Origin: Truepera sp. bin119 | GTDB lineage: Bacteria > Deinococcota > Deinococci > Deinococcales > Trueperaceae | Direction: 5' to 3' | DNA: 64,000 nt | Assembly (NCBI GenBank): GCA_002239005.1 | Contig: MPNL01000004.1 | Location: 62,001-126,000 of the forward strand | Shown here: positions 1-64,000 of the stretch, in pieces | Numbering within the stretch: position 1 is the stretch's first letter | Layout of the letters: each line of letters opens with the position of its first letter | Position numbers and translations under genes: made by a program | Notes under the pieces: generated by a model | Databases searched by the model: none | The model's input: only the letters and a program-made list of their open reading frames with translations | What the model was told of the DNA's origin: nothing

Positions 1-2
1 CC

Positions 3-257
3 CAAGAGGCCTTGCACAACGCCCTCCGGCACGCAAGAGCCCAAAACATCTGGCTGCGGCTGCGCCGGATGAGGGGTCGACTGGAACTCCGGGTTGAGGA
101 CGATGGTCGCGGCCTGCCTGTCGGGCTCAAGAGCGTAGGCCTAGGTATCGACAGGATGCGGGCACACGCCGAAAATATAGGTGGGAGCTTCCAGATCAAG
201 ACGCGCGACGCCGGAGGCGCCCTGGTCCTGATAGAGGTACCGTGGCCTTCCAGCTAA
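3..257 (+). CDS. Sensor histidine kinase, C-terminal fragment (NarL/DegS class)
   Basis: The window opens inside this gene, so only the last 84 or so codons are present. They form the HATPase_c domain of a two-component kinase: the N box reads QEALHNALRHA, followed by an ATP-lid region VEDDGRGLP and a GLGIDRMRAHAENIGG stretch typical of kinases paired with LuxR-type regulators. The gene overlaps the next one (GTG at 242), which is the cognate response regulator, so the two are translationally coupled. The signal sensed cannot be told because the sensor half lies outside the window. Confidence 0.85.
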   Translation, partial: QEALHNALRHARAQNIWLRLRRMRGRLELRVEDDGRGLPVGLKSVGLGIDRMRAHAENIGGSFQIKTRDAGGALVLIEVPWPSS

Positions 258-853
258 TGATCGTCGACGACCACCCCGTCGTCCGCGAGGGCCTCAAGGC
301 CTTCCTCGACCTTCAGGACGATCTTAAGGTGATCGCCGAGGCCGGCAGCTTGACCGAGATCCTCCCGAACATGCCTAGTGAACTCGACCTCGTCGTGCTC
401 GACCTCAAGCTCTCAGATGGGAACGCGCTGGGCATCATCCCCGAACTGCTCGCACACCCCGCGCAGCCGCGGGTGCTTATCCTCACAAGCTTCCTAGACG
501 AGCACTCGGTCCGCGAGGCCATGCGCCGCGGCGCCTCCGGCTACCTGTTAAAGCATGCGGGCCCCAGCGCCTTAGTCGACAAGATCAGGGCGGCCCTGCG
601 GGGAGAGGTACCACTCGACCCCGGGGCGGTTCGACTCCTCGTCAGCCCCGAGAACGACCCGCTCGCAGAGCTGACCCCCCGCGAGCGCGAGGTGCTCGGG
701 CTTATCGCCCAGGGGATGAGCAACAAACGCATCGCCCGTGCCCTGGGTATCGCAGAAAAGACGGTGAAGACCCACGCAGGCAATCTGTTTGCCAAGCTGG
801 GCGTCGCCGACCGGGTGCAGGCGGCTCTCCTCGCCAAGGAGCGCGGTCTGTAA
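242..853 (+). CDS. NarL/LuxR-family response regulator
   Basis: This 203-aa protein has a receiver domain at about residues 3-120, with acidic pair D9/D10, phospho-acceptor D54 (in VVLDLKLSDG) and the conserved Lys in GYLLKHAG. A C-terminal LuxR-type helix-turn-helix begins LTPREREVL and contains NKRIARALGIAEKTVKTH. It is a DNA-binding transcription factor phosphorylated by the overlapping upstream kinase. The start at GTG 242 is preferred because GAGG lies about 5 bases upstream; the alternative ATG at 257 overlaps the kinase stop (TAATG). Regulon unknown. Confidence 0.9.
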   Translation: MAFQLMIVDDHPVVREGLKAFLDLQDDLKVIAEAGSLTEILPNMPSELDLVVLDLKLSDGNALGIIPELLAHPAQPRVLILTSFLDEHSVREAMRRGASGYLLKHAGPSALVDKIRAALRGEVPLDPGAVRLLVSPENDPLAELTPREREVLGLIAQGMSNKRIARALGIAEKTVKTHAGNLFAKLGVADRVQAALLAKERGL

Positions 854-916
854 GCCCTCCCCTGGGGGCCAGGTAGGTCGTGCACCCCACCACCCTCCCG
901 CTGGGACTCACCGATC

Positions 917-2195
917 ATGACCAGGCGTAGGAAGCCCCTCCGAAAGAGATCTGTCCCGCCCCGGGGCGGGAACCCCTTAGCCCGACCCTTTGTCGGCGTC
1001 GACGGTTCGAGCCTCGCCTTCTTGCGTATCGGTTTCGGGCTGGTGATGCACTGGGAGGTGTGGCGCTACCTCAGCCACAACTGGATCCGTGAGTACTATA
1101 TCTGGCCAACGTTCAATTTCCCCTACCCCCTCTTCGAATGGGTCACCCCCCGGCCGGGACAGGGCATGTTCGTCCACTTCGCCCTGCTGGGGGTGCTGTC
1201 GCTACTTATCGCCCTCGGCCTCTGCTACCGGGTCAGCATGGCACTCTTCTTCGTCGCCATCACCTACGTCTTCTTGCTTGATGAAACCAACTACCTTAAC
1301 CACCTCCACCTGATCTGCATCCTGAGCTTCATCTTCGTGCCGGCCCACCGGCGCTTCTCCCTAGACCGCCTCATTACAGGTAGGGCGTGGCCCCGGACGG
1401 TGCCGCCCTGGTCGCTCCGGCTCATCGGCGGCCAGCTGGGAATCGCGCATTTCTTCGGCGGCGTGGCGAAGCCGAACATCGACTGGCTCTCAGGAAGGTC
1501 GTTGGCTGTAGGGGGGTTCGCCGAGCCCGCAAAGCTACCTCTCATCGGCCCGCTCTTCGGCGAGGGGTGGACATTTCATCGCCCATAGCGGCCTCCTGCT
1601 CGACCTCTTCATCGTTCCATTCCTGCTCCGGCGCCGGACCCGGGGGATCGCCTTCGCCCTCATCACGACCTTCCACCTGCTCAACGCCTACTGGTTCGAT
1701 ATCGGGATCTTCCCCTGGTTCATGATCCTCGCACCATCTTCGCCCCTCGCCGCCTGGCTCCCGTTGCACTTGGCGGTCCCGCTGCGGCACTACCTCACCC
1801 CCAGCATCGTGCACCGGAGTGAGGAGGGACACCGTTTCACCTGGCATATGAAGCCGAGGGGCAAAGAGGCCGAGGTTCGCTTCTTCGCCTTCGACCCGAA
1901 GACTCAGGAGAGCTGGAGCACCAACCAGCTCCTCTTCCTCACCAGCAGGCAGATCCAGAAAATGTCGAGCCGACCCTATATGATCCGGCAGCTCGCACGC
2001 TACTTGGCCGCCGAACCCGAGACCGACGGGAGGGAGGGGGTCGAGATCCGGGTGGAGTCCTTCGCTGCGCTTAACGGTCGACCCCGTCAGCTCCTGATCG
2101 ATCCGGAGGCGGACCTCGCGGCGGTGCCCGCCCACGCCCTGAGGCACAACCCGGGGATCGTTCCCCTAAAACCCCTCCTGCAGACCTCCCGCTAG
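917..2195 (+). pseudogene. HTTM-domain (vitamin K carboxylase-like) membrane protein, frameshifted
   Basis: Two frames join to give one protein of about 425 aa. The first frame (917-1588) has the HTTM membrane domain with several hydrophobic helices (FLRIGFGLVMHWEVWRY; LNHLHLICILSF) and ends abruptly with ...GEGWTFHRP. A second frame resumes near 1575 with FIAHSGLLLDLFIVPFLLRRR and FHLLNAYWFDIGIFPW and runs to 2195. One extra base in the TTT at about 1574-1576 explains the break. The HTTM family is related to vitamin K-dependent gamma-glutamyl carboxylase, but bacterial members have varied or unknown roles. It could be a recent pseudogene, a sequencing error, or programmed; the sequence alone does not decide. 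Confidence 0.75.
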
Positions 2196-2265
2196 CCCCG
2201 GGGGCATGCCCAGCCCCGCGCACCCGTATACTTTCGGGCATGACCACCACGAAGGAAGGGCCGAT

Positions 2266-2787
2266 ATGACGCGCCTCATCCTCCTAGGCATCGCTGTCTA
2301 CCTGCTGCTCGTCGGCATCGGCTTCCTACCGGGAGGTGGCGGCAGGCAGAACCCCCTGTTCATCGTCCTGGGGATCGTGTTTCTGATCCTGTCGAATGTA
2401 GTCCGCCGGCGCCGGCGCCTGAGACCCGGACCGAGAGGTGGGAGCGAGGGAGTCGAGATCCCGGAGGAACAGCTTCAGGAGATCCGGGCACTCGTGGGGG
2501 GCGGTCGAAAGATGGAGGCGGCCGAGCGCTACCGGGAGTTGACCGGGGTGGATATCACCTTAGCCCAGGCCTATGTCGAGAGCCTGGAGTCAGAGGCAAG
2601 AGGGACTGCACCGGATCCGACCTCAGCGACCTACGACTACAGTCTGCCCCTACCCAAGGAGCTCGAGGAGGCGATTCAGACCATCGCCGAGTCGAACCAG
2701 GGCGAGGCGATCCGGCGGGTCAGAGAGCTGACCGGGGTGGATCTCGCCGAGGCGAGGCACTACGTGGAGCGCCTCAAGCTGTACTGA
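2266..2787 (+). CDS. Membrane-anchored protein with two L7/L12-type helical repeats
   Basis: The 173-aa product has two N-terminal hydrophobic segments (about residues 3-20 and 29-44) followed by an RRRRRLR stop-transfer run. Two copies follow of a short module resembling the C-terminal domain of ribosomal protein L7/L12: IRALVGGGRKMEAAERYRELTG and IAESNQGEAIRRVRELTG, each followed by VDxxxAxxYVExL. The start at ATG 2266 is chosen for the strong GAAGGAAGG Shine-Dalgarno at 2251-2259; TATACT at 2227-2232 is a plausible -10 box. Proteins with this architecture are uncharacterised. Confidence 0.7.
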   Translation: MTRLILLGIAVYLLLVGIGFLPGGGGRQNPLFIVLGIVFLILSNVVRRRRRLRPGPRGGSEGVEIPEEQLQEIRALVGGGRKMEAAERYRELTGVDITLAQAYVESLESEARGTAPDPTSATYDYSLPLPKELEEAIQTIAESNQGEAIRRVRELTGVDLAEARHYVERLKLY

Positions 2788-2988
2788 GTCGAACCGGCGC
2801 AAGTCCCCGCGGACGCCGAAAGCCACGAGGCCGGTGGGCAGCAGGGGGAAGGTGCCAGCGCGGGCAAGACGATCCGATGACAGCGATCGAGTCGGGAGTG
2901 GATTCCGGTGTTGCCGATCCTAGACAGGCAGGGTGGCCAGGGGGGAGAATAGGAACCCCAGCAGGTGGGAGATTCGAAGGAGGGAAAC

Positions 2989-3084
2989 GTGAAACGCGCC
3001 ACCGGGTATCTGCCAGCCTCCACCGGAAGGTTTGGGGCTCGCCACGCCCTGCACCCTGACCGGTCGCTGGGCAAGCAAGAGTAG
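2989..3084 (+). CDS. Possible 31-aa leader peptide before the AraC gene
   Basis: A GTG at 2989 follows a strong GAAGGAGGGAAAC ribosome-binding site and opens a 31-codon frame that stops 6 bases before the AraC start. The peptide is basic and matches nothing I know. The excellent ribosome-binding site and tight spacing suggest translation coupled to the regulator, but the frame is short enough to be chance. The rest of 2788-3090 shows nothing else. Confidence 0.3.
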   Translation: MKRATGYLPASTGRFGARHALHPDRSLGKQE

Positions 3085-3090
3085 GGCACG

Positions 3091-3888
3091 ATGCTGAGTA
3101 CCGATCACGCCTACTTTAACGAGGTCGTCGATGACCCCGGAGGTACCCTCGGCCCCCGGGTACTGACCAGGCTGCAACTGGTAATGATCCACCGGGGAGG
3201 CTGCACCATCGCCCACAACGACCGCGAGTTCCGACTCGCGGAGGGCCAGGCGGCGCTCCTCTGGCCGGGCGAGCGGGAGTACCTCCGTTCGTCCCGCGAG
3301 GTCCCGACCCACCGGAGCTGGTGCAAGGTGGAGGTGGCGTTCGCCAGCTCCAGCCTCCGAGAGGGGTTGCGAACGAGATCAGGACCCCTCGTCCTCACCC
3401 ACCGTTTAGAAGCGTTGATGCGGGTCGGCCTGTCACTCAAGAACGAGTCCGGCGAGGCCGCTGAGAGGCTCAGGAACAGCATCGCCGCGAGCCTCCTGCT
3501 GGAGTACACCCTGAAGGTGCAACCCGACCGCGACCAGATCTTGCCCCCCGCAGTCGAGCGGGTCAAACGCTACGTGGCCCTGCACTTCGCCGAGCCGGTA
3601 AGCCTAAGCGATCTGGTCACTGCCTCGCAGGTGAGTCGCTCGCACCTCAATCGGCTCTTCCGGGCTCACGTAGGCACCACGCCGATCCGCTACCTCTGGC
3701 AGGTGCGCGTTTCGGAGGGTGTCCGACTTCTGCGGGACACCGAACTCCCCATCCTGGGTGTGGCCGAGCGGACGGGCTTCGCCACCCCGACCCATTTCGC
3801 CCGGATGATCAGGGCGACCCACCGCCGGCCACCCTCCGCACTTCGGCGTAGCCACCTCTACGAAGGGGGTCTCAGGCTGACGCCGTAA
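3091..3888 (+). CDS. AraC-family transcriptional regulator
   Basis: This 265-aa protein has an N-terminal cupin-like sensing half (residues about 1-150; GQAALLWPGEREYL resembles the arabinose-binding jelly roll) and a C-terminal AraC DNA-binding half with two helix-turn-helix motifs: LSDLVTASQVSRSHLNRLFRAHVG and ILGVAERTGFATPTHFARMIRA, followed by the family's P-S-A-L-R ending. It probably activates carbohydrate or small-molecule genes. No obvious target is adjacent; the operon beginning at 3990 lies just downstream on the same strand. Confidence 0.85.
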   Translation: MLSTDHAYFNEVVDDPGGTLGPRVLTRLQLVMIHRGGCTIAHNDREFRLAEGQAALLWPGEREYLRSSREVPTHRSWCKVEVAFASSSLREGLRTRSGPLVLTHRLEALMRVGLSLKNESGEAAERLRNSIAASLLLEYTLKVQPDRDQILPPAVERVKRYVALHFAEPVSLSDLVTASQVSRSHLNRLFRAHVGTTPIRYLWQVRVSEGVRLLRDTELPILGVAERTGFATPTHFARMIRATHRRPPSALRRSHLYEGGLRLTP

Positions 3889-3989
3889 GCTCCGGCAACC
3901 GGGACCAAAGTCGCAACTCCTACCGGGACCTCCTGCCGAGGCAGGGAGGCCTGCGCGGGGAGCATCCTTAAGGCGTAAGGAGGCCCCCC

Positions 3990-4127
3990 ATGCTCACTTC
4001 AACCCTGCAGCCGATCGCGAACTACATCGTGGGGAGACGGACCCAGAAGGGCTTCGGTCACCTCCCCGAAGGAGATCTCCGCTGGCAGGCAGCTGCAAGG
4101 GAGACCCGTGGAGGGAGGCCGGCATGA
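3990..4127 (+). CDS. Small 45-aa protein coupled to the SDR gene
   Basis: ATG 3990 follows a near-perfect TAAGGAGG site (3976-3983) and opens a 45-codon frame whose stop overlaps the next start (ATGA, 4124-4127). The peptide begins MLTSTLQPIANYIVGRR and has no signal peptide or clear domain. The ribosome-binding site and the four-base overlap make it likely to be translated. It may be a real small protein or a coupling leader for the SDR gene. Confidence 0.55.
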   Translation: MLTSTLQPIANYIVGRRTQKGFGHLPEGDLRWQAAARETRGGRPA

Positions 4128-4831
4128 ACCGCGCCCTCATCACCGGAGCGAGTCGAGGTCTCGGCAGAACCCTCGCCACCTTCCTCGCCAATCAGGGTTA
4201 CACCCTGACCCTCACCGGTCGAGGAGAGGCTGCGCTCGAGGAGGTGCGCGACGAACTGTCGCAACGGGCCCAGGTGACCGCACTGGCGGGCGATATCTCC
4301 GAGCGAGAGCATCGCCTGGCGCTGCGCAGGGCCACGAGCGGCGGTCTCGACCTGCTCATAAACAACGCCTCAGATCTGGGCACGACCCCCCTTCCCGCCC
4401 TGGTCGACTACGATCTCAAGCGGTTGCGCAGCACCTTCGAGACGAACGTGATCGCCCCACTGGCACTGATCCAGGAGCTACTGCCAGCGCTTAAAGAGCG
4501 TGGCGGTCTGGTCATCAACCTCTCCTCCGACGCCGCACTGGGAGGCTACCGAGGCTGGGGCGGCTACGGCGCCAGCAAGGCGGCGCTCGATCTCATCAGC
4601 AAGACTCTGGGCACCGAGTTGCGCGACGTCGCCGTGGTGAGCGTCGACCCAGGGGAGATGCGCACCCAGATGCATCAGGAGGCGTTCCCAGGCGAGGATA
4701 TCTCGGACCGGCCCCTCCCCGAGGTCACGCTGCCCTTCTGGGCCTGGCTGCTCGGCCAGCCCCGATCCGGGCTCAGCGGCCGCAGGTTCCGGGCGCAGGC
4801 GGACACCTGGGAGACGGAGGGGGCTCTATGA
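4124..4831 (+). CDS. Short-chain dehydrogenase/reductase (SDR)
   Basis: The 235-aa protein is a classical SDR. The cofactor-binding glycine motif is GASRGLGR at residues 8-15, NNAS follows in the middle, and the catalytic set is Ser of NLSSDAA with YGASK (Tyr and Lys). It is an NAD(P)-dependent cytosolic oxidoreductase; the substrate is unknown. The gene overlaps the upstream 45-aa frame and the downstream QueA-like gene by 4 bases each (ATGA), so the three form one translationally coupled operon. Fixed linkage to a QueA-like gene hints at a shared pathway. Confidence 0.85.
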   Translation: MNRALITGASRGLGRTLATFLANQGYTLTLTGRGEAALEEVRDELSQRAQVTALAGDISEREHRLALRRATSGGLDLLINNASDLGTTPLPALVDYDLKRLRSTFETNVIAPLALIQELLPALKERGGLVINLSSDAALGGYRGWGGYGASKAALDLISKTLGTELRDVAVVSVDPGEMRTQMHQEAFPGEDISDRPLPEVTLPFWAWLLGQPRSGLSGRRFRAQADTWETEGAL

Positions 4832-5907
4832 GTCTGACCCTGGCCGATCTCGCGTTCGACCGCCCGCCGGGCCTGCAGGCCACCACCCCACCCGAATTCC
4901 GGGGGCGCGACCGCGACGATGTCCGGCTGCTGGTAAGCGATGAGGACGGACACCGGCACAGCCACTTCACCCGACTCGCGGAACAGCTCGCACCTGGCGA
5001 CCTGCTGGTGGCGAACCGGAGTGCCACCCTGCCGGCGAGCCTCCCCGCTCTAGGCCCCTTCGGCAGAATGCTCCTTAACCTCTCGACCCGCTACGCCCCC
5101 GGTCTCTGGTTGACCGAGCCACGCTTTAGCCACGCCGAACCCGGTCCACTCCCCCTAAGCGCGGGCGAGATCTTGGAGGTGGCCGGCTTAGAGGCGCAGC
5201 TGGTGGCCCCCTACCCAGGGCTTGAGCGCCTCTGGTTCGTCCACTTCCGGGGGGACGTAGCGGCGGCGATGAGTGCGCACGGTCGCCCCATCCGCTACGG
5301 CTACCTCGAGCGCTCCTACCCCCTCTCCGCCTACCAGACCCTCTTCGCCGACCGGCCCGGCTCTGCCGAGATGCCCTCCGCCGGCCGCCCCTTCTCGAAC
5401 CGGGTGCTGTCCACCCTCAAGGCTCACGGGGTCGGCGTGGCGACACTCACCCTGCATACGGGCGTGAGCAGCCTCGAGGTCGAGGTGGAGGATCTAGACG
5501 ACCTCACCCTCTACGCTGAGCCGTTCGAGGTCCCCGCCCCAACGGCGGAGAGGGTGAACGCGGCCCGCTCGGGCGGCCACCGGGTGATCGCAATAGGCAC
5601 CACCGTGGTTCGGGCCTTGGAGAGCGCCTTCGACGGGGAACGGGTGCAGCCGAGCCGCGGCTTCACCGGCAGATTCATCCGCCCCGGTGTCGGGGGTGAC
5701 GCGGTGAACGGCATCCTCACCGGCCTACACGATCCCCAAGCGACCCACCTGGCGATGCTCTACGCCATCGCCGGCAGAGACACCGTGATGGAGGGCTACG
5801 CCGAGGCTGTCCGGGCCCGCTACCGCTGGCACGAGTTCGGCGACAGCCACCTGATCCTGAACGGTCCCGCAGGAAGGGATCGACCGGTCGCCGGGCCGAC
5901 CGCCTGA
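4828..5907 (+). CDS. QueA-like S-adenosylmethionine:tRNA ribosyltransferase-isomerase
   Basis: The 359-aa protein has the length and layout of QueA, which transfers and isomerises the ribosyl part of S-adenosylmethionine onto 7-aminomethyl-7-deazaguanine in tRNA. Family signatures seen are LAPGDLLVANRSATLPASL, YQTLFADRPGSAEMPSAG, THTG-like TLTLHTGVSS and IAIGTTVVRALES. It is divergent: the usual PTAGLHF motif reads PSAGRPF, losing the His. It may therefore be a paralogue with another substrate rather than true QueA. It is last in the 45-aa/SDR/QueA-like operon. Confidence 0.7.
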   Translation: MSLTLADLAFDRPPGLQATTPPEFRGRDRDDVRLLVSDEDGHRHSHFTRLAEQLAPGDLLVANRSATLPASLPALGPFGRMLLNLSTRYAPGLWLTEPRFSHAEPGPLPLSAGEILEVAGLEAQLVAPYPGLERLWFVHFRGDVAAAMSAHGRPIRYGYLERSYPLSAYQTLFADRPGSAEMPSAGRPFSNRVLSTLKAHGVGVATLTLHTGVSSLEVEVEDLDDLTLYAEPFEVPAPTAERVNAARSGGHRVIAIGTTVVRALESAFDGERVQPSRGFTGRFIRPGVGGDAVNGILTGLHDPQATHLAMLYAIAGRDTVMEGYAEAVRARYRWHEFGDSHLILNGPAGRDRPVAGPTA

Positions 5908-6049
5908 CGACCGGACCACCCCCCTGTTCGCCAGCCACCGCTGGCGAGGCACACGACACTTCAGGCATCTCGTACCATGGCCTACATAACCCCTCGTTCG
6001 GCAGCTCCGGGCGGACGAACCCAGACGCCGGGCGGAAAGGAGAGGTACT

Positions 6050-6361
6050 GTGGCCCACTACCTGGTGAGCGCTCGAGTAAGGGGCGATCTCGACGACCTC
6101 AAGAGCAGGCTCGACGGCGGAGAGATCCGGGCCCTGCGCCCCTTCGGCCTGGCCCTGGACCAGGGCCTCCGCGGGGCCCGGATCGCCGAGTCCGGCAGGA
6201 TCGTCTGGGAGGAGGAGGACTACTGCTCTCCCCCGCTGGCGATGGAGCGGGCCGCCGTGCTCGACCGCTACTTCGACACCCTCGAGGTAGAGTCCGTCCG
6301 TCAGGGGGAGGGGTGGTCGCGCACCAAACGGCTGACCCCGCTCTGGAGGGAGAGGACGTGA
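6050..6361 (+). CDS. 103-aa hypothetical protein coupled to the Rieske fusion gene
   Basis: GTG 6050 follows AAAGGAGAGG at a good distance. The product is soluble and acidic-basic mixed (MAHYLVSARVRGDLDDLKSRL ...), with no membrane segment or cysteine pair that suggests metal binding. Its stop overlaps the next start (GTGA at 6358-6361), so it is co-translated with the Rieske protein and may be a partner or small subunit. I do not recognise the family. Confidence 0.6.
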   Translation: MAHYLVSARVRGDLDDLKSRLDGGEIRALRPFGLALDQGLRGARIAESGRIVWEEEDYCSPPLAMERAAVLDRYFDTLEVESVRQGEGWSRTKRLTPLWRERT

Positions 6362-8121
6362 CCGTTCCCGAGAGACGGCTTGTTCAGGCCGCGTCGGTCG
6401 CCGAGGTCGAGGCCACCGGCATGAAGCCGGTCAATGTCGGGGGCAGCGTGGTGCTGCTGATCGCCCACGAGGGGACGATCCAGGCGATCGACAACCGCTG
6501 TCCCCACAAAGGCTTTCCGCTGGCCCGCGGCACACTCCGGGACGGCATCCTCACCTGCCACTGGCACCATGCCCGCTTCGAGATCTGCTCGGGCGGAACC
6601 TTCGACCCGTTCGCCGACGACGTCCGGACCTACCCCCTGGAGATCAAGGGGGAGGAGATCTGGGTGGACCCGACCCCCGAACGGGACGAGGTAGCGCACC
6701 AGCGCCGGCGCCTTCAGGACGGACTCAAGCACAATCTGAGGCTGGTCATGGCCAAGGCCACCATCGGCCTCATGGCCGAGGGTGAGGAGCCGGCCGGACT
6801 GCTCGAGATCGGCGGGCGCTTCGGCGCGACCCAGCGGGACGCCGGCTGGCGCGATGGGCTCACCATCCTGACCGCCATGGCGAACATCCTGCCCCACTTG
6901 GCCGCCGACGATCGCCCCCTGGCCCTGTTTCACGGCATGCTCCACGTGGCCAACAGTGTCCAAGGACAGCGCCCCCACTTCGATGTGGGTCCCCTGCCCG
7001 GCGGCGAGACCGATCCAGAGCGGCTTAAGGCGTGGCTGCGGGAGTTCGCCGAGGTCCGCGACCGGGACGGCGTCGAACGGGTGGTGCTCTCGTCATTGCA
7101 GGCGAACCATGACGCCGAGGGGCTGGCCGACATGCTCTTCAGCGCGGTGACCGATCACTACTTCATCGGCGGTGGCCACTCGATCGACTTTGTCAACAAG
7201 GCGTTCGAACTGCTAGACGTAATCGGCTGGCAGCACAGCCCCGAGATCCTGGTTAGCGTGATCCCCGGTATTACCGCCGGCACCCGGATGGAAGAGACCA
7301 GCACCTGGCGCACACCCGTGGATCTGGTGGGACTTCTTGAGCCGGTCTTCAGCGACCTACTGGCTGGCAGGCTCAGCGACGGCCACTCCGACGGGCGGCT
7401 CGCCGACGCAGACTTCGACGCCCTGATAGCGAGGCTGATGGGCGACGATCCGACCGCCATCATCCGGGCGCTGGCCGACCTGTTGGTAGCGGGGGTCGCC
7501 CTGACCGAGCTCTCGCTGGCCCTAAGCTTCGCGGCCGCGCTACGGGTGGCGCGCTTCCACCTGTCCAACGAATTCAACGACTGGGTCGCGGTGCTTCACA
7601 CCTTCACCAGCGCCAACGCCACCCACCGACTGCTCAAGCGGGCCCCCTCGCTCGAGGGTGCGCGAGCGATCTGGCACAGCGCCATGGACCTCTATCTACA
7701 CCGCTTCCTCAACGCCCCGGCCGCCAGGCAACCCAGCGATACCTGCGTCGCCGGGCTCCCCACAGGCGGCAACGAACTGCTGGCGAACCTCCTCGAACTC
7801 ACCGACGGTCGTCAGAGGGTTGAAGAGGCCGCCGCCACCACCTACCACTATCTGAAGGGCGGCTACGACGATGCCCCCCTGCTCGCGACCCTCGGAAAGA
7901 CCCTGCTGCGCGAGGATGGCGAATTCCACTCTTATCAGATGCTCGAGGCCGGCCTAGGACTCTACCTCGAGCTTCGGGGCCGTCGGCCCGATCTCGCCCC
8001 GACCGTGCTGGTGGCTGTCGCCCGCTACCTGGCCGGCCACGCCCCCACCGACCGGGCGACCACCCAGACCTACCGGGTCGCGGCCCGACTGCAGGCGGGA
8101 GGGGCGCTGATGGCGGACTGA
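6358..8121 (+). CDS. Rieske [2Fe-2S] protein fused to a large helical domain
   Basis: The 587-aa product starts with a Rieske domain (residues about 5-105): CPHKGF and CHWHHARFEICSGG supply the two Cys and two His ligands. The remaining 470 residues are rich in Ala and Leu, largely helical, and hold many His (HGMLH, HYFIGGGHSIDFVNKAFE, HTFTSANATH), which could make a second metal site. I do not recognise this part. The start at GTG 6358 is chosen because it overlaps the upstream stop. The domain order suggests an electron-transfer module feeding an unknown oxidase or oxygenase. Confidence 0.75.
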   Translation: MTVPERRLVQAASVAEVEATGMKPVNVGGSVVLLIAHEGTIQAIDNRCPHKGFPLARGTLRDGILTCHWHHARFEICSGGTFDPFADDVRTYPLEIKGEEIWVDPTPERDEVAHQRRRLQDGLKHNLRLVMAKATIGLMAEGEEPAGLLEIGGRFGATQRDAGWRDGLTILTAMANILPHLAADDRPLALFHGMLHVANSVQGQRPHFDVGPLPGGETDPERLKAWLREFAEVRDRDGVERVVLSSLQANHDAEGLADMLFSAVTDHYFIGGGHSIDFVNKAFELLDVIGWQHSPEILVSVIPGITAGTRMEETSTWRTPVDLVGLLEPVFSDLLAGRLSDGHSDGRLADADFDALIARLMGDDPTAIIRALADLLVAGVALTELSLALSFAAALRVARFHLSNEFNDWVAVLHTFTSANATHRLLKRAPSLEGARAIWHSAMDLYLHRFLNAPAARQPSDTCVAGLPTGGNELLANLLELTDGRQRVEEAAATTYHYLKGGYDDAPLLATLGKTLLREDGEFHSYQMLEAGLGLYLELRGRRPDLAPTVLVAVARYLAGHAPTDRATTQTYRVAARLQAGGALMAD

Positions 8122-8334
8122 GGGTTGTGGGGCCTGCGTTCCCCCGGCAAAGTCGGGAGCGGGGCATGGTCGCCGAGAGCGCCGTGGTAGCTACTCTGGG
8201 CTGTGGGCATCTCCCTCCCACTCCGGGCGAGGGTCACCGAATCCCTTGGCCGGGCGAACGTAGCTGACAGGAGCACACCATCAGGAGGGCACCCGGACCA
8301 GGGAGCGGGCTCGCTCAGGCCAGGGCCGAGTCCG

Positions 8335-8988
8335 TTAAGCGGGGGCTTGGACCAGCTCCTTGAGCTTCAGCAAGGCCGCTTCGGCCCGCTCGCGAACCCC
8401 ATCGTCCTGCGACCGTCCAGCCATCATCAGGTGCATGTTCAGGTGCTGGTCGACATCCCCGAAGATCGAGTTGAGGACCTCGACCTCCTCGCGACTCCGC
8501 AGACTGGCATCGTCGCGGAACATCGTAGTGTAGACGTACTCGAACTGGCGGTCGCTCATGATACCGGTCAGGTACTGCTCGAGCACCTGCAAGTAGGGGG
8601 AGAGGTCGCTCCGACTCGCACCGTTGCCGCCGACCACCTCGCCGCTGGAGGGCACCAGGTCGAATCCGGCGTTGAGCACCTCTGGCGTGATATTCCAGTT
8701 GTCCACGTCGAAGACCGCCCCGCCGTCCCGAAAGAGGATCACCTGGGGGCTCTCGTGTCGGATGCCCGTCAGCTCCGTCACCAGGTTGCTGGCGGCACGC
8801 CACTCGATCACTCGGATGATGCCGACCATCAGATCCTCGCGGGCCTCGAGCTTCTCCTGGAGGAAGCCGAAACCCTGCATGGTCTTGTGGCAGGCGCCAG
8901 CCTTGAAGATGACGTTGGTCGGGTGGGAGGTCAGGAAGGCCTCAACCTCTTCGGGGGTGCTCAGGTTTACCACTCTGTCTCTTAGCAT
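8335..8988 (-). CDS. Bacilliredoxin (YtxJ/BrxC-like) with C-terminal extension
   Basis: Residues 1-110 match the monothiol bacilliredoxin YtxJ: VIFKAGACHKTM holds a single redox Cys, with VIEWRAASNLVTELTGIRHESPQVILF and a thioredoxin-like ending. Such proteins remove bacillithiol from oxidised proteins. About 100 further residues form a helical domain (YLQVLEQYLTGIMSDRQFEYVY) not found in the usual 110-aa family members. ATG 8988 is used because GAAGGAG lies 5 bases upstream; TACAAT further upstream is a possible -10 box. It implies that the host makes bacillithiol, as Deinococcus does. Confidence 0.75.
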   Translation of the reverse strand: MLRDRVVNLSTPEEVEAFLTSHPTNVIFKAGACHKTMQGFGFLQEKLEAREDLMVGIIRVIEWRAASNLVTELTGIRHESPQVILFRDGGAVFDVDNWNITPEVLNAGFDLVPSSGEVVGGNGASRSDLSPYLQVLEQYLTGIMSDRQFEYVYTTMFRDDASLRSREEVEVLNSIFGDVDQHLNMHLMMAGRSQDDGVRERAEAALLKLKELVQAPA

Positions 8989-9080
8989 ACCCACTCCTTC
9001 AAACGAGCCTTGAGTAAACTATTGTAGACCCTGGCCACCCCGGAGATAGTATTTCGCACACCCGGCACGAGCAACGCCCG

Positions 9081-9704
9081 CTAATCCAGCGTGACGAACC
9101 CCACCGGGGTCTCCAGCGTCGCGCGTAGCTGCGGCTCCGGTGCCGCGACCACCACCACGTCAACCTTGAGCTTGGCGTAAAGGTCGGCGAGGGCACCTTG
9201 CTCCGGGTACCCGACCTCGAATCCCTTAAGGGCACACCCCCCCGGCGCGTCCACCGACGGGTGTTCGCTCTCCAGCCAGTCGATGAAGAAGGGGAGCGAA
9301 TCGCCGTAGGGGTGGCCGCCGAGCCTCAGAACCTCCCAAGCGAGGCGGCGCCGATCCGGCCGCAGCCGCGACATCGCGACCGGCCCTGGGGTAAGCAGGC
9401 CGGCCGCCTCGACCTGCAGGGCCAGGCGCGGCAGGTCGCTGGCTCGCAAAGCGAAGGTCAGCAACGTCGGCACCGCCAGCGCGGCGAGACTTTCCCCGCG
9501 AGTGCCTCCGAGATCCTGCAGTGGATCTGGGGCTATCACCTCGAGGTAGACCCCAGCACCGAGCGAGAGCAGAGCGTTCCGAGTACCGAAGCCGGGGTGC
9601 TCTCCGCCCGGCACGGGCTCCACACCGACGAGCTGCGCCAGGTGCGCCACCCCCTCATCGAGATCGGGCACACCCCACAGGAGGTGATCGAGCGCAAAGG
9701 TCAT
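9081..9704 (-). CDS. Glyoxalase-like (VOC superfamily) protein
   Basis: The 207-aa protein begins MTFALDHLLWGVPDLDEGVAHL and continues GTRNALLSLGAGVYLEVIAPDP, the first beta-alpha-beta-beta-beta module of the VOC fold, followed by a degenerate second module. This matches the 'glyoxalase-like domain' family of unknown function. His7 and Glu in YLEVI could bind a metal. The ATG lies 6 bases behind a TAGAGT box (9711-9716), so the mRNA is probably leaderless. Substrate unknown. Confidence 0.75.
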   Translation of the reverse strand: MTFALDHLLWGVPDLDEGVAHLAQLVGVEPVPGGEHPGFGTRNALLSLGAGVYLEVIAPDPLQDLGGTRGESLAALAVPTLLTFALRASDLPRLALQVEAAGLLTPGPVAMSRLRPDRRRLAWEVLRLGGHPYGDSLPFFIDWLESEHPSVDAPGGCALKGFEVGYPEQGALADLYAKLKVDVVVVAAPEPQLRATLETPVGFVTLD

Positions 9705-9710
9705 GGCTGC

Positions 9711-9716
9711 ACTCTA
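9711..9716 (-). promoter_or_regulatory. Leaderless -10 box (TAGAGT) of the VOC gene
   Basis: TAGAGT is followed by 6 bases and then the ATG at 9704. TTCACC at complement 9734-9739, 17 bases upstream, is a fair -35. There is no room for a 5' leader. Confidence 0.55.
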
Positions 9717-9805
9717 CTCCGGTCCGCCCGGGTGGTGAACACCTTCAAGGCTGGAATCGACCCGACAAGATGGTGTTTCTGTCGCCCCGGACACGAGCTT
9801 TCCGG

Positions 9806-9835
9806 TTGACCCTGTTCCTACGTGCCTGCTAGACT
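9806..9835 (+). promoter_or_regulatory. Promoter of tRNA-Ser (TTGACC-18-TAGACT)
   Basis: A good -35 (TTGACC, 9806-9811) and -10 (TAGACT, 9830-9835) are 18 bases apart and lie 20 bases before the tRNA. Confidence 0.65.
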
Positions 9836-9854
9836 CCAGAGGGTCTGGATGCCC

Positions 9855-9946
9855 GGAGAGGTGTCCGAGTGGTTTAAGGAGCACGCCTGGAAAGCGTGTA
9901 GGTGGTCAACGCTGCCTCGCGGGTTCGAATCCCGCTCTCTCCGCCA
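9855..9946 (+). tRNA. tRNA-Ser (GGA)
   Basis: The sequence folds as a class II tRNA of 92 nt including an encoded CCA. The acceptor stem pairs GGAGAGG with TCTCTCC, the anticodon stem is CACGC/GCGTG around CTGGAAA (anticodon GGA), a long variable arm follows, and the T arm has GGTTCGAATCC. It is transcribed alone. A mobile-element remnant begins 39 bases downstream. Confidence 0.95.
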
Positions 9947-10051
9947 ACTCCGGTTATCAGATTGCGTGGGTGACGGTGATCCCAGGTCGTAACGTGAGAT
10001 TATCTCTGCTCCCCGAAGGGGAGAGGCCAGTCCTGGTGCATCCTGCACCAT

Positions 10052-10281
10052 GTGAAAAATACAGACCGACCTCCAATGGCAAGTCTAGCCTGTGTCAATC
10101 ATGAGTGCCCCAGTTACGGCCGGGCAGGACAAGGGAACCTCAAGGAAGGACGGGTTCGCTGGACCCGTAAGACCTACGGACCGGACCAGATCCGTCATCT
10201 ACGCTGCCTGAGTTGCCAGAGCGAGTTCAGCGAACGTAAGAATACTCCTTTGTGGAACAGCAAGATCGGTGAGGGCAAGAC
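10052..10281 (+). pseudogene. IS1-like transposase, N-terminal fragment
   Basis: The frame begins MKNTDRPPMASLACVNHECP and carries the zinc-binding CVNHECPSYG ... CLSCQSEFSERKNTPLW module, nearly identical to the copy at 55661. Similarity ends around residue 77, after which the open frame is unrelated sequence. Relative to the other copy it has extra codons (around EGRVRW, 10146-10167) made by a short hairpin insertion. Non-functional. Confidence 0.75.
10146..10167 (+). repeat. Short hairpin element, in frame in the transposase remnant
   Basis: AAGGACGGGTTCGCTGGACC begins this self-complementary stretch. The homologous transposase at 55661 lacks it, so it is an insertion that keeps the frame. 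Confidence 0.6.
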
Positions 10282-10320
10282 CATTCCGTCCTTCCGATCG
10301 GATTTGGAGTGTTCGGGAGT

Positions 10321-10347
10321 TGCAAGGACGGATTCGCTGGATTCGCT
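10321..10347 (+). repeat. Short hairpin element, TTCGCTGGAT type
   Basis: It contains AAGGACGGATTCGCTGGAT, identical to the reverse complement of the elements at 55883 and 56003. It lies inside the deleted IS. Confidence 0.65.
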
Positions 10348-10726
10348 CACCTACTTATCCGTGTGGGGGGCAGAGATGATCTCACGTCACTACCGGATCG
10401 GGCGAGACGCGACCTATCTGTGCCTGTTCATTCACCAGCGAGCGCGTGTGAAACCTTGGCAGCACATCGGGGCTCTCCACTCGAAGAGCTCGAGTACCAC
10501 CGGATCCCACCTCGGCGGGTGCTTCTACGTGAAGCGAAGGCCAGCTCACCGGGCCCGGCCTAGAAGCCACGTCGCAGTGCCTGAGCAGTGGTCCCACAAT
10601 AGCTGTCGGGTATCTCGACCGTGGCACTCAACAGCTCGTCTGAGAGCTAGCACGAAATGTGGTCGCTGGAGGAGGGCGCAGGGAATCCCGAGTTGGAGAG
10701 GTACATCGCCCTCAAATGGCGATGAT

Positions 10727-11341
10727 TCAGACCACGAGCCGACGCCGAAGTGCCTCTTTAATCTTCATCCCCTGGATTCTCGCAAGGGCTGGCGGAATCG
10801 CTTCCCCAACGAACCGGGCGTTCGGATGCTTACCCCGGTTCATCGCAAGCTTGTAGGTGGCGGGAAATGTCTGAAGGAGTGCAGCCTCCCTTAGCGTGAT
10901 CGACCGGTCCTCAGTCGGGTGCAAGAAGCGCCCCTTGGATGGATTGACCGAACCACTGGTAATCGTTGGAGCCGGATCATCCCAAGCCATTCGGCCAAAG
11001 ACATCCTTGAAACCGTCGACTCTGCGATGGCACTCGAGCTGGTTGGCTTCCCCGAGAGCCATCCGGCTTCCCCCGTCTCGGGGAATGCAACGTATCAGTT
11101 TGCGGACCTTTGGTGAGCGTGATTCACCGTGATCGTGGGCCGGGTCCCCGCTTTGACCAGCGACAGGGAGATCGCCGATGGCCATGCGAACGCTTAAGCT
11201 CTCCCCGGTTGCCTGGGGTAGGTGGATTCTGAATCCCCGGCCCGCCATGAGGATGAGCCTTCGGCGCCTCTGTGGAACGCTGAAGGCACCTAGCGGATTG
11301 CGGGCCTGCCGCCACACTCCGGCAATAAGGACAGGTTCTAA
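10727..11341 (-). pseudogene. C5-cytosine DNA methyltransferase, C-terminal remnant
   Basis: Reading on the minus strand, motif VIII (SVPQRRRRLILMAG), a target-recognition region, then WDDPAPTITSG (motif IX) and FVGEAIPPALARIQG (motif X) are present. The N-terminal S-adenosylmethionine site and the PCQ catalytic loop are missing; upstream of about 11341 the frame is unrelated. It is a truncated, inactive remnant of a restriction-modification or solitary methylase. It lies next to the deleted IS, in the stretch 10395-11531 that otherwise shows no gene. Confidence 0.75.
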
Positions 11342-11531
11342 GGACATGCGCTCCTCCTGACGGGACCTGGGGATCATCTGAGGGTCACAACCTAGGCCAC
11401 CGACCCGTGCCGCGCGAACGACAGCTGCGGGATTCTGGCGGCGAGGTCGGGTGGTATCATAACGGACCATCAGGAGCCAGCGCTCCGGTCGGTCCAGAGC
11501 GGAGCAGCGGGTTCCGCCTAGGGGGTAAGCC

Positions 11532-12635
11532 GTGGAAATCCGACGCATCTCGGCCTTCAGGGTCGCTCTGCCCCTGCACGAAGGCAGCTACAACTGGTCC
11601 GGCGGAAAATCGGTCGCTATCTTCGACAGCACCATCGTGCAGGTCGAGACCGGTACGGGGGTTGTCGGGCACGGGGAGGTCTGTCCGCTCGGACCGTTCT
11701 ACCTTCCAGCGTACGGCGCCGGGGTGCGCGCCGGCATCGAAGAACTCGGCCCTCACTTAATCGGTCTGGATCCCACCCAGCTAGAGAAGCTGAACCGCCA
11801 TATGGACGCCGCACTGAAGGGACATCCGTATGTCAAGTCGGGCATCGATATGGCCTGCTGGGACATCTTGGGTCAAGTGACGGGGCAGCCGATCAGTATC
11901 CTGCTGGGGGGGCGCTACGGCGCTGATTTCCCGCTCTACCGCGCCATCTCCCAGGAGTCGCCGGAGGCGATGGCGGCGAAGGTGGCCGGCTACCGAGAGG
12001 AGGGCTACCGACGCTTCCAGCTCAAGGTGGGCGGCGACCCCGACACCGATATCGACCGGATAAGCGCCGTTACGGCCGTCCTCGAGCCCGGCGACAAGCT
12101 CATCGCCGACGCCAACACCGGCTGGCTAATGCACGAGGCGGCGCGCGTCGCTCGTGCCGTAGCCGGACTCGACATCTACCTCGAACAGCCCTGCCTGAGC
12201 TACGAGGAGTGCCTGTCGATCCGCAGGCGCACCAGCCACCCCTTCGTCCTCGACGAGACGATCGACGGAATTCCCGTCCTGCTCCGGGCCCACGCCGACG
12301 CCGCTGCCGATGTAGTGAACATCAAGATCAGCAAATTCGGTGGCCTCACCAGGGCTCGCCAGGCCCGCGACCTGTGCGTGGCGCTGGGGATCGGCGTGAC
12401 CATTGAGGATAGCTGGGGGAGCGATATCACCACGGCGGCCATCGCCCACCTGGCTCACAGCACGCCCCCGGATCTCCTGTTCACCGCCACCGACTTCAAC
12501 AGCTACACCCCCTTAAGCACGGCCGAGGGTGCTCCCCAGAGGCAGCAGGGCCGACTAGCGGCATCGGCCGCGCCCGGCCTGGGTGTAGCCCCGCGTTGGG
12601 AAGTCCTGGGGGAGCCGGTGCTCGAGATCGTCTGA
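11532..12635 (+). CDS. Enolase-superfamily enzyme (mandelate racemase subgroup; hydroxyproline dehydratase-like)
   Basis: The 367-aa protein has a capping domain (1-120) and a TIM barrel with catalytic residues in place: K165 (FQLKVGG), metal ligands D193 (IADANTGW), E218 (LEQP) and D241 (VLDET), and K265 (NIKISKFGG). The first Lys of the usual KxK is Gln. The pattern is closest to cis-3-hydroxyproline dehydratases and related racemases. It is a cytosolic Mg-dependent enzyme acting next to a carboxylate; the exact substrate is an inference. The nearest upstream sequence is the dead methylase remnant. Confidence 0.8.
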
Positions 12636-12875
12636 GCCATAGCGGAGCAGGGGAACGCGTCGCTCGCTCTTCCTCGGTCGCGGCAGGGTGACGCAGCCTC
12701 TGCAACTCTTGGGGGGCGTCGTAGCTGCCCTTAAAGCTCGAGCCGTAGCTTCGGGGGTGGGTCGGCCCGCCCCAGTACGACCCGGACCCCTTTTGATGAC
12801 CGGTCACCGCCTCCTGCTCGATAAGAGATTTCATGAGAGCCGCAGCGGGCGGCTAGAATGGCCCGGGAGGTCGAC

Positions 12876-13343
12876 ATGACCGAGACACACAGGGTGAGAG
12901 ATTTTCAGGAGATGCTCGAAGTCGCCCTCGAAGAGGCCCGAATCGGCCTAGCGGAGGGTGGGGTGCCCATCGGAGCAGCCCTCTTCCACCGGGACGGTCG
13001 GCTCCTCGGCCGCGGCCACAACCGCAGGGTACAAGAGGGGGATCCCTCCATACATGCCGAGACCGACGCGTTTCGCAAGGCGGGCCGGCAGCGGGACTAC
13101 CGTGACACGGTGATGGTGACCACCCTCGCGCCCTGCTGGTACTGCAGCGGCCTTATCCGCCAGTTCGGCATAGGCGCTGTGGTGGTGGGCCAGACAGGGG
13201 ATTTCCAGGAAGGTCTCGACTGGCTGCGCGAGCTGGGAGTCGAGGTGTTCGAACTCGCTTCGGAAGCGTGTGAGGAGCTGCTCGCAGAGTTTGTCGAGGC
13301 GGATCCTCACCTATGGAACGAGGATATCGGGGAGCTGGACTGA
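12876..13343 (+). CDS. Cytosine/nucleoside deaminase-family protein
   Basis: The 155-aa protein has the zinc deaminase signatures HAETDAF and APCWYCSG, plus GGVPIGAAL near the start, as in yeast-type cytosine deaminase and guanine deaminase. It is expected to deaminate a free base or nucleoside for salvage. ATG 12876 is preferred over 12858 because CGGGAGG stands 7 bases upstream; TAGAAT at 12854-12859 looks like the -10 box. Its stop overlaps the PPK2 start (TGATG). Confidence 0.8.
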   Translation: MTETHRVRDFQEMLEVALEEARIGLAEGGVPIGAALFHRDGRLLGRGHNRRVQEGDPSIHAETDAFRKAGRQRDYRDTVMVTTLAPCWYCSGLIRQFGIGAVVVGQTGDFQEGLDWLRELGVEVFELASEACEELLAEFVEADPHLWNEDIGELD

Positions 13344-14170
13344 TGGAGATCCCGCTGGGGCGCTACCGGCGCGCCCCCGGGAGCGACACCGATCTGGTCA
13401 GCATCGACCCGGCTGAGACCGGGCCCTTCCCCCCCAACGGGGAGGGCCGCAAGGCGGCACGAAAACTCCTCAAGCGGCAGCGCGACCGGCTCGAGGCCCT
13501 CCAGCGCCTCCTCTACGCCGATGGCAGCCAGGCGCTGCTGGCGGTCTTCCAGGCGATGGACGCAGGCGGCAAGGATGGTACCATCCGCAGGGTGATGACG
13601 GGCATGAATCCCCAAGGGGTCCGGGTCACAAGTTTCAAAGCGCCTACCGAGGAGGAGTTGGCCCACGATTTTCTCTGGCGCATCAACCGAGCCCTCCCCC
13701 GCAAAGGCATGATCGGCGTGTTCAACCGCTCCCACTACGAGGACGTCCTCGTGGTTCGGGTCAAAGGGCTGGTGCCGGAGCCGATCTGGAGGAGGCGCTA
13801 CGACCAGATCGACGCCTTCGAGCGTAGACTCGTCGAGACCGGAACGGCGGTTGCGAAGTTCTATCTTCACATCAGCAAGGAGGAGCAGCGGGAACGACTC
13901 CAGGCCCGCTTAGATGATCCCGAGAAGCACTGGAAGTTCGATCCCGCCGATCTCAAGGAGCGTTCCCGCTGGAACGACTACCTGGCCGCCTATCAGGACG
14001 CCATGGCCCGCTGCAACAGCGAGTTCGCCCCCTGGTACGTGGTTCCCGCCAACCATAAATGGTACCGGAACGTCGTTATCGCCCAGGTGCTAATCGACAC
14101 CCTAGAGGGGATGGGGCTCAACTACCCGGATCCCGACTTCGACCCGGCTGCTGTCTGTATCGACGGCTGA
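13343..14170 (+). CDS. ppk2: Polyphosphate kinase 2 family protein
   Basis: The 275-aa protein carries the PPK2 Walker A motif (MDAGGKDGT, residues 72-80), the Walker B motif (FNRSHYEDV) and the lid arginines (RRRYDQI ... RSRWNDYLAAY). These enzymes move phosphate between polyphosphate and nucleotides, often making ADP or ATP from AMP. It starts within the stop of the deaminase gene (TGATG), so the two are coupled. That pairing suggests a nucleotide-salvage role. Confidence 0.9.
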   Translation: MEIPLGRYRRAPGSDTDLVSIDPAETGPFPPNGEGRKAARKLLKRQRDRLEALQRLLYADGSQALLAVFQAMDAGGKDGTIRRVMTGMNPQGVRVTSFKAPTEEELAHDFLWRINRALPRKGMIGVFNRSHYEDVLVVRVKGLVPEPIWRRRYDQIDAFERRLVETGTAVAKFYLHISKEEQRERLQARLDDPEKHWKFDPADLKERSRWNDYLAAYQDAMARCNSEFAPWYVVPANHKWYRNVVIAQVLIDTLEGMGLNYPDPDFDPAAVCIDG

Positions 14171-14451
14171 CCCCAGGCGGAGTCGGCCGAACCCTCTTAA
14201 TCCGCACCTTGGATAGCGGTGCTCGGGAACATCGGTATGGCCTGCAGGATCTATCCATAGCGAAGGGATCGTGTCGGAGTTCGCGTTCGGGCAGCCAGCC
14301 TATAGTCGGGTGTGGGTTGTCGACTCTGGACGCGAGTAGCGCCTCGAAGCGATTAGCGAACACTCCGAATGAAGGCGAAGATGACGGTCCGAGGCTTAGA
14401 GCAGGCTATCCGCGCTTGCTGATCGAGCAGTCAGATTCTGCGCGTAGCGTA

Positions 14452-14457
14452 TATGCT
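14452..14457 (+). promoter_or_regulatory. Leaderless -10 box (TATGCT) of the HAD phosphatase gene
   Basis: TATGCT is followed by 6 bases (GGCCGG) and the GTG start at 14464. It fixes the start inside a longer open frame. Confidence 0.55.
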
Positions 14458-14463
14458 GGCCGG

Positions 14464-15087
14464 GTGCACGCGATCGTCTTCGACCTCGACGGTACCCTCG
14501 TCGACTCTCTAACCGATATCGTCAACAGCTTCCTGAGCGCTTTCGAGTCGCTTGGCCTGCCCGCGCCACCCGCAGCTGAGATCCGGGAGGAGATGGGTAA
14601 GCCCCTCTTCGACATGTATAGCCGCTTCGCCCCTGCCTCGCGGATCGATGCGCTTATCAGGACCTACCGCGAGCACTATCCCCAACACTTCCTGGACAAC
14701 TCGAAGCCGTTCCCCGGAGTGCTCGAGCTGCTCACGAGGTTGCGGGCCCGGGGCTACCGGCTCGGGGTGGCCACCACCAAGCGCTCTTCCTCGGCGCTCG
14801 CCTTCGCCTCCGCGCTGGGGATCGACGCCTATCTCGATCACATCCAGGGCACCGACGACTTCCCCCATAAGCCCGCCCCCGATGTAATCTTCCGTGCCCT
14901 TGACGCCCTTGGGGCGGAGGGAGTATGGATGGTGGGCGACTCATCCACCGACATCGAGGCGGGAAGGGCTGCCGGTTTGAAGACCTACGCCGTGACCTGG
15001 GGTACCCACGACGCCGAGCGGTTGGGTCGGGCAGAGCCCGATGTTCTGGAACCGAACTTAGCGGCGCTGCTGAGACTGGTTCCCTGA
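14464..15087 (+). CDS. HAD-superfamily phosphatase (phosphoglycolate phosphatase-like)
   Basis: The 207-aa protein has HAD motif I (VFDLDGTLVDS, nucleophile Asp), motif II (ATTKR), motif III Lys (HKPAPDV) and motif IV (GDSSTDIEAGRAAG), with an alpha-helical cap (residues 15-80) like Gph and PpaX. It dephosphorylates small phosphorylated metabolites. GTG 14464 is taken as the start because motif I must be close to the N-terminus and a -10 box sits 6 bases before it. Confidence 0.85.
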   Translation: MHAIVFDLDGTLVDSLTDIVNSFLSAFESLGLPAPPAAEIREEMGKPLFDMYSRFAPASRIDALIRTYREHYPQHFLDNSKPFPGVLELLTRLRARGYRLGVATTKRSSSALAFASALGIDAYLDHIQGTDDFPHKPAPDVIFRALDALGAEGVWMVGDSSTDIEAGRAAGLKTYAVTWGTHDAERLGRAEPDVLEPNLAALLRLVP

Positions 15088-15265
15088 ACGGTACTTGCAG
15101 CGCACTCGGGAGCTGCCGGATCTCGCAGAGGTGGAGAAAGACGGGGTGAGTTGGTTGTAGGAGGCTTCGTCCTTCTTCTTAAGATTCTGGAGAGAGGAGA
15201 CGCACTCCTCTCTCACCAGGCCCCCTGTCGTTGCCGGAGAAGGTTGCTCAGCGGATAGCGGGGCG

Positions 15266-15271
15266 CATAAT
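15266..15271 (+). promoter_or_regulatory. Leaderless -10 box (CATAAT) of the LOG gene
   Basis: CATAAT precedes ATG 15279 by 7 bases; TTGCTC at 15244-15249 is a weak -35 with 16-base spacing. Confidence 0.45.
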
Positions 15272-15278
15272 TGAGGGC

Positions 15279-15965
15279 ATGGAGAATCTCGAGAAGCAGT
15301 ACGTCATCGACGCTTTAGCGGCGGATAGCTGGCGCATGTTCCGCATCATGGGCGAACTAGTGCAGGGCTTCGAGGAGATGAGCGATGTTGGTAAGGCGGT
15401 TACCATCTTCGGGTCGGCCCGGCTCGGGGAGGATAGCGAGGTCTACCAGAAGGCGGTCCAACTCGCCCGCGATCTCGCCGGCTGCGGGTACACTATCATC
15501 ACCGGGGGTGGGCCGGGGATTATGGAGGCGGGGAACCGGGGGGCCTTTGAGACGGAGAGTCGCTCGGTCGGCCTGAATATCACGCTGCCCCACGAGCAGG
15601 GCCCGAACGGTTATCAGACCGACAGCCTCAACTTCAAGTACTTCTTCACCCGTAAGGTGATGCTGGTCAAATACTCGACGGCCTTCGTAGTCTTCCCGGG
15701 GGGGTTCGGGACTATCGACGAACTGTTCGAGGCGCTGACCCTTATCCAGACGAGGAAGATCAAGCCGTTCCCGGTCTACCTGATCGGTGTGGAGTTCTGG
15801 CGCGGACTGCTCCAGTGGCTCCAGGGAACGCTCCTCCGGATGGGGGTCATCTCAGAGGAAGATATGCACCTGTTTAAGGTTGTCGATAATATCTCTACCG
15901 TTCCGGATGAGATCGACCTCTACTACCAGACGGAAAATCATGGGGGTTTCAATCTGCCGTGGTGA
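15279..15965 (+). CDS. LOG-family protein (lysine decarboxylase-like fold)
   Basis: The 228-aa protein carries GGGPGIMEAGNRGA and PGGFGTIDELFEALTLIQT, the two signatures of the LOG family. Plant and some bacterial members are cytokinin riboside 5'-monophosphate phosphoribohydrolases; most bacterial members cleave nucleotide monophosphates or are uncharacterised. 'Lysine decarboxylase' is an old misnomer. ATG 15279 gives a normal-length protein and follows a -10 box directly. 15966-16208 downstream holds no gene that I can see. Confidence 0.85.
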   Translation: MENLEKQYVIDALAADSWRMFRIMGELVQGFEEMSDVGKAVTIFGSARLGEDSEVYQKAVQLARDLAGCGYTIITGGGPGIMEAGNRGAFETESRSVGLNITLPHEQGPNGYQTDSLNFKYFFTRKVMLVKYSTAFVVFPGGFGTIDELFEALTLIQTRKIKPFPVYLIGVEFWRGLLQWLQGTLLRMGVISEEDMHLFKVVDNISTVPDEIDLYYQTENHGGFNLPW

Positions 15966-16208
15966 AGCGAGGCTTGAGGAGCCCCTTGAGCGCCGCCCGG
16001 ACCCTGCCCTCGCTCAGCTCGAGCGCTGGGCAACCCCCTCAGTTAGCGGCAGCCCTGGCACTCTACGCCGTGGCCAGGGAGCGTGGCTCGGTCGTGATCG
16101 GAGTGAGCGGAGGCCGCCTCCAGCCAGCCGCTAAGTTCGGCAACTCCTCCTCACCCCGGTTGCCGTTGCGACCCGGGTAGCGACCCCAGCCAGCGCCCGC
16201 ATCCAGGC

Positions 16209-16273
16209 CTTATCAGATAAGCGCTAAAGAATACAAATAGATATGAAGTCAGCAATATTAAGACTTATTCTTT
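16209..16273 (+). promoter_or_regulatory. AT-rich region with inverted repeats upstream of hsp20
   Basis: CTTATCAGATAAG (16209-16221) is a perfect palindrome, and AAAGAATA (16226-16233) pairs with TATTCTTT (16266-16273). They lie just ahead of the -35 box in an AT-rich patch that stands out from its surroundings. They could be a regulator site or an UP-like element. It is not a CIRCE element. Confidence 0.4.
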
Positions 16274-16280
16274 AAAAGAC

Positions 16281-16309
16281 TTGACAATACTACGCTCATA
16301 TCTTATGCT
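16281..16309 (+). promoter_or_regulatory. Sigma-70 promoter of hsp20 (TTGACA-17-TATGCT)
   Basis: A consensus -35 (16281-16286), exactly 17 bases, and TATGCT (16304-16309). It is the best-formed promoter in the window. Confidence 0.8.
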
Positions 16310-16390
16310 ATCACCAGTCGCGAGGCGATCAGAAGAGGGTCGACCCTGCCATCGTCCTCGTAGATTGTGAAAGCCTTAAGGAGGTTTGCC

Positions 16391-16828
16391 ATGACTGCCA
16401 TTCACGTGAGGCGTGCTCAACCGTCCCGGACTTGGGGACTTGTCCCCGACTTGGCCTCCGAAGTCGGCCGCTTCTTCGACATCGCCGCTCCCTTCTCTAC
16501 CAGCGATGCTGCCTCTGCAGATCTCTACGAGACCGACGAGGCACTGGTGTTGGAGATGACCCTCCCCGGTCTCACGGGAGAAGACCTTGACATCAGCGTG
16601 GAAGGTCGCCAACTGACTATCAAGGCGAGTCTGCCTGAAATCGATGGAGAGGGGCGTCGCTACTGGTTCAGGGGCATCGTCCGCGGAGAGATTAGCCGTA
16701 GCATCACGCTTCCGTCGACGATCGACGTGGACGCTATCAGCGCCCGTGTCGAGAACGGGGTGCTCCGCATGGCCATGCCGAAGGCCCTTGAGGCCAAGGC
16801 CAGGAAGATCGCTATCAGCAACGACTGA
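16391..16828 (+). CDS. hsp20: Small heat-shock protein, Hsp20/alpha-crystallin family
   Basis: The 145-aa protein has the alpha-crystallin domain (residues about 40-140): DLYETDEALVLEMTLPGLTGEDLDI near its start and VENGVLRMAMPKA near its end, the usual GVL signature. It is an ATP-independent chaperone that holds unfolding proteins. ATG 16391 follows AAGGAGG (16377-16383). A near-consensus promoter and AT-rich inverted repeats lie upstream and a strong hairpin follows, so it is a single-gene unit. Confidence 0.9.
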   Translation: MTAIHVRRAQPSRTWGLVPDLASEVGRFFDIAAPFSTSDAASADLYETDEALVLEMTLPGLTGEDLDISVEGRQLTIKASLPEIDGEGRRYWFRGIVRGEISRSITLPSTIDVDAISARVENGVLRMAMPKALEAKARKIAISND

Positions 16829-16842
16829 CCCGATCTCCTATC

Positions 16843-16876
16843 CCCCATCCTGCTGGGCGAGCCCAGCAGGATGGGG
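16843..16876. terminator. Strong hairpin between hsp20 and the convergent M23 gene
   Basis: A perfect 16-bp stem (CCCCATCCTGCTGGGC, loop GA, then its complement) lies between two converging genes, 14 bases after hsp20 and 7 before the M23 stop. There is no T tract, but the position fits a bidirectional terminator. Confidence 0.7.
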
Positions 16877-16883
16877 ACTCGGA

Positions 16884-17984
16884 TCACTCGAATTCCGGTG
16901 GGAGCGACTCCTCACCAAAGACCTGAGCGGCCAGACTGTAGATCGCCTCGGGCTCGAGGTTGTAGCCCAGATAGGTGTTACCGCTCCACAGTTCCACGTG
17001 GGGGTGAGGTTCGTCCTGCGTTCCCTGCACCGCCTCCGGGGTGCCGGAATTACCGGTTGCACCGACCACTTGGCCCTGCGTCACCTCGGCCCCTTCGACC
17101 ACGTCGGCTGGGATGCCAGACAGGTGGGCGTAGCGCGAGATGAACCCGCCGGGGTGTCGGATCCACACCTGTCTGCCGCGGAGGAGGTCGAGAATTTCCG
17201 CTGGCGTATCTAGGCTAGAGCGGGCTAAGCGGAGATTCTCGTCGAGAGCCTCCTGGGTGAGCTCCTGGAAATCGTGGTCCGCCCGGAGCACGGTGCCCAT
17301 GGCTACTGCGCGGATGGGGGTACCGTATTCGATGGGTACGCCCACCGTGCCGTTGTAGAAGTCGAAGCCCTCATGGGTGCCGTTACGGTAGGCCCTAGGT
17401 GCTCCAGGTAGGTGGTTCGAGCGGGAGCTGATCGTGGCCCCCTCTATCGGGAGCACGTACCCGCTCGGCCAGCCGCTGACGAAGGTGCGACCTGTTAACT
17501 CCTCTAGGCGCTGGTAGAGACCTGTAGTGCGCACGACCGCATTGTCCAGAGCGTAGTCGAACGCGGTCCTCCCCTGGACATCCGCTAGGGTCGGGTCGGC
17601 CCCGGCGTTGAGCAGTAGGAGGGGGATGGTCGCCGTGTCGGCTGAGCCGGCTGCGAACATCAGAGCGGTCTCGCCGGAGGCCGTGGCGGCGTCGAGGTTG
17701 ATACCTGCCTCGACGAGGACCCGCACTCCCGCGAGGCTCCCTTCGGCTGTGGCCACCATGAGCAGGGTGCGCCCCTCGGCGTCGCGGATGTTGGGGTCCT
17801 CGAGCTCCGCGACCGCCTCCTCGAGGGCTGCAGGGTCGAGACCGCGCGCGAGTTCGAACAGGGTGGAGAGCCGGATCTCGGCTTCCGACGGTCCCGAAGG
17901 TCCGAGGCGGATGACACCGAACTGCCATAGCACCACCAGTGCACCCAGAGCCACTACCAGCACCACTAGGGAGAATCGCAGCAT
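16884..17984 (-). CDS. Membrane-anchored ankyrin-repeat M23 metallopeptidase
   Basis: The 366-aa product starts with one transmembrane anchor (residues 4-24). Three or so ankyrin repeats follow (about 68-165; GRTLLMVATAEG, GETALMFAAGSA, GRTAFDYALD), then an M23 LytM-like domain (about 190-345). The domain shows HEGFDF, YGTPIRAVAMGTVLRADH, ISRYAHLSGI and HPHVELW, which supply the zinc ligands H, D and H. It probably cuts peptidoglycan crosslinks or recruits partners outside the membrane. Ankyrin plus M23 is an uncommon pairing. Confidence 0.8.
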   Translation of the reverse strand: MLRFSLVVLVVALGALVVLWQFGVIRLGPSGPSEAEIRLSTLFELARGLDPAALEEAVAELEDPNIRDAEGRTLLMVATAEGSLAGVRVLVEAGINLDAATASGETALMFAAGSADTATIPLLLLNAGADPTLADVQGRTAFDYALDNAVVRTTGLYQRLEELTGRTFVSGWPSGYVLPIEGATISSRSNHLPGAPRAYRNGTHEGFDFYNGTVGVPIEYGTPIRAVAMGTVLRADHDFQELTQEALDENLRLARSSLDTPAEILDLLRGRQVWIRHPGGFISRYAHLSGIPADVVEGAEVTQGQVVGATGNSGTPEAVQGTQDEPHPHVELWSGNTYLGYNLEPEAIYSLAAQVFGEESLPPEFE

Positions 17985-18003
17985 GGTTCACGATAGCGCA
18001 TAA

Positions 18004-18372
18004 TCTCAGGTGATGTCCTTAATTCTTGGTACTGAGGGCTAGCTGGAGGCGAGTCTGTCCCCAAGACCCCTGTCCCCGGCGTTGCCGTCCCCCTCCGATC
18101 GGTAAGCGACCTTACCCCGTCCTCGACAGGGGCGGGGATCGCTGGCCGCCTCGGATCGGGTCGCAACAAGATAAGGTGGCAGCGCGAGCTTACCCTACCC
18201 CCCCTGTATTCCGCCTGAAGGTCGGCCCAGGTGAGGCAGGGCAAATCCTCTAAACCAAGCTGCAACTGCCACACTAGAGGCTGCCAAACGAAACCGCTAT
18301 CGGTCCTCGCGCGGCCCGCTCGTCCTACTTATAAGGTTCTCGAGAGGTGGCCCAGGTCGGGCTACACAAGAC
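18004..18372. other. Intergenic region without a recognised gene
   Basis: Open frames here have no family resemblance and poor codon structure. I see no tRNA, hairpin terminator or obvious promoter. Confidence 0.5.
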
Positions 18373-18669
18373 TCAGCTACTCGAGCCCTGTCCACCTGCC
18401 GTCATCCGATAAAACCCGCGCACCCACATGGCCACCCTTGCTATGGCCAAGCCAGTCATAATCCTCCCAACGATGTCGACATCGATATCGAGCCCCGAAG
18501 TTTCCATGAGGTTCCAATCGGAGAACACTAGAGCGACAACGATGGCGACGATAAGGGTGAGGCCCTGGGTGATATCCCAGCCTTCACGGGCCTCCTCATC
18601 CCAGAGGTTCCTAAGAAGCCAGACAACAGCCTCAAGGCCAATCCCAGCAATGATCAAGGTTCCTATCAT
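18373..18669 (-). CDS. Small membrane protein, 98 aa
   Basis: The product has two or three hydrophobic segments (MIGTLIIAGIGLEAVVWLL; LTLIVAIVVALVFSDW; IVGRIMTGLAIARVAMWV) linked by short charged loops. The start is well supported: TAGGAGGAAG lies just before the ATG. I do not recognise a family. A 19-bp tandem repeat lies 13 bases upstream and may be its control region. Confidence 0.6.
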   Translation of the reverse strand: MIGTLIIAGIGLEAVVWLLRNLWDEEAREGWDITQGLTLIVAIVVALVFSDWNLMETSGLDIDVDIVGRIMTGLAIARVAMWVRGFYRMTAGGQGSSS

Positions 18670-18682
18670 GATCTTCCTCCTA

Positions 18683-18720
18683 AGGCTTAAAACGATCCGT
18701 CAGGCTTAAAACGATCCGTC
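18683..18720 (-). repeat. Two tandem copies of a 19-bp sequence
   Basis: AGGCTTAAAACGATCCGTC occurs twice with no gap, directly upstream of the small membrane-protein gene on the minus strand. It could be a duplicated regulator site or simple slippage. Confidence 0.6.
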
Positions 18721-19197
18721 GTTCCCGATTACCTTCCTGACTCCTCCTTCCCCTCACTCGCTTTGATCTCATCTCTACCCCCGTCGATACCACCCCTACC
18801 CGATGGCCGACGTGATATTTACCACCCGTGCGGAACGTCGCGACGCCCCTCTCTAACAGAACTTCCTGTGAATGTAGAGTGACGCGGGTCTTCACTCCAA
18901 ACACATTCCGGCAGCAGCGCCCGCTCGCCTTCCCGGTAACGGAGAGATCCTCACCTCTCACACCCCTGCAGAACATCTCTTCGACAGCTTGCAGACCGCG
19001 CAGGCCGGGTGGTAGCTATCCCCCACGCACCGACTCAGGCCGCGCTCCTTACATCCAGTCGCAGTCCTGCTGCAGAAACGGTGCCCCTCACTGGTGGGCG
19101 TGGCGATCTGAGAGGATCCAAGTGAGATCCATGCCAGGTGGACTGGTAGCAGGCTCGCCACCGAACTCGGTTGAGGCGGCCTGGAAACGCCCCGGAC
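18721..19197. other. Intergenic region without a recognised gene
   Basis: Nothing recognisable as protein, RNA or repeat; open frames here lack motifs. Confidence 0.5.
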
Positions 19198-20394
19198 CTA
19201 GCGACTCATCGCCACCCGGTGACGGCTAAGCACGTAGAAGGCGAGCGCCGCGGCGGGGAGCAGAAGCAGGTAGCTGAGGATCATCGCATCGGTAATCCCT
19301 AGGATCTCTTGAAGGAGGCCGATACCGATGTAGACGAACCCCGCAGTCCCCCAGGAGAGACCCATAAGCATGCCCGAGGCGGTGGACAGGGCGTGGGGAG
19401 CGAGATCCTGCCCACTGAGGATCAGGAGCGGCAGCGAGGCATTGGTCACGAGGCCAGCGAGCGCCACAGTGCCGAAGAAAGCCAGCGTGCCGGGGGGAAA
19501 GAGGAAGATTGCCAGCAAGAACGGGAGCGCCAGCAGGATCGCCCCCACGGTGAGTCGGCGCCGGGGGAAGTGGTCGGCCAGGGCACCGGCCAGGACGCCA
19601 CCGAGCGCAGAGGAGAAGGTAAAAGTCGCCAGCGTCCAGCCGATCAGGGGGGAGTCGGGGGCGTATCCCTGAATCTTGACGAGCCATAGAGGCATAGCGC
19701 TAGTGAACGTCACGAACGAGGTCGCGCGCAGGATGCCAGCTAGGCTGAGGAGTCCGACAGGGCCGGCGACAAGGTCACGGTCGAAGAGCCGGGCACGTTG
19801 CTGCCGTGGGACGGTCGCCCGCTTCGGGAACAGTACCAGGATCGCCAGTCCCAGCAGGAGTCCGGGGATCATCAGCAGGGGGGTGGGGCCCGGTCCGACA
19901 CGAGCAAGGAGGTAGAGGATGACGACAGGGCCGAGGGCCATCCCCAAAGCCCCGCTGGCACCGAAGAGTCCCACCATCATGCCCTTGCGCTCCCCCCCTG
20001 CAGTCCGGGCCAGACTCATACCTGAGGGATGGAAGGCAGCGGACCCGAGACCTCCGACGAAGAGAACGCCCACCAGTAGTAGCACGCTCGGCACCACCAC
20101 GATCTGGCTGAGCAGGGCAGCGCAGAGGAGAGTACCGAGCCCGGCGAGCAACCGTTGGCCGATCCGGTCGGCCAACACCCCGAACAGGGGTTGGGTGACG
20201 GATGTACTCAAGGAGAGGGTTGCGACAAGTAGCGCCAGGCCGGTCTCGCTGAGGCCGAAGCGTGCCTGGAAGGTGGGCAGGAGGGCGGAGAACATCCCGA
20301 AGAAGCCGTCGTTGTTGGTGTGGGCCAGGATGAGCAGAAAGGTCAGGCTCCCACCGGCCAATACGGTGCGTCTTCGGTCACGAGTAACAGCCAC
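19198..20394 (-). CDS. MFS transporter (fosmidomycin-resistance-like)
   Basis: The 398-aa protein has 12 predicted transmembrane helices. The loop 2-3 motif is GVLADRIGQR and its echo in the second half is GALADHFPRRR. The start, ILAHTNNDGFFGMFSALLPTFQARFGLSETGLALL, resembles the Fsr exporter group (D and N in the first helix). It probably exports a small toxic compound by proton antiport. GTG 20394 lies 7 bases behind TAGACT, so the transcript is leaderless. Confidence 0.85.
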   Translation of the reverse strand: MAVTRDRRRTVLAGGSLTFLLILAHTNNDGFFGMFSALLPTFQARFGLSETGLALLVATLSLSTSVTQPLFGVLADRIGQRLLAGLGTLLCAALLSQIVVVPSVLLLVGVLFVGGLGSAAFHPSGMSLARTAGGERKGMMVGLFGASGALGMALGPVVILYLLARVGPGPTPLLMIPGLLLGLAILVLFPKRATVPRQQRARLFDRDLVAGPVGLLSLAGILRATSFVTFTSAMPLWLVKIQGYAPDSPLIGWTLATFTFSSALGGVLAGALADHFPRRRLTVGAILLALPFLLAIFLFPPGTLAFFGTVALAGLVTNASLPLLILSGQDLAPHALSTASGMLMGLSWGTAGFVYIGIGLLQEILGITDAMILSYLLLLPAAALAFYVLSRHRVAMSR

Positions 20395-20401
20395 AGCGGC
20401 C

Positions 20402-20407
20402 AGTCTA
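20402..20407 (-). promoter_or_regulatory. Leaderless -10 box (TAGACT) of the MFS gene
   Basis: TAGACT, 7 bases, GTG. TTCACC at complement 20425-20430 gives a 17-base spacer, the same -35 as the VOC gene promoter. Confidence 0.6.
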
Positions 20408-20693
20408 CCCCTGGACTGGAGCCTGGTGAACCGGGGCAGGGCACTTCACGGTACCCTGGTGGCTTCCAAGCGTCATGGAGCGTGGCCACGTCGTCGGAGA
20501 CTCCCCGAGGTGACCGACCCTATGAACTCGAGGGGACTCCCTCGCTACCAGGTGTGTTCGTGGAGCTAACTGCCCGGAAAGCGATCGACCCTGATCCCCC
20601 GCCTGACCGTCGTCGCTTACCCCTGTTACCATCCATAAGACAGGCCCCGGACGACAACAAGCCGCCCAGGGCCTAGCCTGACTTGCGATTCGA

Positions 20694-21158
20694 TTACTCT
20701 ACGATGAACTTCCCATATTCCGCCTGAGGCGGGTCGGAGTGGTCCCTGACAAGGAATTCATAGACACCTCGGCGCATCGGGTGGAAACTGAACCTCGCGG
20801 CACCGGCTTCATCGCACTGGATCGCGCGGAAGGTCTGACCTTGCAGGTAGAGCTCGATATCGCCGACACTGTAGACGCGAATATGCGAGTTCATCACGAG
20901 GCCCTCCGACTCGAAGTGGAATCCACTGGCGTCGTCGACAGCATCAGGACAGACAAAGTTGAAGCGGTAGTATCCGCCGAGAGCGAACCGGAACTCGTTG
21001 GCGGAGATGACCGGCTCTCCGTTCGGACCGGTGGTGACGTGAAGGAAGTGATCCTCAGGAGGAGGCGAACCGACAACACCGGACTCCTGATCTTGCGCCG
21101 AGGCTGAGAGCAAGAGCAGACTAATCGCAGTAACAGCGGGCACCAAGAACTTCTTCAT
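20694..21158 (-). CDS. Secreted cupredoxin-like protein
   Basis: The 154-aa product starts with a signal peptide (MKKFLVPAVTAISLLLLSASAQ, cleavage near residue 21). The mature part (ANEFRFALGGYYRFNFVCPD ... YSVGDIELYLQGQTFRAIQCDEAGAARFSFHPMRRGVYEFLVRD) has the beta-sandwich rhythm of cupredoxins but lacks the usual C-x-H-x-M copper cluster; two Cys may form a disulfide. It is probably periplasmic or cell-surface. A clear AAGGAAG site precedes the ATG. 21159-21515 upstream has nothing I recognise. Confidence 0.6.
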   Translation of the reverse strand: MKKFLVPAVTAISLLLLSASAQDQESGVVGSPPPEDHFLHVTTGPNGEPVISANEFRFALGGYYRFNFVCPDAVDDASGFHFESEGLVMNSHIRVYSVGDIELYLQGQTFRAIQCDEAGAARFSFHPMRRGVYEFLVRDHSDPPQAEYGKFIVE

Positions 21159-21515
21159 TAAGATCCCTTCTTCCTTAGAGATTTACCGTAAAGCATCGTA
21201 GCACAAGCTTAAACCCTGAACAACCCGCCCAAGCCGGTGTTGGCACTGCCGAATACCAAGCCCCGAACAAGAGTTGAGAGTGAAACAGGACCGCTCCGAC
21301 CCCGCTGAATGCGTTGACGAGGGATTACCCAGAAACAGCATTCACAGCCCGACAGCGGAGGTTTTAGCGGACCAACATCACCAGGACTACCCGCGCCTCG
21401 CCTGAGATCTTTCGTGGCCCCTTCGTGATCGGCAGGCTATACCCTGCCCCCAAACCCTTCGGTCCTACAACCATGCTGGGCCGGATCATTTCTAGGCCCG
21501 AGGTAGGGGGAACTG

Positions 21516-21591
21516 TGGTGGCCAGGGGCAGAATTGAACTGCCGACACCACGATTTTCAGTCGTGTGCTCTACCGACTGAGCTACCTGGCC
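21516..21591 (-). tRNA. tRNA-Phe (GAA)
   Basis: On the minus strand the sequence begins GGCCAGGTAGCTCAG, with anticodon stem CACGA/TCGTG around CTGAAAA (anticodon GAA), T-arm GTTCAATTC, acceptor pairing GGCCAGG/CCTGGCC and encoded CCA: 76 nt. It lies 57 bases downstream of tRNA-Asp and shares its promoter. Confidence 0.95.
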
Positions 21592-21648
21592 ACGCACAAA
21601 GAGGCAATGTCGAGCCTGGAGCGCTCGCCGATGCCTCTCTGTTGCTTC

Positions 21649-21724
21649 TGGCGGAGCCGACGGGATTCGAACCCGCGACCTTCTGCGTGACAGGCAGATA
21701 TGCTAACCGCTACACTACGGCTCC
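21649..21724 (-). tRNA. tRNA-Asp (GTC)
   Basis: On the minus strand it begins GGAGCCGTAGTGTAG, with anticodon loop CTGTCAC between TCTGC and GCAGA (anticodon GTC), T-arm GGTTCGAATCC, acceptor pairing GGAGCCG/CGGCTCC and encoded CCA: 76 nt. It is first in a two-tRNA unit. Confidence 0.95.
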
Positions 21725-21749
21725 ACACCGACCCCTTCGGGCGACCGGT

Positions 21750-21779
21750 ATCATACCGGGTAGTACCCGAAACTGTCAA
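21750..21779 (-). promoter_or_regulatory. Promoter of the tRNA-Asp/tRNA-Phe unit (TTGACA-18-TATGAT)
   Basis: Consensus -35 TTGACA (complement 21774-21779) and -10 TATGAT (21750-21755), 18 bases apart, 25 bases before tRNA-Asp. The -35 contains the stop codon of dxs (21776-21778). Confidence 0.75.
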
Positions 21780-23677
21780 TGAACGGGCTGCGTAGCCCTG
21801 TCCGCTTCCTGGGCAGTTGGGGCCACGCCGAGACCGAGCTCTTCGATCCGGTCCCGGAGGGCTCGAGGCCCGAAGCCGAAGTCCTCGTGCTGGGCCTTGA
21901 CGTCACCGTGGGGGACAGTCATGTTGGGCACTCCAAGGCGGATCAGACGCACCGGAGAAGCGGCGTCCTGGAGGACCTCTGCAACGGCAGAGCCCAGGCC
22001 GCCAGCGACGGCGTGATCCTCTGCAGTGATGAGCACCTTTGCCCTGGAGGCAAGGGAGAGCAGGAGACTCTCATCCAAGGGTTTGACGAAGCGGGCATTG
22101 ACGACGCCGACGCGGGGATTGCCCTGTACGGCCTCAAGGCCGTACTCGACGGTGGGCCCGATGCAGAGGAGGTAGGCGTCCTCCCCCTCTTTCAGCACCT
22201 CCCAGCTCCCCCATTCGAGATCGAGCCAGGCGTCGACGGGGAGGTCGGGAGCCCGCTCCGTGCCACCCCGTGGCCAGCGGACAGCGACCGGACCGCCTAT
22301 GAGCAGTGCCTTCTTGAGCATCGACCGCAGCTCGAGAACATCCCTTGGCATCGCCACCGAAAAGTGGGGCAGGATCCTCAGGAAAGCCATGTCGTAGATA
22401 CCCTGATGGGTCGCACCGTCTCCCCCTACGAGGCCAGCGCGGTCGATGGCGAAGATGACGTCGAGGTTCTCCATGCTGACGTCGTGAATCACCTGGTCAT
22501 AGCCGCGCTGAAGGAAGGTCGAGTAGATGGCCACGATGGGTTTCTCACCACGTAGGGCAAGGCCGGCACCGACGGTAACCGCGACATCCTCGGCAATGCC
22601 GACATCGATGTAGCGCTCGGGATGGCACTGGCTGTATTCGACCAGCCCGCTGCCCTCGCGCATCGCCGGGGTGATGACCCAAATGCGGTCGTCGGCCTCG
22701 GCAAGCCGGATGGCAGCCTCCCCAAAGGCATCAGACCACTGGTACGATTTTCCCGCCTGGACGGGGTTGTCGAGATCGAACCCGGTGGCGCCGTGCCACA
22801 GGATCGGATCCGCCTCGGCTATCCCGTAACCCTTGCCTTTGGTAGTGACGATGTGGAGCATCGTCGGGCCGTCAAGCTTCCGGATATGCTCAAGGAGGTA
22901 GAGCAACTCGATCACATCATGCCCGTCGACAGGGCCCACGTAGCGAACACCCATAGCGTGGAAGGGGTTGGCACTGGCTGGGTCGAAGAAGCGGCGGGCT
23001 GCCTTCTTGGCACGACTGCCCAGGTCGGCTAGGGGCTCCCAGATCCCAGAGAGGGCCTCCTTGCTGCGGGTCTCAGCCTTCTGAAACCAGCGCTGCACCT
23101 GGAGGTGACCCATATAGTGGTTGAGGGCGCCGACATTTTCGCTGATCGACATCTCGTTGTCGTTCAACACGATGAGCAGGCGCGGCTTGACATGACCGAT
23201 CTGATTCAGAGCCGCGAGGGCCATGCCCCCGGTGAGGGCACCGTCGCCGATCACGGCAGCTATGTCGTAGTCATCGCCACGGGCGTCGCGGGCGAGCGCC
23301 ATGCCGAGGGCCGCAGCGAGACTGGTGCTGGCATGGCCCACGGTGAGGGCGTCGTACTCGGACTCGCTGGTGGCGGTGAAGCCGGCTAGACCCCCAGGCT
23401 TGCGAATCGTGTCGAGGAGATGCCTGCGACCCGTCAGGATCTTATGGCCGTAGGTCTGGTGGCCTACGTCCCAGACGATCCGGTCCCTCCTGGCGTCGAG
23501 CAGGTAGTGGAGGGCGACCGTCAACTCGACGGCACCGAGACTCGAAGCGAGGTGGCCGCCGGTTAGCGAACAGACCCGGATGATCTCGCTACGGAGTTCC
23601 CTGGCAAACGCCGGGAGGTCGTTTCGAGAGAGTCTCTTGAGATCTTCAGGGAGGGAGACCTTATCTAGTAGGGCCAT
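21776..23677 (-). CDS. dxs: 1-deoxy-D-xylulose-5-phosphate synthase
   Basis: The 633-aa enzyme condenses pyruvate and glyceraldehyde 3-phosphate using thiamine diphosphate, the first step of the MEP isoprenoid pathway. Seen are WDVGHQTYGHKILTGR (residues 69-84), VGHASTSLAAALG, the cofactor motif GDGALTGGMALAALN ... LNDNEMSISENVG, and the transketolase half with GIAEDVAVTVGAG and DRAGLVGGDGATHQG. Length and motifs are those of a full, active enzyme. I use ATG 23677; a GTG at 23692 is possible. The promoter of the downstream tRNA unit overlaps its end. Confidence 0.95.
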   Translation of the reverse strand: MALLDKVSLPEDLKRLSRNDLPAFARELRSEIIRVCSLTGGHLASSLGAVELTVALHYLLDARRDRIVWDVGHQTYGHKILTGRRHLLDTIRKPGGLAGFTATSESEYDALTVGHASTSLAAALGMALARDARGDDYDIAAVIGDGALTGGMALAALNQIGHVKPRLLIVLNDNEMSISENVGALNHYMGHLQVQRWFQKAETRSKEALSGIWEPLADLGSRAKKAARRFFDPASANPFHAMGVRYVGPVDGHDVIELLYLLEHIRKLDGPTMLHIVTTKGKGYGIAEADPILWHGATGFDLDNPVQAGKSYQWSDAFGEAAIRLAEADDRIWVITPAMREGSGLVEYSQCHPERYIDVGIAEDVAVTVGAGLALRGEKPIVAIYSTFLQRGYDQVIHDVSMENLDVIFAIDRAGLVGGDGATHQGIYDMAFLRILPHFSVAMPRDVLELRSMLKKALLIGGPVAVRWPRGGTERAPDLPVDAWLDLEWGSWEVLKEGEDAYLLCIGPTVEYGLEAVQGNPRVGVVNARFVKPLDESLLLSLASRAKVLITAEDHAVAGGLGSAVAEVLQDAASPVRLIRLGVPNMTVPHGDVKAQHEDFGFGPRALRDRIEELGLGVAPTAQEADRATQPVH

Positions 23678-23935
23678 TGGCGCACCGTCCACTCCTCAGG
23701 TGGTGGTCCCCCAAAGTCTACCAGACCTCCGTAGAGAAGTGACGAAACAGCTCTCCTCACCTCCTGATCCGGTATCTGGCGCAACGGTCTCCCGGAACGA
23801 AGGCGGGTCGGTAGCGACGAACCTGCTTGAGGATGCGCCGGTCGGTCTCACCGCCACATCCGGCCAGGATTGTTCCACTACCGATCACAACGTCGATCCT
23901 CCCAGCTTGGGCCGCCGCCCCCTGATGGACCTCCG

Positions 23936-24175
23936 CTATCCTGGCCCGGCAACTGCTCTCCGCATCCGCATCGCAGCCAGTGACACCAGCAGTGAGACAG
24001 GACCTCCATAAATCGTAGCCACCAGCAAGATCGTGGAGGGCGCCAGCGCCGAACGGTCGTCTGAACCAGGGCTGGCAGGCATGCTGCCGTTGACGCTCCC
24101 GTAGTATGCAGGACCGTAGATCTCAGCCGTCAATCCGGCCCGGGCCAGGGTGTGGGCGCCGGCCTCAGCGGCCAA
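23936..24175 (-). CDS. Possible small single-pass membrane protein
   Basis: This 79-aa frame has codon use biased to G or C in third positions like a real gene and one hydrophobic segment near its end (TILLVATIYGGPVSLLVSLAAM) followed by RMRR. It has only a TTG start, no clear ribosome-binding site, and no family I know. It may be a fragment. The remaining parts of 23678-24318 show nothing. Confidence 0.25.
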   Translation of the reverse strand: MAAEAGAHTLARAGLTAEIYGPAYYGSVNGSMPASPGSDDRSALAPSTILLVATIYGGPVSLLVSLAAMRMRRAVAGPG

Positions 24176-24318
24176 TGGGAAGCGGCCGAGTCCCGCCTGA
24201 GTCGGGGGCTCGGACTTACCCCATGAGATACAGGAGCGGTACCGAGCCTGCCAGAGCCCTTACCCGAGCCGGGGCTTGTGCCGTTGTCGGGAGCTGGGGG
24301 CCGCGCAACACCTGGGGA

Positions 24319-24349
24319 TTGACTCTTACGTTACGTCACCCCTCATACT
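24319..24349 (+). promoter_or_regulatory. MerR-type promoter with 19-bp spacer
   Basis: TTGACT and CATACT are separated by 19 bases, too long for unaided sigma-70 but typical of MerR-controlled promoters. The spacer holds the near-palindrome TTACGTTACGTCA. It directly precedes a MerR gene, so autoregulation is likely. Confidence 0.75.
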
Positions 24350-24358
24350 CTCTGGGGA

Positions 24359-24371
24359 AAGGAGGTGATCC
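24359..24371 (+). promoter_or_regulatory. Unusually long Shine-Dalgarno, AAGGAGGTGATCC
   Basis: All 13 bases match the complement of the conserved 3' end of bacterial 16S rRNA. It ends right at the TTG start of the MerR gene, perhaps compensating for the weak start codon. Confidence 0.7.
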
Positions 24372-25193
24372 TTGGGACAACAGCTTTACTACTCCGGCGA
24401 GTTCGCTAGAAGGGCGGGCGTGTCCGTGCGTACGCTGCGCTTCTACGATCACCAGGGGCTGCTGTCTCCGTCGCACTACTCGAAATCGGGGTACAGGCTC
24501 TATAGCGATGACGATCTTGTCGAACTGCAGCAGATCCTGGCTCTGAAGTTCCTCGGCTTCACACTCGGCGAGATCAAGCGCTTCATGAAGTCGGGTCCAG
24601 GCTTGCTACCAGAGAGGCTCGCTCGACAGAAGGCTATGATGCGGGACAGACAGGCCCAGATCGACGCCATCCTTCGTGCCATCGAGCGCATGGAGGAACT
24701 CCTTCGGGAGGGTAGACAAGACCGGGAGGCCATCGCACAGCTAATCGAGGTTACTCAGATGGAGAAGAAGAACGAATGGGTGAACAAATACTTCACCCCC
24801 GATCAGCAAGAGACTATGAACGATCTCACCGACCGCTCCTACTCAGACGAGGCGAAGGATGTAATAGCGGCTTGGGGCGAGTGGACCGAAGAGGACCAGA
24901 GGCGCGTCGACGCGCAGTACGCCCACATCGCCGACGAACTGAAGCGGCTCGTTGCGGAGGGCCAGGACCCGGCCGGTGCCGAGGCCCAAGCCGTGGCGAA
25001 GCTCCAGACAGAACTGCTCGCTCAGTTCACCCACGGCGACTCGGAGGTTACGGCCGGCTTGAACAGCTGGTGGCAGAACTTCTCAGCGCTGCCAGAGGAG
25101 CAGAAGCCTCCCGTGCTGCCTTGGAGCGAGGGAGAGGAGGCCTTCCTGCGGGAGGCGCTTAAGATCTACAGCGAGCAGCTATCCCAAGATTGA
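24372..25193 (+). CDS. MerR-family regulator with TipAS-like ligand domain
   Basis: The 273-aa protein begins with a MerR winged helix (LYYSGEFARRAGVSVRTLRFYDHQGLLSP, YRLYSDDDLVELQQI), a long coiled coil (about 80-125), and a C-terminal domain of about 140 aa that resembles TipAS (KYFTPDQQETMNDL ... YAHIADELKRLVAEGQDP). TipAS domains bind thiopeptide-like drugs and switch on export or resistance genes. The start is TTG 24372, placed by the long ribosome-binding site. No exporter is adjacent, so its target may be its own promoter or a distant gene. Confidence 0.85.
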   Translation: MGQQLYYSGEFARRAGVSVRTLRFYDHQGLLSPSHYSKSGYRLYSDDDLVELQQILALKFLGFTLGEIKRFMKSGPGLLPERLARQKAMMRDRQAQIDAILRAIERMEELLREGRQDREAIAQLIEVTQMEKKNEWVNKYFTPDQQETMNDLTDRSYSDEAKDVIAAWGEWTEEDQRRVDAQYAHIADELKRLVAEGQDPAGAEAQAVAKLQTELLAQFTHGDSEVTAGLNSWWQNFSALPEEQKPPVLPWSEGEEAFLREALKIYSEQLSQD

Positions 25194-25194
25194 T

Positions 25195-25220
25195 CCGGGG
25201 GGCGCAAGTTGCGCCCCCGG
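25195..25220 (+). terminator. Hairpin after the MerR gene
   Basis: CCGGGGG(G)CGCAA and TTGCGCCCCCGG pair over 12 bp with one bulged G, two bases after the stop. There is no T tract. Confidence 0.55.
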
Positions 25221-25624
25221 CCCCTCTCTCAATCTACCTGCAGGGTAGCGAACTTGCTGCCCCGTCCCGGGTCATCGAAACCGAGAACACCCAAGCTGAC
25301 ACATGCTCTGCCCCCATCCAAAAGCGCGCCCGGAATGGGGTCCGATCGGTGCTGGACCGGGCCGAGCATGAATCCCCTAAGCGACGCCTCGAAAGCCAAC
25401 GTTCGGCGTCTGCGGGACACTTGCTCCGAAATCTTTGTGGTGCAATACGGCCACCCCTCACCCGCACTTGTGAGTCACCTGCTCCTTCCAGTTAGCAATG
25501 GCGTATGATCAGCGAGTCCCCTTGCGATTGACACCCCTGCGTCGGATAGCAGGGATGCGCGCTTGCAACGTCGCCGCAACCGCACACCGCTCATAGGCCA
25601 CCAACTCCGGGGGAGAAGGAGAGG
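25221..25624. other. Intergenic region without a recognised gene
   Basis: A 63-codon minus-strand frame (25229-25420) has no family resemblance. Nothing else is seen. Confidence 0.4.
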
Positions 25625-26110
25625 ATGATGGCGATCAGCTCTTCGGTACGGACCGCCTGGGACCGGAACCTCGAGGTAAATCGGGCGCTTATCCACCACC
25701 TGACTGCGGAGATGCTCGCTGCGCAGACGCCGGGTGGTGGCTACAGCGTCGCCCAGCACCTCTCCCACATCGTCGGCGTCGTGAAATTCTGGGGGACTCT
25801 ACTCGATCCGGCACGACTCTCTGCACTACCTGACCTGCCCGATCCAGACTCCGCTATCCTCACTGAGGGCCCTGAGACGGACCCGACACACATTCTGGAG
25901 GTGTTGGAGGCTACAGCCGAAGCCGCGCTGGCCGCGGCTGAGGCGCGACCGCAGGGGTCCGACGAACTGCCGCACGCGGACGCGGATGCCTACCTGATCC
26001 ACATGATCGCCCACGACGCGCACCATCGTGGCCAAGTCCTGTTAGCCCTGAAGACCTCGGGCCACCCGCTGCCTGACGAGGAAGGGCTGTGGTCCCCCTG
26101 GCGCTCCTGA
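25625..26110 (+). CDS. DinB-family protein
   Basis: The 161-aa four-helix protein has the metal-binding His pattern of the DinB/YfiT fold: SVAQHLSHIVG in helix 2 and MIAHDAHHRGQVLLALK in helix 4. Such proteins are often metal-dependent thiol S-transferases (including bacillithiol transferases) or are uncharacterised; the family is common in Deinococcus. GGAGAAGGAGAGG precedes two adjacent ATGs (25625, 25628), either of which could be used. Confidence 0.8.
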   Translation: MMAISSSVRTAWDRNLEVNRALIHHLTAEMLAAQTPGGGYSVAQHLSHIVGVVKFWGTLLDPARLSALPDLPDPDSAILTEGPETDPTHILEVLEATAEAALAAAEARPQGSDELPHADADAYLIHMIAHDAHHRGQVLLALKTSGHPLPDEEGLWSPWRS

Positions 26111-26476
26111 TCGAGCCGCCCGATGACACCGGGCCAAAGCGACCCCCGTTCACCCCCCTCCCATACTAGGGCACACTCCTATCTGCCAGGCCGCACCCTG
26201 CACGGTAGAGCCCGATGGGAAACGAGGGAGCAGGACCGCAAGGCCACGCCCACAACACACCTGTGTCAACGCGGTTGCGCCGAGTGGGAGCGGCGCATGA
26301 ATCGTCTCCGGCATTCTGCCGAGCGAGTCCTCCCCCACTATTGCAGGGACAGTGCGGCGTGGCTCCGCAGGCCGTCACACTCGACATCATCACCCAGAGC
26401 CCGCCAACAAGTCTTGCAGGCTGCCCGGAAGCGGTGACGAGGCCTCAAGCCCACACCCGCCTAGGCGATCAGCTGT
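26111..26476. other. Intergenic region without a recognised gene
   Basis: I see no gene, RNA or repeat here; it separates the DinB gene from the convergent thiolase gene. Confidence 0.5.
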
Positions 26477-27652
26477 TCAACCGAGCTCAAGGCCCAGGGC
26501 CAGGGCCTCGCCGCCACCGATGCAGATGGTGGCTACCCCGCGGCTCTTCTGCCTGCTCTGGAGAGCATGGATGAGGGTCACGACGATCCTGGCGCCTGAG
26601 GCGCCGACAGGATGCCCCAGGGAGACAGCACCGCCGTGGACGTTGACCCGATCATGGGGCAGGTCGAACTCGCGCATGGTCGCCATCGGAACCACACTGA
26701 ACGCCTCGTTGATCTCGTAGAGGTCGACATCGTCAGGGGACCACCCGAGCGTGTCGAAAAGCTTGTGCAACGCTCCTACAGGGGCTGTCGTAAACCACTC
26801 GGGATCTTGAGCGTGAACACTGTACCCCCGCAGCTGCGCCAGCACCGGCAGGCCGAGTTCGTGTGCGACCGACGCCTCCGCAATCACCAGGGCGGCAGCG
26901 CCGTCGTTGATGGTGGAGGCGTTGGCGGCGGTGACGGTCCCACCCCGCTCGAACACAGGCCTGAGGGTCGGCAGCTTCGCGAAGTCGACCTGAAGGGGAC
27001 CCTCATCCTCCGATACGACCTCCACAGCCCCCCTGCGACCGGGCACCTCGACAGCCACGATCTCCTCTCTGAACCTGCCTGTCCGCATGGCCGCCTGCGC
27101 CCGTTCATAGGAGCAGACGGCAAACTCGTCCTGCTGTTCGCGGGAGAGGCCGTACCTCTCAGCGCAGATCTCCGCGCAGGAGCCCATATGCATATCGTTA
27201 TAGACATCCCAGAGGCCGTCATGCACCACCGAATCGACCAGACTGGCATCGCCGAGCCGGAGACCTCCGCGCACCCCCGGCACGAGGTAGGGCGCATTGG
27301 TCATCGACTCCATGCCCCCGGCAACGACCACCTTCGCATCGCCGACAGCTATAGCCCTGACCGCCTGTACGATCGCCTCGAGGCCGCTCCCACACATCTT
27401 GTTCACGGTGACAGTGGGGATCGACCTCGAGAGGCCCGCGAACAGAGCGGCCTGGCGTGCAGGCGCCTGCCCCATACCCGCCGGCAGGACGTTGCCCATG
27501 AGTACGAGATCGATCCGCTCCGGATCGAGGCCGGACTCCGAGGTGACCCCACGAATGGCGGCCGCCCCCAGCTCAGGGGCCCTAGCCCCCGAAAGTGCAC
27601 CCTGAAACGCTCCGATCGGTGTTCTCTTTGCCGCAGCGACTGCGATATCCAT
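26477..27652 (-). CDS. Acetyl-CoA acetyltransferase (thiolase II family)
   Basis: The 391-aa enzyme has the nucleophile Cys87 in VNKMCGSGLEA, the NEAF motif, HPVGASGAR (His) and CIGGGEALALGLEL (second Cys): the full catalytic set of a biosynthetic or degradative thiolase. It reversibly joins two acetyl-CoA or cleaves beta-ketoacyl-CoA in the cytosol. ATG 27652 follows GGAGGG with normal spacing; TATACT (complement 27717-27722) is a plausible -10 box with a leader of about 60 bases. No other beta-oxidation gene is adjacent. Confidence 0.9.
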   Translation of the reverse strand: MDIAVAAAKRTPIGAFQGALSGARAPELGAAAIRGVTSESGLDPERIDLVLMGNVLPAGMGQAPARQAALFAGLSRSIPTVTVNKMCGSGLEAIVQAVRAIAVGDAKVVVAGGMESMTNAPYLVPGVRGGLRLGDASLVDSVVHDGLWDVYNDMHMGSCAEICAERYGLSREQQDEFAVCSYERAQAAMRTGRFREEIVAVEVPGRRGAVEVVSEDEGPLQVDFAKLPTLRPVFERGGTVTAANASTINDGAAALVIAEASVAHELGLPVLAQLRGYSVHAQDPEWFTTAPVGALHKLFDTLGWSPDDVDLYEINEAFSVVPMATMREFDLPHDRVNVHGGAVSLGHPVGASGARIVVTLIHALQSRQKSRGVATICIGGGEALALGLELG

Positions 27653-27716
27653 CTGTCCCTCCAGAACGGCACGGCCCTCGGATCCGCCACGTCGACGAAC
27701 CGAACCCACCGCTTAA

Positions 27717-27722
27717 AGTATA
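27717..27722 (-). promoter_or_regulatory. Possible -10 box (TATACT) of the thiolase gene
   Basis: TATACT lies 64 bases before the ATG. No good -35 is seen. The rest of 27653-28063, up to hflX, holds no gene. Confidence 0.4.
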
Positions 27723-28063
27723 GGAGCCTCCCCCCTCTGCCATGTTGCTGGGGTGCGTCAGCACGACCTAGCCGGAGTTCGAGTCGTCTGAAAGTCGAGG
27801 TCGGTACTGAGCACCGAGCGAGGGATACCCCTGCCCAACGGCGGTCGGGGCGAACCGGGAACTGACCCCGGGATCCGATTTTGCGGTACACTGCTCCTTA
27901 CGTGCAGATCCTTGAAACGAGCAGTGTGGGAGCCCCGGAAGATTGAGTGTCGGTCTCCATCGGCGACCAGCCTCCGTCTCCGCCTCGAGGCAGTTGTGCT
28001 CGGGCACCTGCTCGAACCGACAGGTCTGCACCACCCAGGCACGAATAGAAAGGGGCTAAGCCG

Positions 28064-29797
28064 ATAGAACGCGTTCACGGCAACCTCTCGGGACTCAGGA
28101 AAAGCCAGGTCAAGCGCCTCTCCAATCTGTACCGCAGGAAGATCCCGCCCACTGCCGCTGTGAGCTTCGAGGTGGCCCGCGCCGTGGCGGAGCTGAGTGT
28201 CGACATCGGGCGCAGGGTAGCGCTGCTGTTCGACCGGCGTGGCCGGGTAGTGACGGTATCGGTGGGCGACGCGGCGGACACACCGGTGCCCCCTCGGTTT
28301 GGCGAGGTCACCTCGCGGCTCGCGGGCCTCCGGCTGATCCATACCCACCTCAGGCCGGGCGGGCTAAGCCCCTCGGATCTAACTGCGCTCTTCCTGCACC
28401 GCCTCGACGCCATGGTCGCCTTCGAAATCGGTGTCAACGCAAAGGGGGATACCGAACTCGGACAGGCCCACTTCGCCCAGATCGCTCCGCCCACCTCTCA
28501 GGAGGAGGACTGGATCGTAGAGCCCCCCTGCTCGGTGCGGGAGTTGGAGCGCCAGGATGTCGCCGAACGGATCCGGGCCCTCGAAGAGGAGCTCGCCAGA
28601 TCGCACGGTGCCCGCGAAGGCGGCCGCAGTAGTGAGGAGCGGGCGATCCTGGTCGGACTCGAGACGGGCGAAGGCAGCTTCGAAGCGGAGTCTCGACTGA
28701 TAGAGCTCACAGAGCTTACCCGGAGCGCCGGGGGGAGGGTGGCCGGCCAGAGTCTGCAACACAGGCCGGCAGCAGACCCCAAGACGATCGTCGGTCGGGG
28801 CAAACTCCAGGAACTCGTCTCCCTCGCCTATCACGAGGATGCCGACCTGCTTGTCTTCGACCGCGAGCTCTCCCCCGCCCAGGCGCGGGAGATCGAGGCG
28901 TTCACGCGCCTCAAGATCTTAGACCGCACCCAGGTTATCCTCGACATCTTCGCCCAGAACGCCCGCGGCCGCGAGACGCAGGTCCAGGTCGAACTCGCCC
29001 AGCTCCACTATCAGCTGACCAGGCTCGCGGGCAGGGGACAGCGTATGAGCCGGCTCGGCGGCGGGATCGGCACGAGAGGACCGGGGGAGACCAAGCTGGA
29101 GGTCGACCGCCGTCGGGTCCGCGACCGGATCGTGGCCCTCAAGGCCGAGGTCGGCTCGATCAGCCGACAGCGTGCCGAGACCCGCAAGAACCGGAGGCGG
29201 TCCGCCACACCCCTGATCGCCCTCGTCGGGTACACCAACGCCGGCAAGAGCACCCTCTTCAACGCGATCTCGAAGGCGAACGCCCTCGCGCGCAACAGGC
29301 TCTTCGCCACCCTGCGACCGACGACCCGCGAGGGGTGGCTGCCGGAGCTGGGCGAGTGGGGAGGCCGGGTCCTCTACACCGACACCGTAGGCTTTATCCG
29401 CGACCTCCCTGACGACCTCCGTAACGCCTTTCGCGCCACCCTTGAGGAGTTACACGACGCCGACCTGCTGCTGCATGTGGTCGACGCCGCCGAGCCTGGG
29501 GCACCGAGCAGGGTGGAGGCGGTGAACCGGATCCTCGACGACCTCAACCTCGACCCGCCACGTTATGTGGTCCTCAACAAGGCGGACCGAGCGGATCAGC
29601 AGGTCCTCGAAGAGCTCGAGGAACGCTACCGGGCCGCTAGCATCTCTGCCACCACCGGCTCCGGCCTCGACCACCTCAAGTCTGCTCTGGCGCGGCAATT
29701 GGAGCGGCGGGAACCGCCAAAGCACGCCGCCGCGGCCCTCTCTGGGCCACCAGCCGATCCTCAGGTCCAGGGGAGGGCCGACCGGATCCGCCAGTAG
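28064..29797 (+). CDS. hflX: GTPase HflX, apparently starting at AUA
   Basis: HflX is a ribosome-associated GTPase that splits stalled or hibernating 70S ribosomes. The 577-aa reading has the HflX N-terminal domain, the glycine-rich linker (GGGIGTRGPGETKLE) and the GTPase domain: G1 GYTNAGKST, G3 DTVGF, G4 NKAD. The first standard start is GTG 28160, but the frame upstream reads ERVHGNLSGLRKSQVKRL, the conserved family N-terminus (as in Thermus). It is bounded by a stop at 28046-28048, and no ATG, GTG or TTG lies between. AUA at 28064 stands just where Met belongs. The end overlaps the convergent aldo/keto reductase by 37 bases. Confidence 0.85.
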   Translation: MERVHGNLSGLRKSQVKRLSNLYRRKIPPTAAVSFEVARAVAELSVDIGRRVALLFDRRGRVVTVSVGDAADTPVPPRFGEVTSRLAGLRLIHTHLRPGGLSPSDLTALFLHRLDAMVAFEIGVNAKGDTELGQAHFAQIAPPTSQEEDWIVEPPCSVRELERQDVAERIRALEEELARSHGAREGGRSSEERAILVGLETGEGSFEAESRLIELTELTRSAGGRVAGQSLQHRPAADPKTIVGRGKLQELVSLAYHEDADLLVFDRELSPAQAREIEAFTRLKILDRTQVILDIFAQNARGRETQVQVELAQLHYQLTRLAGRGQRMSRLGGGIGTRGPGETKLEVDRRRVRDRIVALKAEVGSISRQRAETRKNRRRSATPLIALVGYTNAGKSTLFNAISKANALARNRLFATLRPTTREGWLPELGEWGGRVLYTDTVGFIRDLPDDLRNAFRATLEELHDADLLLHVVDAAEPGAPSRVEAVNRILDDLNLDPPRYVVLNKADRADQQVLEELEERYRAASISATTGSGLDHLKSALARQLERREPPKHAAAALSGPPADPQVQGRADRIRQ

Positions 29798-30756
29798 GTC
29801 GCCGGAGGCTCGGCGAGGGCCTTAAGACTCTCCAGCGCCTCGTCGTCGATCACTACTGCGACCGCTTCGAGATTATCCTCGAGCTGCTCGGTGGTGACGG
29901 CTCCGGAGAGGACGACGTCCGCCCAGGGTTGAGCGAGCGCCGCCGCCAGTGCCAATCCAGAGATGGAGGTCCCGAGTCTCGAGGCCTCCCGCGCCAGCGA
30001 GGCGAGTATCCCCCCGAACTCGGGAGCGGCGTTTCGTCCCGTGAGGCGGCCGTTAGCGAGCGCCTCCTTGATAATCACACCGAGACCCGCCCGGTGCGCC
30101 TCTCGGAGGGCGGGGGCGACCGACGGTTCGAGCGGGTTCCAGGTGGCCTGTACCGTGTCGAACAGGGGACGCCCGCCCACCTCCACACGCAGCGCCCGCT
30201 CGAGGACCGCGCCCTGCTCCGGCCCACTGAGCGAGAGGCCGATCGCCACCCCGCTCGACTCCCGGATGTCGGCCAAGGCGGAGCAGACCTCCGGGTCGTC
30301 AACGACCCCGCTAGCGAGCGTCGCCGAGTGGGTCTGGTAGAGGTCCAAGTGATCTCCGAGAAGCTCCCGGCTCTCCCGCCACTGGCTTAGGAGACGTTGC
30401 AGACTATGTTCCTTCACCTCGTGGACCTCGGCGTCGACCCGCCACTCGCCGGTGTAGGTGTATCCCCATTTGGAACCGATCGTGACCTCCTCCGAACGGA
30501 GTTCACGGCTGGCAAGCCAGGAGGCGAGGAACGCCTCGGCCCGCCCGTAAGAGCGAGCGGCATCGAAATAGCGGACACCTCCAGCGAAGGCGCGGTCGAG
30601 CAACCTCCGGGCGTTCGCCTCCATGCCCGCTACGCTGGCATCGACCAGATCCCGACCGTGATGCAGAGCGATGTATCCGGGGCGGCCGACGGCCGCCAGG
30701 CCGAACCCCAAACGGGATGCGGAGCGGCCACTGCAACCCAACAGCACCTGATCCAC
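29761..30756 (-). CDS. Aldo/keto reductase family oxidoreductase
   Basis: The 331-aa protein has the aldo/keto reductase TIM-barrel set: DAARSYGRAE (Asp and Tyr), SKWGY (Lys) and YQTHS (His). LDLYQTHS, IGLSLSGPEQ and the C-terminal LSGAVTTEQLEDNL (NADPH site) agree with the D-threo-aldose dehydrogenase-like branch. It reduces carbonyls or oxidises sugars with NAD(P). GTG 30756 follows GAGGGAGA. The 3' end overlaps that of hflX, a convergent antisense arrangement. Confidence 0.85.
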   Translation of the reverse strand: MDQVLLGCSGRSASRLGFGLAAVGRPGYIALHHGRDLVDASVAGMEANARRLLDRAFAGGVRYFDAARSYGRAEAFLASWLASRELRSEEVTIGSKWGYTYTGEWRVDAEVHEVKEHSLQRLLSQWRESRELLGDHLDLYQTHSATLASGVVDDPEVCSALADIRESSGVAIGLSLSGPEQGAVLERALRVEVGGRPLFDTVQATWNPLEPSVAPALREAHRAGLGVIIKEALANGRLTGRNAAPEFGGILASLAREASRLGTSISGLALAAALAQPWADVVLSGAVTTEQLEDNLEAVAVVIDDEALESLKALAEPPATYWRIRSALPWT

Positions 30757-30850
30757 GAACTCTCCCTCTCGCCCGTCGCGGCGACGGGCCACGCGGGCCG
30801 ACCCGGTGGGTCGGTCGGCCAAGTGTAAACCAGGGAGGCCCGAGCGGCGC

Positions 30851-30856
30851 TAGCAT
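30851..30856 (+). promoter_or_regulatory. Leaderless -10 box (TAGCAT) of the UbiD gene
   Basis: TAGCAT is followed by 5 bases and then ATG 30862. Confidence 0.55.
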
Positions 30857-30861
30857 AGGGC

Positions 30862-32685
30862 ATGGCCTTCTCCGATCTCCGCGGCTTCCTGCGCCTGCTC
30901 GAGGCCCGCAACCAACTGATCCGCATCTCAGAGGCGATCTCCCCCGAACTCGAGATCGCCGCGGTCGCCGACCGGATGGTGAAGGAGGGGGGACCGGCCC
31001 TCCTCTTCGAAAGGGTGGCGGGTTCGGAACTCCCGGTGGCCATCAACCTGTTCGGGAGCCGGAGGCGAATGGCGTGGGCGCTGGGCCTCGAAGATCTTGC
31101 GGAACTCGGCGACCGCCTCCGCGAACTACTCGATATCCGCCTGAGCGGGGGCCTCCTCGGCCTCGCGTCGAACCTCCCCAAGCTGCGCGAGTTGACCTCC
31201 CTACCCCCCAAGCGGGTCCGCTCCGGTCCCGTCCAGGAGATCGTGCGGAGCGGGGAGGAGGTAGATCTCGGAGAGCTTCCAGTCCTCACCTGCTGGCCGG
31301 GGGACGGCGGCCCCTTCCTCACCCTCCCCCTCGTGATCACCCGCGACCCGGTCGAGGGCGATCTCAACATCGGCATGTACCGGATGCAGGTCTTCGACCG
31401 CAACACCACGGGCATGCACTGGCAGCGCCACAAGACGGGGGCCCGCCACCTCGAGAGCGCGGCCAAGGCCGGCAGGAAGCTGGAGGTCGCGGTCGCCCTG
31501 GGGGGGGACCCGGCGCTTACCTACGCCGCCACCGCCCCGCTCCCCGCCATCCCCGGACTGAACGAATACTCCCTGACCGGCTACCTGCGGGGCCGACCTG
31601 TCGAACTCGTCCGGGGCGTGACGGTCGACCTCGACATCCCTGCCAACGCCGAGATCGTGCTCGAGGGGTATGTCGACCCCGAAGAGCCCTGGCGCAGCGA
31701 GGGCCCCTTCGGCGACCACACGGGCTTTTACACCCTCGAGGATCTCTACCCCGCCTTCCATATCACGGCCATAACGATGCGCAAGGAGGCCATCTACCCC
31801 GCCACGGTAGTGGGCCGGCCCCCGATGGAGGACGCCTATCTGATCGAGGCCAGTGAGCGGCTCTTCCAGGTGCCCGCCCAGCTGATCCTCCCCGAGCTCG
31901 TCGACTACCATATGCCCCCGGCGGGCATCGCCCACAACCTGGTAAATGTCCAGATCCGGAAGCGGTATCCGGGCCAGGCCTACAAGGTCGCCAACGGCCT
32001 CCTCGGGCTCGGCCAGATGATGTTCGCCAAGGTCATCCTCGTCACCGACGAGGAGGTCGCCCCACAAGATCACCTGGAATTCTGGCGAACGGTCCTCCGC
32101 AACGCGGTCCCGGGTCGCGATCAGCAGTTCGCCAAGGGCCCGATCGATGTGCTCGACCATGCCAGCCGTGCCTGGAGCTACGGCAGCAAGATCATCTTGG
32201 ACGGGACCCGGAAACATGTCGAGGAGGGGGGCGGCGAACCGTGGGAGGGGAATCCCACCCGGAGCGCGCCGCAGCTACCTGAGCATGCCGACATCGTAGA
32301 TCAGTACCAGTTCGCCGGCGGATTCTGGTTCATCACCACCCGGAAGGTCAGGGCGTATCAGGGGCGGCGGCTCGGCGAGTGGGCTGCCCGCCAGGCGCAG
32401 GCGGCGGGCGTCCGCTTCATCGCGATTGTCGACGAACTCACCGACCCCAGTGACTTCGAGGATTGCATCTGGACGCTGCTCAACAATATCGACCCCGAAC
32501 GAGATATCCAGGTGATCGAGGCTGCTCCCGGGCCCAGTTTCGTACTGGACGGGACTCCGAAGCTGGGGGAGGAGGGGTTTTCGCGAAGCTGGCCGGAGAA
32601 GCTCCAGATGAGGCCCGATGTCCTTGAGAGGATCGAGCCGCTGGTGACCCGGATCCTGAAGGGCGTCCGCGAGCGAGCCGGCTAA
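30862..32685 (+). CDS. UbiD-family prenylated-FMN decarboxylase
   Basis: The 607-aa protein starts FSDLRGFLRLLEARNQLIRISEAISPELEIAAVADRM, the standard UbiD opening, and includes NIGMYRMQVFDRNTTGMHWQRHKTGARH and EGPFGDHTGFYT, which belong to the prenylated-FMN and metal site. UbiD enzymes decarboxylate aromatic or alpha,beta-unsaturated acids; in this phylum a role in quinone synthesis is likely. It is longer than E. coli UbiD (about 500 aa) but normal for one bacterial subgroup. No UbiX-type prenyltransferase gene is adjacent. Confidence 0.85.
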   Translation: MAFSDLRGFLRLLEARNQLIRISEAISPELEIAAVADRMVKEGGPALLFERVAGSELPVAINLFGSRRRMAWALGLEDLAELGDRLRELLDIRLSGGLLGLASNLPKLRELTSLPPKRVRSGPVQEIVRSGEEVDLGELPVLTCWPGDGGPFLTLPLVITRDPVEGDLNIGMYRMQVFDRNTTGMHWQRHKTGARHLESAAKAGRKLEVAVALGGDPALTYAATAPLPAIPGLNEYSLTGYLRGRPVELVRGVTVDLDIPANAEIVLEGYVDPEEPWRSEGPFGDHTGFYTLEDLYPAFHITAITMRKEAIYPATVVGRPPMEDAYLIEASERLFQVPAQLILPELVDYHMPPAGIAHNLVNVQIRKRYPGQAYKVANGLLGLGQMMFAKVILVTDEEVAPQDHLEFWRTVLRNAVPGRDQQFAKGPIDVLDHASRAWSYGSKIILDGTRKHVEEGGGEPWEGNPTRSAPQLPEHADIVDQYQFAGGFWFITTRKVRAYQGRRLGEWAARQAQAAGVRFIAIVDELTDPSDFEDCIWTLLNNIDPERDIQVIEAAPGPSFVLDGTPKLGEEGFSRSWPEKLQMRPDVLERIEPLVTRILKGVRERAG

Positions 32686-32764
32686 TACCGGACGCCTCGC
32701 CACCGGCCGAGCAGGACCTCGTCCTCCCGAACTCGCCCTGGCCGCACCCTGGCCCGTGCAGGCG

Positions 32765-33640
32765 CTAGATCACGGGGGTCCCGCCACGCCTGGTAAGTCC
32801 CCTGACCAGCGCTGCCCCGACAAAGACCAGGGCCTGGGTGAGGACCACGGTGCTGCCGCTCGGCACGTCCAGATAAAAAGATGCCACCAGCCCTGCCAGC
32901 GTCGTCGCCACCCCGATGGCAACGCTCAACAGAGTCATCTGAATAAGCGACCTAGAGACCATTTGGGCGCTGGCAGCGGGGATGATCAGGTAGGCCGCGA
33001 TCAGGATGATCCCCACCACCAGGGCGCTCACCGCGACGACCACTCCGGCGACCGCGAACAGCAGGTACTCGAGGGCGCGGACCCGGAGGCCGTCGGTTCT
33101 TGCCAACTCGCTGTCGAAGGTTGCGTAGCCCAGCCTGCCCCAGGCAACCACGAAGAAGAGGAGCGACAGCAGGCAGGTGCCCGCGACGAAGAGGAGATCT
33201 CCCCGCCGCACCCCGAGGATGGTTCCGAAGAGGAGATCGAACACGTCGACGCCGACATCGGTGTCGGGCGGGATAAGGGAGAAGCACATGACGCCGAGCG
33301 CGGTGGAGACCGCAAAAAAGACACCGATGGCGGTGTCGCCGGAGAGCCGGGTAGCGCCGCTCACCCAGGCGATCCCGAGCGCTGTGAGGAGGGTGAAGGG
33401 TAGCGCCACCCAGAGCGGTTCATGGAAGATGATCGTTCCCGCTGAGAGGCCGAAGCCGAAGATCAGCAGGGCTCCCAGACCCATCCCCCCGAACGCTGCG
33501 TGGGCAAGACCGTCCCCGAGGAAAGCGAGTCGCTGCTGAACGACAAACACCCCGAGAGGACCCGCCATGACCGCGATGCCTAGCCCTGCGAGGAGCGCCC
33601 GTCGCATGAAGGGTAAGCTGAACAGGTCGAGCAAGTCCAT
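32765..33640 (-). CDS. znuB: Zinc/manganese ABC transporter, membrane subunit
   Basis: The 291-aa protein has eight or so hydrophobic helices and the family segments VFVVQQRLAFLGDGLAHAAFGG and VSALVVGIILIAAYLIIPAASAQM. It forms the import channel with ZnuC and ZnuA. ATG 33640 lies 11 bases after the znuC stop. It is the last gene of the minus-strand znuA-znuC-znuB operon. Confidence 0.9.
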   Translation of the reverse strand: MDLLDLFSLPFMRRALLAGLGIAVMAGPLGVFVVQQRLAFLGDGLAHAAFGGMGLGALLIFGFGLSAGTIIFHEPLWVALPFTLLTALGIAWVSGATRLSGDTAIGVFFAVSTALGVMCFSLIPPDTDVGVDVFDLLFGTILGVRRGDLLFVAGTCLLSLLFFVVAWGRLGYATFDSELARTDGLRVRALEYLLFAVAGVVVAVSALVVGIILIAAYLIIPAASAQMVSRSLIQMTLLSVAIGVATTLAGLVASFYLDVPSGSTVVLTQALVFVGAALVRGLTRRGGTPVI

Positions 33641-33651
33641 CAAAGCACCCG

Positions 33652-34389
33652 CTAGGCAGAGAGCAGGGTGTGAGCGTGACCCACGTGGCCGTACGCCCCC
33701 CGAAGACACTCGTCGCAGAGAACCTCCTCGGGGAGACCGTAGCCATGCACCCGGCGATTCAGGACGATGACCTGCGAGGCGTGGTAGCGGGCGGCAGCCA
33801 GGTCGTGGGTGATCATGGCAATCGTAGCACCGGTCTCGGTCTGGTAGCGCTCGAGCAGATCGTAGAGGTCGCTCTCCGCCAGGAAATCGACACCGGTGGC
33901 GGGCTCGTCGAGCAGCACGATCGCCGGCTGCCGAATCAGTGAGCGGGCCAGGAAGACGCGCTGCAATTCACCGCTGGAGAGGCCGGCCAGGGAGCGGTGG
34001 AGCAGATGACCTGCCCCGACCCGCTGCAGGGTCGCGGCAGCCTGCTCACGTTCCGCCCGCGTCACCCGGGCCGGCCAGGCTCTCCTCAGACCGGTCACAA
34101 CCAGCTCGAGGGCCGTGGCTGGGAAGGTCCGGTCGAAGGTCTTGAGTTGGGGAACGTAGCCGACGCCAGGGGCGGCGCTAAGGGGAGCCTTTCCGCCGAC
34201 TGCCGCGTGACCTTCCCTGGGCCTGATCAGGCCCAGGGCGACTTTGAACAGGGTCGATTTCCCGGCGCCGTTGGGACCCACCACTGCGAGAAACTGACCG
34301 CGCTCCAGGTCGAAGGTCACATCCTGGAGAATGTCGGTCTCCCCGAACCTCACCGTAACGTGGTGGATGTGGAGCGCGGGTGGGTCCAC
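33652..34389 (-). CDS. znuC: Zinc/manganese ABC transporter, ATPase subunit
   Basis: The 245-aa ATPase has Walker A VVGPNGAGKST, Q-loop VPQ, signature LSSGELQRVFLARSL, Walker B IVLLDEPATGVD and the switch His in MITHDLAAA. It powers metal import. GTG 34389 starts 5 bases after the znuA stop, so the genes are tightly coupled. Cys-rich or His-rich tail residues (DECLRGAYGHVGHAH) could sense metal. Confidence 0.9.
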   Translation of the reverse strand: MDPPALHIHHVTVRFGETDILQDVTFDLERGQFLAVVGPNGAGKSTLFKVALGLIRPREGHAAVGGKAPLSAAPGVGYVPQLKTFDRTFPATALELVVTGLRRAWPARVTRAEREQAAATLQRVGAGHLLHRSLAGLSSGELQRVFLARSLIRQPAIVLLDEPATGVDFLAESDLYDLLERYQTETGATIAMITHDLAAARYHASQVIVLNRRVHGYGLPEEVLCDECLRGAYGHVGHAHTLLSA

Positions 34390-34394
34390 TATGG

Positions 34395-35411
34395 CTATCT
34401 TCCCAGGGCCCCTGCGAGCACCCGGGCATTGTAGCGCAGGAGCTCCTGGTACGACGTGCGTTCTCCGCCACCGCCGAGCGGGTCGAGGATCTCCATTTCG
34501 ACACCGGCGCTCTCGGCAACCACCTCAGCGGGACGTGGATTGAGTTGGAACTCGGCGAAGATCACCCGAGCGCCGCTCGCTGCGATCAGGTCGAGCACTT
34601 CGGCGAGGTATGCCGGGCTCGGCTCCCTCCCCGGCCAGGGCTCGATCTCCACTATCAGGTCGAGCCCGTAGCGGGCGGCGAAGTAACGCCAGGCATCGTG
34701 GAAGGGGACAAACGGTGCCCCTGCCACCGGTTCGAGCAGGGTGCGTAGCTCGTCATCGAGGGCTCTGAGCTCCTCCCGCAGCGTAGCGGCGTTGGCTCGG
34801 TAGACCTCCTCCTGGGAGGGGTCCACTTCGACCAGGTGCGCCTCTATCAGGTCGACGGCAGAGAGCATGAGGATGGGGTCGAGCCAGATGTGGGGGTCCA
34901 CGCCAGCGTGAGCGTGTCGGTGATCGTCCTCCTCATGATCGCCCTCCTCCTCATGATCGCCCTCCTCATGATCGCCCTCCTCCTCATGATCGTCCTCCTC
35001 ATGATCGCCCTCCTCCTCATGATCGTCGTGCTCATGATCGTCGTGCTCCTCCATGGTGGTCTCACCGGGGCCACCCGGGTCCTCAAGCACCCCCTCCAGT
35101 TCGGCGAGGATCTCAAGGACGACCGCCCGCGCTTCGCTAGCCTCGATCATGTCCTCCAGCCAGGCATCGACCCCCCCGTTGAGGATGATGAGGTCTGCCT
35201 CCAGAAGGACGAGGATGTCACCCGGACTCGGGGCGAAGCTGTGTGGGGAAGTGCCAGAAGGCAGGATGGTGTGAACCTCCGCCTCCTCCCCCGCGATCTG
35301 CTGGGCCAAGCTTGCGTAGGGGGGGATGGACGACACGATGGAGACCTGGGCGGCGCCGAAGCTGCCCAGGAGCCCGAAGAGGGCATAAATCAGAACGCGG
35401 CTGGCACACAT
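34395..35411 (-). CDS. znuA: Zinc-binding substrate lipoprotein or periplasmic protein, ZnuA
   Basis: The 338-aa product begins with a signal peptide (CASRVLIYALFGLLGSFGAAQ). ZnuA features follow: IPPYASLAQQIAG, GTSPHSFAPSPGDI (metal His), then an Asp/Glu/His-rich loop (about residues 116-165) built from repeats of DHEEEG and DHEEDD, then GVDPHIWLDP (metal His) and VPFHDAWRYFAARYGL. Such loops scavenge zinc. The DNA of the loop is an imperfect tandem array of about 15-bp units and may vary in length. ATG 35411 follows a perfect AAGGAGG. It is first of three genes. Confidence 0.9.
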   Translation of the reverse strand: MCASRVLIYALFGLLGSFGAAQVSIVSSIPPYASLAQQIAGEEAEVHTILPSGTSPHSFAPSPGDILVLLEADLIILNGGVDAWLEDMIEASEARAVVLEILAELEGVLEDPGGPGETTMEEHDDHEHDDHEEEGDHEEDDHEEEGDHEEGDHEEEGDHEEDDHRHAHAGVDPHIWLDPILMLSAVDLIEAHLVEVDPSQEEVYRANAATLREELRALDDELRTLLEPVAGAPFVPFHDAWRYFAARYGLDLIVEIEPWPGREPSPAYLAEVLDLIAASGARVIFAEFQLNPRPAEVVAESAGVEMEILDPLGGGGERTSYQELLRYNARVLAGALGR

Positions 35412-35434
35412 ATCGAAAACCTCCTTGATATTAT

Positions 35435-35448
35435 TGAGAACCATCTCA
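35435..35448 (-). promoter_or_regulatory. Candidate metal-regulator operator upstream of znuA
   Basis: TGAGAACCATCTCA is an inverted repeat (TGAGA-N4-TCTCA), 23 bases before the znuA ATG. Zur-family sites are inverted repeats at such positions, so control by zinc is a reasonable guess. Confidence 0.35.
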
Positions 35449-35544
35449 TCTGACATCCGGGTACCCTTTTGATCATGATGTCTTATAAGATGTTGGCCGT
35501 ACCAACGCTGGAACGGTAGCTATGATAGATCGCTCGCCTCACCC

Positions 35545-35573
35545 GTGTCAAGATTATCAGTACATCGTACGAT
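35545..35573 (+). promoter_or_regulatory. Promoter and possible operator of the XRE-ImmA operon
   Basis: GTGTCA, 17 bases, TACGAT form a plausible promoter. ATCGTACGAT (35564-35573) is a perfect palindrome over the -10 box, and GTAC recurs at 35560, 35567 and 35579. This is a natural site for autorepression by the XRE protein. Confidence 0.5.
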
Positions 35574-35592
35574 TTCTGGTACAGGAGGCAAC

Positions 35593-36072
35593 ATGAGCAC
35601 AGGCAAGCTCGAGCTCAAAGACCTAGGTCGTCTCGTCATGGCCGAGCGGAACCGGAGGGGGATGAGTCTCCGCGAAGCGGCAACCGACACCGGTATACCC
35701 TTCAATACTCTGGCGCGAGTCGAGAAGGGGCACCTCCCCGACCTTTCCAAGTTCAAGAGACTCGTCGAGTGGTGTGGTGCCGACATCAAGCAGTTCTTTG
35801 AGATCCAAGAGAAGGCGGCGGCTACCACCGACCTGATCGCTGAGCTCCTTCGGGCAGACCGCAATCTCCCACCTGAGGCTGCAGAACGGATCGCAGGGAT
35901 CGTCGACGAACTCTACCGGGCGCTGGCACGACCACAAGAGGTCTCCGCAGTGCATCTGCGAGCGGCAAAAACCTTCCGGCCAGAAGCTGCTCGCGCCCTG
36001 GGGCTGCTGCTCAACGACCTGAACGATGCACTACTCGAGGAGTCCACTAGTGGCGCTGCGGAGAGGATTTAA
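35593..36072 (+). CDS. XRE-family helix-turn-helix repressor
   Basis: The 159-aa protein has an N-terminal lambda-repressor-like domain (LGRLVMAERNRRGMSLREAATDTGIPFNTLARVEKG, residues about 11-46) and a helical C-terminal half. ATG 35593 follows AGGAGG at the right distance; the longer frame upstream is not needed. It overlaps the ImmA/IrrE-type protease gene, and such protease-repressor pairs relieve repression by cleaving the XRE protein. In Deinococcus the analogous pair is DdrO and IrrE, which runs the radiation response; in ICEBs1 it is ImmR and ImmA. Confidence 0.8.
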   Translation: MSTGKLELKDLGRLVMAERNRRGMSLREAATDTGIPFNTLARVEKGHLPDLSKFKRLVEWCGADIKQFFEIQEKAAATTDLIAELLRADRNLPPEAAERIAGIVDELYRALARPQEVSAVHLRAAKTFRPEAARALGLLLNDLNDALLEESTSGAAERI

Positions 36073-36622
36073 GTCCGAGGCAGAGAGGATAGCGAGACGG
36101 GCTCGAGCGGAGCTGGGAATGAGTGCCGCTCAGTCGGTCGCACCCGAAGTGCTCGCCGAACTACTGGGCATAGAGGTCCGCGCCGGCGACGAGTTGATCC
36201 CGCGCGAAAGGTTCAACGAACTTGAGCGGATTCAGCCCGGTGCCTTCTCGGCGGGCACCTTTCGGCCTTTGGCCGATCGCGTGGTCGTCGTCTACAACCC
36301 TCTCTCCGCCAAGTCGCACCGGAGGAGCGATCTTGGGCATGAACTTGCACACATCCTCCTTGACCACGAGTTGGGCCAGATTGCAAAGCTCGGTGATGTC
36401 ACCTTCCTCTCGTGTGATGCGACTCAGGAGGAAGAGGCTGCCTGGTTGTCCGGATGCCTCCTCCTACCCCGGGCCTTGCTCTTAGCGGAAGTCCACAGGG
36501 GAGCAAGCGCGGAAGACATCGCCAGGAAATGTGGGGTCAGCGAAGGGATGGCACGATACAGATTGAATGTCACCGGCGTGTTCAGACAGAACCAGGCACT
36601 CCTGAGGAAGAGTGACTCCTGA
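36050..36622 (+). CDS. ImmA/IrrE-family metallopeptidase
   Basis: The 190-aa protein has the zinc motif HELAH (residues 97-101, in RRSDLGHELAHILLDHE) and the downstream QEEEAAWLSGCLLLP element that supplies the third ligand. It probably cleaves the XRE repressor encoded just upstream. GTG 36050 is chosen because GAGGAG lies 7 bases before it and the protein then begins like its family; ATG 36026 is an alternative. It overlaps the XRE gene by 23 bases. Confidence 0.8.
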   Translation: MALRRGFKSEAERIARRARAELGMSAAQSVAPEVLAELLGIEVRAGDELIPRERFNELERIQPGAFSAGTFRPLADRVVVVYNPLSAKSHRRSDLGHELAHILLDHELGQIAKLGDVTFLSCDATQEEEAAWLSGCLLLPRALLLAEVHRGASAEDIARKCGVSEGMARYRLNVTGVFRQNQALLRKSDS

Positions 36623-37000
36623 CCCCTGCACGCATCCCGACTCCCCCACCACTCCAGCGCCTCCCCCAACCGCTACAACTCCGGTTGCGTCGCCCGTCGC
36701 AGATCAGCCGAGGGTCGTAAGCGTGACCCCCGCCAAGGGAGGCTTCTTAGAGCTACGGGCCTCCCCCCTCCGGGGGGTAGAGATCATCTCACATCACTAC
36801 CGGATGACTGCAGTGCTACCTCTCTCAAGCAGATCGGAGCGGGGCTGGGCCCGCCAGCTCCTCAGGTCATGCGGGGTCGTGGGGACGCCAGCGATGCTGC
36901 ATGATCAGACCTCCCCCTAGACAAGATTACTGCAGAGACCCGGTTCAGCCAGACCTCTGAGCAGCCCTGGCAGCAACCGTGCCGCAGGGAGTAGCTACAC
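36623..37000. other. Intergenic region with a solo IS end
   Basis: Only the IS end at 36755-36801 is recognisable. The rest holds no gene that I can see. Confidence 0.5.
36755..36801 (-). mobile_element. Solo terminal repeat of the IS found at 9985 and 55594
   Basis: The reverse complement reads GGTAGTGATGTGAGATGATC, then TCTCTA, a CCCCCC/GGGGGG hairpin and AGGCCC, matching the first 45 or so bases of the IS copies. No transposase remains. It is a relic or a very small derivative. Confidence 0.65.
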
Positions 37001-38104
37001 TCAGGCGACCCGGATCCTGCGAACTGCGAGCCTCTCGATCAGGTCGCGCTTCAGGGTCACGCCTAGACCCGCGCCGTCGGGGATCTGTTGGATGCCCTCT
37101 TTCGCGTCGAGCCAGGGGTCGACAATATCCTCCTCCCAGTAGCGGCTGGCTGAGGCGGTATCACCGGGAAGGGTGTAGTTCTCCAGGGAGGACAGGTGGA
37201 GGTTGTGAGCCCGTCCGATCCCGAGTTCGAGCATGCCGCCGCACCAGACGGGAGCACCGAACGCCAGCGCCACATCGTGAACCCGGCGGGCCTCGAGGTG
37301 ACCGCGTACCCGACCGACTTTGACGTTGATGACCCGTCCAGATCCCAGCTCGAGTGCCTTGCGTGCATCTCCAGGCGAGTGAATCGACTCGTCTAAGCAG
37401 AGCGGAGTGGCGAGCATGCTCTGGAGACGGGCATGATCGACCAGATCGTCGAAGGCCAGCGGCTGCTCGATATAATCGAGGTCCAGGAGATCGAACCGTC
37501 GGAAGACCCGGGCATCGGTGAGGCGGTAGGCACTGTTGGCATCGACCGTCAGCGGCATGTCGGGGAGCGCCTCGCGAACCGCCTCTAGCGGGACGACATC
37601 CCAGCCCGGCCTGACCTTGAACTTCAGGCGCCGGTAACCCTGATCGGCGTGAGCCCGGGCGAGCTCCACGGTCTCCGCTACGCTCCCCTGGATGCCGAGG
37701 GACGCGCCGACAGGGAAGGCGGTGCGCACCCCGCCCAATAGCTGCCACAGGGGCACCCCCTGGGCCTTGGCCAGCAGGTCCCAGAAGGCGGTCTCAAGGG
37801 CGGCGACCGCCATATTGTGACCTCGAATCGAGGCCAGCTCGGCGAGCAGTTGCGCAGGTGTCTCGAAATCGCGACCTATCACCTGCGGCAGAATGTAGTC
37901 GGTTAGCGCCAACCAGCAGCCTGCGCTCGTCTCGCTGCTGTAGCCCGGGAACGCGCTGGCCGCCACCTCGCCGTAACCTTCGAGACCGCCAGAGTGGAGC
38001 ACGAGCAGCACCTTGCTCAACTCCTGCTCCACGCCGAAGCTGGTCTCAAAACGGAACCGGAGCTGCACCGACAACTCGATCAGTTCGACATCTTCGATCC
38101 TCAT
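37001..38104 (-). CDS. menC: o-Succinylbenzoate synthase / N-acylamino acid racemase
   Basis: The 367-aa enolase-superfamily protein has K161/K163 (RLKFKVRPGWD), metal ligands D188 (VDANSAY), E213 (YIEQPL) and D238 (LDES), K262 (NVKVGRVRG) and the GGMLELGIGRAHNLHLSSL segment typical of the MenC2/NAAAR branch. It dehydrates SHCHC in menaquinone synthesis and may also racemise N-acyl amino acids, as the Deinococcus and Amycolatopsis homologues do. GGGGAGGG precedes the ATG. No other men gene is nearby, so racemase activity may be the main role. Confidence 0.85.
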   Translation of the reverse strand: MRIEDVELIELSVQLRFRFETSFGVEQELSKVLLVLHSGGLEGYGEVAASAFPGYSSETSAGCWLALTDYILPQVIGRDFETPAQLLAELASIRGHNMAVAALETAFWDLLAKAQGVPLWQLLGGVRTAFPVGASLGIQGSVAETVELARAHADQGYRRLKFKVRPGWDVVPLEAVREALPDMPLTVDANSAYRLTDARVFRRFDLLDLDYIEQPLAFDDLVDHARLQSMLATPLCLDESIHSPGDARKALELGSGRVINVKVGRVRGHLEARRVHDVALAFGAPVWCGGMLELGIGRAHNLHLSSLENYTLPGDTASASRYWEEDIVDPWLDAKEGIQQIPDGAGLGVTLKRDLIERLAVRRIRVA

Positions 38105-38326
38105 TCGACCCTCCCCGAATCAGCATACCGTCAGCACCTCAGGCCATCAGGCTTGCAACGGTTCCGGATCTCAACAATCGTAATGCAACCTGTTCCCCCG
38201 GCCAGCCCCAGCAAGCAGGTCTGCGGACCCGCCCCCACAGCTTCAGGGCAGCGGACTACCAGCCCGCTCCCGCCCGGACCGAGAGCGGCTGGCCCACACC
38301 CGCGAGTCTCCATCTCAGGGACCCGG

Positions 38327-38332
38327 TACCGT
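38327..38332 (+). promoter_or_regulatory. Possible leaderless -10 box (TACCGT) of mnmD
   Basis: TACCGT is followed by 6 bases and ATG 38339, the same layout as other leaderless genes here. Confidence 0.4.
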
Positions 38333-38338
38333 AAGGTG

Positions 38339-39013
38339 ATGGAGCCCCGAACCACCGCCGACGGCAGCCTGACGCTGTATAGCCCCGCCTACGGCCAGAC
38401 CCTCCACTCCCACCACGGGGCGGTGACGGAGTCCCGTCACGTCTTCCTGCGGGGGAGCGGGGTCGCCTCGCGACTCGGTCTGGGCAGACCGACCTCGGTC
38501 CTCGAAATCGGTTTCGGGACCGGCCTCAACTTCCTCCTCAGCGCCGACGCTGCGCTGGCGACCGGCACCCCCCTCCGCTACGTCGCACTCGACCGATCCC
38601 TCCCGGACAGTGACCTCTTAGCCACGCTCGGATACGGTCGTCACCTCTCCAATAGTCAGCTCTGGACGCGGTTCCTGACCTTCCGCGGGTCCCTGGAGGC
38701 CAATCCCACCTTCCATTACGGGCCAGCGAGGCTCAGCCTGCAGCTGAGGGACGCCACCGGTGCCCCCCTCGAAGCGGAGGATTTCGACGCCATCTATCTC
38801 GACGCCTTCAGTCCCGATGTCAACCCTGAACTCTGGTCCGAAGCCTTCCTGTCGGGCCTGGCGACAGCCCTGTCCGCGGGCGGAATACTGGTCAGCTACT
38901 CGGTCAAGGGAGAGGTCCGGAGGCGGCTTGCGCGGCTCGGTCTCGAGGTCGCGAGACACCCGGGGCCGCCGGCCGGTAAGCGGGAGATGTTGTGGGCCAG
39001 GAAGAGGACCTAA
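38339..39013 (+). CDS. mnmD: tRNA (mnm5s2U34) methyltransferase MnmD
   Basis: The 224-aa protein matches the methyltransferase half of MnmC: LYSPAYGQTLHSHHGAVTESRHVFL at the start, the SAM site VLEIGFGTGLNFLL, and FDAIYLDAFSPDVNPELWSEAFL, all hallmarks. It methylates 5-aminomethyl-2-thiouridine at the wobble base of tRNA. The FAD half of MnmC is apparently encoded at 41806. Its TAA stop (39011-39013) lies inside the 8-bp duplication made by the transposon at 39019. Confidence 0.85.
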   Translation: MEPRTTADGSLTLYSPAYGQTLHSHHGAVTESRHVFLRGSGVASRLGLGRPTSVLEIGFGTGLNFLLSADAALATGTPLRYVALDRSLPDSDLLATLGYGRHLSNSQLWTRFLTFRGSLEANPTFHYGPARLSLQLRDATGAPLEAEDFDAIYLDAFSPDVNPELWSEAFLSGLATALSAGGILVSYSVKGEVRRRLARLGLEVARHPGPPAGKREMLWARKRT

Positions 39014-39018
39014 TGCAA
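39011..39018. repeat. Target-site duplication TAATGCAA, left copy
   Basis: This 8-bp sequence is repeated exactly at 40844-40851 on the other side of the transposon. It includes the mnmD stop codon. Confidence 0.9.
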
Positions 39019-39022
39019 GGGG

Positions 39023-39685
39023 TTATATACCAAAGTCACATTTGGGCTCGCCGCGGCCTATCCCCCCAACGTCATACTCGAAGGTCTCTATCTTCGGGTC
39101 GAGCACCTCGCCAAGGTTATTAAGCTCTCTCCATGTTTCCACCCGGCATAGTGCAAACGCTTGAATCTGGATCTTTGGATTAACTTGCCTCAGTCTTGCG
39201 GCACAACCAAATAGAGTGGAACCATTCGTTATGAAGTCGTCAATCAGCATCACTTTTGCCGGGGGGAATAGGTCCGTGATAACGCCTAATGAATCTCTGT
39301 GCCTTGTCGGTGTTGGGCGCTGTGAAGCAGAGCGCACACCTGTCGACCGGGGAACAGGCTCTCTTCTCTCAAGCAGGGGAACCACGGATTCTCCAATGCC
39401 GTTGCTCCTCATTGCCTCGGCAATTCTCTCGGGCACCCATAAGCTACCTGGTAGGTGACGTGAATGCTTCGGTACGGGAACTAAGGCACCAGCGTTGCCT
39501 AGAAGCTTTCCCAAGGGGTCCGGCAAGGGATCTGTAAGAACCCCGACAATGGTTTCTATGAACTCTCCTTCAGCTTGTTTCACCCCAGACCATAGGGCGC
39601 TCCGTACCTTTTTCGAGAATTCTTGCTTAGTCCTCGACGGGTAGATGAGCAGCGAGCCGATGCTAAGCTTTGAAGGGAAGCTCAC
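39023..39685 (-). CDS. ComF-like phosphoribosyltransferase, transposon cargo
   Basis: The 220-aa protein has the type I phosphoribosyltransferase PRPP loop VMLIDDFITNGST (residues 145-157) and an upstream VPVPKHSRHLPG segment like the ComF and amidophosphoribosyltransferase group. It lacks the zinc finger of ComF. It overlaps the DprA-like gene by 23 bases and starts at GTG 39685. The pair could make or process a nucleotide-derived molecule or act on DNA; function unknown. Confidence 0.7.
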   Translation of the reverse strand: MSFPSKLSIGSLLIYPSRTKQEFSKKVRSALWSGVKQAEGEFIETIVGVLTDPLPDPLGKLLGNAGALVPVPKHSRHLPGSLWVPERIAEAMRSNGIGESVVPLLERREPVPRSTGVRSASQRPTPTRHRDSLGVITDLFPPAKVMLIDDFITNGSTLFGCAARLRQVNPKIQIQAFALCRVETWRELNNLGEVLDPKIETFEYDVGGIGRGEPKCDFGI

Positions 39686-40373
39686 TGAGATCTTGCCAAT
39701 ATTCCCTGGGGTCCATACCTACCGGGAAGAGTTCGTCGAGCCAATCAACGATATCAGGGGGTTGGAAGGCTATCGCTCCGTATTCTTGCATCTCACGGGG
39801 CCAAGAGAATTCCTCTTCGATAAGGCACTTGGGGAGGAAGAGGTGACGACCGAGCCTAATCGCTTCCCAACCCTGATGTCGTGTGCCGCTCTCAGCCCCC
39901 GCCTCAATAATAATTGAACCTTCAGAGAGCAAGGCCATCGTGCGGTTGCGCATAGGGAAGTTTCTGGATTTCGGTGGGGTTCCTTCAGGAAATTGGGTTA
40001 CGACGAGGTGTTTGTCCATGAGACGCTTCTGAAGGCCGGCATTCTCTTTGGGGTAGCTAATATCCAGGCCAGTCCCGATTACTGCAATTGTCTTCCCCCC
40101 GGCAGAGATGGCGGCCAGATGAGCAGCTGTGTCGATGCCTTTTGCCAATCCGCTAACTACAACTCCACCGTGTTTAACTATTGCCCGGGCAATGGTCCTT
40201 GCCACCTTTAAGCCTTCCGGGGAAGGGCTTCTGGAGCCGATTACGCTGATTCTGGGGCGCAATCTGAGAAGGTTGGAATCGCCAGCCACAAACAGTTGCT
40301 CTGGAGCGTGCTTCCGTTCTATCTCATTGAGTTCGCCTATGAAGCTCTCGGTTGGCTGAGTTGATGCGATCAT
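39663..40373 (-). CDS. DprA/Smf-like Rossmann-fold protein, transposon cargo
   Basis: The 236-aa protein has the DprA core: ISVIGSRSPSPEGLKVA (residues 42-58), VSGLAKGIDTAAHLAAISAGGKTIAVIGTGLD, YPKENAGLQKRL and FPMRNRTMALLSEGSIIIEAG. It lacks the N-terminal SAM and C-terminal winged-helix domains of full DprA (about 360 aa), so it is nearer to the SLOG/TIGR00732 minimal forms. DprA loads RecA on single-stranded DNA; SLOG relatives occur in nucleotide-signal defence systems. AGGGAG precedes the ATG. Codon use is less GC-rich than in the flanking genes. Confidence 0.8.
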   Translation of the reverse strand: MIASTQPTESFIGELNEIERKHAPEQLFVAGDSNLLRLRPRISVIGSRSPSPEGLKVARTIARAIVKHGGVVVSGLAKGIDTAAHLAAISAGGKTIAVIGTGLDISYPKENAGLQKRLMDKHLVVTQFPEGTPPKSRNFPMRNRTMALLSEGSIIIEAGAESGTRHQGWEAIRLGRHLFLPKCLIEEEFSWPREMQEYGAIAFQPPDIVDWLDELFPVGMDPREYWQDLSELPFKA

Positions 40374-40402
40374 CTTAGCTCCCTACCGTATACCTATCCC
40401 AC

Positions 40403-40717
40403 TCAGGGTCGGCGCTTAACCACCGTGACATCCCGCACCACAGCTTTGGCTATGGCTAATTCCTCGGGTGTGGTAGGGATAGACATGTCAGCCGCTAGCT
40501 CAGCCTTGCGCGGCTGGTAGATGGTTCCGGTTTTAAGAGAGAAGAACCGCCTATCGGGGCAGTCACGGCAACGGTGGGTCATAGTGCGATGCTTGGCACC
40601 CGATTGGACGTTGAAGGAACCGCAGTGGGGGCAGACAGGGCCGCTGGGCCAGCGCTGCTCAGCAAACCACTTCTCAGCCACTTCGTCACTGGAAAACAGG
40701 TCCATGAGTTCGACCAT
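40403..40717 (-). pseudogene. IS1595-type transposase N-terminal fragment
   Basis: From ATG 40717 the frame reads MVELMDLFSSDEVAEKWF, then RWPSGPVCPHCGSFNVQSG, CRDCPDRRFFSLKTGTI: the zinc-ribbon domain of ISXO2/IS1595 transposases. After TGTIYQ it runs into unrelated sequence and stops at 104 aa with no DDE domain. It could still bind transposon ends. It is first in the cargo transcript, downstream of the promoter at 40785. Confidence 0.75.
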
Positions 40718-40784
40718 ATACCCTTGCGGTAGTGTTTTCCGGGTGCGCTGTGGGCCATTGTCTACCTCCCCAATATGACTCTGC

Positions 40785-40813
40785 TGTAACACGGGGGTGG
40801 CGAATGGTGTCAA
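40785..40813 (-). promoter_or_regulatory. Promoter inside the transposon (TTGACA-17-GTTACA)
   Basis: -35 TTGACA (complement 40808-40813), 17 bases, -10 GTTACA (40785-40790). It lies just inside the right terminal repeat and points at the transposase fragment and the DprA-PRTase genes. Confidence 0.65.
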
Positions 40814-40842
40814 GTGTTTTGTGACTTTGGTACATAAATCCC

Positions 40843-41313
40843 CTAATGCAAACACTTCAGGTGGCAACCGCTCCCGCTAGCCCCTCCCGGCTCAAAGCGG
40901 TAGCCAAGGCTCCTGCCCAACGCCTCCGTCGAGGCGCACCCTGAAGGGGCGGGGAGGGACAGGAGCAGGCAGCGGAGCCCGCTAGCCCGAGAGCACTCCT
41001 CGAGGGTCGTAACCAGGGTGCGGGCGTAGCCCCGGCGGCGGTGGGCCGGGTGGACGCAGATCCGCACGATCTCTGCAACCGAATCCGGCAAGGGTCGGGC
41101 GATGGCGAGCGCCACCACCGGACCCCAGGCCACGGGCGCCGCGGCGCGGACGAGGTGGAGGCGGAGTTGGCCGACCCAAGCCCCCCCCGCCGGGATCTCT
41201 TCCGACTCTCCGGGTAAGAGCGGGGGATCACAGCCCACAACCCGCTGCAGCAGCTTGACCTCGAAGCGATCCTCGTTCCGGTAGCGACGCACCTCGAGGC
41301 TCTGCGGCGGCAC
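40843..41313 (-). CDS. GNAT-family N-acetyltransferase
   Basis: The 156-aa protein has the acetyl-CoA motif VRICVHPAHRRRGYARTLVTTLEE, typical of GNAT motif A, and LLLSLPAPSG ... LGRSLGYRFEPGG toward the end. The substrate is unknown. GTG 41313 starts 5 bases after the stop of the membrane-protein gene, so the long upstream open frame is a shadow. Its TAG stop straddles the transposon boundary and would be the same without the insertion. Confidence 0.75.
   Translation of the reverse strand: MPPQSLEVRRYRNEDRFEVKLLQRVVGCDPPLLPGESEEIPAGGAWVGQLRLHLVRAAAPVAWGPVVALAIARPLPDSVAEIVRICVHPAHRRRGYARTLVTTLEECSRASGLRCLLLSLPAPSGCASTEALGRSLGYRFEPGGASGSGCHLKCLH
40844..40851. repeat. Target-site duplication TAATGCAA, right copy
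   Basis: Exact copy of 39011-39018, immediately after the right end of the transposon and within the last codons of the GNAT gene. Confidence 0.9.
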
Positions 41314-41318
41314 AGCGT

Positions 41319-41765
41319 TCAGCCCCAGGGGATCAGCGACCGCCCCCAGGGGGTGCCCACAACGATCAGGACCGCAGCCAGGAGGTACCCGACCGAGGCG
41401 CGCCCGAACTTGGCGCGATCGGCGGAGGCTCGGCGCGAAAGCGAGTAGCCGAGTTGGGCTGCGAGGGTAGCGAGCAGCATGAGAAGCGGGTGCTCCAAAG
41501 CGAAGCGGCGCAGCACGTCGCTCTCCATGGCCGCACCGAAATTGCTCAGCGCCCCCTGCACCAACGGACTGATGACGTAGAGGATAAGTCCGAGGAGTAG
41601 CTGGAGCTGGAGTGCTGTGGTGAAAACCAATCCCGCTCGCTGGTCGGTCCGGGTCCACGCGGCCCGGGTGAGGAGCCCGCGGAGAGCGGTGAAGATGGCG
41701 ACCAGACCGGCAAAGACGACGACCCAGCGAAGCAGGTTGTGAAGCCCCATCATGAACTCAACCAT
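41319..41765 (-). CDS. Four-helix membrane protein
   Basis: The 148-aa protein has four hydrophobic segments (LLRWVVVFAGLVAIFTALRGLL; LVFTTALQLQLLLGLILYVIS; HPLLMLLATLAAQLGYSL; VGYLLAAVLIVVGTPW). LHNLLRWVVV at the start and conserved His in the first and third helices recall uncharacterised proteins sometimes annotated 'cytochrome b'. ATG 41765 lies 7 bases behind TATGAT, making a leaderless transcript; the longer frame overlaps the divergent gene and is not used. Co-transcribed with the GNAT gene. Confidence 0.65.
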   Translation of the reverse strand: MVEFMMGLHNLLRWVVVFAGLVAIFTALRGLLTRAAWTRTDQRAGLVFTTALQLQLLLGLILYVISPLVQGALSNFGAAMESDVLRRFALEHPLLMLLATLAAQLGYSLSRRASADRAKFGRASVGYLLAAVLIVVGTPWGRSLIPWG

Positions 41766-41772
41766 GGTGCAT

Positions 41773-41778
41773 ATCATA
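41773..41778 (-). promoter_or_regulatory. Leaderless -10 box (TATGAT) of the membrane-protein gene
   Basis: TATGAT, 7 bases, ATG 41765. On the other strand TAGAGT (41791-41796) serves the divergent oxidase gene, so the two promoters are nearly back to back. Confidence 0.6.
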
Positions 41779-41805
41779 CTCGGATCCGGGTAGAGTGGAG
41801 GCTCT

Positions 41806-42807
41806 GTGGAGAGGGGCTGCCCCGAGCAGGTCGCAGTTGTCGGCGCCGGCGTCGCGGGCTGCATGGTCGCCTTCGAACTGAGTCGCCGGGGTCACCCCGT
41901 CACCCTGATCGACCGGGCCGGCCCCGGTCGCGGGGGCGCTTCGGGGGTGCCGGTCGCCCTGCTCAACCCCCATCGGGGCCGCAGTGGTCGGGCTACACCC
42001 AGCGACCTCGAGGGCCTCGCCGCCTTCTGGCGTCTCTGCAGAGACCTGGAGGCTGAAGGGTTGGATCCGGGGGCGAACCGGACCGGGGTGCTCCGCATCG
42101 CCCACAGTCCGCGCCAGGCCCGGGCCTGGCGCGGACTCGGAGTCCGCTGGCTCGAGCCCGAGGCTGTGCCCGGCCCCTACCGTGCCCCTCATGGGGCCTT
42201 CCTGGTAGCGGACGGGGGCTGGGTCGAGCCCGCCAAGCTCCTGGCCACCCTCGTAGCGGCGGCGCGGAGGAGGGGCGCCGAAACGAGCTTCACCACCGAG
42301 GTACGGAAGATCTCCAGGGAGGCCGGGGCGTTCCGACTCACCACCTCAGCGGGCACCCTCCAGGCGGACCGGGTAGTCGTCTGCACCGGACCGGACCGGA
42401 TTCCGGGACTACCCTGGCCCGACCTCGAGCGGGTTGCCGGCGACGTCATCGCCCTCGCCTCTACCTCGAGGCCTCCCCTCCCGCTCGCGGGGGCGGTCTA
42501 CGGCGCCAGCCTCGCCGGGCGGGTCTACATCGGCGGCAACCACCGACCGGGCGGCAGTATCGACCGGGCGGCAGCCGAGCAGCTGCGACGCGCCTTCGGC
42601 TGGTTCGTCCCCGCCCTCGCGAAGGCCGAGATCGTCTCAACCTGGACCGGCGTCCGTGCCCGCAGGGCTGGGAACGCACCCCTGCTAACCGAGCTCGAGC
42701 CGGGGCTCTGGTTCCTCGGAGCGCTGTCGGGCCGCGGATTCCTCACCGCTGCCAAGCTGGCGCGAGACCTGGCCGATCTCCTCCACCCCGCCCGGCCAGC
42801 TCGCTGA
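41806..42807 (+). CDS. FAD-dependent oxidoreductase, MnmC1-like
   Basis: The 333-aa protein has an N-terminal FAD motif VAVVGAGVAGCMVAFELSRRG and then GGASGVPVALLNPHRGR, which mirrors the ASGNPQGxLYP region of the MnmC oxidase domain, plus GDVIALAST and a C-terminal LGALSGRGFLTAAKLARDLADLL. MnmC1 removes the carboxymethyl group from cmnm5s2U34 of tRNA, giving MnmD its substrate. Location near mnmD supports this. GTG 41806 follows GGAGG; TAGAGT at 41791-41796 is the likely -10 box. Confidence 0.7.
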   Translation: MERGCPEQVAVVGAGVAGCMVAFELSRRGHPVTLIDRAGPGRGGASGVPVALLNPHRGRSGRATPSDLEGLAAFWRLCRDLEAEGLDPGANRTGVLRIAHSPRQARAWRGLGVRWLEPEAVPGPYRAPHGAFLVADGGWVEPAKLLATLVAAARRRGAETSFTTEVRKISREAGAFRLTTSAGTLQADRVVVCTGPDRIPGLPWPDLERVAGDVIALASTSRPPLPLAGAVYGASLAGRVYIGGNHRPGGSIDRAAAEQLRRAFGWFVPALAKAEIVSTWTGVRARRAGNAPLLTELEPGLWFLGALSGRGFLTAAKLARDLADLLHPARPAR

Positions 42808-42943
42808 GACGAGCAGGGCTGTCCCGGCTCGGAGTTGGCCTACCCGCCGCCTGAAAAGGGTGAGCGAGGCGGTAGCGGATCTCTAGCAGGAAGCTCGTCC
42901 GGTTCCACACCGAGTTCACGGTGTCCGGGGCCGAGACCCGATC

Positions 42944-43723
42944 CTAGCGGGGACCGAGCAGATTGGCCTCGAGCCACTCCGCCACCCCGTCTCTCTCCGG
43001 CGACGGGATATGCTCACCCGCCACCGCGCGAACGCCGGGATGGGCATGGGGCCCCACCGCGACACCGTGCCCCGCCCAGGAGAGCATAGTCACGTCGTTG
43101 ATACCGTCGCCGAAGGCGACTACCTCCCCGCGAACGAACCCGAGGTGGTCGGCGATCAACTCGAGGGCCATCCCCTTGTCGGCATCACGACCGGTGACCT
43201 CGAGGTAGCCCTCAGTCCACTCGTAGGCTACGAACTGCGGGTAGCGCTCGGCGATCACCCGACCGAGCAGGGCGCTGGCCCCGTCTCCACCGAAGACGAC
43301 CTTGTCGGCGGCCGGCGCCGCGCCGGCCTCGAGGGCGACCACCGCCCGGTTCTGGGTGTGGGCCCAGGTCCAGTAGTGATGATCGGGATCGCGGACGAAG
43401 AGGGTATCATCGAGCATGCAACAGAACTCGATCTCGCTCGAGTCGACGTAGTCGACCAGCGCCTGCACCTCGCTGGCGGCGATGCGCACCTGCTTGAGGA
43501 TCTCCCCCTCGGAGCCGACTACCAGCGCCCCGTTGTTGACGCCGTAGGGCCCCTTAAGCTCAAGCTGCTCTAGGTAGAGCAGCGCCGAGGCCCGAGCCCG
43601 CCCGGTCAGCACCGCCACCGCGTGGCCGGCGGCCCGGGCACGCTGGATCGAGTTCTCGATAGTCCTGGGAAGGTGGTAGTCGTAGGTGACTATCGTATTG
43701 TCCAGGTCGAAGGCCAGCAACAT
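42944..43723 (-). CDS. HAD-IIB (Cof-type) sugar/phosphometabolite phosphatase
   Basis: The 259-aa protein has motif I LLAFDLDNTIV, motif II VLTGRAR, Lys in DKGMALELI and motif IV VVAFGDGINDVTML, with a C2B cap domain in the middle as in Cof/YbiV phosphatases. It removes phosphate from sugar phosphates or cofactors. ATG 43723 lies 6 bases behind TAAGCT (leaderless). It is alone in its transcript. Confidence 0.85.
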   Translation of the reverse strand: MLLAFDLDNTIVTYDYHLPRTIENSIQRARAAGHAVAVLTGRARASALLYLEQLELKGPYGVNNGALVVGSEGEILKQVRIAASEVQALVDYVDSSEIEFCCMLDDTLFVRDPDHHYWTWAHTQNRAVVALEAGAAPAADKVVFGGDGASALLGRVIAERYPQFVAYEWTEGYLEVTGRDADKGMALELIADHLGFVRGEVVAFGDGINDVTMLSWAGHGVAVGPHAHPGVRAVAGEHIPSPERDGVAEWLEANLLGPR

Positions 43724-43729
43724 GCCCCA

Positions 43730-43735
43730 AGCTTA
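43730..43735 (-). promoter_or_regulatory. Leaderless -10 box (TAAGCT) of the HAD gene
   Basis: TAAGCT, 6 bases, ATG 43723. Confidence 0.5.
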
Positions 43736-43933
43736 CCCGGGTTCCCGGTCGGCGGGTCCCACAAGTCTCAGAGCGGAGCGAATCGGCCTGAGGGATGGGG
43801 TCCAGCACCCCTCGCGGGATACCGAGGGCTCGAACCGACCTTCGACGCCCACCGGACCTGCCTGGCGCCGCCGTAGCTGGTATCCGGCCACGGCGGCTGT
43901 CCCAGGCCCGCCCTGCGCGCTAGCTCCGAATCC

Positions 43934-45334
43934 TCACTCGAGCTCGATGGTCACGACCTCGCCGAAGTCGCTGAGCGGCCTATCGAACAGGCTTTCATCA
44001 CCGACCACCATAATGACCACCTCGTCGGGCCGCAGTTCCCTCACTGCAGCCTCCCTGACCTCCTCAGCGGTGATGGTCTGGAGATTCTCGAGATAGCGCT
44101 CGTAGTAGCCGGGCTCGAGACCGAGCAGCTGCACCCGGGCGGTCCGCTCGTTCACCGCCGACGACGAAGTGAAGCGGAACAGCGACTGGTTCAGGATCGT
44201 CTGCCGGCTCCGCTCGAGCTCCTCCTCGCTCACCCCCTGCTCCTGGATCCGCTGGATCTCGGCGAGCAGCAGCTCGATGACCTCGCCGGTGGCCTGGGCC
44301 GGCGAGATGGCGTAGGCCACGAAGTTGCTGGGGTACTCGAAGCTCTCGGTGATGAAGCTGCCGGTGGAGTAGGCGAGGCCGCGGCGGACCCGGATCTCGG
44401 AGACGAGGCGGCTCGAGAAATCGCCCCCGAGGATCTCATTGGCGACGTTGAAATCGTTATAGGCCTCGCTGTAGGTGGTGACGCTCGGGTGACCCAGCAG
44501 GATGACGCTCTGGCCGATCTCTTTGAACCCGTAGTAGATCTTCGGGCCGGGGTCGGGGTTGTAGGCGGGGAGGTCGGGATAGTCGACCGGCTCACCCGGC
44601 CAGGCACCGAACAGCTCTTCGAGGGTGGCCACCATCTCCTCGCTGTCGAAGTCGCCGGAGACGGCGATCACCGTCGCCGAGGGCTGGTAGAAGCGGCCAT
44701 GGAAGGCGATGAGGTCGGAGCTGGTGATCGAGCTGGTCGTCTCCTCGGTGGCGTAGGAGCCGGAGGGATGCCCCTCCGCTACGCGGGAGTAGAACTCCCG
44801 CACCGCGACCTGCACCGGATTATCCACCACCCGGCGGACCGCCTCGAGCTGTCGCTGCCGCTCGATCTCGATCCGCTCCTCATCAAAGTCGGGGGCGATC
44901 AGAACGTCCCGCCAGATGGGCAGCACCTCCGCCACATTGTCGGAGAGCGCGATAAAGCTGACCTGGGAGAAGAAGTCGTTCGCTCCGGTCTCGACCGAGG
45001 CGGCCAGGAACTCGAGCTGGGCATCGATCTCCTCCGAAGTCCGCCCGCCCGCCCCGCCCTCGCGCAGCAGGTTGGCGGTGAACGCCGCGAGACTGACCTT
45101 CTCGACCGGGTCGAAGGTGGAGCGAGCATCGACGTAGGCGACCCCGGTCACGATCGGCAGCGCGCGACTCTCGGCTAAGTAGACGACGATACCGTTAGCC
45201 AGCACCGCCCGCTCGGGCTCGCTCGGGGTGAACTCGACGGTAGCGAACTCCATGGCGAAGGGGTCGGGCCAGTCGGCCGGCTGTCCCAGCGCGGCTCCGA
45301 CGAGCAGGATCAGAAGCAGCATCAGGTAACGCAT
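43934..45334 (-). CDS. M16-family peptidase-like protein, non-catalytic subunit
   Basis: The 466-aa secreted protein starts with a signal peptide (YLMLLLILLVGAALGQ). It has the M16 fold but lacks the HxxEH zinc motif: the corresponding region reads SLAAFTANLLREGG. It keeps the glycine-rich substrate loop region and VRRGLAYSTGSF. M16B enzymes act as pairs, one active and one not, so this is probably the partner of the gene directly upstream. The two abut with no gap. Confidence 0.8.
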   Translation of the reverse strand: MRYLMLLLILLVGAALGQPADWPDPFAMEFATVEFTPSEPERAVLANGIVVYLAESRALPIVTGVAYVDARSTFDPVEKVSLAAFTANLLREGGAGGRTSEEIDAQLEFLAASVETGANDFFSQVSFIALSDNVAEVLPIWRDVLIAPDFDEERIEIERQRQLEAVRRVVDNPVQVAVREFYSRVAEGHPSGSYATEETTSSITSSDLIAFHGRFYQPSATVIAVSGDFDSEEMVATLEELFGAWPGEPVDYPDLPAYNPDPGPKIYYGFKEIGQSVILLGHPSVTTYSEAYNDFNVANEILGGDFSSRLVSEIRVRRGLAYSTGSFITESFEYPSNFVAYAISPAQATGEVIELLLAEIQRIQEQGVSEEELERSRQTILNQSLFRFTSSSAVNERTARVQLLGLEPGYYERYLENLQTITAEEVREAAVRELRPDEVVIMVVGDESLFDRPLSDFGEVVTIELE

Positions 45335-46807
45335 CTACTCAGCCTCCGCTCTCATCAACTCAGCGACGGTTCGGTTCTCTGCGGTGAAGTACTTGCCCAC
45401 CGCAGCGCGGATCTCCTCGGCGGTGACGGATTCATAGATTTCGAAGTCGGTGATGAACACCTCCCAGCCACCCGCGAACAGCTCGTGAAAGGCCAGGGTC
45501 GAGGCGAGCCCGCTGCTCGAGGCCAGGCTCAGCACCGAGCTGGCGCGGACCTGGTTCTTGACCTTCTGCAGCTCCTCGTCCGAGATCAGTTCGACCTTTA
45601 GCTCCTCGATCTCTTCGAGGAAAGCGGCCTCGAGATCTGCCGTCCCGAAGGGGGCCCGGGGGAGTCCGTAGAAGAGGAACAGGTTGCTATAGCGGACCGC
45701 AGGATAGCCCGAACTGGTGGTGATATCGAGTGCCGACTGGTCCTGGAGCACCATTCGCTGGAATAGCCGCGAGGTGCGCCCCGAACTGAGGACGGCGTCG
45801 ACCATGTCGAGGACGAAGGCGTCACGGTGGGGGTAGGTGGGCTTGTGATAGCCGATCACGATCTGCGGCTCGGCGTCGTACTCGACCACGATCCGCTTCT
45901 CGGCCAGCTGCGGCGGTTCGGAAGCGAGGCGGGGCCGGAGGTCCGGTCCCGGCTCAAGCACTCCGAAGTAGCGCTCGATAATGGGCAGGTCCCGCTCGAC
46001 CTCCACATCGCCGACCAGTGCCAACACCGCCCGATTGGGGTAGTAGAAGGCCTCGAAGAACGCCTGCGCCGCCGTCGCGGTGTAGCCCTCGATCTCCTCT
46101 GAGTCGCCGATAAGCGACCGGCCGTAGGGGTGGTGATCGAACGCCTCGCTGGTGAACGCCTCGAACAGGAACCCCTGGGGATCGTCCTCGTTCCGCTGCC
46201 GGCGCTCCTGCCTCACCACGTCGCGCTCCTCGTAGAACTGCCGGAAGATGGTGCCCAGCAGCACGTCGGCGTAGACCCGGGCGTAGAGCTCGAGCCGGTT
46301 CGAGGGTATCGACAGCACGTACGAGGTCCGGTCGTAGCCGGTCGAGGCGTTGAGGCGGATGCCACCGTTGGTCGAGAAGAGTGCGTCGAGGGGGCTGGTG
46401 AGCGCCAGCTGCTGCGCCCGGGCCCGAGCCTCAGCAAAAGCTGCCTCCGCCGCCTCGACCTCCTCAGGCGACCCGTTCGCGCGCAGGTACTTAAGGCTGA
46501 GCGCCCTGACCTCGACCTCGGCCAGCGCAGCCTCCTCCGCCTCGAGGTCGAGGCTGCCGATCGACGGCGTCCCCTTGAAGGCCATATGCTCGACCATGTG
46601 GGCGATGCCGCCGAGGCCTGCGGGCTCGTCGACACCACCCACATCGAACATCAGGTTGATCGCGATCACCGGCGCGGCGCCGGAATCGACGAAGATCACC
46701 CGCAAACCGTTGTCCAGGGTCACCAGCGTGACCTGATCGCGAAGGTTCTGAGCAGCGGCCGTCGCTGCCAGCACCAGCAGGAGGATCGCCAACGTAGTGC
46801 GCTTCAT
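45335..46807 (-). CDS. M16-family zinc peptidase, catalytic subunit
   Basis: The 490-aa protein has a signal peptide (TTLAILLLVLAATAAAQ) and the inverted zinc motif HMVEH in GIAHMVEHMAFKGT, with the distal Glu about 75 residues later. It degrades peptides in the periplasm or cell surface, likely as a clamshell dimer with the 43934 product. AAGGGGTGAAAG precedes the ATG and TATGCT (complement 46832-46837) is a plausible -10 box. First of a two-gene operon. Confidence 0.85.
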   Translation of the reverse strand: MKRTTLAILLLVLAATAAAQNLRDQVTLVTLDNGLRVIFVDSGAAPVIAINLMFDVGGVDEPAGLGGIAHMVEHMAFKGTPSIGSLDLEAEEAALAEVEVRALSLKYLRANGSPEEVEAAEAAFAEARARAQQLALTSPLDALFSTNGGIRLNASTGYDRTSYVLSIPSNRLELYARVYADVLLGTIFRQFYEERDVVRQERRQRNEDDPQGFLFEAFTSEAFDHHPYGRSLIGDSEEIEGYTATAAQAFFEAFYYPNRAVLALVGDVEVERDLPIIERYFGVLEPGPDLRPRLASEPPQLAEKRIVVEYDAEPQIVIGYHKPTYPHRDAFVLDMVDAVLSSGRTSRLFQRMVLQDQSALDITTSSGYPAVRYSNLFLFYGLPRAPFGTADLEAAFLEEIEELKVELISDEELQKVKNQVRASSVLSLASSSGLASTLAFHELFAGGWEVFITDFEIYESVTAEEIRAAVGKYFTAENRTVAELMRAEAE

Positions 46808-47216
46808 CTTTCACCCCTTACTGCCGACTTGAGCATATGCATACCTTCCCACAATGCCACGCCTCAGGCCTCCTTGTGCTTAGAGACTGATGAGTGGCGC
46901 TTAGAGACTGATGAGTGCGCGCAGGCGGCGGAGGCCTGACGGTCCCGGAGGAGCCTGGTAGTCCCCGCTGGCGCCGAGGCCAAGACCGGGAGGCGCGAGT
47001 ACCGGGCCCCTGGCACCGGGCAGCGCCCGTTTGGGAACGGACGCCAGCTACCTAAGGGCGTGATAGAATCTGCCGGGCACGGTCCCTGCTCGCCTCAAGT
47101 AGCACCCCGGGCCACGGACCTCGGGAGGCCCTCGATGCGACTGCGGACCGCCCCCACTCCCAACGGCCCCCACCGGTCCCGCCGGGGCCTGAGCGCAGGG
47201 CTACTAGGAGGTCATG
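46808..47216. other. Intergenic region between the M16 and sdh operons
   Basis: It carries the divergent control regions: TATGCT (minus, 46832-46837) for M16 and TAGAAT (plus, 47064-47069) as a possible -10 for sdh with a leader of about 145 bases. A 21-bp tandem repeat lies between them. No gene is seen. Confidence 0.45.
46879..46918 (+). repeat. Tandem pair of a 19-bp sequence
   Basis: GCTTAGAGACTGATGAGTG occurs at 46879-46897 and again at 46900-46918, two bases apart, between two divergent promoters. It could be a pair of regulator sites or slippage. Confidence 0.6.
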
Positions 47217-47576
47217 ATGTACCGAGGACGGGAAGGGCAGTGGGCCTTCGTGCTGCACCGCCTCTCCGGCGTGGCCATCGCGCTCTATCTCCTGCTCCAT
47301 GTGGTCGATATCAGCCTGGTGATGTATGGCCCCGACGGGCCCTTCGACCGGTTCCTGGCCTTCTACCATAAGTGGCCCTTCCGGATCGGGCTGATCCTGG
47401 TCATGGCGGGGGTGGCCTACCACGCCTTAAACGGCCTCCGAATTATCGTGATGGACTTCAGCAGCTGGGGGGTCCGCTACCAGCGGATCCTCTGGTATCT
47501 CGTCCTCTCCCTCACCACCCTGATCGGCATCCCGGTGCTTTTCAAGGTGGTACCGGAGATCCTGGCGGGCAGCTGA
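47217..47576 (+). CDS. sdhC: Succinate dehydrogenase cytochrome b subunit
   Basis: The 119-aa protein has three membrane helices. HRLSGVAIALYLLLHVVDIS contains the conserved R-S-G and a His likely to bind heme b, and YHALNGLRIIVMDF follows in helix 2. It anchors SdhAB and passes electrons to quinone. ATG 47217 lies 5 bases after TAGGAGG; the ATG three bases earlier is too close. It begins the sdhCDAB operon. Confidence 0.9.
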   Translation: MYRGREGQWAFVLHRLSGVAIALYLLLHVVDISLVMYGPDGPFDRFLAFYHKWPFRIGLILVMAGVAYHALNGLRIIVMDFSSWGVRYQRILWYLVLSLTTLIGIPVLFKVVPEILAGS

Positions 47577-47577
47577 G

Positions 47578-48003
47578 ATGGCGGTGAGAGCCAGGACCCT
47601 CGAGCAGGCGCGGGAGCTCTACCGGACCAACTGGGAGCTGGTCTGGTGGGTGTTCATGCGCGTCTCCGGCCTCGCGCTGATCTTCCTGGTGTTCGGACAC
47701 CTCTTTTTCAACAATATCCAGGTCAACGCCGGCGATATCGACTACGACTACGTGGCCTCCCGGTTCTCGAGGAGCTGGGTCAAGGTCTACGACTCCTTCC
47801 TGCTCGGCCTCGCCATGCTCCACGGCGTCAACGGGCTCCGCTACAGCGTCGAGGACTATATCAAGCGGCCGGCCCGGCGCTTCTGGGCCAAGGTCGGTCT
47901 CTTCACCGCGGCCAGCGTCATCTTCGTACTCGGCGTGATGACGCTCTGGGCCTTCACTTACGAAGAGATGGGCGAGGCGATCCGGGCCCTCCCCGGCGGC
48001 TGA
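47578..48003 (+). CDS. sdhD: Succinate dehydrogenase membrane anchor subunit
   Basis: The 141-aa protein has three helices; MRVSGLALIFLVFGHLFFNNI and LLGLAMLHGVNGLRYSVEDYI carry the family's R-S-G and His residues for heme and quinone. It starts one base after the sdhC stop. With SdhC it forms the membrane domain of complex II, of the Deinococcus/Thermus type. Confidence 0.9.
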   Translation: MAVRARTLEQARELYRTNWELVWWVFMRVSGLALIFLVFGHLFFNNIQVNAGDIDYDYVASRFSRSWVKVYDSFLLGLAMLHGVNGLRYSVEDYIKRPARRFWAKVGLFTAASVIFVLGVMTLWAFTYEEMGEAIRALPGG

Positions 48004-48057
48004 GATGGGAACGGTGACGATGGTGCCTGTCTGTCAGGGTAAGCCTAGGGGAAGGTC

Positions 48058-49797
48058 ATGAGCCGCGCCCTCAAGTTCGATGTGATCGTGATCGGCGCCG
48101 GCGGCGCCGGCCTGATGGCCGCCCGCTACGCCGCCCAGAATCCCAACGTTTCGGTGGCGGTCTTAAGCAAGCTCTACCCCACCCGCTCGCACACGGGGAC
48201 CGCTCAGGGGGGCGTGGGGGCGGCGCTCGGCAACATCAGCGAGGACCGGGCCGAGTGGCACGCCTTCGACACCATCAAGGGGGGCGACTACCTGACCGAT
48301 CAGGATGTCGCCGAGACCTTCGCCCATGAAGTCATCGAGGCGGTCTACGAGCTCGAGCACATGGGCCTGCCCTTCTCCCGGACGCCCGAGGGCAAGATCG
48401 CCCAGCGCAAGTTCGGCGGCCACACTCGGGAGTTCGGCAAGTCGGCGGTGGAGCGGGCCTGCTACGCCGCCGACCGGACCGGCCACATGATCCTCCAGAC
48501 CCTCTATCAGCAGTCGATCAAGGACCAGGTCGTCTTCTTCAACGAGTTCCACGTGCTCGACCTGATCCTGGTAGGGGGTGAGTGTCGGGGCGTGGTGGCC
48601 TACGAACTGGCCACCGGGGAGCTGCACAGCTTCCACGCCAAGGCCACGGTGATCGCCAGCGGCGGCAACGGGCGGATGTTCAAGGTGACCTCCAACGCCC
48701 ACGCCCTGACCGGCGACCTGCTCTCGGTGCTCTACCGGCGCGGTCTCCCGATCGAGGATCCGGAGTTCTACCAGTTCCACCCGACCGGGCTCTACCGGAT
48801 CGGGGTGCTGCTGACCGAGGGCGCCCGCGGCGAGGGGGGGATCCTGCTCAACAGTGAAGGGGAGCGCTTCATGGAGCGCTACGCCCCGACCATCAAGGAC
48901 CTGGCCCCGCGCGACCTGGTGTCGCGGGCGATCTACCTCGAGCTCCGCGCCGGGCGGGGTAGCGGGCCCGACCAGGACTACGTCCTGCTCGACCTGACCC
49001 AGGTCGATCCCGAGATCATCGAGTCGCGGCTCCCCGACGTCACCGAATTCGCCCGGATCTACCTGGGAGTCGACCCGGTCAAGAGCCCGGTCCCGGTGCA
49101 GCCGACCGCCCACTACGCCATGGGGGGCATCCCCACCACCATCGACGCCAACGTGATCGCTGACGGCGACAACAGCGTCGTCCCCGGACTCTACGCGGCC
49201 GGCGAGGTGGCCTGCGTCTCCCTCCACGGGGCCAACCGGCTGGGCACCAACAGTCTGGGGGATTTGATCGTCTTCGGTCGCCGCGCCGGGGTGAACGCGG
49301 CCCGCTACGCCGAGGCGACCGGATTCGGCGAGCTGCCGCAGGACGCCCAGGAGTTCACGCTCGACCTGTTAGCGCGGACCCGGAACGGCTCCGGTAAGGA
49401 GCGGGCCAGCCACGTACGCCAGGAGATGCAGAGCACCATGATGGAGAACGCCTCGGTATTCCGGACCCAGGAGACCCTCTCCCGCCAGGTCGAGGAGCTC
49501 GCCGAGCTCAAGGCCCGCTACGCGGAGGTCGGGGTAGATGACAGCGGCAGACGCTACAATACCGAGCTGATGGAGGTGCTCGAGCTCGGCTTCCTGCTCG
49601 ACAACGCCGAGCAGCTGGTTCACGCGGCGCTGAACCGCCAGGAGTCGCGCGGCGCCCACTCGCGTGAGGATTACAGGGAGCGCGACGACGAGAGCTGGCT
49701 CAAGCACAGCCTGGTCTACCGGGATGGTGACGGTGTCCGGATCGACTACAAGCCTGTCACCCTGGGCAAGTATCCGCCCAAGCCCCGGGTCTACTAA
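48058..49797 (+). CDS. sdhA: Succinate dehydrogenase flavoprotein subunit
   Basis: The 579-aa subunit oxidises succinate to fumarate. It shows the FAD motif [31 protein letters not shown] (the His that covalently holds FAD is in this segment), the dicarboxylate-site HPTGLY and [10 protein letters not shown], and [22 protein letters not shown]. Length is normal. It lies 54 bases after sdhD and is followed closely by sdhB. Confidence 0.95.
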
Positions 49798-49807
49798 GGG
49801 GAGCGCC

Positions 49808-50506
49808 ATGCAGATTACGGTCAAGATCAAGCGCTTCGATCCGGAGAAGAGGCCCCGCCCCTACTGGGCTGAGTACCCGGTCGAGGCCCGCCCGGAAGAC
49901 CGGGTCCTCGACGTGCTCAACTACATCAAGTGGGAGCTCGATGGCAGTCTCTCCTACCGCCGCAGTTGCGCCCACGGCATCTGCGGTTCCGACGCGATGC
50001 TGATCAACGGCGTCAATCGCCTGGCCTGCAAACTCCTGGTCAAAGATCTCGGGCGGAGTATCAGCGTCGAACCGATCCGCGGCCTGCCGGTCTTGAAGGA
50101 TCTGATCGTCGACATGGAGCCGTTCATCGACTCGTATCGGGCCATCCTCCCCTACCTCATCAACGACGATCCCGCCCCGGCAGCAGAGCGGTTGCAGAGC
50201 GCCGAGGAGCGGGAGCGCTTCGACGCCAGCACCAAGTGCATCCTCTGCGCCTGCTGCACTACCAGCTGCCCGGTCTTCTGGACCAACGGTCGCTACCTCG
50301 GGCCGGCCGCCATCGTGAACGCCCACCGCTTCATCTTCGATTCGCGCGATCAGGGGACGGCGCAGCGGCTGCAGGTTCTCAACCAGGGCAACGGCCTCTG
50401 GCGCTGCCGGACCGCCTACAACTGCACCGAGTCCTGTCCGCGCGATATTCCGATCACCCAGGCTATCGAAGAGGTCAGGCGGGAGGCCCTCTGGGGTCAC
50501 TCCTGA
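49808..50506 (+). CDS. sdhB: Succinate dehydrogenase iron-sulfur subunit
   Basis: The 232-aa subunit carries the electron relay: [2Fe-2S] ligands in RRSCAHGICGSDAM with a later Cys (LAC), [4Fe-4S] in CILCACCTTSCP, and [3Fe-4S] in CRTAYNCTESCPRDIPI. ATG 49808 follows GGGGAGCGCC. It ends the sdhCDAB operon. The defence island begins about 110 bases downstream. Confidence 0.95.
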   Translation: MQITVKIKRFDPEKRPRPYWAEYPVEARPEDRVLDVLNYIKWELDGSLSYRRSCAHGICGSDAMLINGVNRLACKLLVKDLGRSISVEPIRGLPVLKDLIVDMEPFIDSYRAILPYLINDDPAPAAERLQSAEERERFDASTKCILCACCTTSCPVFWTNGRYLGPAAIVNAHRFIFDSRDQGTAQRLQVLNQGNGLWRCRTAYNCTESCPRDIPITQAIEEVRREALWGHS

Positions 50507-50616
50507 CCCTGAAGCGCAGTGGCCTAGTAGTGGTGAGTTCCCGGGCAGCGGGTGACTTGCTGGCAGACTCGAGGTGGGCCTCGAGGTGAAGGGGGTAGGT
50601 GGGAGTGGGGAGGTTA

Positions 50617-50737
50617 GGCTCTGTCTGAAAACGCCATATTCGCGAGTGGTCGGCGGAAACTAGGGTCGCGAAAACGCCTCTCTTATCGCTCAGGCGTTCG
50701 CAAAACTATCGGCCCTGGAAAGTTTTCAGACAGAGCC
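50617..50737. mobile_element. 121-bp MITE with 16-bp perfect terminal inverted repeats
   Basis: GGCTCTGTCTGAAAAC (50617-50632) is repeated inverted at 50722-50737, and TA flanks both sides. There is no coding capacity. TA duplications suggest mobilisation by an IS5- or IS630-like transposase. Its right end supplies the G of the TAG stop of the methyltransferase gene (TA from the target plus G of the repeat). Confidence 0.85.
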
Positions 50738-51984
50738 TAGTCCACCGGCTGGCACCTTCGTCCAGTGGCGACCGCGACGGTTAACCGTTGCGAGACGGGA
50801 GCCGTCGTCTGACCAACGTAGTCTCCGGCCAGTTTGACTGGCTGGAACCCTTGTTTTTCCCACCAATTTCTGCCTCTTTTCCCCGGAAGCAATAAGTCAA
50901 TTTCTTTGGCTGTCTGCCCTCCCCGCCCGTGATGGACTGAGATGCTTTTGTGCGGTGCCGTGGTAGACCGTATGAGAAGTTTTCGATTAGGCCAGGTCTC
51001 CTGTACTGCTGCGATGCACATCTTCGCGGTCTGACGCCGCTGGTCAGTTCTGATCAGTACGGCGGCCCCCTTTTTTAGGTGGCGACTAGCCTCCTGCAGG
51101 ACGGACCCAATCAATGTTTCGTAATCGGTTTTGTTTTTGTATCTTGCCGACCGGCGCCAGTCCTTGCGGAAGTTGTGACCCAAAAGCCATAGCCGTAGCC
51201 AGTGGTCGTTCCAGTAATCGGCTACGCCGCAGTAAGGGGGGGAGGTGATAAGGAGGCCGGCCTCCATACCTGCTTGCTTGGGGAGCTCATCACGTGCATC
51301 GCCAAGAATGGCTGTTCCCTGAGCTTGGTCCGGAATCCCGTAATGGTAACGTCGCCGTATCTTGTCGGTGAGCATTGCTACTGGATCCACGTCAGGTGGT
51401 CTTAGCAAACCTTTGTCGGTCCACCATCTCACGGCGTAGTCGGGGGAGTACGCGATCGTTGGAGACATTGAGTTGGACAAGCCGTCCTCCTTCTTGTCCT
51501 GCATGTGCAGGGCGATGAATGCCATCAAGGTTCGGTCTACTTCCGACCCCTTCCAGTCCAGTTCACGCCGTGCGGCGCGTAGCAGGGCTCTCACCTTGGG
51601 GGCCCAAGCCATTGCCTCGAATTGGCTGCGGCTCCGGCCGTCCTGCGGTTTCCGAGCCAGCCAGATCTCGTTTAGTCTTGCGATGACCTGCTCAGGGTCT
51701 TCCGCTGGCTGCAGCTTTGCTGCGGTGAAAATCCAAGCTACCGGGTTCACGTCAATACCAGTTGTGGGGCGGCCCATCACCGCAGCCGTAAACGGGCCGT
51801 TTCCTCGGCCGCAGAACGGGTCCAAGACGGGCTCCCCAACTTTCGTAAGGTTGCCTACGGCGTCCTGCACGAAGGTCGGTGGAAACATCGCCAAGTACCG
51901 CCCTAGGGCGTACCAACGGCCGGCAGCCGTGCTTCGTGGCCACGGCTGTTTGAATGCTGGCTGCTTTTGTGTGTTTTCTGTCAT
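50737..51984 (-). CDS. DNA methyltransferase (N4-cytosine/N6-adenine) of the HerA-NurA operon
   Basis: The 415-aa protein has the S-adenosylmethionine motif DPFCGRGNG (residues 55-63) and the catalytic motif TSPPYCG (247-253), in the I-then-IV order, with a target-recognition part between and after. It methylates an amino group in DNA; the site is unknown. Its ATG overlaps the nurA stop (ATGA, 51981-51984). The TAG stop is formed at the MITE junction, so the original C-terminus may have been longer. It may mark self DNA against the HerA-NurA machine. Confidence 0.85.
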   Translation of the reverse strand: MTENTQKQPAFKQPWPRSTAAGRWYALGRYLAMFPPTFVQDAVGNLTKVGEPVLDPFCGRGNGPFTAAVMGRPTTGIDVNPVAWIFTAAKLQPAEDPEQVIARLNEIWLARKPQDGRSRSQFEAMAWAPKVRALLRAARRELDWKGSEVDRTLMAFIALHMQDKKEDGLSNSMSPTIAYSPDYAVRWWTDKGLLRPPDVDPVAMLTDKIRRRYHYGIPDQAQGTAILGDARDELPKQAGMEAGLLITSPPYCGVADYWNDHWLRLWLLGHNFRKDWRRSARYKNKTDYETLIGSVLQEASRHLKKGAAVLIRTDQRRQTAKMCIAAVQETWPNRKLLIRSTTAPHKSISVHHGRGGQTAKEIDLLLPGKRGRNWWEKQGFQPVKLAGDYVGQTTAPVSQRLTVAVATGRRCQPVD

Positions 51985-53294
51985 GGCGCAAGACTTTTGA
52001 TTAGGTCTGTGCCGGCGCGGAGCGGGATTGCGGCCCGGTTGTGCGCACGGCGGAGGGCGAGGAATTGGTCTGTGCCTACTCCCAACGGCCCGGCCGTGTT
52101 GACCGCGTCTGCCAGCGCTAGGGGCGCCAAAGCGTTAGTGAGAGGCGGCTCTGCTTCCGGTTGAGCGATGTTGAGTACCAGACGCTGACCGTTTTTCGTC
52201 TTCATTACGATTGGCCGGCCGTAGTGCGTTAGTTCGCCCCACGGCTTAGGACTGTCTGAGTGACGGGCCACTATGTTGGCCCGTATGTAATCGTTGTCTG
52301 GCAACCACAGACGCTCCCTTGGGATATTTTGCCCCGGCGCTGGGGCGCGGTCCAGCTCCTCGGCGTGGTTCACGAATGGTCCGCTCTTGACCCCCGACAT
52401 TACCAAGAGCAAGGCTCCCGGGTGTTTTTCATTGAGCACGCTTTGGATGTCTTGCAGTTCCTTGCGGATGGCCCGTGCCAAGACCGCAATTGTTCCGAAT
52501 GCTGCGAGCTGTCCGTCCATTACGAACGCAGTGTTGCCAATAGCGACGCGCCCCAACTCCGATTTCACAAGGTAGCGCAAGCTGTTCACTAGGGCGAGAA
52601 TTTCCAGCGTGTCACGGACCCGGCTGTGGCACTCTGTCGGGGATTCGTTCTCCCGGAATTGCTCATGAATCCTGAGGCCGTCCGTGGGTAGGACTTCAAC
52701 CCCGCAAGTTGGGCAATAATCTACTTGGCCCGGGCGCGGCAAGCTCAAGTTTTCTTTCGAACAGTCTGGGTTAGGGCAGTGGTCGACTTTGTGGTTGGGG
52801 CCGAGCAGATGATGCAGCGTTTCGGCAAAGGTCTCGCCGCCGACGTTTGCCTTTTCCAGTTCCCTGTTGAAAATCTGCCTGAACCAGGTTTTTGGGTCTG
52901 TGCCGTCCTTTTTTCCAGCGTTCATGCCTGGGAGCATCATTCCCAGGCTTTGGCCTCTTTCAGTTTCTCGCAGGAGCCGCGGGTTGACCGCACCGCTCTC
53001 CGGGAGGCGTTGCAACGTTTTCAGCTTCTTCAGGTCCATTACTACCATCCCTAGGGAAACCAAGCCAGCTTCCGTAGATGGAAGCGCTCCCGGGATCGGC
53101 TGGTAGACATCCGACCCATCTATAGCCAAGATGTGGGTTCGCGAGGTTCCTGCAGGGCAGGGTTGGAATGGAGGGATCGGCAACGGTTGTCCAGTGTGCC
53201 TGTCCTGTAGTTCCTGGCGAAATTCGTCCACCACCCCTTTCTCGGCAATGGCTCGAATCGCCGCTAGGCCAGCGCGTTCGTTTTCGTATGGCAT
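51981..53294 (-). CDS. nurA: NurA-domain nuclease with zinc-ribbon insertion
   Basis: The 437-aa protein has two NurA signatures: ILAIDGSDV (D59) and AFVMDGQLAAFG (D260), the manganese-binding acidic residues of this RNase H-like nuclease. Between them sits a CPNPDC ... CPTC zinc ribbon (Cys 173, 178, 194, 197), not usual in NurA. NurA resects DNA 5' ends when driven by the HerA ATPase, which is encoded directly upstream with a 9-base gap. It is coupled to the downstream methyltransferase. Confidence 0.75.
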   Translation of the reverse strand: MPYENERAGLAAIRAIAEKGVVDEFRQELQDRHTGQPLPIPPFQPCPAGTSRTHILAIDGSDVYQPIPGALPSTEAGLVSLGMVVMDLKKLKTLQRLPESGAVNPRLLRETERGQSLGMMLPGMNAGKKDGTDPKTWFRQIFNRELEKANVGGETFAETLHHLLGPNHKVDHCPNPDCSKENLSLPRPGQVDYCPTCGVEVLPTDGLRIHEQFRENESPTECHSRVRDTLEILALVNSLRYLVKSELGRVAIGNTAFVMDGQLAAFGTIAVLARAIRKELQDIQSVLNEKHPGALLLVMSGVKSGPFVNHAEELDRAPAPGQNIPRERLWLPDNDYIRANIVARHSDSPKPWGELTHYGRPIVMKTKNGQRLVLNIAQPEAEPPLTNALAPLALADAVNTAGPLGVGTDQFLALRRAHNRAAIPLRAGTDLIKSLAP

Positions 53295-53303
53295 GACGCC
53301 TCA

Positions 53304-55538
53304 CTACAACGGTGGTTGCTCTGTGCTGTGGCCGTTCTCAGCTTGAAAGGTGCTCTGGCTAGGATCAGTCGTATTGCCGACATCCTCGTCCTCGATACTG
53401 AACTTGTCAAGTTGGACTGGCACTGTGTAGGCCTGCGACAACGTCCTGATGCGCACGAACCCCTGCTCGCTGACTCTACCGATCTGGTCGATGAAATCGG
53501 CGAAATCCATGTAGTCCGCTACTACGCGCCGCTCAGCGCCCGAGTTGAGGTAGGACAGCACCCAGTTGTCGGTTTCGCTGAGGATTTCGGGCATTACAGA
53601 GCTGGGCGCCTGTGTCGCCAGCACCATGCCTATGTTGAGTTTGCTACCCTCTTTCGCAGCCCTCGCCCATACGGTCGTCAAGTTGTCGCGGGCGTTGGCG
53701 CGGGGTAACAGGTTGTGGGCTTCCTCGATGTATATGATGATGTGCCCTTTCGTCGCTTGGGATGCGTCCGGGGGCGCGGATGGGTCATGCTGAGCCAGAA
53801 CGCTCCTAAACCTGTCTTGCTGGGACCGGAAGATGCGCCACATGATCCGTTCGGCTGCGGCTTGGTTTTGCTCTGGATCGCCAGCCGATTGGTCGATGAC
53901 GACCAGTTTCCCTTGCCTCAGGTCCTCCACTACGGCTTCGGCGAAGTCATTGGTGGTACCGGGGTCATGTTGCTCCCGAACCCTCTGGAAAGTCCTGGGC
54001 CCATTTCGGGATTCGAAGATACGAAGGACAGCGCGGAATCTGGGATCGGCCCAAGACTCGTGGCTCCGGCTCACGTTGGTGATGTAGCGCTGTTCAAAGG
54101 TGTCGAAGTGTCCCCTTTTGTCTTCAATGAATCGGGACAGGGCGGTGAACACTGTGATGAGTTGGTCCCAGGTGATTTTGAACTGGTTGTTGACCGCCGC
54201 TTGGAGGATGGTGGCCGCTTGGTGATAATCGGTTTGGTTATCAGTGCTGGTATTCTTGTCTCGATGCAGGGCATCAATGAGATCCTTTGAGAACATTGAG
54301 TGTAGGCCCGGTCCTCGAATGGTCGGCTCCCACTCTGGAGTCTGCAGTCCAGCGGCCGCCAGTGCTGTCCGATAAGCCAGAACCGCTCGGTAGTATCGTG
54401 TTTTGGCGCTCATGTCGCCGGCGGCAGTGGGTTGTACTGTCAGATCTGCATCCCTGAAAGCGGTCGTGTAGCGTGCCGTTTCGTTAGCCATGATGCCTTT
54501 GATGATTTCCTTGCCCGCCAGCATCTGATCCAAGGCTTGTTCGACCAGCCTCGTGTCTTGGTCATCCTGCCAATCGCGTGGTATCTGGTCCCCGAAGAAA
54601 TTCAGCTTCATGACATTCCGGCATTTATCCCAATCCACGGGAATCAGCCCGTAAGTCGCTACCTCGGACTGCCGCGGTAGCCCAATAGTTTCGTGGACGC
54701 GGTGCAGGCCCTTGCCGTCCTGGTAGTTGTCCTGGGCGTATTCGCCGCTCAGGTCAAAAATGACCTGCCCTACGCGGTGTTCGGGGTTGTCCTCCCGAAT
54801 CCGGTAGATGTTTTCGGCTACGATTTTGAGGCCGTTGGATTTGCCAGAGCGCGACATACCGAAGTAAGCGGTACGCCTTTTCATGATGTCTGTGGGGTTG
54901 ATCCTGAAGTCGGCTATTGTCGCGTTGTCGGAATCCGCGGCTGCGAATCTGGTGCGGCCTATTTTGGCTGCTTTACGGGCGATTGGGATGTCGTTGGTGC
55001 GGTGCTGGTGATTTACGATTAGGTTCAGCGATTCTGCGTCTGGTTTCCACACCATCAGTTCATTAACGGCGTAGTAGTTGGCGATGTCTTCTGCGTAGCG
55101 GTAGGTGCCGTCTTCACGGGCAATGAAAGTACCTAGGACGGAGCATTCCAGTCCGTGCAGGGAAATTTTATCCTTTACCCAGTTGGGGAGTCGGTCCGCC
55201 CAGGACCCTTGGTTTCCCGAGTCCTCGATGCTTTCTTGCCTGGTCTGGTCGTTGGCAGCAGCAGCCGGGAGGCGGGCCTCGTTCTGGATTCTAAGCAGGA
55301 TGAACGACTTGTCGCCGTCTAGCTTGGCTGCCATCAGAAACGCGTTCTTGGGCAGACCACCAGCTTGCTCCCGGTCGTAGTCATACACGGCGACTACAGC
55401 ACTAGTGTACGAGATCGTGTACACGCTGCCGACGAGTTTCGCTCGGTTGCGGAACGGAGTCAGCGTAGGCTGGCCAGCACTCTGTTTCAGTCCTTCCAAC
55501 AGCGACGTGCTCTCGCTTGCGGATGTTTCCAGAACCAT
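53304..55538 (-). CDS. herA: HerA-family DNA translocase ATPase
   Basis: The 744-aa protein has Walker A GMSRSGKS (residues 227-234), Walker B IIIYIEEAHNL (600-610), an N-terminal HAS-barrel-like region and a C-terminal ATQAPSSVMPEILSETDNW segment (sensor and arginine finger zone). HerA forms a hexameric ring that pumps DNA into NurA. It is longer than archaeal HerA (about 500 aa), with an insertion of about 200 residues between the Walker motifs. First gene of the herA-nurA-methyltransferase operon; base composition is lower in GC than the sdh genes. Confidence 0.85.
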   Translation of the reverse strand: MVLETSASESTSLLEGLKQSAGQPTLTPFRNRAKLVGSVYTISYTSAVVAVYDYDREQAGGLPKNAFLMAAKLDGDKSFILLRIQNEARLPAAAANDQTRQESIEDSGNQGSWADRLPNWVKDKISLHGLECSVLGTFIAREDGTYRYAEDIANYYAVNELMVWKPDAESLNLIVNHQHRTNDIPIARKAAKIGRTRFAAADSDNATIADFRINPTDIMKRRTAYFGMSRSGKSNGLKIVAENIYRIREDNPEHRVGQVIFDLSGEYAQDNYQDGKGLHRVHETIGLPRQSEVATYGLIPVDWDKCRNVMKLNFFGDQIPRDWQDDQDTRLVEQALDQMLAGKEIIKGIMANETARYTTAFRDADLTVQPTAAGDMSAKTRYYRAVLAYRTALAAAGLQTPEWEPTIRGPGLHSMFSKDLIDALHRDKNTSTDNQTDYHQAATILQAAVNNQFKITWDQLITVFTALSRFIEDKRGHFDTFEQRYITNVSRSHESWADPRFRAVLRIFESRNGPRTFQRVREQHDPGTTNDFAEAVVEDLRQGKLVVIDQSAGDPEQNQAAAERIMWRIFRSQQDRFRSVLAQHDPSAPPDASQATKGHIIIYIEEAHNLLPRANARDNLTTVWARAAKEGSKLNIGMVLATQAPSSVMPEILSETDNWVLSYLNSGAERRVVADYMDFADFIDQIGRVSEQGFVRIRTLSQAYTVPVQLDKFSIEDEDVGNTTDPSQSTFQAENGHSTEQPPL

Positions 55539-55882
55539 CGTGGTTTCGCTCCTCAGATAGGCTTGCTGTAATTATAGCAAGTCAGGAGCTTCCGGTCGTA
55601 ACGTGAGATTGTCTCTGCCCCCCAAAGGGGGGAGGCCAGTCCTGGTGCATCCTGCACCATGTGAAAAATACAAACAGACCTCCAATAGCAAGTTTAGCCT
55701 GCGTCAATCATGAGTGCCCCAGTTACGGTCAGCCAGGCCAAGGAAACCTCAGAGTCCGCAAGATCTACGGACCAGACCGGATCCGTTACTTACTCTGCCG
55801 GAGTTGCCAGAGCGAGTTCAGTGAACGTAAGAACACTCCTTTGTGGAGCAGCAAGATCGGGGAGATCAAAGCCTGCGCTATT

Positions 55883-55907
55883 GCTGATCCAGCGAATCCG
55901 TCCTTGC
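55883..55907 (-). repeat. Short hairpin element, in frame (ADPANPSLQ)
   Basis: Reverse complement GCAAGGACGGATTCGCTGGA, then TCAGC. Same as 56003 and 10321. It encodes DPANPSLQ within the transposase. Confidence 0.7.
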
Positions 55908-56002
55908 AGCTGGCTGAAGGCACCTCGGTGAAGGGTACCGCCCGACTCACAGGCGTTACCCCTAAAGCGATCCGGCGCTTAGCCTCACAGTTGGGACGGC
56001 AG

Positions 56003-56026
56003 GCTGATCCAGCGAATCCGTCCTTA
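56003..56026 (-). repeat. Short hairpin element, in frame (ADPANPSLR)
   Basis: Reverse complement TAAGGACGGATTCGCTGGAT, then CAGC. Encodes DPANPSLR within the transposase. Confidence 0.7.
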
Positions 56027-56288
56027 CGCTTCCACGACCAGCGGGTCCAACAGCTGGCCAGCACCGGCTTGCAGGCCGATGAGCGCTGGGGCTTCGTCGG
56101 CAGTAAGCGCGAGCAGTTCTGGCAGGCTGAAGTGATCGACCCAGCTACCAGGTTGGTGGTGGCCTTTGCCACGGGAGAAAGGAATGAGAGGCTTGTGGAA
56201 CAAGTCCTGCAGGACGCCGTTTCTCGTCTATCTTACCCCCAGGGAGTGGTCCTGTTCAGCGATGGTGAGCCGAGCTATGAGAAGTTGT

Positions 56289-56313
56289 AAGATCGGACTC
56301 TTCGGGTCCGTCC
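56289..56313 (+). repeat. Short hairpin element, CTTCGGGTC type, at the transposase stop
   Basis: CGGACTCTTCGGGTCCG is a perfect hairpin. It follows the TAA that ends the transposase frame, and homology to the transposase resumes right after it. Confidence 0.65.
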
Positions 56314-56689
56314 TGTATTCGGCCACCCCTACCGGCCTGCCCGGAGAGGATCTCGAGGCCGGTTCCCCATCAGGGTAGCGAATCGATCATCCACCGCAGG
56401 GACGGCCATATCCAGAGACGCCACTCCTACGGCAACGACCCGTTTCCGCCAAGGGGTTGACAGCCAGCGACGCCCGCGACTCGAGGCACCATAGTGCCAG
56501 GGCTATTAGAGGCCAACGATAAGATTGAGGGCTTTGCACTCCCTAGTCACGGTTTCAGAACATCTCAGCCTGCAGTGCAAGGCATCCCGGTTGCGACGAC
56601 CTCTCTTCCCTCCCCTTCCAGCTTCCTAGCGTAGATGCCAAGGTCCATGATTACTGCCGCTCGCGTAGACAACACTGGCTCAAGGCTAT

Positions 56690-56979
56690 AGAGACCCCCT
56701 AGTGTTAACGGCCCTAAGGGGGAATGGCGACACCCCGGAAATGCCAACTTGCGGTTTGATGGGTTTGCCACTCAAGACATATTGGGCACAGTTCAGCCTC
56801 GGCTCGCGGCGTCCACAAGCGCTGCCTGTACTTCAGGCATCCCCGGACCGTCCCACGTCCTGAGAGCCATGGGACTTAGTGAGAGCGAAGCCGATTCACC
56901 ACTGACAAGCAAGTCCGCGAGACTGCTAGCATTAGTCATCAGGGGAGTCGAATCGCTGTCAACGGCAGGTTTGGGATAG
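56690..56979 (+). pseudogene. Cysteine desulfurase, C-terminal remnant
   Basis: The frame reads VNGPKGEWRHPGNANLRFDG and then AASTSAACTSGIPGPSHVLR, AMGLSESEAD: the catalytic-Cys loop and C-terminus of IscS/NifS/DndA-type cysteine desulfurases. The N-terminal two thirds, including the PLP lysine, are gone, and the frame breaks near 56690. It might be left from an iron-sulfur gene or from a DNA phosphorothioation (Dnd) cluster. Confidence 0.7.
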
Positions 56980-56987
56980 GTCTTTGA

Positions 56988-57854
56988 ATGAATCCTGTAA
57001 CAGGCAATATACCACCGACAGGAGCATCATTCCCTATAGGTGCGCTCCAATTGTTCGAGTCTCTGGCAGGAACAACATGGGATTGGCTGGGTCATGCAAG
57101 GAAGGTGAAACTCGCCATATCCGAGGATTCAGTAACCGACATAACTGAACTCGAAATAGCAACGGCTGGTTTAAACGGGATTAAGGTCACGAGGGTTACA
57201 AAACAAGAAGAGAGTCGCTACGGATTCGATTGGATGTGGTTCATAGGAAATAGGGACCAAGGTTATATCCGGTATGCCGTCCAAGCCAAAAAAATAATAC
57301 TTAATACCTCAGGTAGTTACAATTATCGGATTCGGCACAAATCGGGACTTCAGATCGTTGCGTTGAAACGATTTGCGAACTGCGTCGGTGCCATACCACT
57401 CTACTGTTTTTACAACAATGTGGATACGTCCACAGCAGTTCGACATTGGCATTGTTTCCAACAGCCAGATGTTCGTCAGATGGGATGCACACTTGTCCCT
57501 CTCGACGCAGTAGAGATCGTACACAAACCGGGTCATAGAAAGGACTTCACCGCCATTCATCAGGACCAACGCGCTATCCCCTGGAGGTGCCTCTTCCACC
57601 CAAGTTGCGTAAGTGCCCTCATCCACAGGAGAGCTGTAGGCTCTGCGGACTACTCGACGTACCAGGCTCCCGATGATCTGACCAATCCAGTCCCAAGAGA
57701 CCTTCCGGAGTTCCTACTAGGGGATAGTCCAACGGTTGAATTAGACGAGGTGATTCGCCAACTATTTCTCGATGATGAGGGTGGTGACCCTTCGCTCCGT
57801 AGGAGGCTTGCCCTTCCCGCACGGTGCCTGGTTATAGAGTCTGAACCTGCTTAA
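56988..57854 (+). CDS. DUF6615-like protein, possible PD-(D/E)XK nuclease
   Basis: The 288-aa protein has KLAISEDSVTDITELEIA near the N-terminus, then EESRYGFDWMWFIGN and YIRYAVQAKKI. The E, D and QAK spacing fits the core of a restriction-endonuclease-like fold, and GAIPLYCFYNN follows. This matches, as far as I can recall, the uncharacterised DUF6615 family. It is solitary, on the plus strand amid minus-strand defence genes, with clearly lower GC. It could be a solitary effector nuclease. Confidence 0.5.
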   Translation: MNPVTGNIPPTGASFPIGALQLFESLAGTTWDWLGHARKVKLAISEDSVTDITELEIATAGLNGIKVTRVTKQEESRYGFDWMWFIGNRDQGYIRYAVQAKKIILNTSGSYNYRIRHKSGLQIVALKRFANCVGAIPLYCFYNNVDTSTAVRHWHCFQQPDVRQMGCTLVPLDAVEIVHKPGHRKDFTAIHQDQRAIPWRCLFHPSCVSALIHRRAVGSADYSTYQAPDDLTNPVPRDLPEFLLGDSPTVELDEVIRQLFLDDEGGDPSLRRRLALPARCLVIESEPA

Positions 57855-57955
57855 GCAGGCAAGCGGTCGTCAGCACAAACCCTAGCTCGAAGTTTAGAAA
57901 TTAGTAAAGATGAGTAGACCCCGGAAGGACCCGAGCACGTCCCTCCCAGAACACC

Positions 57956-58232
57956 TCACAGGCCAGCGATCAACCGCTGCCCTGTGCTGATCAGCTGCAA
58001 CCACCATCCGGGAAAGATCCCGAATAGCACAGTCCCCAGAGCGGCGAGGCGACCCAAGTCGTCGCCAAGGTCATCCCGGTCGCCGAGGAGCACCAACACC
58101 GCGAACGCCCCGATATTCGTAAGCGCGTAGGCAGCGAGATACCAGAGCGCTGCCCGGACGCCGACAGTACCACCAGGCCGAGGTAGCCTGCGTGGGCCAC
58201 CGCGGAGTAGGCGAGCCCCCGTTCTGAGATGT
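57956..58232 (-). pseudogene. NADH-quinone oxidoreductase subunit N (nuoN), 3' remnant
   Basis: On the minus strand, RGLAYSAVAHAGYLGLVVL is followed after a one-base shift by ALWYLAAYALTNIGAFAVLV, then LLGDRDDLGDDLGRLAALG and, after an apparent internal deletion, VLFGIFPGWWLQLI to a stop at 57956. These are conserved NuoN helices. The start is missing, cut off by the hsdS end. It shows that the island landed in or brought along a piece of a respiratory gene. Confidence 0.75.
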
Positions 58233-58244
58233 CAGTGGCTATGC

Positions 58245-59684
58245 TCAGGCCCCCTCTGCGATAGCTTCATGCTCTTCGGTTAGTTCAGTGGTTGGCTCGA
58301 GGGTCTCTAGGTCGGCTTCGGTCTCGAGGGGGTCGACCTCGGGCAACTTGGCTGCCGCCTCGCGGACGTCGAGTTTGCCGGTCACCACATCGGAGATGAG
58401 GCGGGTGCGGTATTCGCTCAGGAGGCACACCTCACGCTCCGAGCCCTGTCGCGCCCTATCTATCCTGCAAGTCATATGCTGCAGGACCTCAACGATCTGC
58501 TTCTGTTCATCTAAGGGGGGGAGTAGCACCGGCATCCACCCGATGTCATCAATGTTGAAGTGGCCAACCGTTGATCCCTGTGATGCCAATTGTATGCGTG
58601 TCCTCGGCGGCCCAGCATATATCATGTGAACTAGAAAACGCGGGTCATATTGGGTGTGATCGGGCCTTAGCAGAACGGTGCGTTGGCCGAGGCAAACTCG
58701 ACGTCCTTCCGGCACCAGACACGCTTCTCCTGCCGGTGCTTCTCGTGTGAAGATGACATCGCCAGGTTCAGGAACACCTCGTTTCGTCCACTCCTTATAC
58801 GAGGAGCTGTCAGTACAGTAAGTACCCTCCCAGTGGAGGTTCCCGCCACGCACTGCTGCTGTCCGAATTACGAAGTAGTCACTTTCAGTAACAGCAGGAG
58901 CGGTCTTGTGCTCACAGTCTATGAGTTGTGTCAACACGCGCTTCAGACCTATAACCCCCCAATGCTCCGGCACCTCCCCCAACCACTCCACGCCCGAGTC
59001 CTTATAGGCCGGATAGGGCTGACCGGTTCGGACATCGATCTGGCCGGTGACGGCCTGGTGGATGATGGCCTGTTTTTGTTCCTCGAGGAGGGTGATCAGC
59101 TTCTGTTTGGCACGGATGTAGCGTTGGATGCGTCGGTCGGTGTAGTCGAGGAAGCGGGTGATGGCGGTTTGTTCGGGGAGGGGGGGAAACGGTAACGGTT
59201 GCACAGCGAAATCTCTATACCTGAAATCAGAAGACCTTTCCCTAATCCCTTTGGCGAGTGCTTGTATCCAACCGTTGCGCGCCATTTCGCGTAGGGTGTA
59301 TGCGTAGAAGTAGGCGTTAACCTGTGATCTGGGTTTGCAGACTGAGTAGACAGGGGTCCCCTTACCATCCGAATCGGCAACACCGATAGCTCCAGCGAAA
59401 CCATCCATAGCATGGATAACCAGGTCACCCTGCCGAATACCCTGGTAACCGATCTCCTTCAGAGACTCTGTAAATCCCGCTTCCCGCCGATTCTTGCGAA
59501 GCGTCACGACGCCATCGCGGAAGCATGTGACGATTTCGTCTTCGTCGCGAACCGGCCGCTCCATCTTCTGAAACAGCCACTTAGCGCGCTCAATGTCCCA
59601 ATGTGCTGGCACGTTGCCAAGCCATTCCACTCCGGAAGGCTTATGGGTTGGGTAGGGTTTGAAGGTAGGGATGAAGGGTGCCAT
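58245..59684 (-). CDS. hsdS: Type I restriction-modification specificity subunit
   Basis: The 479-aa protein has two target-recognition halves, each opening with SGVEWLGxVPxHW (residues about 17-29 and 230-242) and each followed by PPLPEQ/PPLDEQ and a long coiled-coil spacer (ITRFLDYTDRRIQRYI; IVEVLQHMTCRIDRA). It picks the bipartite DNA site for HsdM and HsdR. It is separated from hsdM by three genes of another function. No hsdR is in the window. Confidence 0.9.
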   Translation of the reverse strand: MAPFIPTFKPYPTHKPSGVEWLGNVPAHWDIERAKWLFQKMERPVRDEDEIVTCFRDGVVTLRKNRREAGFTESLKEIGYQGIRQGDLVIHAMDGFAGAIGVADSDGKGTPVYSVCKPRSQVNAYFYAYTLREMARNGWIQALAKGIRERSSDFRYRDFAVQPLPFPPLPEQTAITRFLDYTDRRIQRYIRAKQKLITLLEEQKQAIIHQAVTGQIDVRTGQPYPAYKDSGVEWLGEVPEHWGVIGLKRVLTQLIDCEHKTAPAVTESDYFVIRTAAVRGGNLHWEGTYCTDSSSYKEWTKRGVPEPGDVIFTREAPAGEACLVPEGRRVCLGQRTVLLRPDHTQYDPRFLVHMIYAGPPRTRIQLASQGSTVGHFNIDDIGWMPVLLPPLDEQKQIVEVLQHMTCRIDRARQGSEREVCLLSEYRTRLISDVVTGKLDVREAAAKLPEVDPLETEADLETLEPTTELTEEHEAIAEGA

Positions 59685-59696
59685 ACGGTCGAACCT

Positions 59697-59906
59697 TCAA
59701 AGCCTTACATAACGGTACACGTCTCTGATGTGAGCACTAAAGTATGTCCCATGTGAGCCTGCATGCATCAAAGCCTGCCATTCATACTCAGGAACATCGA
59801 AGTATTGATACACTGCGCCGTTGTGGAATTCGATCTCAAGAGTCGAAGAGTTCGGTTCGTAACCTACGGACGTCAGATGAGATGAGCTTACTGGGGTTCT
59901 TCGCAT
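59697..59906 (-). CDS. KTSC-domain protein
   Basis: The 69-aa protein matches the KTSC domain: SSHLTSVGYEPNSSTLEIEF, NGAVYQYFDVPEYEW, and SHGTYFSAHIRDVYRYVRL. KTSC is a small domain named for the C-terminus of lysyl-tRNA synthetase; its role is unknown, perhaps nucleic-acid binding. ATG 59906 (GGAG 8 bases upstream) is used rather than the longer frame. It overlaps the herA gene by 19 bases and precedes hsdS by 12, so it is part of the same operon. Confidence 0.8.
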   Translation of the reverse strand: MRRTPVSSSHLTSVGYEPNSSTLEIEFHNGAVYQYFDVPEYEWQALMHAGSHGTYFSAHIRDVYRYVRL

Positions 59907-61771
59907 GGTTTCACTCCAGAATCCTGTGTGCTTTTTGGATTTTCGCTGCGCCATTTTTCGAGCAGGAGATTATAGTTTTTTGATTGCCTCTGGGGACTCC
60001 AACCTCTGGCAGCGTCCGGGTCATATATCAAGGGGTCATCGCTATCGGGACGGCGATTCTTGGCTGGCGCGTCTACGATGGCGCGCAGCGGCAAGTGAAC
60101 GGCTTCTCCAATGACAATCGCTTCGCCTGTACGCAATGCTGGCAGCATACTCAAAAGTCCCTCGAGGTTATCGCTTACTACCCCTGCAACGTGAGATCGA
60201 TCAGTGTCATTCGCAAGACGCATAGCAAAGATGGTTCCGCACTGTGACAGGATTGTCGAGTCGATCTCTGAAGGCCGCTGGCTCACAATCATTGCCCCCA
60301 ACCCATATTTGCGGCCTTCCCTTACAACACGTCGGGCTGCAGTTGCCGCTGGCCCGATATTTCCAACTCCGAGATAAGAGTGGGCTTCTTCAAGCACTAT
60401 AAGTAATGGCCTGCGTCTTCCACCTTCAGGAAGGTGGCGGCCCCAAAACAGTGCATCGAATAACAACCTGAGAAGCACTCCAATCAGATCCATCAGGATA
60501 AGCTCTGGAACCCCGGACAGATCGAGTATGGTGATTGGCTTGTTCCCACCCAACCACGACTCCAAGAGCGCGTCTAAGTCTTTTGTAGGTTGAGCGTTGA
60601 GGTCTTGGTGACTCGGCTCTGGACACCACGGACCCGGACGAAACAGAAAATCGTACCTCGTGTCTTTCAAACGAGACTCGACAGCAACCAGTTGCCTCCG
60701 AATGTTGAGAGAGCTCGCGCTCAAGTACACCCGATTAGAACCTCCTGCTGTAATCGGAAGGTATTCGGGTGGTTGCACAGTCATGATGTCGCCGATCAGC
60801 TTCTCGCCTTCTGCATCGCAGGCGATGGCCTCCGTGTCTCTGGTTTGGTTTACGCCTTGTGCAGTGTGGTGTGACAACACATCACGGTATAATTCGTACC
60901 AAAAGCGATGAATGCTAAACGGTATTGGGGTGTCCACTGTCATGGTATCAGGAGTAACCCCGCTACGGCTTTTGGCCTGAAGGGAGGCCAGTTTCAACCG
61001 CTTAAGCTGATCGACAAGGGCAACACGGTCAGTATCGGAGACTCCTCCGAAAGGAGTAACTCTCAGTAGCTCATCGAAGCTCAAAGCCCAATATGGGACA
61101 AATAATGGCTCCTCGTCCCTGCTCGTATCCGCGTTGATGCGAAAGATAGTAGCTCTATCTTTCAAGGCAGTGTGATATTCACCATGGATATCTAGGACAA
61201 TAATGCGTGCGGATGGATACCGATCCTGATCCGAAAAGGATGCAAGGAGGTTGGCTACCGTCGTGGATTTGCCCGCACCTGTCGTACCCAAGACAGCACA
61301 ATGTCGAGTTACCAACCGATTAACATCAACCAGTGCCGGGATGGATTCCGCGCTCGCGACGCCCCCGATGCGGACATGGCCCGGCTCATCTGGCTTTCCA
61401 TAGATTTTTGTCAAGTCCTGTTCGGTGACCAAATGAGCTTCATCATTGATTGTCGGATACTGCGAGACACCACGCTGAAAAGGTCCTGAGCGTTGACCTT
61501 CACCTATAAGTTGCACTTTGAGCCACCGGTACCCATACGGTTCAGTGTGAGCCAGCGTCTCAGGGACCGCTCCAGCCCCAACTTGAGATACGATCCCAAA
61601 CAGATCAACGAAGCCGATAGGGATGCGGATGAAGCTCCCAATCTGCCCAATACGATAGCCATGACCGTCGATGAAAACCAAGCCCGAAATCGTGTCCTTG
61701 TCGAGTGCAACGCTGACCGTTGCACCCTGGACATCTTGAACGGTACCTAAATAGGTGGAATTATAATGCAT
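59888..61771 (-). CDS. herA: HerA-type ATPase of a SIR2-HerA defence pair
   Basis: The 627-aa protein has an N-terminal HAS-barrel (GTVQDVQGATVSVAL), Walker A GTTGAGKST (residues 162-170), IIVLDIHGEYH, Walker B LLIVLEEAHSYLG (456-468) and SQRPSEIDSTILSQCGT (sensor 2 region). It overlaps the SIR2 gene by 11 bases. In known SIR2-HerA systems the two proteins form one large complex that degrades NAD+ or DNA upon phage infection. Base composition is lower in GC than the host genes. Confidence 0.85.
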   Translation of the reverse strand: MHYNSTYLGTVQDVQGATVSVALDKDTISGLVFIDGHGYRIGQIGSFIRIPIGFVDLFGIVSQVGAGAVPETLAHTEPYGYRWLKVQLIGEGQRSGPFQRGVSQYPTINDEAHLVTEQDLTKIYGKPDEPGHVRIGGVASAESIPALVDVNRLVTRHCAVLGTTGAGKSTTVANLLASFSDQDRYPSARIIVLDIHGEYHTALKDRATIFRINADTSRDEEPLFVPYWALSFDELLRVTPFGGVSDTDRVALVDQLKRLKLASLQAKSRSGVTPDTMTVDTPIPFSIHRFWYELYRDVLSHHTAQGVNQTRDTEAIACDAEGEKLIGDIMTVQPPEYLPITAGGSNRVYLSASSLNIRRQLVAVESRLKDTRYDFLFRPGPWCPEPSHQDLNAQPTKDLDALLESWLGGNKPITILDLSGVPELILMDLIGVLLRLLFDALFWGRHLPEGGRRRPLLIVLEEAHSYLGVGNIGPAATAARRVVREGRKYGLGAMIVSQRPSEIDSTILSQCGTIFAMRLANDTDRSHVAGVVSDNLEGLLSMLPALRTGEAIVIGEAVHLPLRAIVDAPAKNRRPDSDDPLIYDPDAARGWSPQRQSKNYNLLLEKWRSENPKSTQDSGVKPCEEPQ

Positions 61772-62975
61772 CCCTGTAGTTCTCTACGGATATTGATCGA
61801 ACGTTTCCCACGATCTCTTGCAGGAATTTCCCGAAGACTGCAAAGTCCCCAAGCTTGAATTCAGCCTTGTACTTGGTTTGACCATCGGTAGAAGCAGTTT
61901 GCTCCCAAGTCACTGCGCTACCAGTATCGGCTGGAAGTGATTCAGAGTCCCTTTCCAACCACTCTACTCGCCGCCCACCAATAATCCCACCGTTACGCGC
62001 AAAAACGTTGAGATTAGGCTGATTCGTAGCAAGGTTAACAGCATTATCATATCCTCCGAGCTGGCCAAACATCAGGGCAAAAGCTACGGCGGTCTGTGTA
62101 TGCTGTAGTCCTTGTATGATCGTCTCGTTTATATGATCGTCGCGAAAAGAGTAGCCACAAAGGATAAGTACAGCAGTAGGCGACTTCAAGAATGAGCGAA
62201 ACCTATCAACCATAGCCAAGTAGGGCATCCGTCTACTCTCTTGATATTTGAGATGTGAAGGATGGATGACTCGTCTTGGTCCGTCTTCTCTCACGGTTCC
62301 CCGGAAAACCTCCCGGCTCTCATTCTGATACCAGTTTATTGACCCGTGGAGCTTCCACAGACGTGTCCAAGGTGGTAAGTCTCCTTCCAGCAGGAGTGGG
62401 TCAAAAAGGGGCCTTAGCACACCTGAGAAACCGTCAAAGTACGGGACACGAGACTTCTCAAGTGCTTGCTCTAACAGCAGATCATAGTTGGTTGTGAAAA
62501 TTTCAATGGGAAACTTGCGCTGTGTCGCGTGCGCCCATAACGAAACACTGTGATATGGCGTCTGGTCGCTAGGAAGCTTCTTGTTGACGGTTCGGTGGAT
62601 CAGATTACAGACGGCGCTATCCAGCGTTTGTAGTTGCTGAGCAGAAAGGCCACGTACCTTATCGTTTCCCACAACTGCCTCAAGTGCTCGAACGTGAGAG
62701 AGAAAATCTTCCACAGTTGGATTGCAGTTACCATCCTTCTTTAGGTTGCCGTCAACTTTTCCCCAAAGGTTTCTGTGTTCAGCACACTGTTGCAGTTGTT
62801 CACGAACCAACTTGCTAATCCCAGCAATGTCGGGAATAAGGGGACACCGATTTTCATCTTGAATAGACATAGGGCAACCTGCCCCTAGAAAGAGACCGAT
62901 TGGTCTCTTGTCCACAGAAAGACACTGCTGAAGGTGTGAGATTCGAGGTAACAGATCCTCTCGGGTATAGTTCAT
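61761..62975 (-). CDS. SIR2-family protein (NADase effector of SIR2-HerA)
   Basis: The 404-aa protein has SIR2 signatures: GLFLGAGCPMS (residues 27-37), FTTNYDLLLEQAL (160-172), WKLHGSINW (207-215; H210 as catalytic base) and CGYSFRDDHIN (273-283). Defence SIR2 proteins hydrolyse NAD+ to stop phage growth. Its ATG overlaps the hsdM stop (ATGA, 62972-62975), so it is made from the same message as the type I methylase. It overlaps the HerA gene downstream. Confidence 0.85.
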   Translation of the reverse strand: MNYTREDLLPRISHLQQCLSVDKRPIGLFLGAGCPMSIQDENRCPLIPDIAGISKLVREQLQQCAEHRNLWGKVDGNLKKDGNCNPTVEDFLSHVRALEAVVGNDKVRGLSAQQLQTLDSAVCNLIHRTVNKKLPSDQTPYHSVSLWAHATQRKFPIEIFTTNYDLLLEQALEKSRVPYFDGFSGVLRPLFDPLLLEGDLPPWTRLWKLHGSINWYQNESREVFRGTVREDGPRRVIHPSHLKYQESRRMPYLAMVDRFRSFLKSPTAVLILCGYSFRDDHINETIIQGLQHTQTAVAFALMFGQLGGYDNAVNLATNQPNLNVFARNGGIIGGRRVEWLERDSESLPADTGSAVTWEQTASTDGQTKYKAEFKLGDFAVFGKFLQEIVGNVRSISVENYRDAL

Positions 62976-64000
62976 TGCTGCCCCGCCCCTAAAATCTCCC
63001 CCAACAACCCCTCAGTCTCCCGCTCCACCGCCAGAATATCCTCCCTGATCTCCTCGGGGCTCCTTAGCGGCTGCGGCTTGTAGAAATAGCGGGTGAAGCT
63101 GATCTCATAGCCGATCTTTACCTTGTCAGGCCGGTACCAGGCATCGGCGGCATAGGGGAGGACCTCACGCTCGAGGAAGGCGTCGATCCCACCTAGCTCG
63201 GTAAGCGGGATCTGCTCGCTGTCCCGCAGGTCGGAGTCCGGTTCGTACTCCACCACTGCGGGTCTACCGTCGATCGTGGTCGCAAACAGCCCCCTTAATG
63301 GGTCGGCCTCGGTCCCCCGCTTGTGGATCTTCCTGATGATCGGGGGAGCACTCTCACTGGGCTCGCCCCAAGGACGGACTCTTCGGGTCTCTCTCAGCCG
63401 CTTGATCTCAGCAGCCTTGTAGACCCGGTTCGGATCGGCCCCCTCGAGCCTAAGCGGCCGCTCGACCGTGACCTTCCAGTAGCCGAAGTCGGCATTGTCA
63501 AAGATCTTGCTTGGAACGGACTCTCGCTTCGCTCGGGTCTGCAAAGACGGACCCTTCGGGTCACTCTCCTCGAACTCGAGCAAGGTCTGACAGATCCGGT
63601 CGATATCCGCTTCGCCGAGTTCACAGTTCTTGGTCCCCAGGTTCTTCCGTAAGGGCTGATACCACTGAGTGGCATCGATCAACTGCACCTTCCCCCTACG
63701 ATGCTCGGGCTTCCGGTTAGTGAGCAGCCAGATATAGGTGGCGATCCCGGTGTTGTAGAACATGTTGAGCGGCAGAGCGACGATCGCCTCGAGCCAGTCG
63801 TTCTCGATGATCCAGCGTCTGATATTGCTCTCCCCCTGACCGGCATCCCCGGTAAAGAGCGAACTACCATTGTGGACCTCGGCGATCCGGCTCCCCAAGG
63901 GACTCTCCCGCTTCAGCTTGCTGAGCTTGTTGACCAGGAAGAGCAGCTGACCATCGCTCGAGCGGGTGACCAGCGAGTACTCCGGATCACCGCCATGCTC
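62972..64000 (-). CDS. hsdM: Type I restriction-modification DNA methylase, C-terminal part
   Basis: The gene runs off the right edge; 342 codons are present. NGSSLFTGDAGQGESNIRRWIIENDWLEAIVALP, FYNTGIATYIW and DFGYWKVTVERPLRL are HsdM signatures; the S-adenosylmethionine and NPPF motifs lie beyond the window. Between EFEES and SKIF, which are adjacent in relatives, 17 extra residues appear (63512-63562), made of two short hairpin elements. A third hairpin lies at 63370. The insert is in frame. Function with HsdS: methylation of the bipartite recognition site. Confidence 0.9.
   Translation of the reverse strand, partial: EHGGDPEYSLVTRSSDGQLLFLVNKLSKLKRESPLGSRIAEVHNGSSLFTGDAGQGESNIRRWIIENDWLEAIVALPLNMFYNTGIATYIWLLTNRKPEHRRGKVQLIDATQWYQPLRKNLGTKNCELGEADIDRICQTLLEFEESDPKGPSLQTRAKRESVPSKIFDNADFGYWKVTVERPLRLEGADPNRVYKAAEIKRLRETRRVRPWGEPSESAPPIIRKIHKRGTEADPLRGLFATTIDGRPAVVEYEPDSDLRDSEQIPLTELGGIDAFLEREVLPYAADAWYRPDKVKIGYEISFTRYFYKPQPLRSPEEIREDILAVERETEGLLGEILGAGQQ
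63370..63389 (+). repeat. Short hairpin element in hsdM
   Basis: AAGGACGGACTCTTCGGGTC. Lies where the protein reads ETRRVRPWGE, a stretch less conserved in HsdM. Confidence 0.6.
63513..63539 (+). repeat. Short hairpin element in hsdM, variant loop
   Basis: GGAACGGACTCTCGCTTCGC followed by TCGGGTC; encodes TRAKRESVP on the minus strand. Confidence 0.6.
63543..63562 (+). repeat. Short hairpin element in hsdM (DPKGPSL)
   Basis: AAAGACGGACCCTTCGGGTC encodes DPKGPSL on the minus strand, matching DPANPSL in the transposase copies. Confidence 0.7.

Follow-up and report, generated by a model that had tools for sequence, protein, structure and literature searches.

Anti-phage systems are known to travel on prophages, satellites, plasmids and integrative elements. 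One of these systems, ShosTA, associates a phosphoribosyltransferase (PRTase) toxin, ShosT, with a DprA-like antitoxin, ShosA, and is presented as a genuine toxin-antitoxin pair in PMC9122126 and PMC12593503. Protection against T7 and lambda is reported for a DprA-PRTase pair from a P2-like phage (PMC9122126). PMC12593503, which cites Pu et al. 2025, describes ShosT as a PRTase that is also a pyrophosphatase; it upsets purine metabolism, and the consequences are duplications in the DNA, filamentation and death. In the same account, ShosA attaches to DNA and probably brings in recombination factors, and T7 Gp0.7 is the trigger of the system.

Insertion sequences of the IS1595 family produce an 8-bp target duplication and are bordered by inverted ends of about 25 bp (PMC8101967, PMC5704250). 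The zinc ribbon of this family, its passenger-bearing members MTnSag1 and tISCpe8, and a category of cassettes have also been described (PMC8101967, PMC5704250, PMC3129680). Examples of such passenger elements (tIS) are tISCpe8 and MTnSag1, the latter carrying lincomycin resistance. The mobile insertion cassette MIC231 of Bacillus cereus carries passengers between IS ends without a working transposase and is presumed to move in trans.

A locus of Truepera sp. bin119 appears to bring such a cargo and such a carrier together. In the window, i.e., the whole stretch of 64,000 nucleotides that was analysed, an element of 1825 bp (39019-40843) lies between two exact 8-bp copies of TAATGCAA (Table 1). 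We read it, with a probability of roughly 0.85, as a non-autonomous IS1595-family transposon, or mobile insertion cassette, whose sole intact cargo is a short-form ShosTA pair, which was moved in trans and which protects by abortive infection. As in the ShosTA systems of E. coli APEC O1 (8zva/8zvc) and of the P2 phage, a DprA-like antitoxin adjoins a PRTase toxin, with the PRPP loop and the DprA core kept. Unlike the ShosA of these known systems (303-331 aa), the ShosA of the window is short and devoid of the N-terminal extension seen in the E. coli antitoxin, and whereas the known carriers of ShosTA are prophages, satellites, plasmids and defence islands, this pair is borne by an IS1595-derived cassette. 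The latter shares with the IS1595 passenger elements the inverted ends, the 8-bp duplication, the transposase family and the presence of passengers, but, in contrast to tISCpe8 and MTnSag1, its transposase is destroyed and its cargo is an anti-phage toxin-antitoxin pair instead of drug resistance. It resembles MIC231 in having passengers between IS ends and no working transposase, and differs from it by its IS family and its cargo.

Table 1. Features of the element in the window and of related elements in the same genome.
Feature	Position	Strand	Remarks	Basis
Left target duplication copy TAATGCAA	39011..39018	.	Includes the mnmC2 TAA stop	Sequence, simulated-control scan, translation of flanking genes and of the empty site
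Left terminal inverted repeat, 22 bp	39019..39040	+	Minus strand encodes the last five residues of shosT (CDFGI) and TAA	
shosT-like gene, 220 aa	39023-39685	-	GTG start; predicted PRTase toxin	PADLOC ShosT 9e-18, alignment, AlphaFold
shosA-like gene, 236 aa	39663-40373	-	Predicted DprA-type SLOG/Rossmann antitoxin	Pfam, PADLOC, alignment, AlphaFold
C-terminal ~36 residues of another passenger protein (QPRKAELAADMSIPTTPEELA...)	40403..40513	-	In-frame fusion with what is left of the transposase; apparent scar of a deletion	
IS1595-family transposase vestige	40514..40758	-		PF12760, DNA alignment, tblastn against the C51 transposase
Relic of the parental transposase promoter	40808..40813	-	-35 TTGACA kept, -10 decayed	Alignment with the C51 right end, consensus scans
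Right terminal inverted repeat, 24 bp	40820..40843	-		
Right target duplication copy TAATGCAA	40844..40851	.	GNAT gene TAG stop completed here	
C51 element	C51:9105-12682 (L035 106-3683)		Duplication CTAGTATA; transposase, methyltransferase with Mrr-like tail	
C3 element, 3458 bp	L037 386-3843		Duplication CTCTTTTA; passenger gene(s)	
C3 element, 3297 bp	L037 8617-11913		Duplication TTCGCGAA; methyltransferase-HNH	
C13 element, 13,911 bp	L153 2939-16849		Duplication TATCCAAA; 24/26 matching positions in the ends	

The interval given in the preliminary description (39011-40851) takes in both copies of the duplication, the element itself being 39019-40843; this description had announced a perfect target duplication and near-perfect inverted repeats starting with GGGG. 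Indeed, the terminal repeats (left GGGG--TTATATACCAAAGTCACA, right GGGGATTTATGTACCAAAGTCACA) differ by one mismatch and one 2-bp gap only, and they outscore all controls. Among the 8,118 pairs of identical octamers standing 0.3-4 kb apart over the whole window, the TAATGCAA pair has the best inverted ends, with 19/22 when the ends are truncated to 22 columns, whereas the maximum score reached in 20 first-order Markov copies of the window is 16. A chance origin of the ends and of the duplication is ruled out by this octamer-pair scan and by the simulated windows. A third TAATGCAA, located at 38181 and with no repeat end adjacent to it, is taken as chance. The GC content is 54% in the element and 64% and 68% in the 5-kb flanks. 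As the gene pair sits between matching ends with an exact duplication, it was most likely already inside when the unit inserted, in agreement with the earlier proposal of a cargo transposon moved as a unit. That this movement, which is undated, was recent is plausible.

The element inserted as a unit, with its 8-bp duplication, at the convergence of mnmC2 and a GNAT gene, precisely between their overlapping convergent stop codons, and each of the two genes keeps a correct stop. When the predicted empty site, with its single TAATGCAA (...GGAAGAGGACC-TAATGCAA-ACACTTCAGG...), is translated, both genes have ends identical to those of the occupied site; thus, the insertion harmed neither mnmC2 nor the GNAT gene. 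In five relatives of the same family (L067, L068, L071, L072 and L080), mnmC2 is directly followed by a DUF gene, without interruption and with 24-86 bp between the aligned ends, and in other relatives of the family mnmC2 adjoins mnmC1, also without insert. These insert-free relatives are distant (MnmC2 identity of about 45-57%), so that the exact pre-insertion junction cannot be read from them. A DprA-PRTase pair present at this locus without terminal repeats had been envisaged as a counter-example; the relatives examined have no such pair there, and no unoccupied junction already containing both TAATGCAA copies was seen either.

The two overlapping genes of the cargo had been correctly called as DprA-like and PRTase genes, and their overlap amounts to 23 bp. 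The DprA-like protein matches Pfam DNA_processg_A at 3e-52 and the PADLOC ShosA model at 1.9e-69, the latter match far exceeding the way in which the protein meets the equivalog DprA cut-offs. Its profile retrieves the PDB entries 9vzo and 8zva, and its AlphaFold model (pLDDT 91) resembles the solved structures of DprA (3uqz) and of E. coli ShosA (8zva, TM 0.76). In the PRTase, the PRPP loop LIDDFITNGSTL is intact, and the DD and G of its DDxxTxG loop are invariant in an alignment with 26 relatives. Its AlphaFold model (pLDDT 89) finds its best PDB matches in ComF (7p0h) and in ShosT with PRPP (8zvc), the fold match to this solved toxin being weak (TM 0.41 over 144 columns). Alignments indicate that both proteins keep the invariant residues of their respective families. 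Judged by these matches, the cargo is ShosTA, the known anti-phage toxin-antitoxin pair, in a short form. The earlier suggestion of a small mobile module for defence or nucleotide signalling was a good guess, but the pair is already described, and the matches to the PADLOC ShosA and ShosT models lead to reject it as an undescribed system.

By analogy with the studied homologues, phage infection would unleash ShosT, with corruption of the purine nucleotide pool and damage to DNA, and ShosA, as a DNA-binding DprA-like protein, would counteract the damage caused by ShosT. The pair would shield the cell population through abortive infection, and it may also prevent the loss of the element. This last function could even be the main one, ShosTA being chiefly an addiction module that ensures maintenance of the element, with anti-phage defence as a by-product. 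The toxin-antitoxin nature of the pair, as stated in PMC9122126 and PMC12593503, fits such a role, from which a small element incapable of self-movement would benefit. We nevertheless regard it as rather unlikely, since the homologous DprA-PRTase pair guards against T7 and lambda (PMC9122126) and since the cargo of the other IS1595 elements of the same genome, i.e., restriction enzymes and methyltransferases, follows a defence theme.

Indeed, at least four other elements of this genome, one on C51, two on C3 and one on C13, share ends of the GGGxATTATATA type and exact 8-bp duplications. The largest one, on C13, includes a transposase, a complete type III system (Mod and Res), Mrr, SLFN/AlbA_2 and the PADLOC candidate-defence PDC-S42. 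The cargo of these same-genome elements may point to a defence theme. The same type of end is found on C41 in a 204-bp inverted-repeat element (L146 2088-2291) whose flanking octamers do not exactly match, and which lies beside a fragment of the small passenger protein and a Septu (PtuA-PtuB) pair (L146 2774-4929). On C7 (L158 6609-10730), near-perfect inverted ends surround an IS1595 transposase without matching 8-bp duplication, and this element is possibly older or rearranged.

These related elements are possible sources of a transposase acting in trans. The genome has at least five full-length IS1595 transposase genes that belong to the same subgroup, and the transposase of a related full-length element would have moved the cassette. 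In this assembly, which is incomplete (96.8%, 91 contigs), the search found no full-length partner whose ends match exactly, only two unpaired ends, on C76 and C82, that resemble those of the cassette. The C82 end (L041 2466-2507) lies near a CRISPR-like array that starts at about 3650, with the repeat GTTTCAATCCTCACCCGCCCCTGAAGGCGGGTGCAAC. The cassette itself is in single copy in the genome, so that no second insertion confirms its mobility, and its right end and remnant have no DNA match in the 38 other genomes of the family. Across 111 genomes of the phylum, transposases of the related subgroup are nearly confined to this one. A tentative extension, for which we would not claim better than modest odds, is that IS1595-type transposons act here as a dedicated and size-flexible anti-phage vehicle, from the 1.8-kb ShosTA cassette to the 13.9-kb type III and Mrr element, the minimal cassettes being able to lose their transposase, to spread in trans and to use their end repeat as toxin stop.

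The carrier is visibly degraded. The transposase had been said to be cut down to its zinc ribbon, and the vestige does match PF12760 (zinc ribbon) at 2e-8, but a frameshift occurs close to its start, and some 36 residues at its C-terminus come from another passenger gene. Compared with the C51 transposase of the same genome, residues 1-14 (93%) are in one frame and residues 16-83 (54%, zinc ribbon) in another, and no significant match to this transposase appears past residue 83 by tblastn, the DDE catalytic domain being absent. The zinc ribbon is a frame-shifted and fused vestige, and not a retained functional part. Since the DDE domain is absent and the zinc ribbon frame-shifted, the element is a derivative of the IS1595 family and not a complete member. 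It displays the 8-bp duplication and the inverted ends of about 25 bp by which the family is recognized, and it surrounds passenger genes with IS ends without functional transposase, as mobile insertion cassettes do.

The fused tail, QPRKAELAADMSIPTTPEELA..., matches at 75% a C41 stretch located beside the 204-bp inverted-repeat element, and a query derived from C41 matches the window copy at 79% and the C51 copy at 68%. In C51, the corresponding protein (53 aa) has a gene of its own, located at the far end of the element. Most simply, the beginning of the transposase would have become joined to the tail of this second passenger gene through an internal deletion. The parental end, as represented in C51, has the promoter TTGACA-17-TAAAAT, with 11 of 12 positions conforming to consensus. 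The preliminary description gave the gene pair its own promoter inside the right end of the element, which is not supported in that form; the TTGACA of the parental transposase promoter is kept there, but no site reaches consensus, and the consensus scan found no consensus promoter within the element.

Such decay could mean that ShosTA was trapped by accident in a decayed IS1595 copy, without having been selected as mobile cargo, and that the element is now dead. A dead transposase, a single copy and a decayed promoter are in favor of this scenario, which we nonetheless find improbable. The position of the pair between matching ends with an exact duplication places it most likely inside at the time of insertion, both genes are intact at invariant positions, and the left repeat abuts shosT and gives it its stop. 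Most ShosT relatives terminate in '..R-x-P' (e.g., RREP), whereas the window ShosT has RGEP followed by KCDFGI and a stop, CDFGI and TAA being encoded by the left inverted repeat on the minus strand. The repeat thus starts one codon past the usual ShosT end. We read this abutment as the sign of a minimal cassette, and the way it formed is an inference. As for a service of the DprA-like gene in DNA uptake or recombination, suggested by the failure to find a second DprA gene in the genome (its only DprA-family match is the transposon-borne one, while 43 of 46 good-quality genomes have a match in the same search), it is highly improbable, as the protein fits ShosA far better than the equivalog DprA cut-offs, most proteins of its subfamily have ShosT as a partner, and the absence of an ordinary DprA gene may be a gap of the incomplete assembly.

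Apart from this locus, the scan of 84,980 genomes returned 44 ShosA relatives, about 30 of which have a recognisable ShosT immediately downstream, the A-T order being conserved. The phyla in which short-form ShosTA loci occur include Planctomycetota, Bacteroidota, Acidobacteriota and Pseudomonadota. ShosT also has matches in eight plasmid records, most of them with DprA annotated alongside, and nine viral loci have ShosA, most of them also with ShosT. None of the 44 genome, 9 viral and 2 plasmid loci examined has the pair inside an IS1595-type element. Around the 44 relatives, the three transposase queries used revealed no IS1595 transposase, and the search for similar terminal ends gave scores no better than the chance level. 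In viral contigs, the exact end sequence gave only two 18-mer matches, which lack the GGGG start and are taken as chance. The novelty is the combination, i.e., ShosTA within an IS1595-type element, the cargo and the type of carrier being each already described.

Few vehicles of a complete defence system would be smaller than an insertion-sequence cassette of 1.8 kb, and such a carrier would help account for the scatter of such pairs into arbitrary chromosomal sites. With this cassette, the 3.5-kb methyltransferase elements and the 13.9-kb restriction element, the genome offers a natural series suited to testing the preference of IS1595 for defence genes. Another anti-phage system, a SIR2-HerA pair (PADLOC HerA 4e-152, SIR2 3e-127), is located at 59888-62975, in the part of the window with the lowest GC content.

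What the first reader, a model, noticed from the sequence alone, without database searches (positions are those of the whole stretch)
50737..55538. HerA-NurA-DNA methyltransferase operon: candidate new restriction-like defence system
A HerA translocase, a NurA nuclease with an unusual zinc-ribbon insertion and an amino-methyltransferase are encoded as one unit (9-base gap, then a 4-base overlap) inside a defence island. HerA-NurA is known as a DNA end-resection machine, mainly archaeal. Adding a methyltransferase suggests self/non-self marking with HerA-NurA as the destroying arm. I do not know a named system with just these three parts.
Basis: partly seen in the sequence, partly recalled or inferred. 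Interest (0 to 1): 0.85.

Follow-up and report, generated by a model that had tools for sequence, protein, structure and literature searches.

The report
HerA–NurA nuclease with swappable methyltransferase
Three adjacent genes encode a DNA-pumping motor, a DNA-cutting enzyme and a DNA-marking enzyme that travel together between distant bacteria, archaea and a prophage, and most likely form an unnamed restriction-modification-like defence in which the marking enzyme has been exchanged several times during evolution.

Summary
In detail: HerA (53304-55538), NurA (51981-53294) and a DNA amino-methyltransferase (50737-51984) are encoded as one unit, with the stated 9-base gap and 4-base overlap, in a low-GC defence island. 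NurA-only searches gave 24 loci of this HerA-NurA clade, in at least four bacterial phyla, on an archaeal plasmid and in a Vibrio prophage. A DNA methyltransferase is the direct neighbour in 19. It is of three kinds (permuted N4/N6, D12/Dam-like, beta-order), lies 5' or 3', and its kind needs six changes on the HerA and NurA trees. But close precedents exist. The nearest solved relatives are TdpA/TdpB, the HerA/NurA-like arm of the phosphorothioate-linked TdpABC system, and the Thermus ICETh1 tdtA operon already combines NurA, a HerA/FtsK ATPase and an N4/N6 methylase, there needed for DNA donation. Best reading: a TdpAB-like translocating nuclease with methylation replacing phosphorothioation as the self mark. 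No activity was tested. A new variant of a known kind; no name found in PADLOC, NCBIfam or the papers searched.

The parts
53304..55538 (-). HerA-like hexameric dsDNA translocase, 744 aa
   Evidence: PF01935 1.5e-6; PADLOC HerA 1.5e-15; best PDB sequence match of its family profile is TdpA, 98.8 bits against 67.5 for the next
51981..53294 (-). NurA-like nuclease, 437 aa, with a four-Cys zinc-ribbon insertion (C173, C178, C194, C197)
   Evidence: Homolog L003 matches PF09376 at 4.5e-24; model matches TdpB Z 9.3 and SsoNurA Z 7.2; D59, E231, D260, K303, Y336 invariant in 23/23
50737..51984 (-). Circularly permuted amino-DNA-methyltransferase, 415 aa, TSPPY motif IV (N4-cytosine predicted)
   Evidence: PF01555 6.2e-9; motif order from the alignment to beta-class MTases; same MTase kind beside HerA-NurA in L001, L002, L014, L017, L021, L109, L110, L114
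50615..50740 (.). MITE-like repeat with 18-bp terminal inverted repeats; its right end supplies the MTase stop codon
   Evidence: Inverted repeat; 5-6 copies in the genome, the others 77-85% identical; sequence

Best explanation
A restriction-modification-like defence system. Inferred mechanism: the MTase methylates an exocyclic amine (probably N4-cytosine) at its motif on host DNA. HerA, as a hexameric ring, loads on dsDNA and pumps it into a NurA dimer, which cuts both strands processively. Shown here: the gene unit, homology of all three proteins, conservation of catalytic residues, recurrent MTase partnership with exchange of MTase kind, mobility and defence context. Known for relatives, not tested here: archaeal and bacterial HerA-NurA form 6:2 complexes, and the Thermococcus complex degrades both strands of dsDNA (PMC12977600). 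Not shown: modification, methyl-sensitivity of HerA-NurA, phage resistance. Because the same core stands beside three MTase kinds (m4C-type and m6A-type), I favour a core that senses base modification in a general way over one that reads one motif; an MTase that itself recruits HerA-NurA is listed as a rival.
For: NurA-only searches found 24 loci, 19 with a DNA MTase as direct neighbour (maps; Pfam check), most junctions at -4 to +16 bases; at a generous 5% background the chance is ~6e-21, though loci are not fully independent. HerA and NurA of the clade retrieve the same five plasmids in independent searches. HerA and NurA trees agree in their main clades, and MTase kind needs 6 changes on each. 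Within the window's clade the same MTase kind persists across phyla at ~30% identity. Nearest solved relatives are TdpA/TdpB. Defence context: SIR2-HerA and type I RM near the window trio; a prophage copy in a record with Shedu- and Gabija-annotated genes. In L115 one ~960-bp deletion removed the NurA C-terminus and most of the MTase together.
Against: Three Nostocales plasmids keep HerA-NurA (with an XRE regulator) without a neighbouring DNA MTase, and none is annotated as such in the parts of two of these plasmids that were read; L104 has only a type III-like MTase several genes away. No target motif, methylation data or phage data. Thermus tdtA shows that a similar gene set can serve DNA donation (PMC5365140). 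MTases of this kind also occur without HerA-NurA.
Confidence: 0.6

Rival explanations
1. Anti-invader system in which the MTase is the recognition subunit that recruits HerA-NurA to unmethylated sites (as in type I/III or ISP enzymes), so that HerA-NurA has no methyl sense of its own.
For: The core has no evident target-recognition domain; the MTase is the only obvious sequence reader; tight operon structure.
Against: Six changes of MTase kind on the trees, with 5' or 3' position, would each demand a new protein interface.
Confidence: 0.18
2. DNA-donation machine like the Thermus ICETh1 tdtA operon: HerA pumps host DNA outwards, NurA trims it, and the methylase is accessory.
For: The tdtA operon encodes a NurA-like protein, the HerA/FtsK ATPase TdtA and a 410-aa N4/N6 methylase; TdtA, NurA and the type IIG enzyme are needed for donation while the methylase has only minor effect. 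A HerA-like plus same-kind MTase pair without NurA occurs in a relative of the same order (L082).
Against: Order differs (NurA-TdtA-MTase against HerA-NurA-MTase); no type IIG enzyme in the unit and no integrase among the ORFs scanned from 50.7 to 63.9 kb. The clade lies on plasmids, in a prophage and in defence islands of very different hosts, including a haloarchaeon.
Confidence: 0.1
3. DNA-repair HerA-NurA (end resection) with a methyltransferase acting in regulation or strand marking.
For: HerA-NurA of archaea and Deinococcus are studied as end-resection enzymes; this is the only NurA found in the genome.
Against: Only 4 of 111 genomes of the phylum carry this NurA; most same-family genomes have no detectable NurA at all; patchy, plasmid- and prophage-borne distribution; swapped MTases.
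Confidence: 0.08

Closest known systems
TdpABC (TdpA/TdpB structures 8wet, 8wfd, 8y1k)
   Same: HerA-like translocase plus NurA-like nuclease; TdpA is the best PDB sequence match of this HerA family (98.8 bits) and TdpB the best structural match of this NurA (Z 9.3). From my own knowledge (paper not in the library) TdpAB restricts phage and is held off self DNA by the phosphorothioate mark laid by TdpC.
   Different: Self mark: a base methyltransferase instead of a phosphorothioation enzyme; this NurA carries a zinc-ribbon insertion and is longer (437 against 375 aa); similarity to TdpA/B is remote.
Thermus thermophilus ICETh1 tdtA operon (PMC5365140, PMC7767461)
   Same: NurA-like nuclease, HerA/FtsK-family ATPase and an N4/N6 methylase of similar size (410 aa) in one operon on a mobile element.
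   Different: Also holds a type IIG restriction enzyme; other gene order; shown to act in DNA donation; sequences not comparable here.
SIR2-HerA and DUF4297-HerA anti-phage systems
   Same: HerA coupled to an effector enzyme in defence islands; one SIR2-HerA pair lies 4-7 kb away in this window.
   Different: Effector here is NurA, with a methyltransferase; no SIR2 or DUF4297 in the unit; this HerA is remote from their models (E about 1e-15, against 4e-152 for the other HerA of the window).
Canonical archaeal / Deinococcus HerA-NurA
   Same: Same two protein families; the Thermococcus complex degrades dsDNA (PMC12977600).
   Different: Not described as paired with a methyltransferase; the window NurA does not reach the NurA Pfam model on its own; this clade is patchy and mobile rather than housekeeping.

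Membership tests
TdpABC | HerA-like TdpA homolog | tested here: met
   Best PDB match of the family profile, 2.5e-27
TdpABC | NurA-like TdpB homolog | tested here: met
   Foldseek probability 0.98, VIA Z 9.3; model pLDDT only 54, so fold-level support
TdpABC | Phosphorothioation enzyme TdpC encoded with the pair | tested here: not met
   No such gene among the window ORFs scanned from 50.7 to 63.9 kb; an MTase takes the place
Restriction-modification | DNA methyltransferase encoded with a DNA nuclease as a conserved unit | tested here: met
   19 of 24 loci
Restriction-modification | Cleavage blocked by the cognate methylation | not testable with these tools
   Needs enzymology or methylome data
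Housekeeping HerA-NurA repair pair | Widely conserved in the host lineage | tested here: not met
   4 of 111 phylum genomes carry this NurA; own genome has no PF09376 hit
ICETh1 tdtA operon | Type IIG RM enzyme in the operon and NurA-HerA-MTase order | tested here: not met
   order is HerA-NurA-MTase and the unit is bounded by a MITE-like repeat and an IS1 fragment
SIR2-HerA / DUF4297-HerA | SIR2 or DUF4297 effector beside HerA | tested here: not met
   The neighbour is a NurA homolog
BREX / DISARM / MADS | Their signature genes (PglZ/BrxC, DrmA/B, other mad genes) | tested here: not met
   PADLOC scan of the ten ORFs from 50.7 to 63.9 kb lists none of the BREX or DISARM genes among the hits shown, and only weak shared-domain hits to mad2, mad3 and mad8

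The most novel reading that the evidence does not exclude
HerA-NurA (TdpAB-like) is a general restriction engine that is indifferent to the chemistry of the self mark: lineages have paired it with permuted m4C-type, beta-order or D12 m6A-type methyltransferases, and in TdpABC with phosphorothioation. This would be a class of restriction-modification without a site-reading endonuclease, whose specificity is exchanged simply by swapping the modifying enzyme.
Probability: 0.4. Interest if true: 0.85.

Novelty: new variant of a known kind. Interest (0 to 1): 0.7.

Why it matters
HerA-NurA is usually taught as a repair machine, although recent work on the Thermococcus complex argues that it cannot make the overhangs needed for recombination and may be antiviral (PMC12977600). 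A widespread, mobile HerA-NurA clade tied to exchangeable DNA methyltransferases gives that idea a concrete, testable system, and would show how one nuclease core can use several kinds of self mark. No model for this NurA clade or the combined system was found in PADLOC 2.0 or NCBIfam, so it is probably missed by current defence-system annotation.

Tried and rejected
Scan of viral contigs with the NurA alignment: no relative. NurA profile against PDB sequences: no significant NurA hit, only zinc-finger chance matches from the ribbon and TdpB at E 0.35; fold comparison and the L003 homolog were needed. MTase structure prediction: pLDDT 41, discarded. Idea that the Thermus-like NurA-HerA loci L083-L086 are TdpAB or members of this clade: no PDB match for L085 HerA at E 1e-10 or for L085 NurA at E 1 and only weak profile hits; set aside as another NurA-HerA family. 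Idea that this MTase kind occurs only with HerA-NurA: rejected, it also sits beside a ~1,415-aa AAA ATPase on Rhizobiales plasmids. The TdpABC paper itself was not in the library, nor were ICETh1 sequences.

Full report
OBSERVATION. On the minus strand, HerA (744 aa) is followed after 9 bases by a NurA-like protein (437 aa), whose end overlaps the MTase (415 aa) by 4 bases. HerA matches PF01935, the MTase PF01555. The window NurA itself has no significant Pfam, PADLOC or NCBIfam NurA hit. It is nevertheless a NurA: its 28%-identical homolog in L003 (E 2e-35) matches PF09376 at 4.5e-24 over the full domain, and the AlphaFold2 model of the window protein (pLDDT 54, pTM 0.59) finds TdpB (Z 9.3) and S. 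solfataricus NurA (Z 7.2) first. The model is weak, so this is fold-level support only.

CONSERVATION. I searched with NurA alone, so that the MTase could not bias the result: genome contigs, plasmids, 111 genomes of the own phylum, 400 genomes of the phylum of L003, 64 of the phylum of L002, 398 of the phylum of L001 (only L001 itself), phages. Counting one of two near-identical prophages, this gave 24 loci, all with HerA beside NurA. In 19 the direct neighbour of the pair is a DNA methyltransferase (maps; Pfam): nine of the window's permuted N4/N6 kind (window, L001, L002, L014, L017, L021, L109, L110, L114), seven D12/Dam-like (L003, L015, L016, L102, L106, L107, L111), three beta-order N4/N6 (L103, L105, L108). 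The MTase is 3' or 5' of the pair, and in L103 and L111 on the opposite strand; most same-strand junctions are -4 to +16 bases. Exceptions are three near-identical Nostocales plasmid loci (L018-L020), L104 and L115. Even at a 5% background for an MTase neighbour the count has a chance of ~6e-21; related loci make this an overstatement, but 13 of 15 rough lineages still give ~1e-15 (the lineage count is my own estimate).

EXCHANGE OF THE MTASE. On maximum-likelihood trees of NurA and HerA the MTase label needs six changes, counting the loci without one as a fourth state. The two trees agree on the main clades. The window's clade (window, L001, L002, L014, L109, L110, L114, L115) spans several phyla and keeps the permuted MTase, with one loss. 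In L115, ~93% identical to L114, one ~960-bp deletion took the NurA C-terminus and most of the MTase together; in L110 NurA is split while the MTase is intact.

CONTEXT. The window trio starts just after sdhB, where GC falls from ~66% to ~55%. Beyond HerA lie an IS1 fragment, a DUF6615 gene, and type I RM genes with a SIR2-HerA pair between hsdM and hsdS. A MITE-like repeat with 5-6 genomic copies supplies the MTase stop codon; the core motifs lie well upstream of it. In the genome no other NurA was found, and the only clear HerA genes are the two in this window. Only 4 of 111 genomes of the phylum carry this NurA. So it is not a housekeeping copy. Relatives lie on a haloarchaeal plasmid, a Deferribacter megaplasmid and a Vibrio prophage beside the integrase, in a record that also has Shedu- and Gabija-annotated genes. 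In the prophage copy HerA is split into two overlapping frames, and in Deferribacter HerA is interrupted by an IS200/IS605 element, so those two copies may be inactive.

MECHANISM. Best-supported: methylation marks self; HerA pumps unmarked dsDNA into a NurA dimer that destroys it. Homology, catalytic conservation (D59, E231, D260, K303, Y336 in 23/23), operon structure and partnership are shown. 6:2 assembly and dsDNA degradation are known for relatives (PMC12977600). Methylation, methyl-sensitivity and phage resistance are inferred. TSPPY suggests N4-cytosine by general knowledge of MTase motifs; the D12 partners are predicted m6A. A core that serves both kinds argues for general sensing of modified bases, but recruitment by the MTase is not excluded.

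KNOWN RELATIVES. TdpA is by far the best PDB sequence match of the HerA family (98.8 bits against 67.5 for the next) and TdpB the best structural match of NurA. TdpABC, as I recall it, couples such a pair to phosphorothioation; the paper was not in the library. The Thermus ICETh1 tdtA operon holds a type IIG enzyme, a NurA-like protein, TdtA and an N4/N6 methylase and is required for DNA donation, the methylase least so. Recent surveys of HerA/FtsK capture systems and BREX-related systems do not mention NurA. Searches for HerA and NurA with methyltransferase, methylase or defence terms found no paper whose title or abstract names this trio. The library lacks most subscription papers, so absence there is weak evidence.

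VERDICT. The system works like a restriction-modification system built on a TdpAB-like core. It is not filed as TdpABC (TdpC not met) or as any named type. New variant of a known kind.

Noticed in passing
window 58245-64000: A SIR2-HerA pair (61761-62975, 59888-61771) with a KTSC gene (59697-59954) is embedded between hsdS (58245-59684) and hsdM (62972-64000, cut by the window end) of a type I RM operon.
   Followed up: partly
L116 6965-12315; L118 6965-12324: Relatives of the permuted MTase sit convergent to a ~1,415-aa AAA ATPase on Rhizobium and Bradyrhizobium plasmids, perhaps another unnamed modification-linked system.
   Followed up: no
L083-L086: A second, different NurA-HerA family in genomes of the same order, in L083 and L085 near RM-like genes; in L086 the HerA-like ORF is 2,129 aa long.
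   Followed up: partly
L082 1439-4419: HerA-like protein followed by a same-kind MTase but no NurA, in a relative of the same order; the gene order recalls tdtA-methylase of ICETh1.
   Followed up: partly
L003 9221-12858; L102 9480-12964; L104 9419-12948: In one sub-clade NurA is followed by a UvrD-like helicase and a PD-(D/E)XK nuclease (AddAB-like), an apparent extension of the system.
   Followed up: partly
L018 5467-5715; L019 5463-5711; L020 5466-5714: Nostocales plasmids carry a conserved XRE-type regulator directly upstream of HerA-NurA and lack a neighbouring MTase.
   Followed up: partly
window 39663-40867: Short DprA-like gene (236 aa) and an IS1595 zinc-ribbon fragment in a separate low-GC patch.
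   Followed up: no
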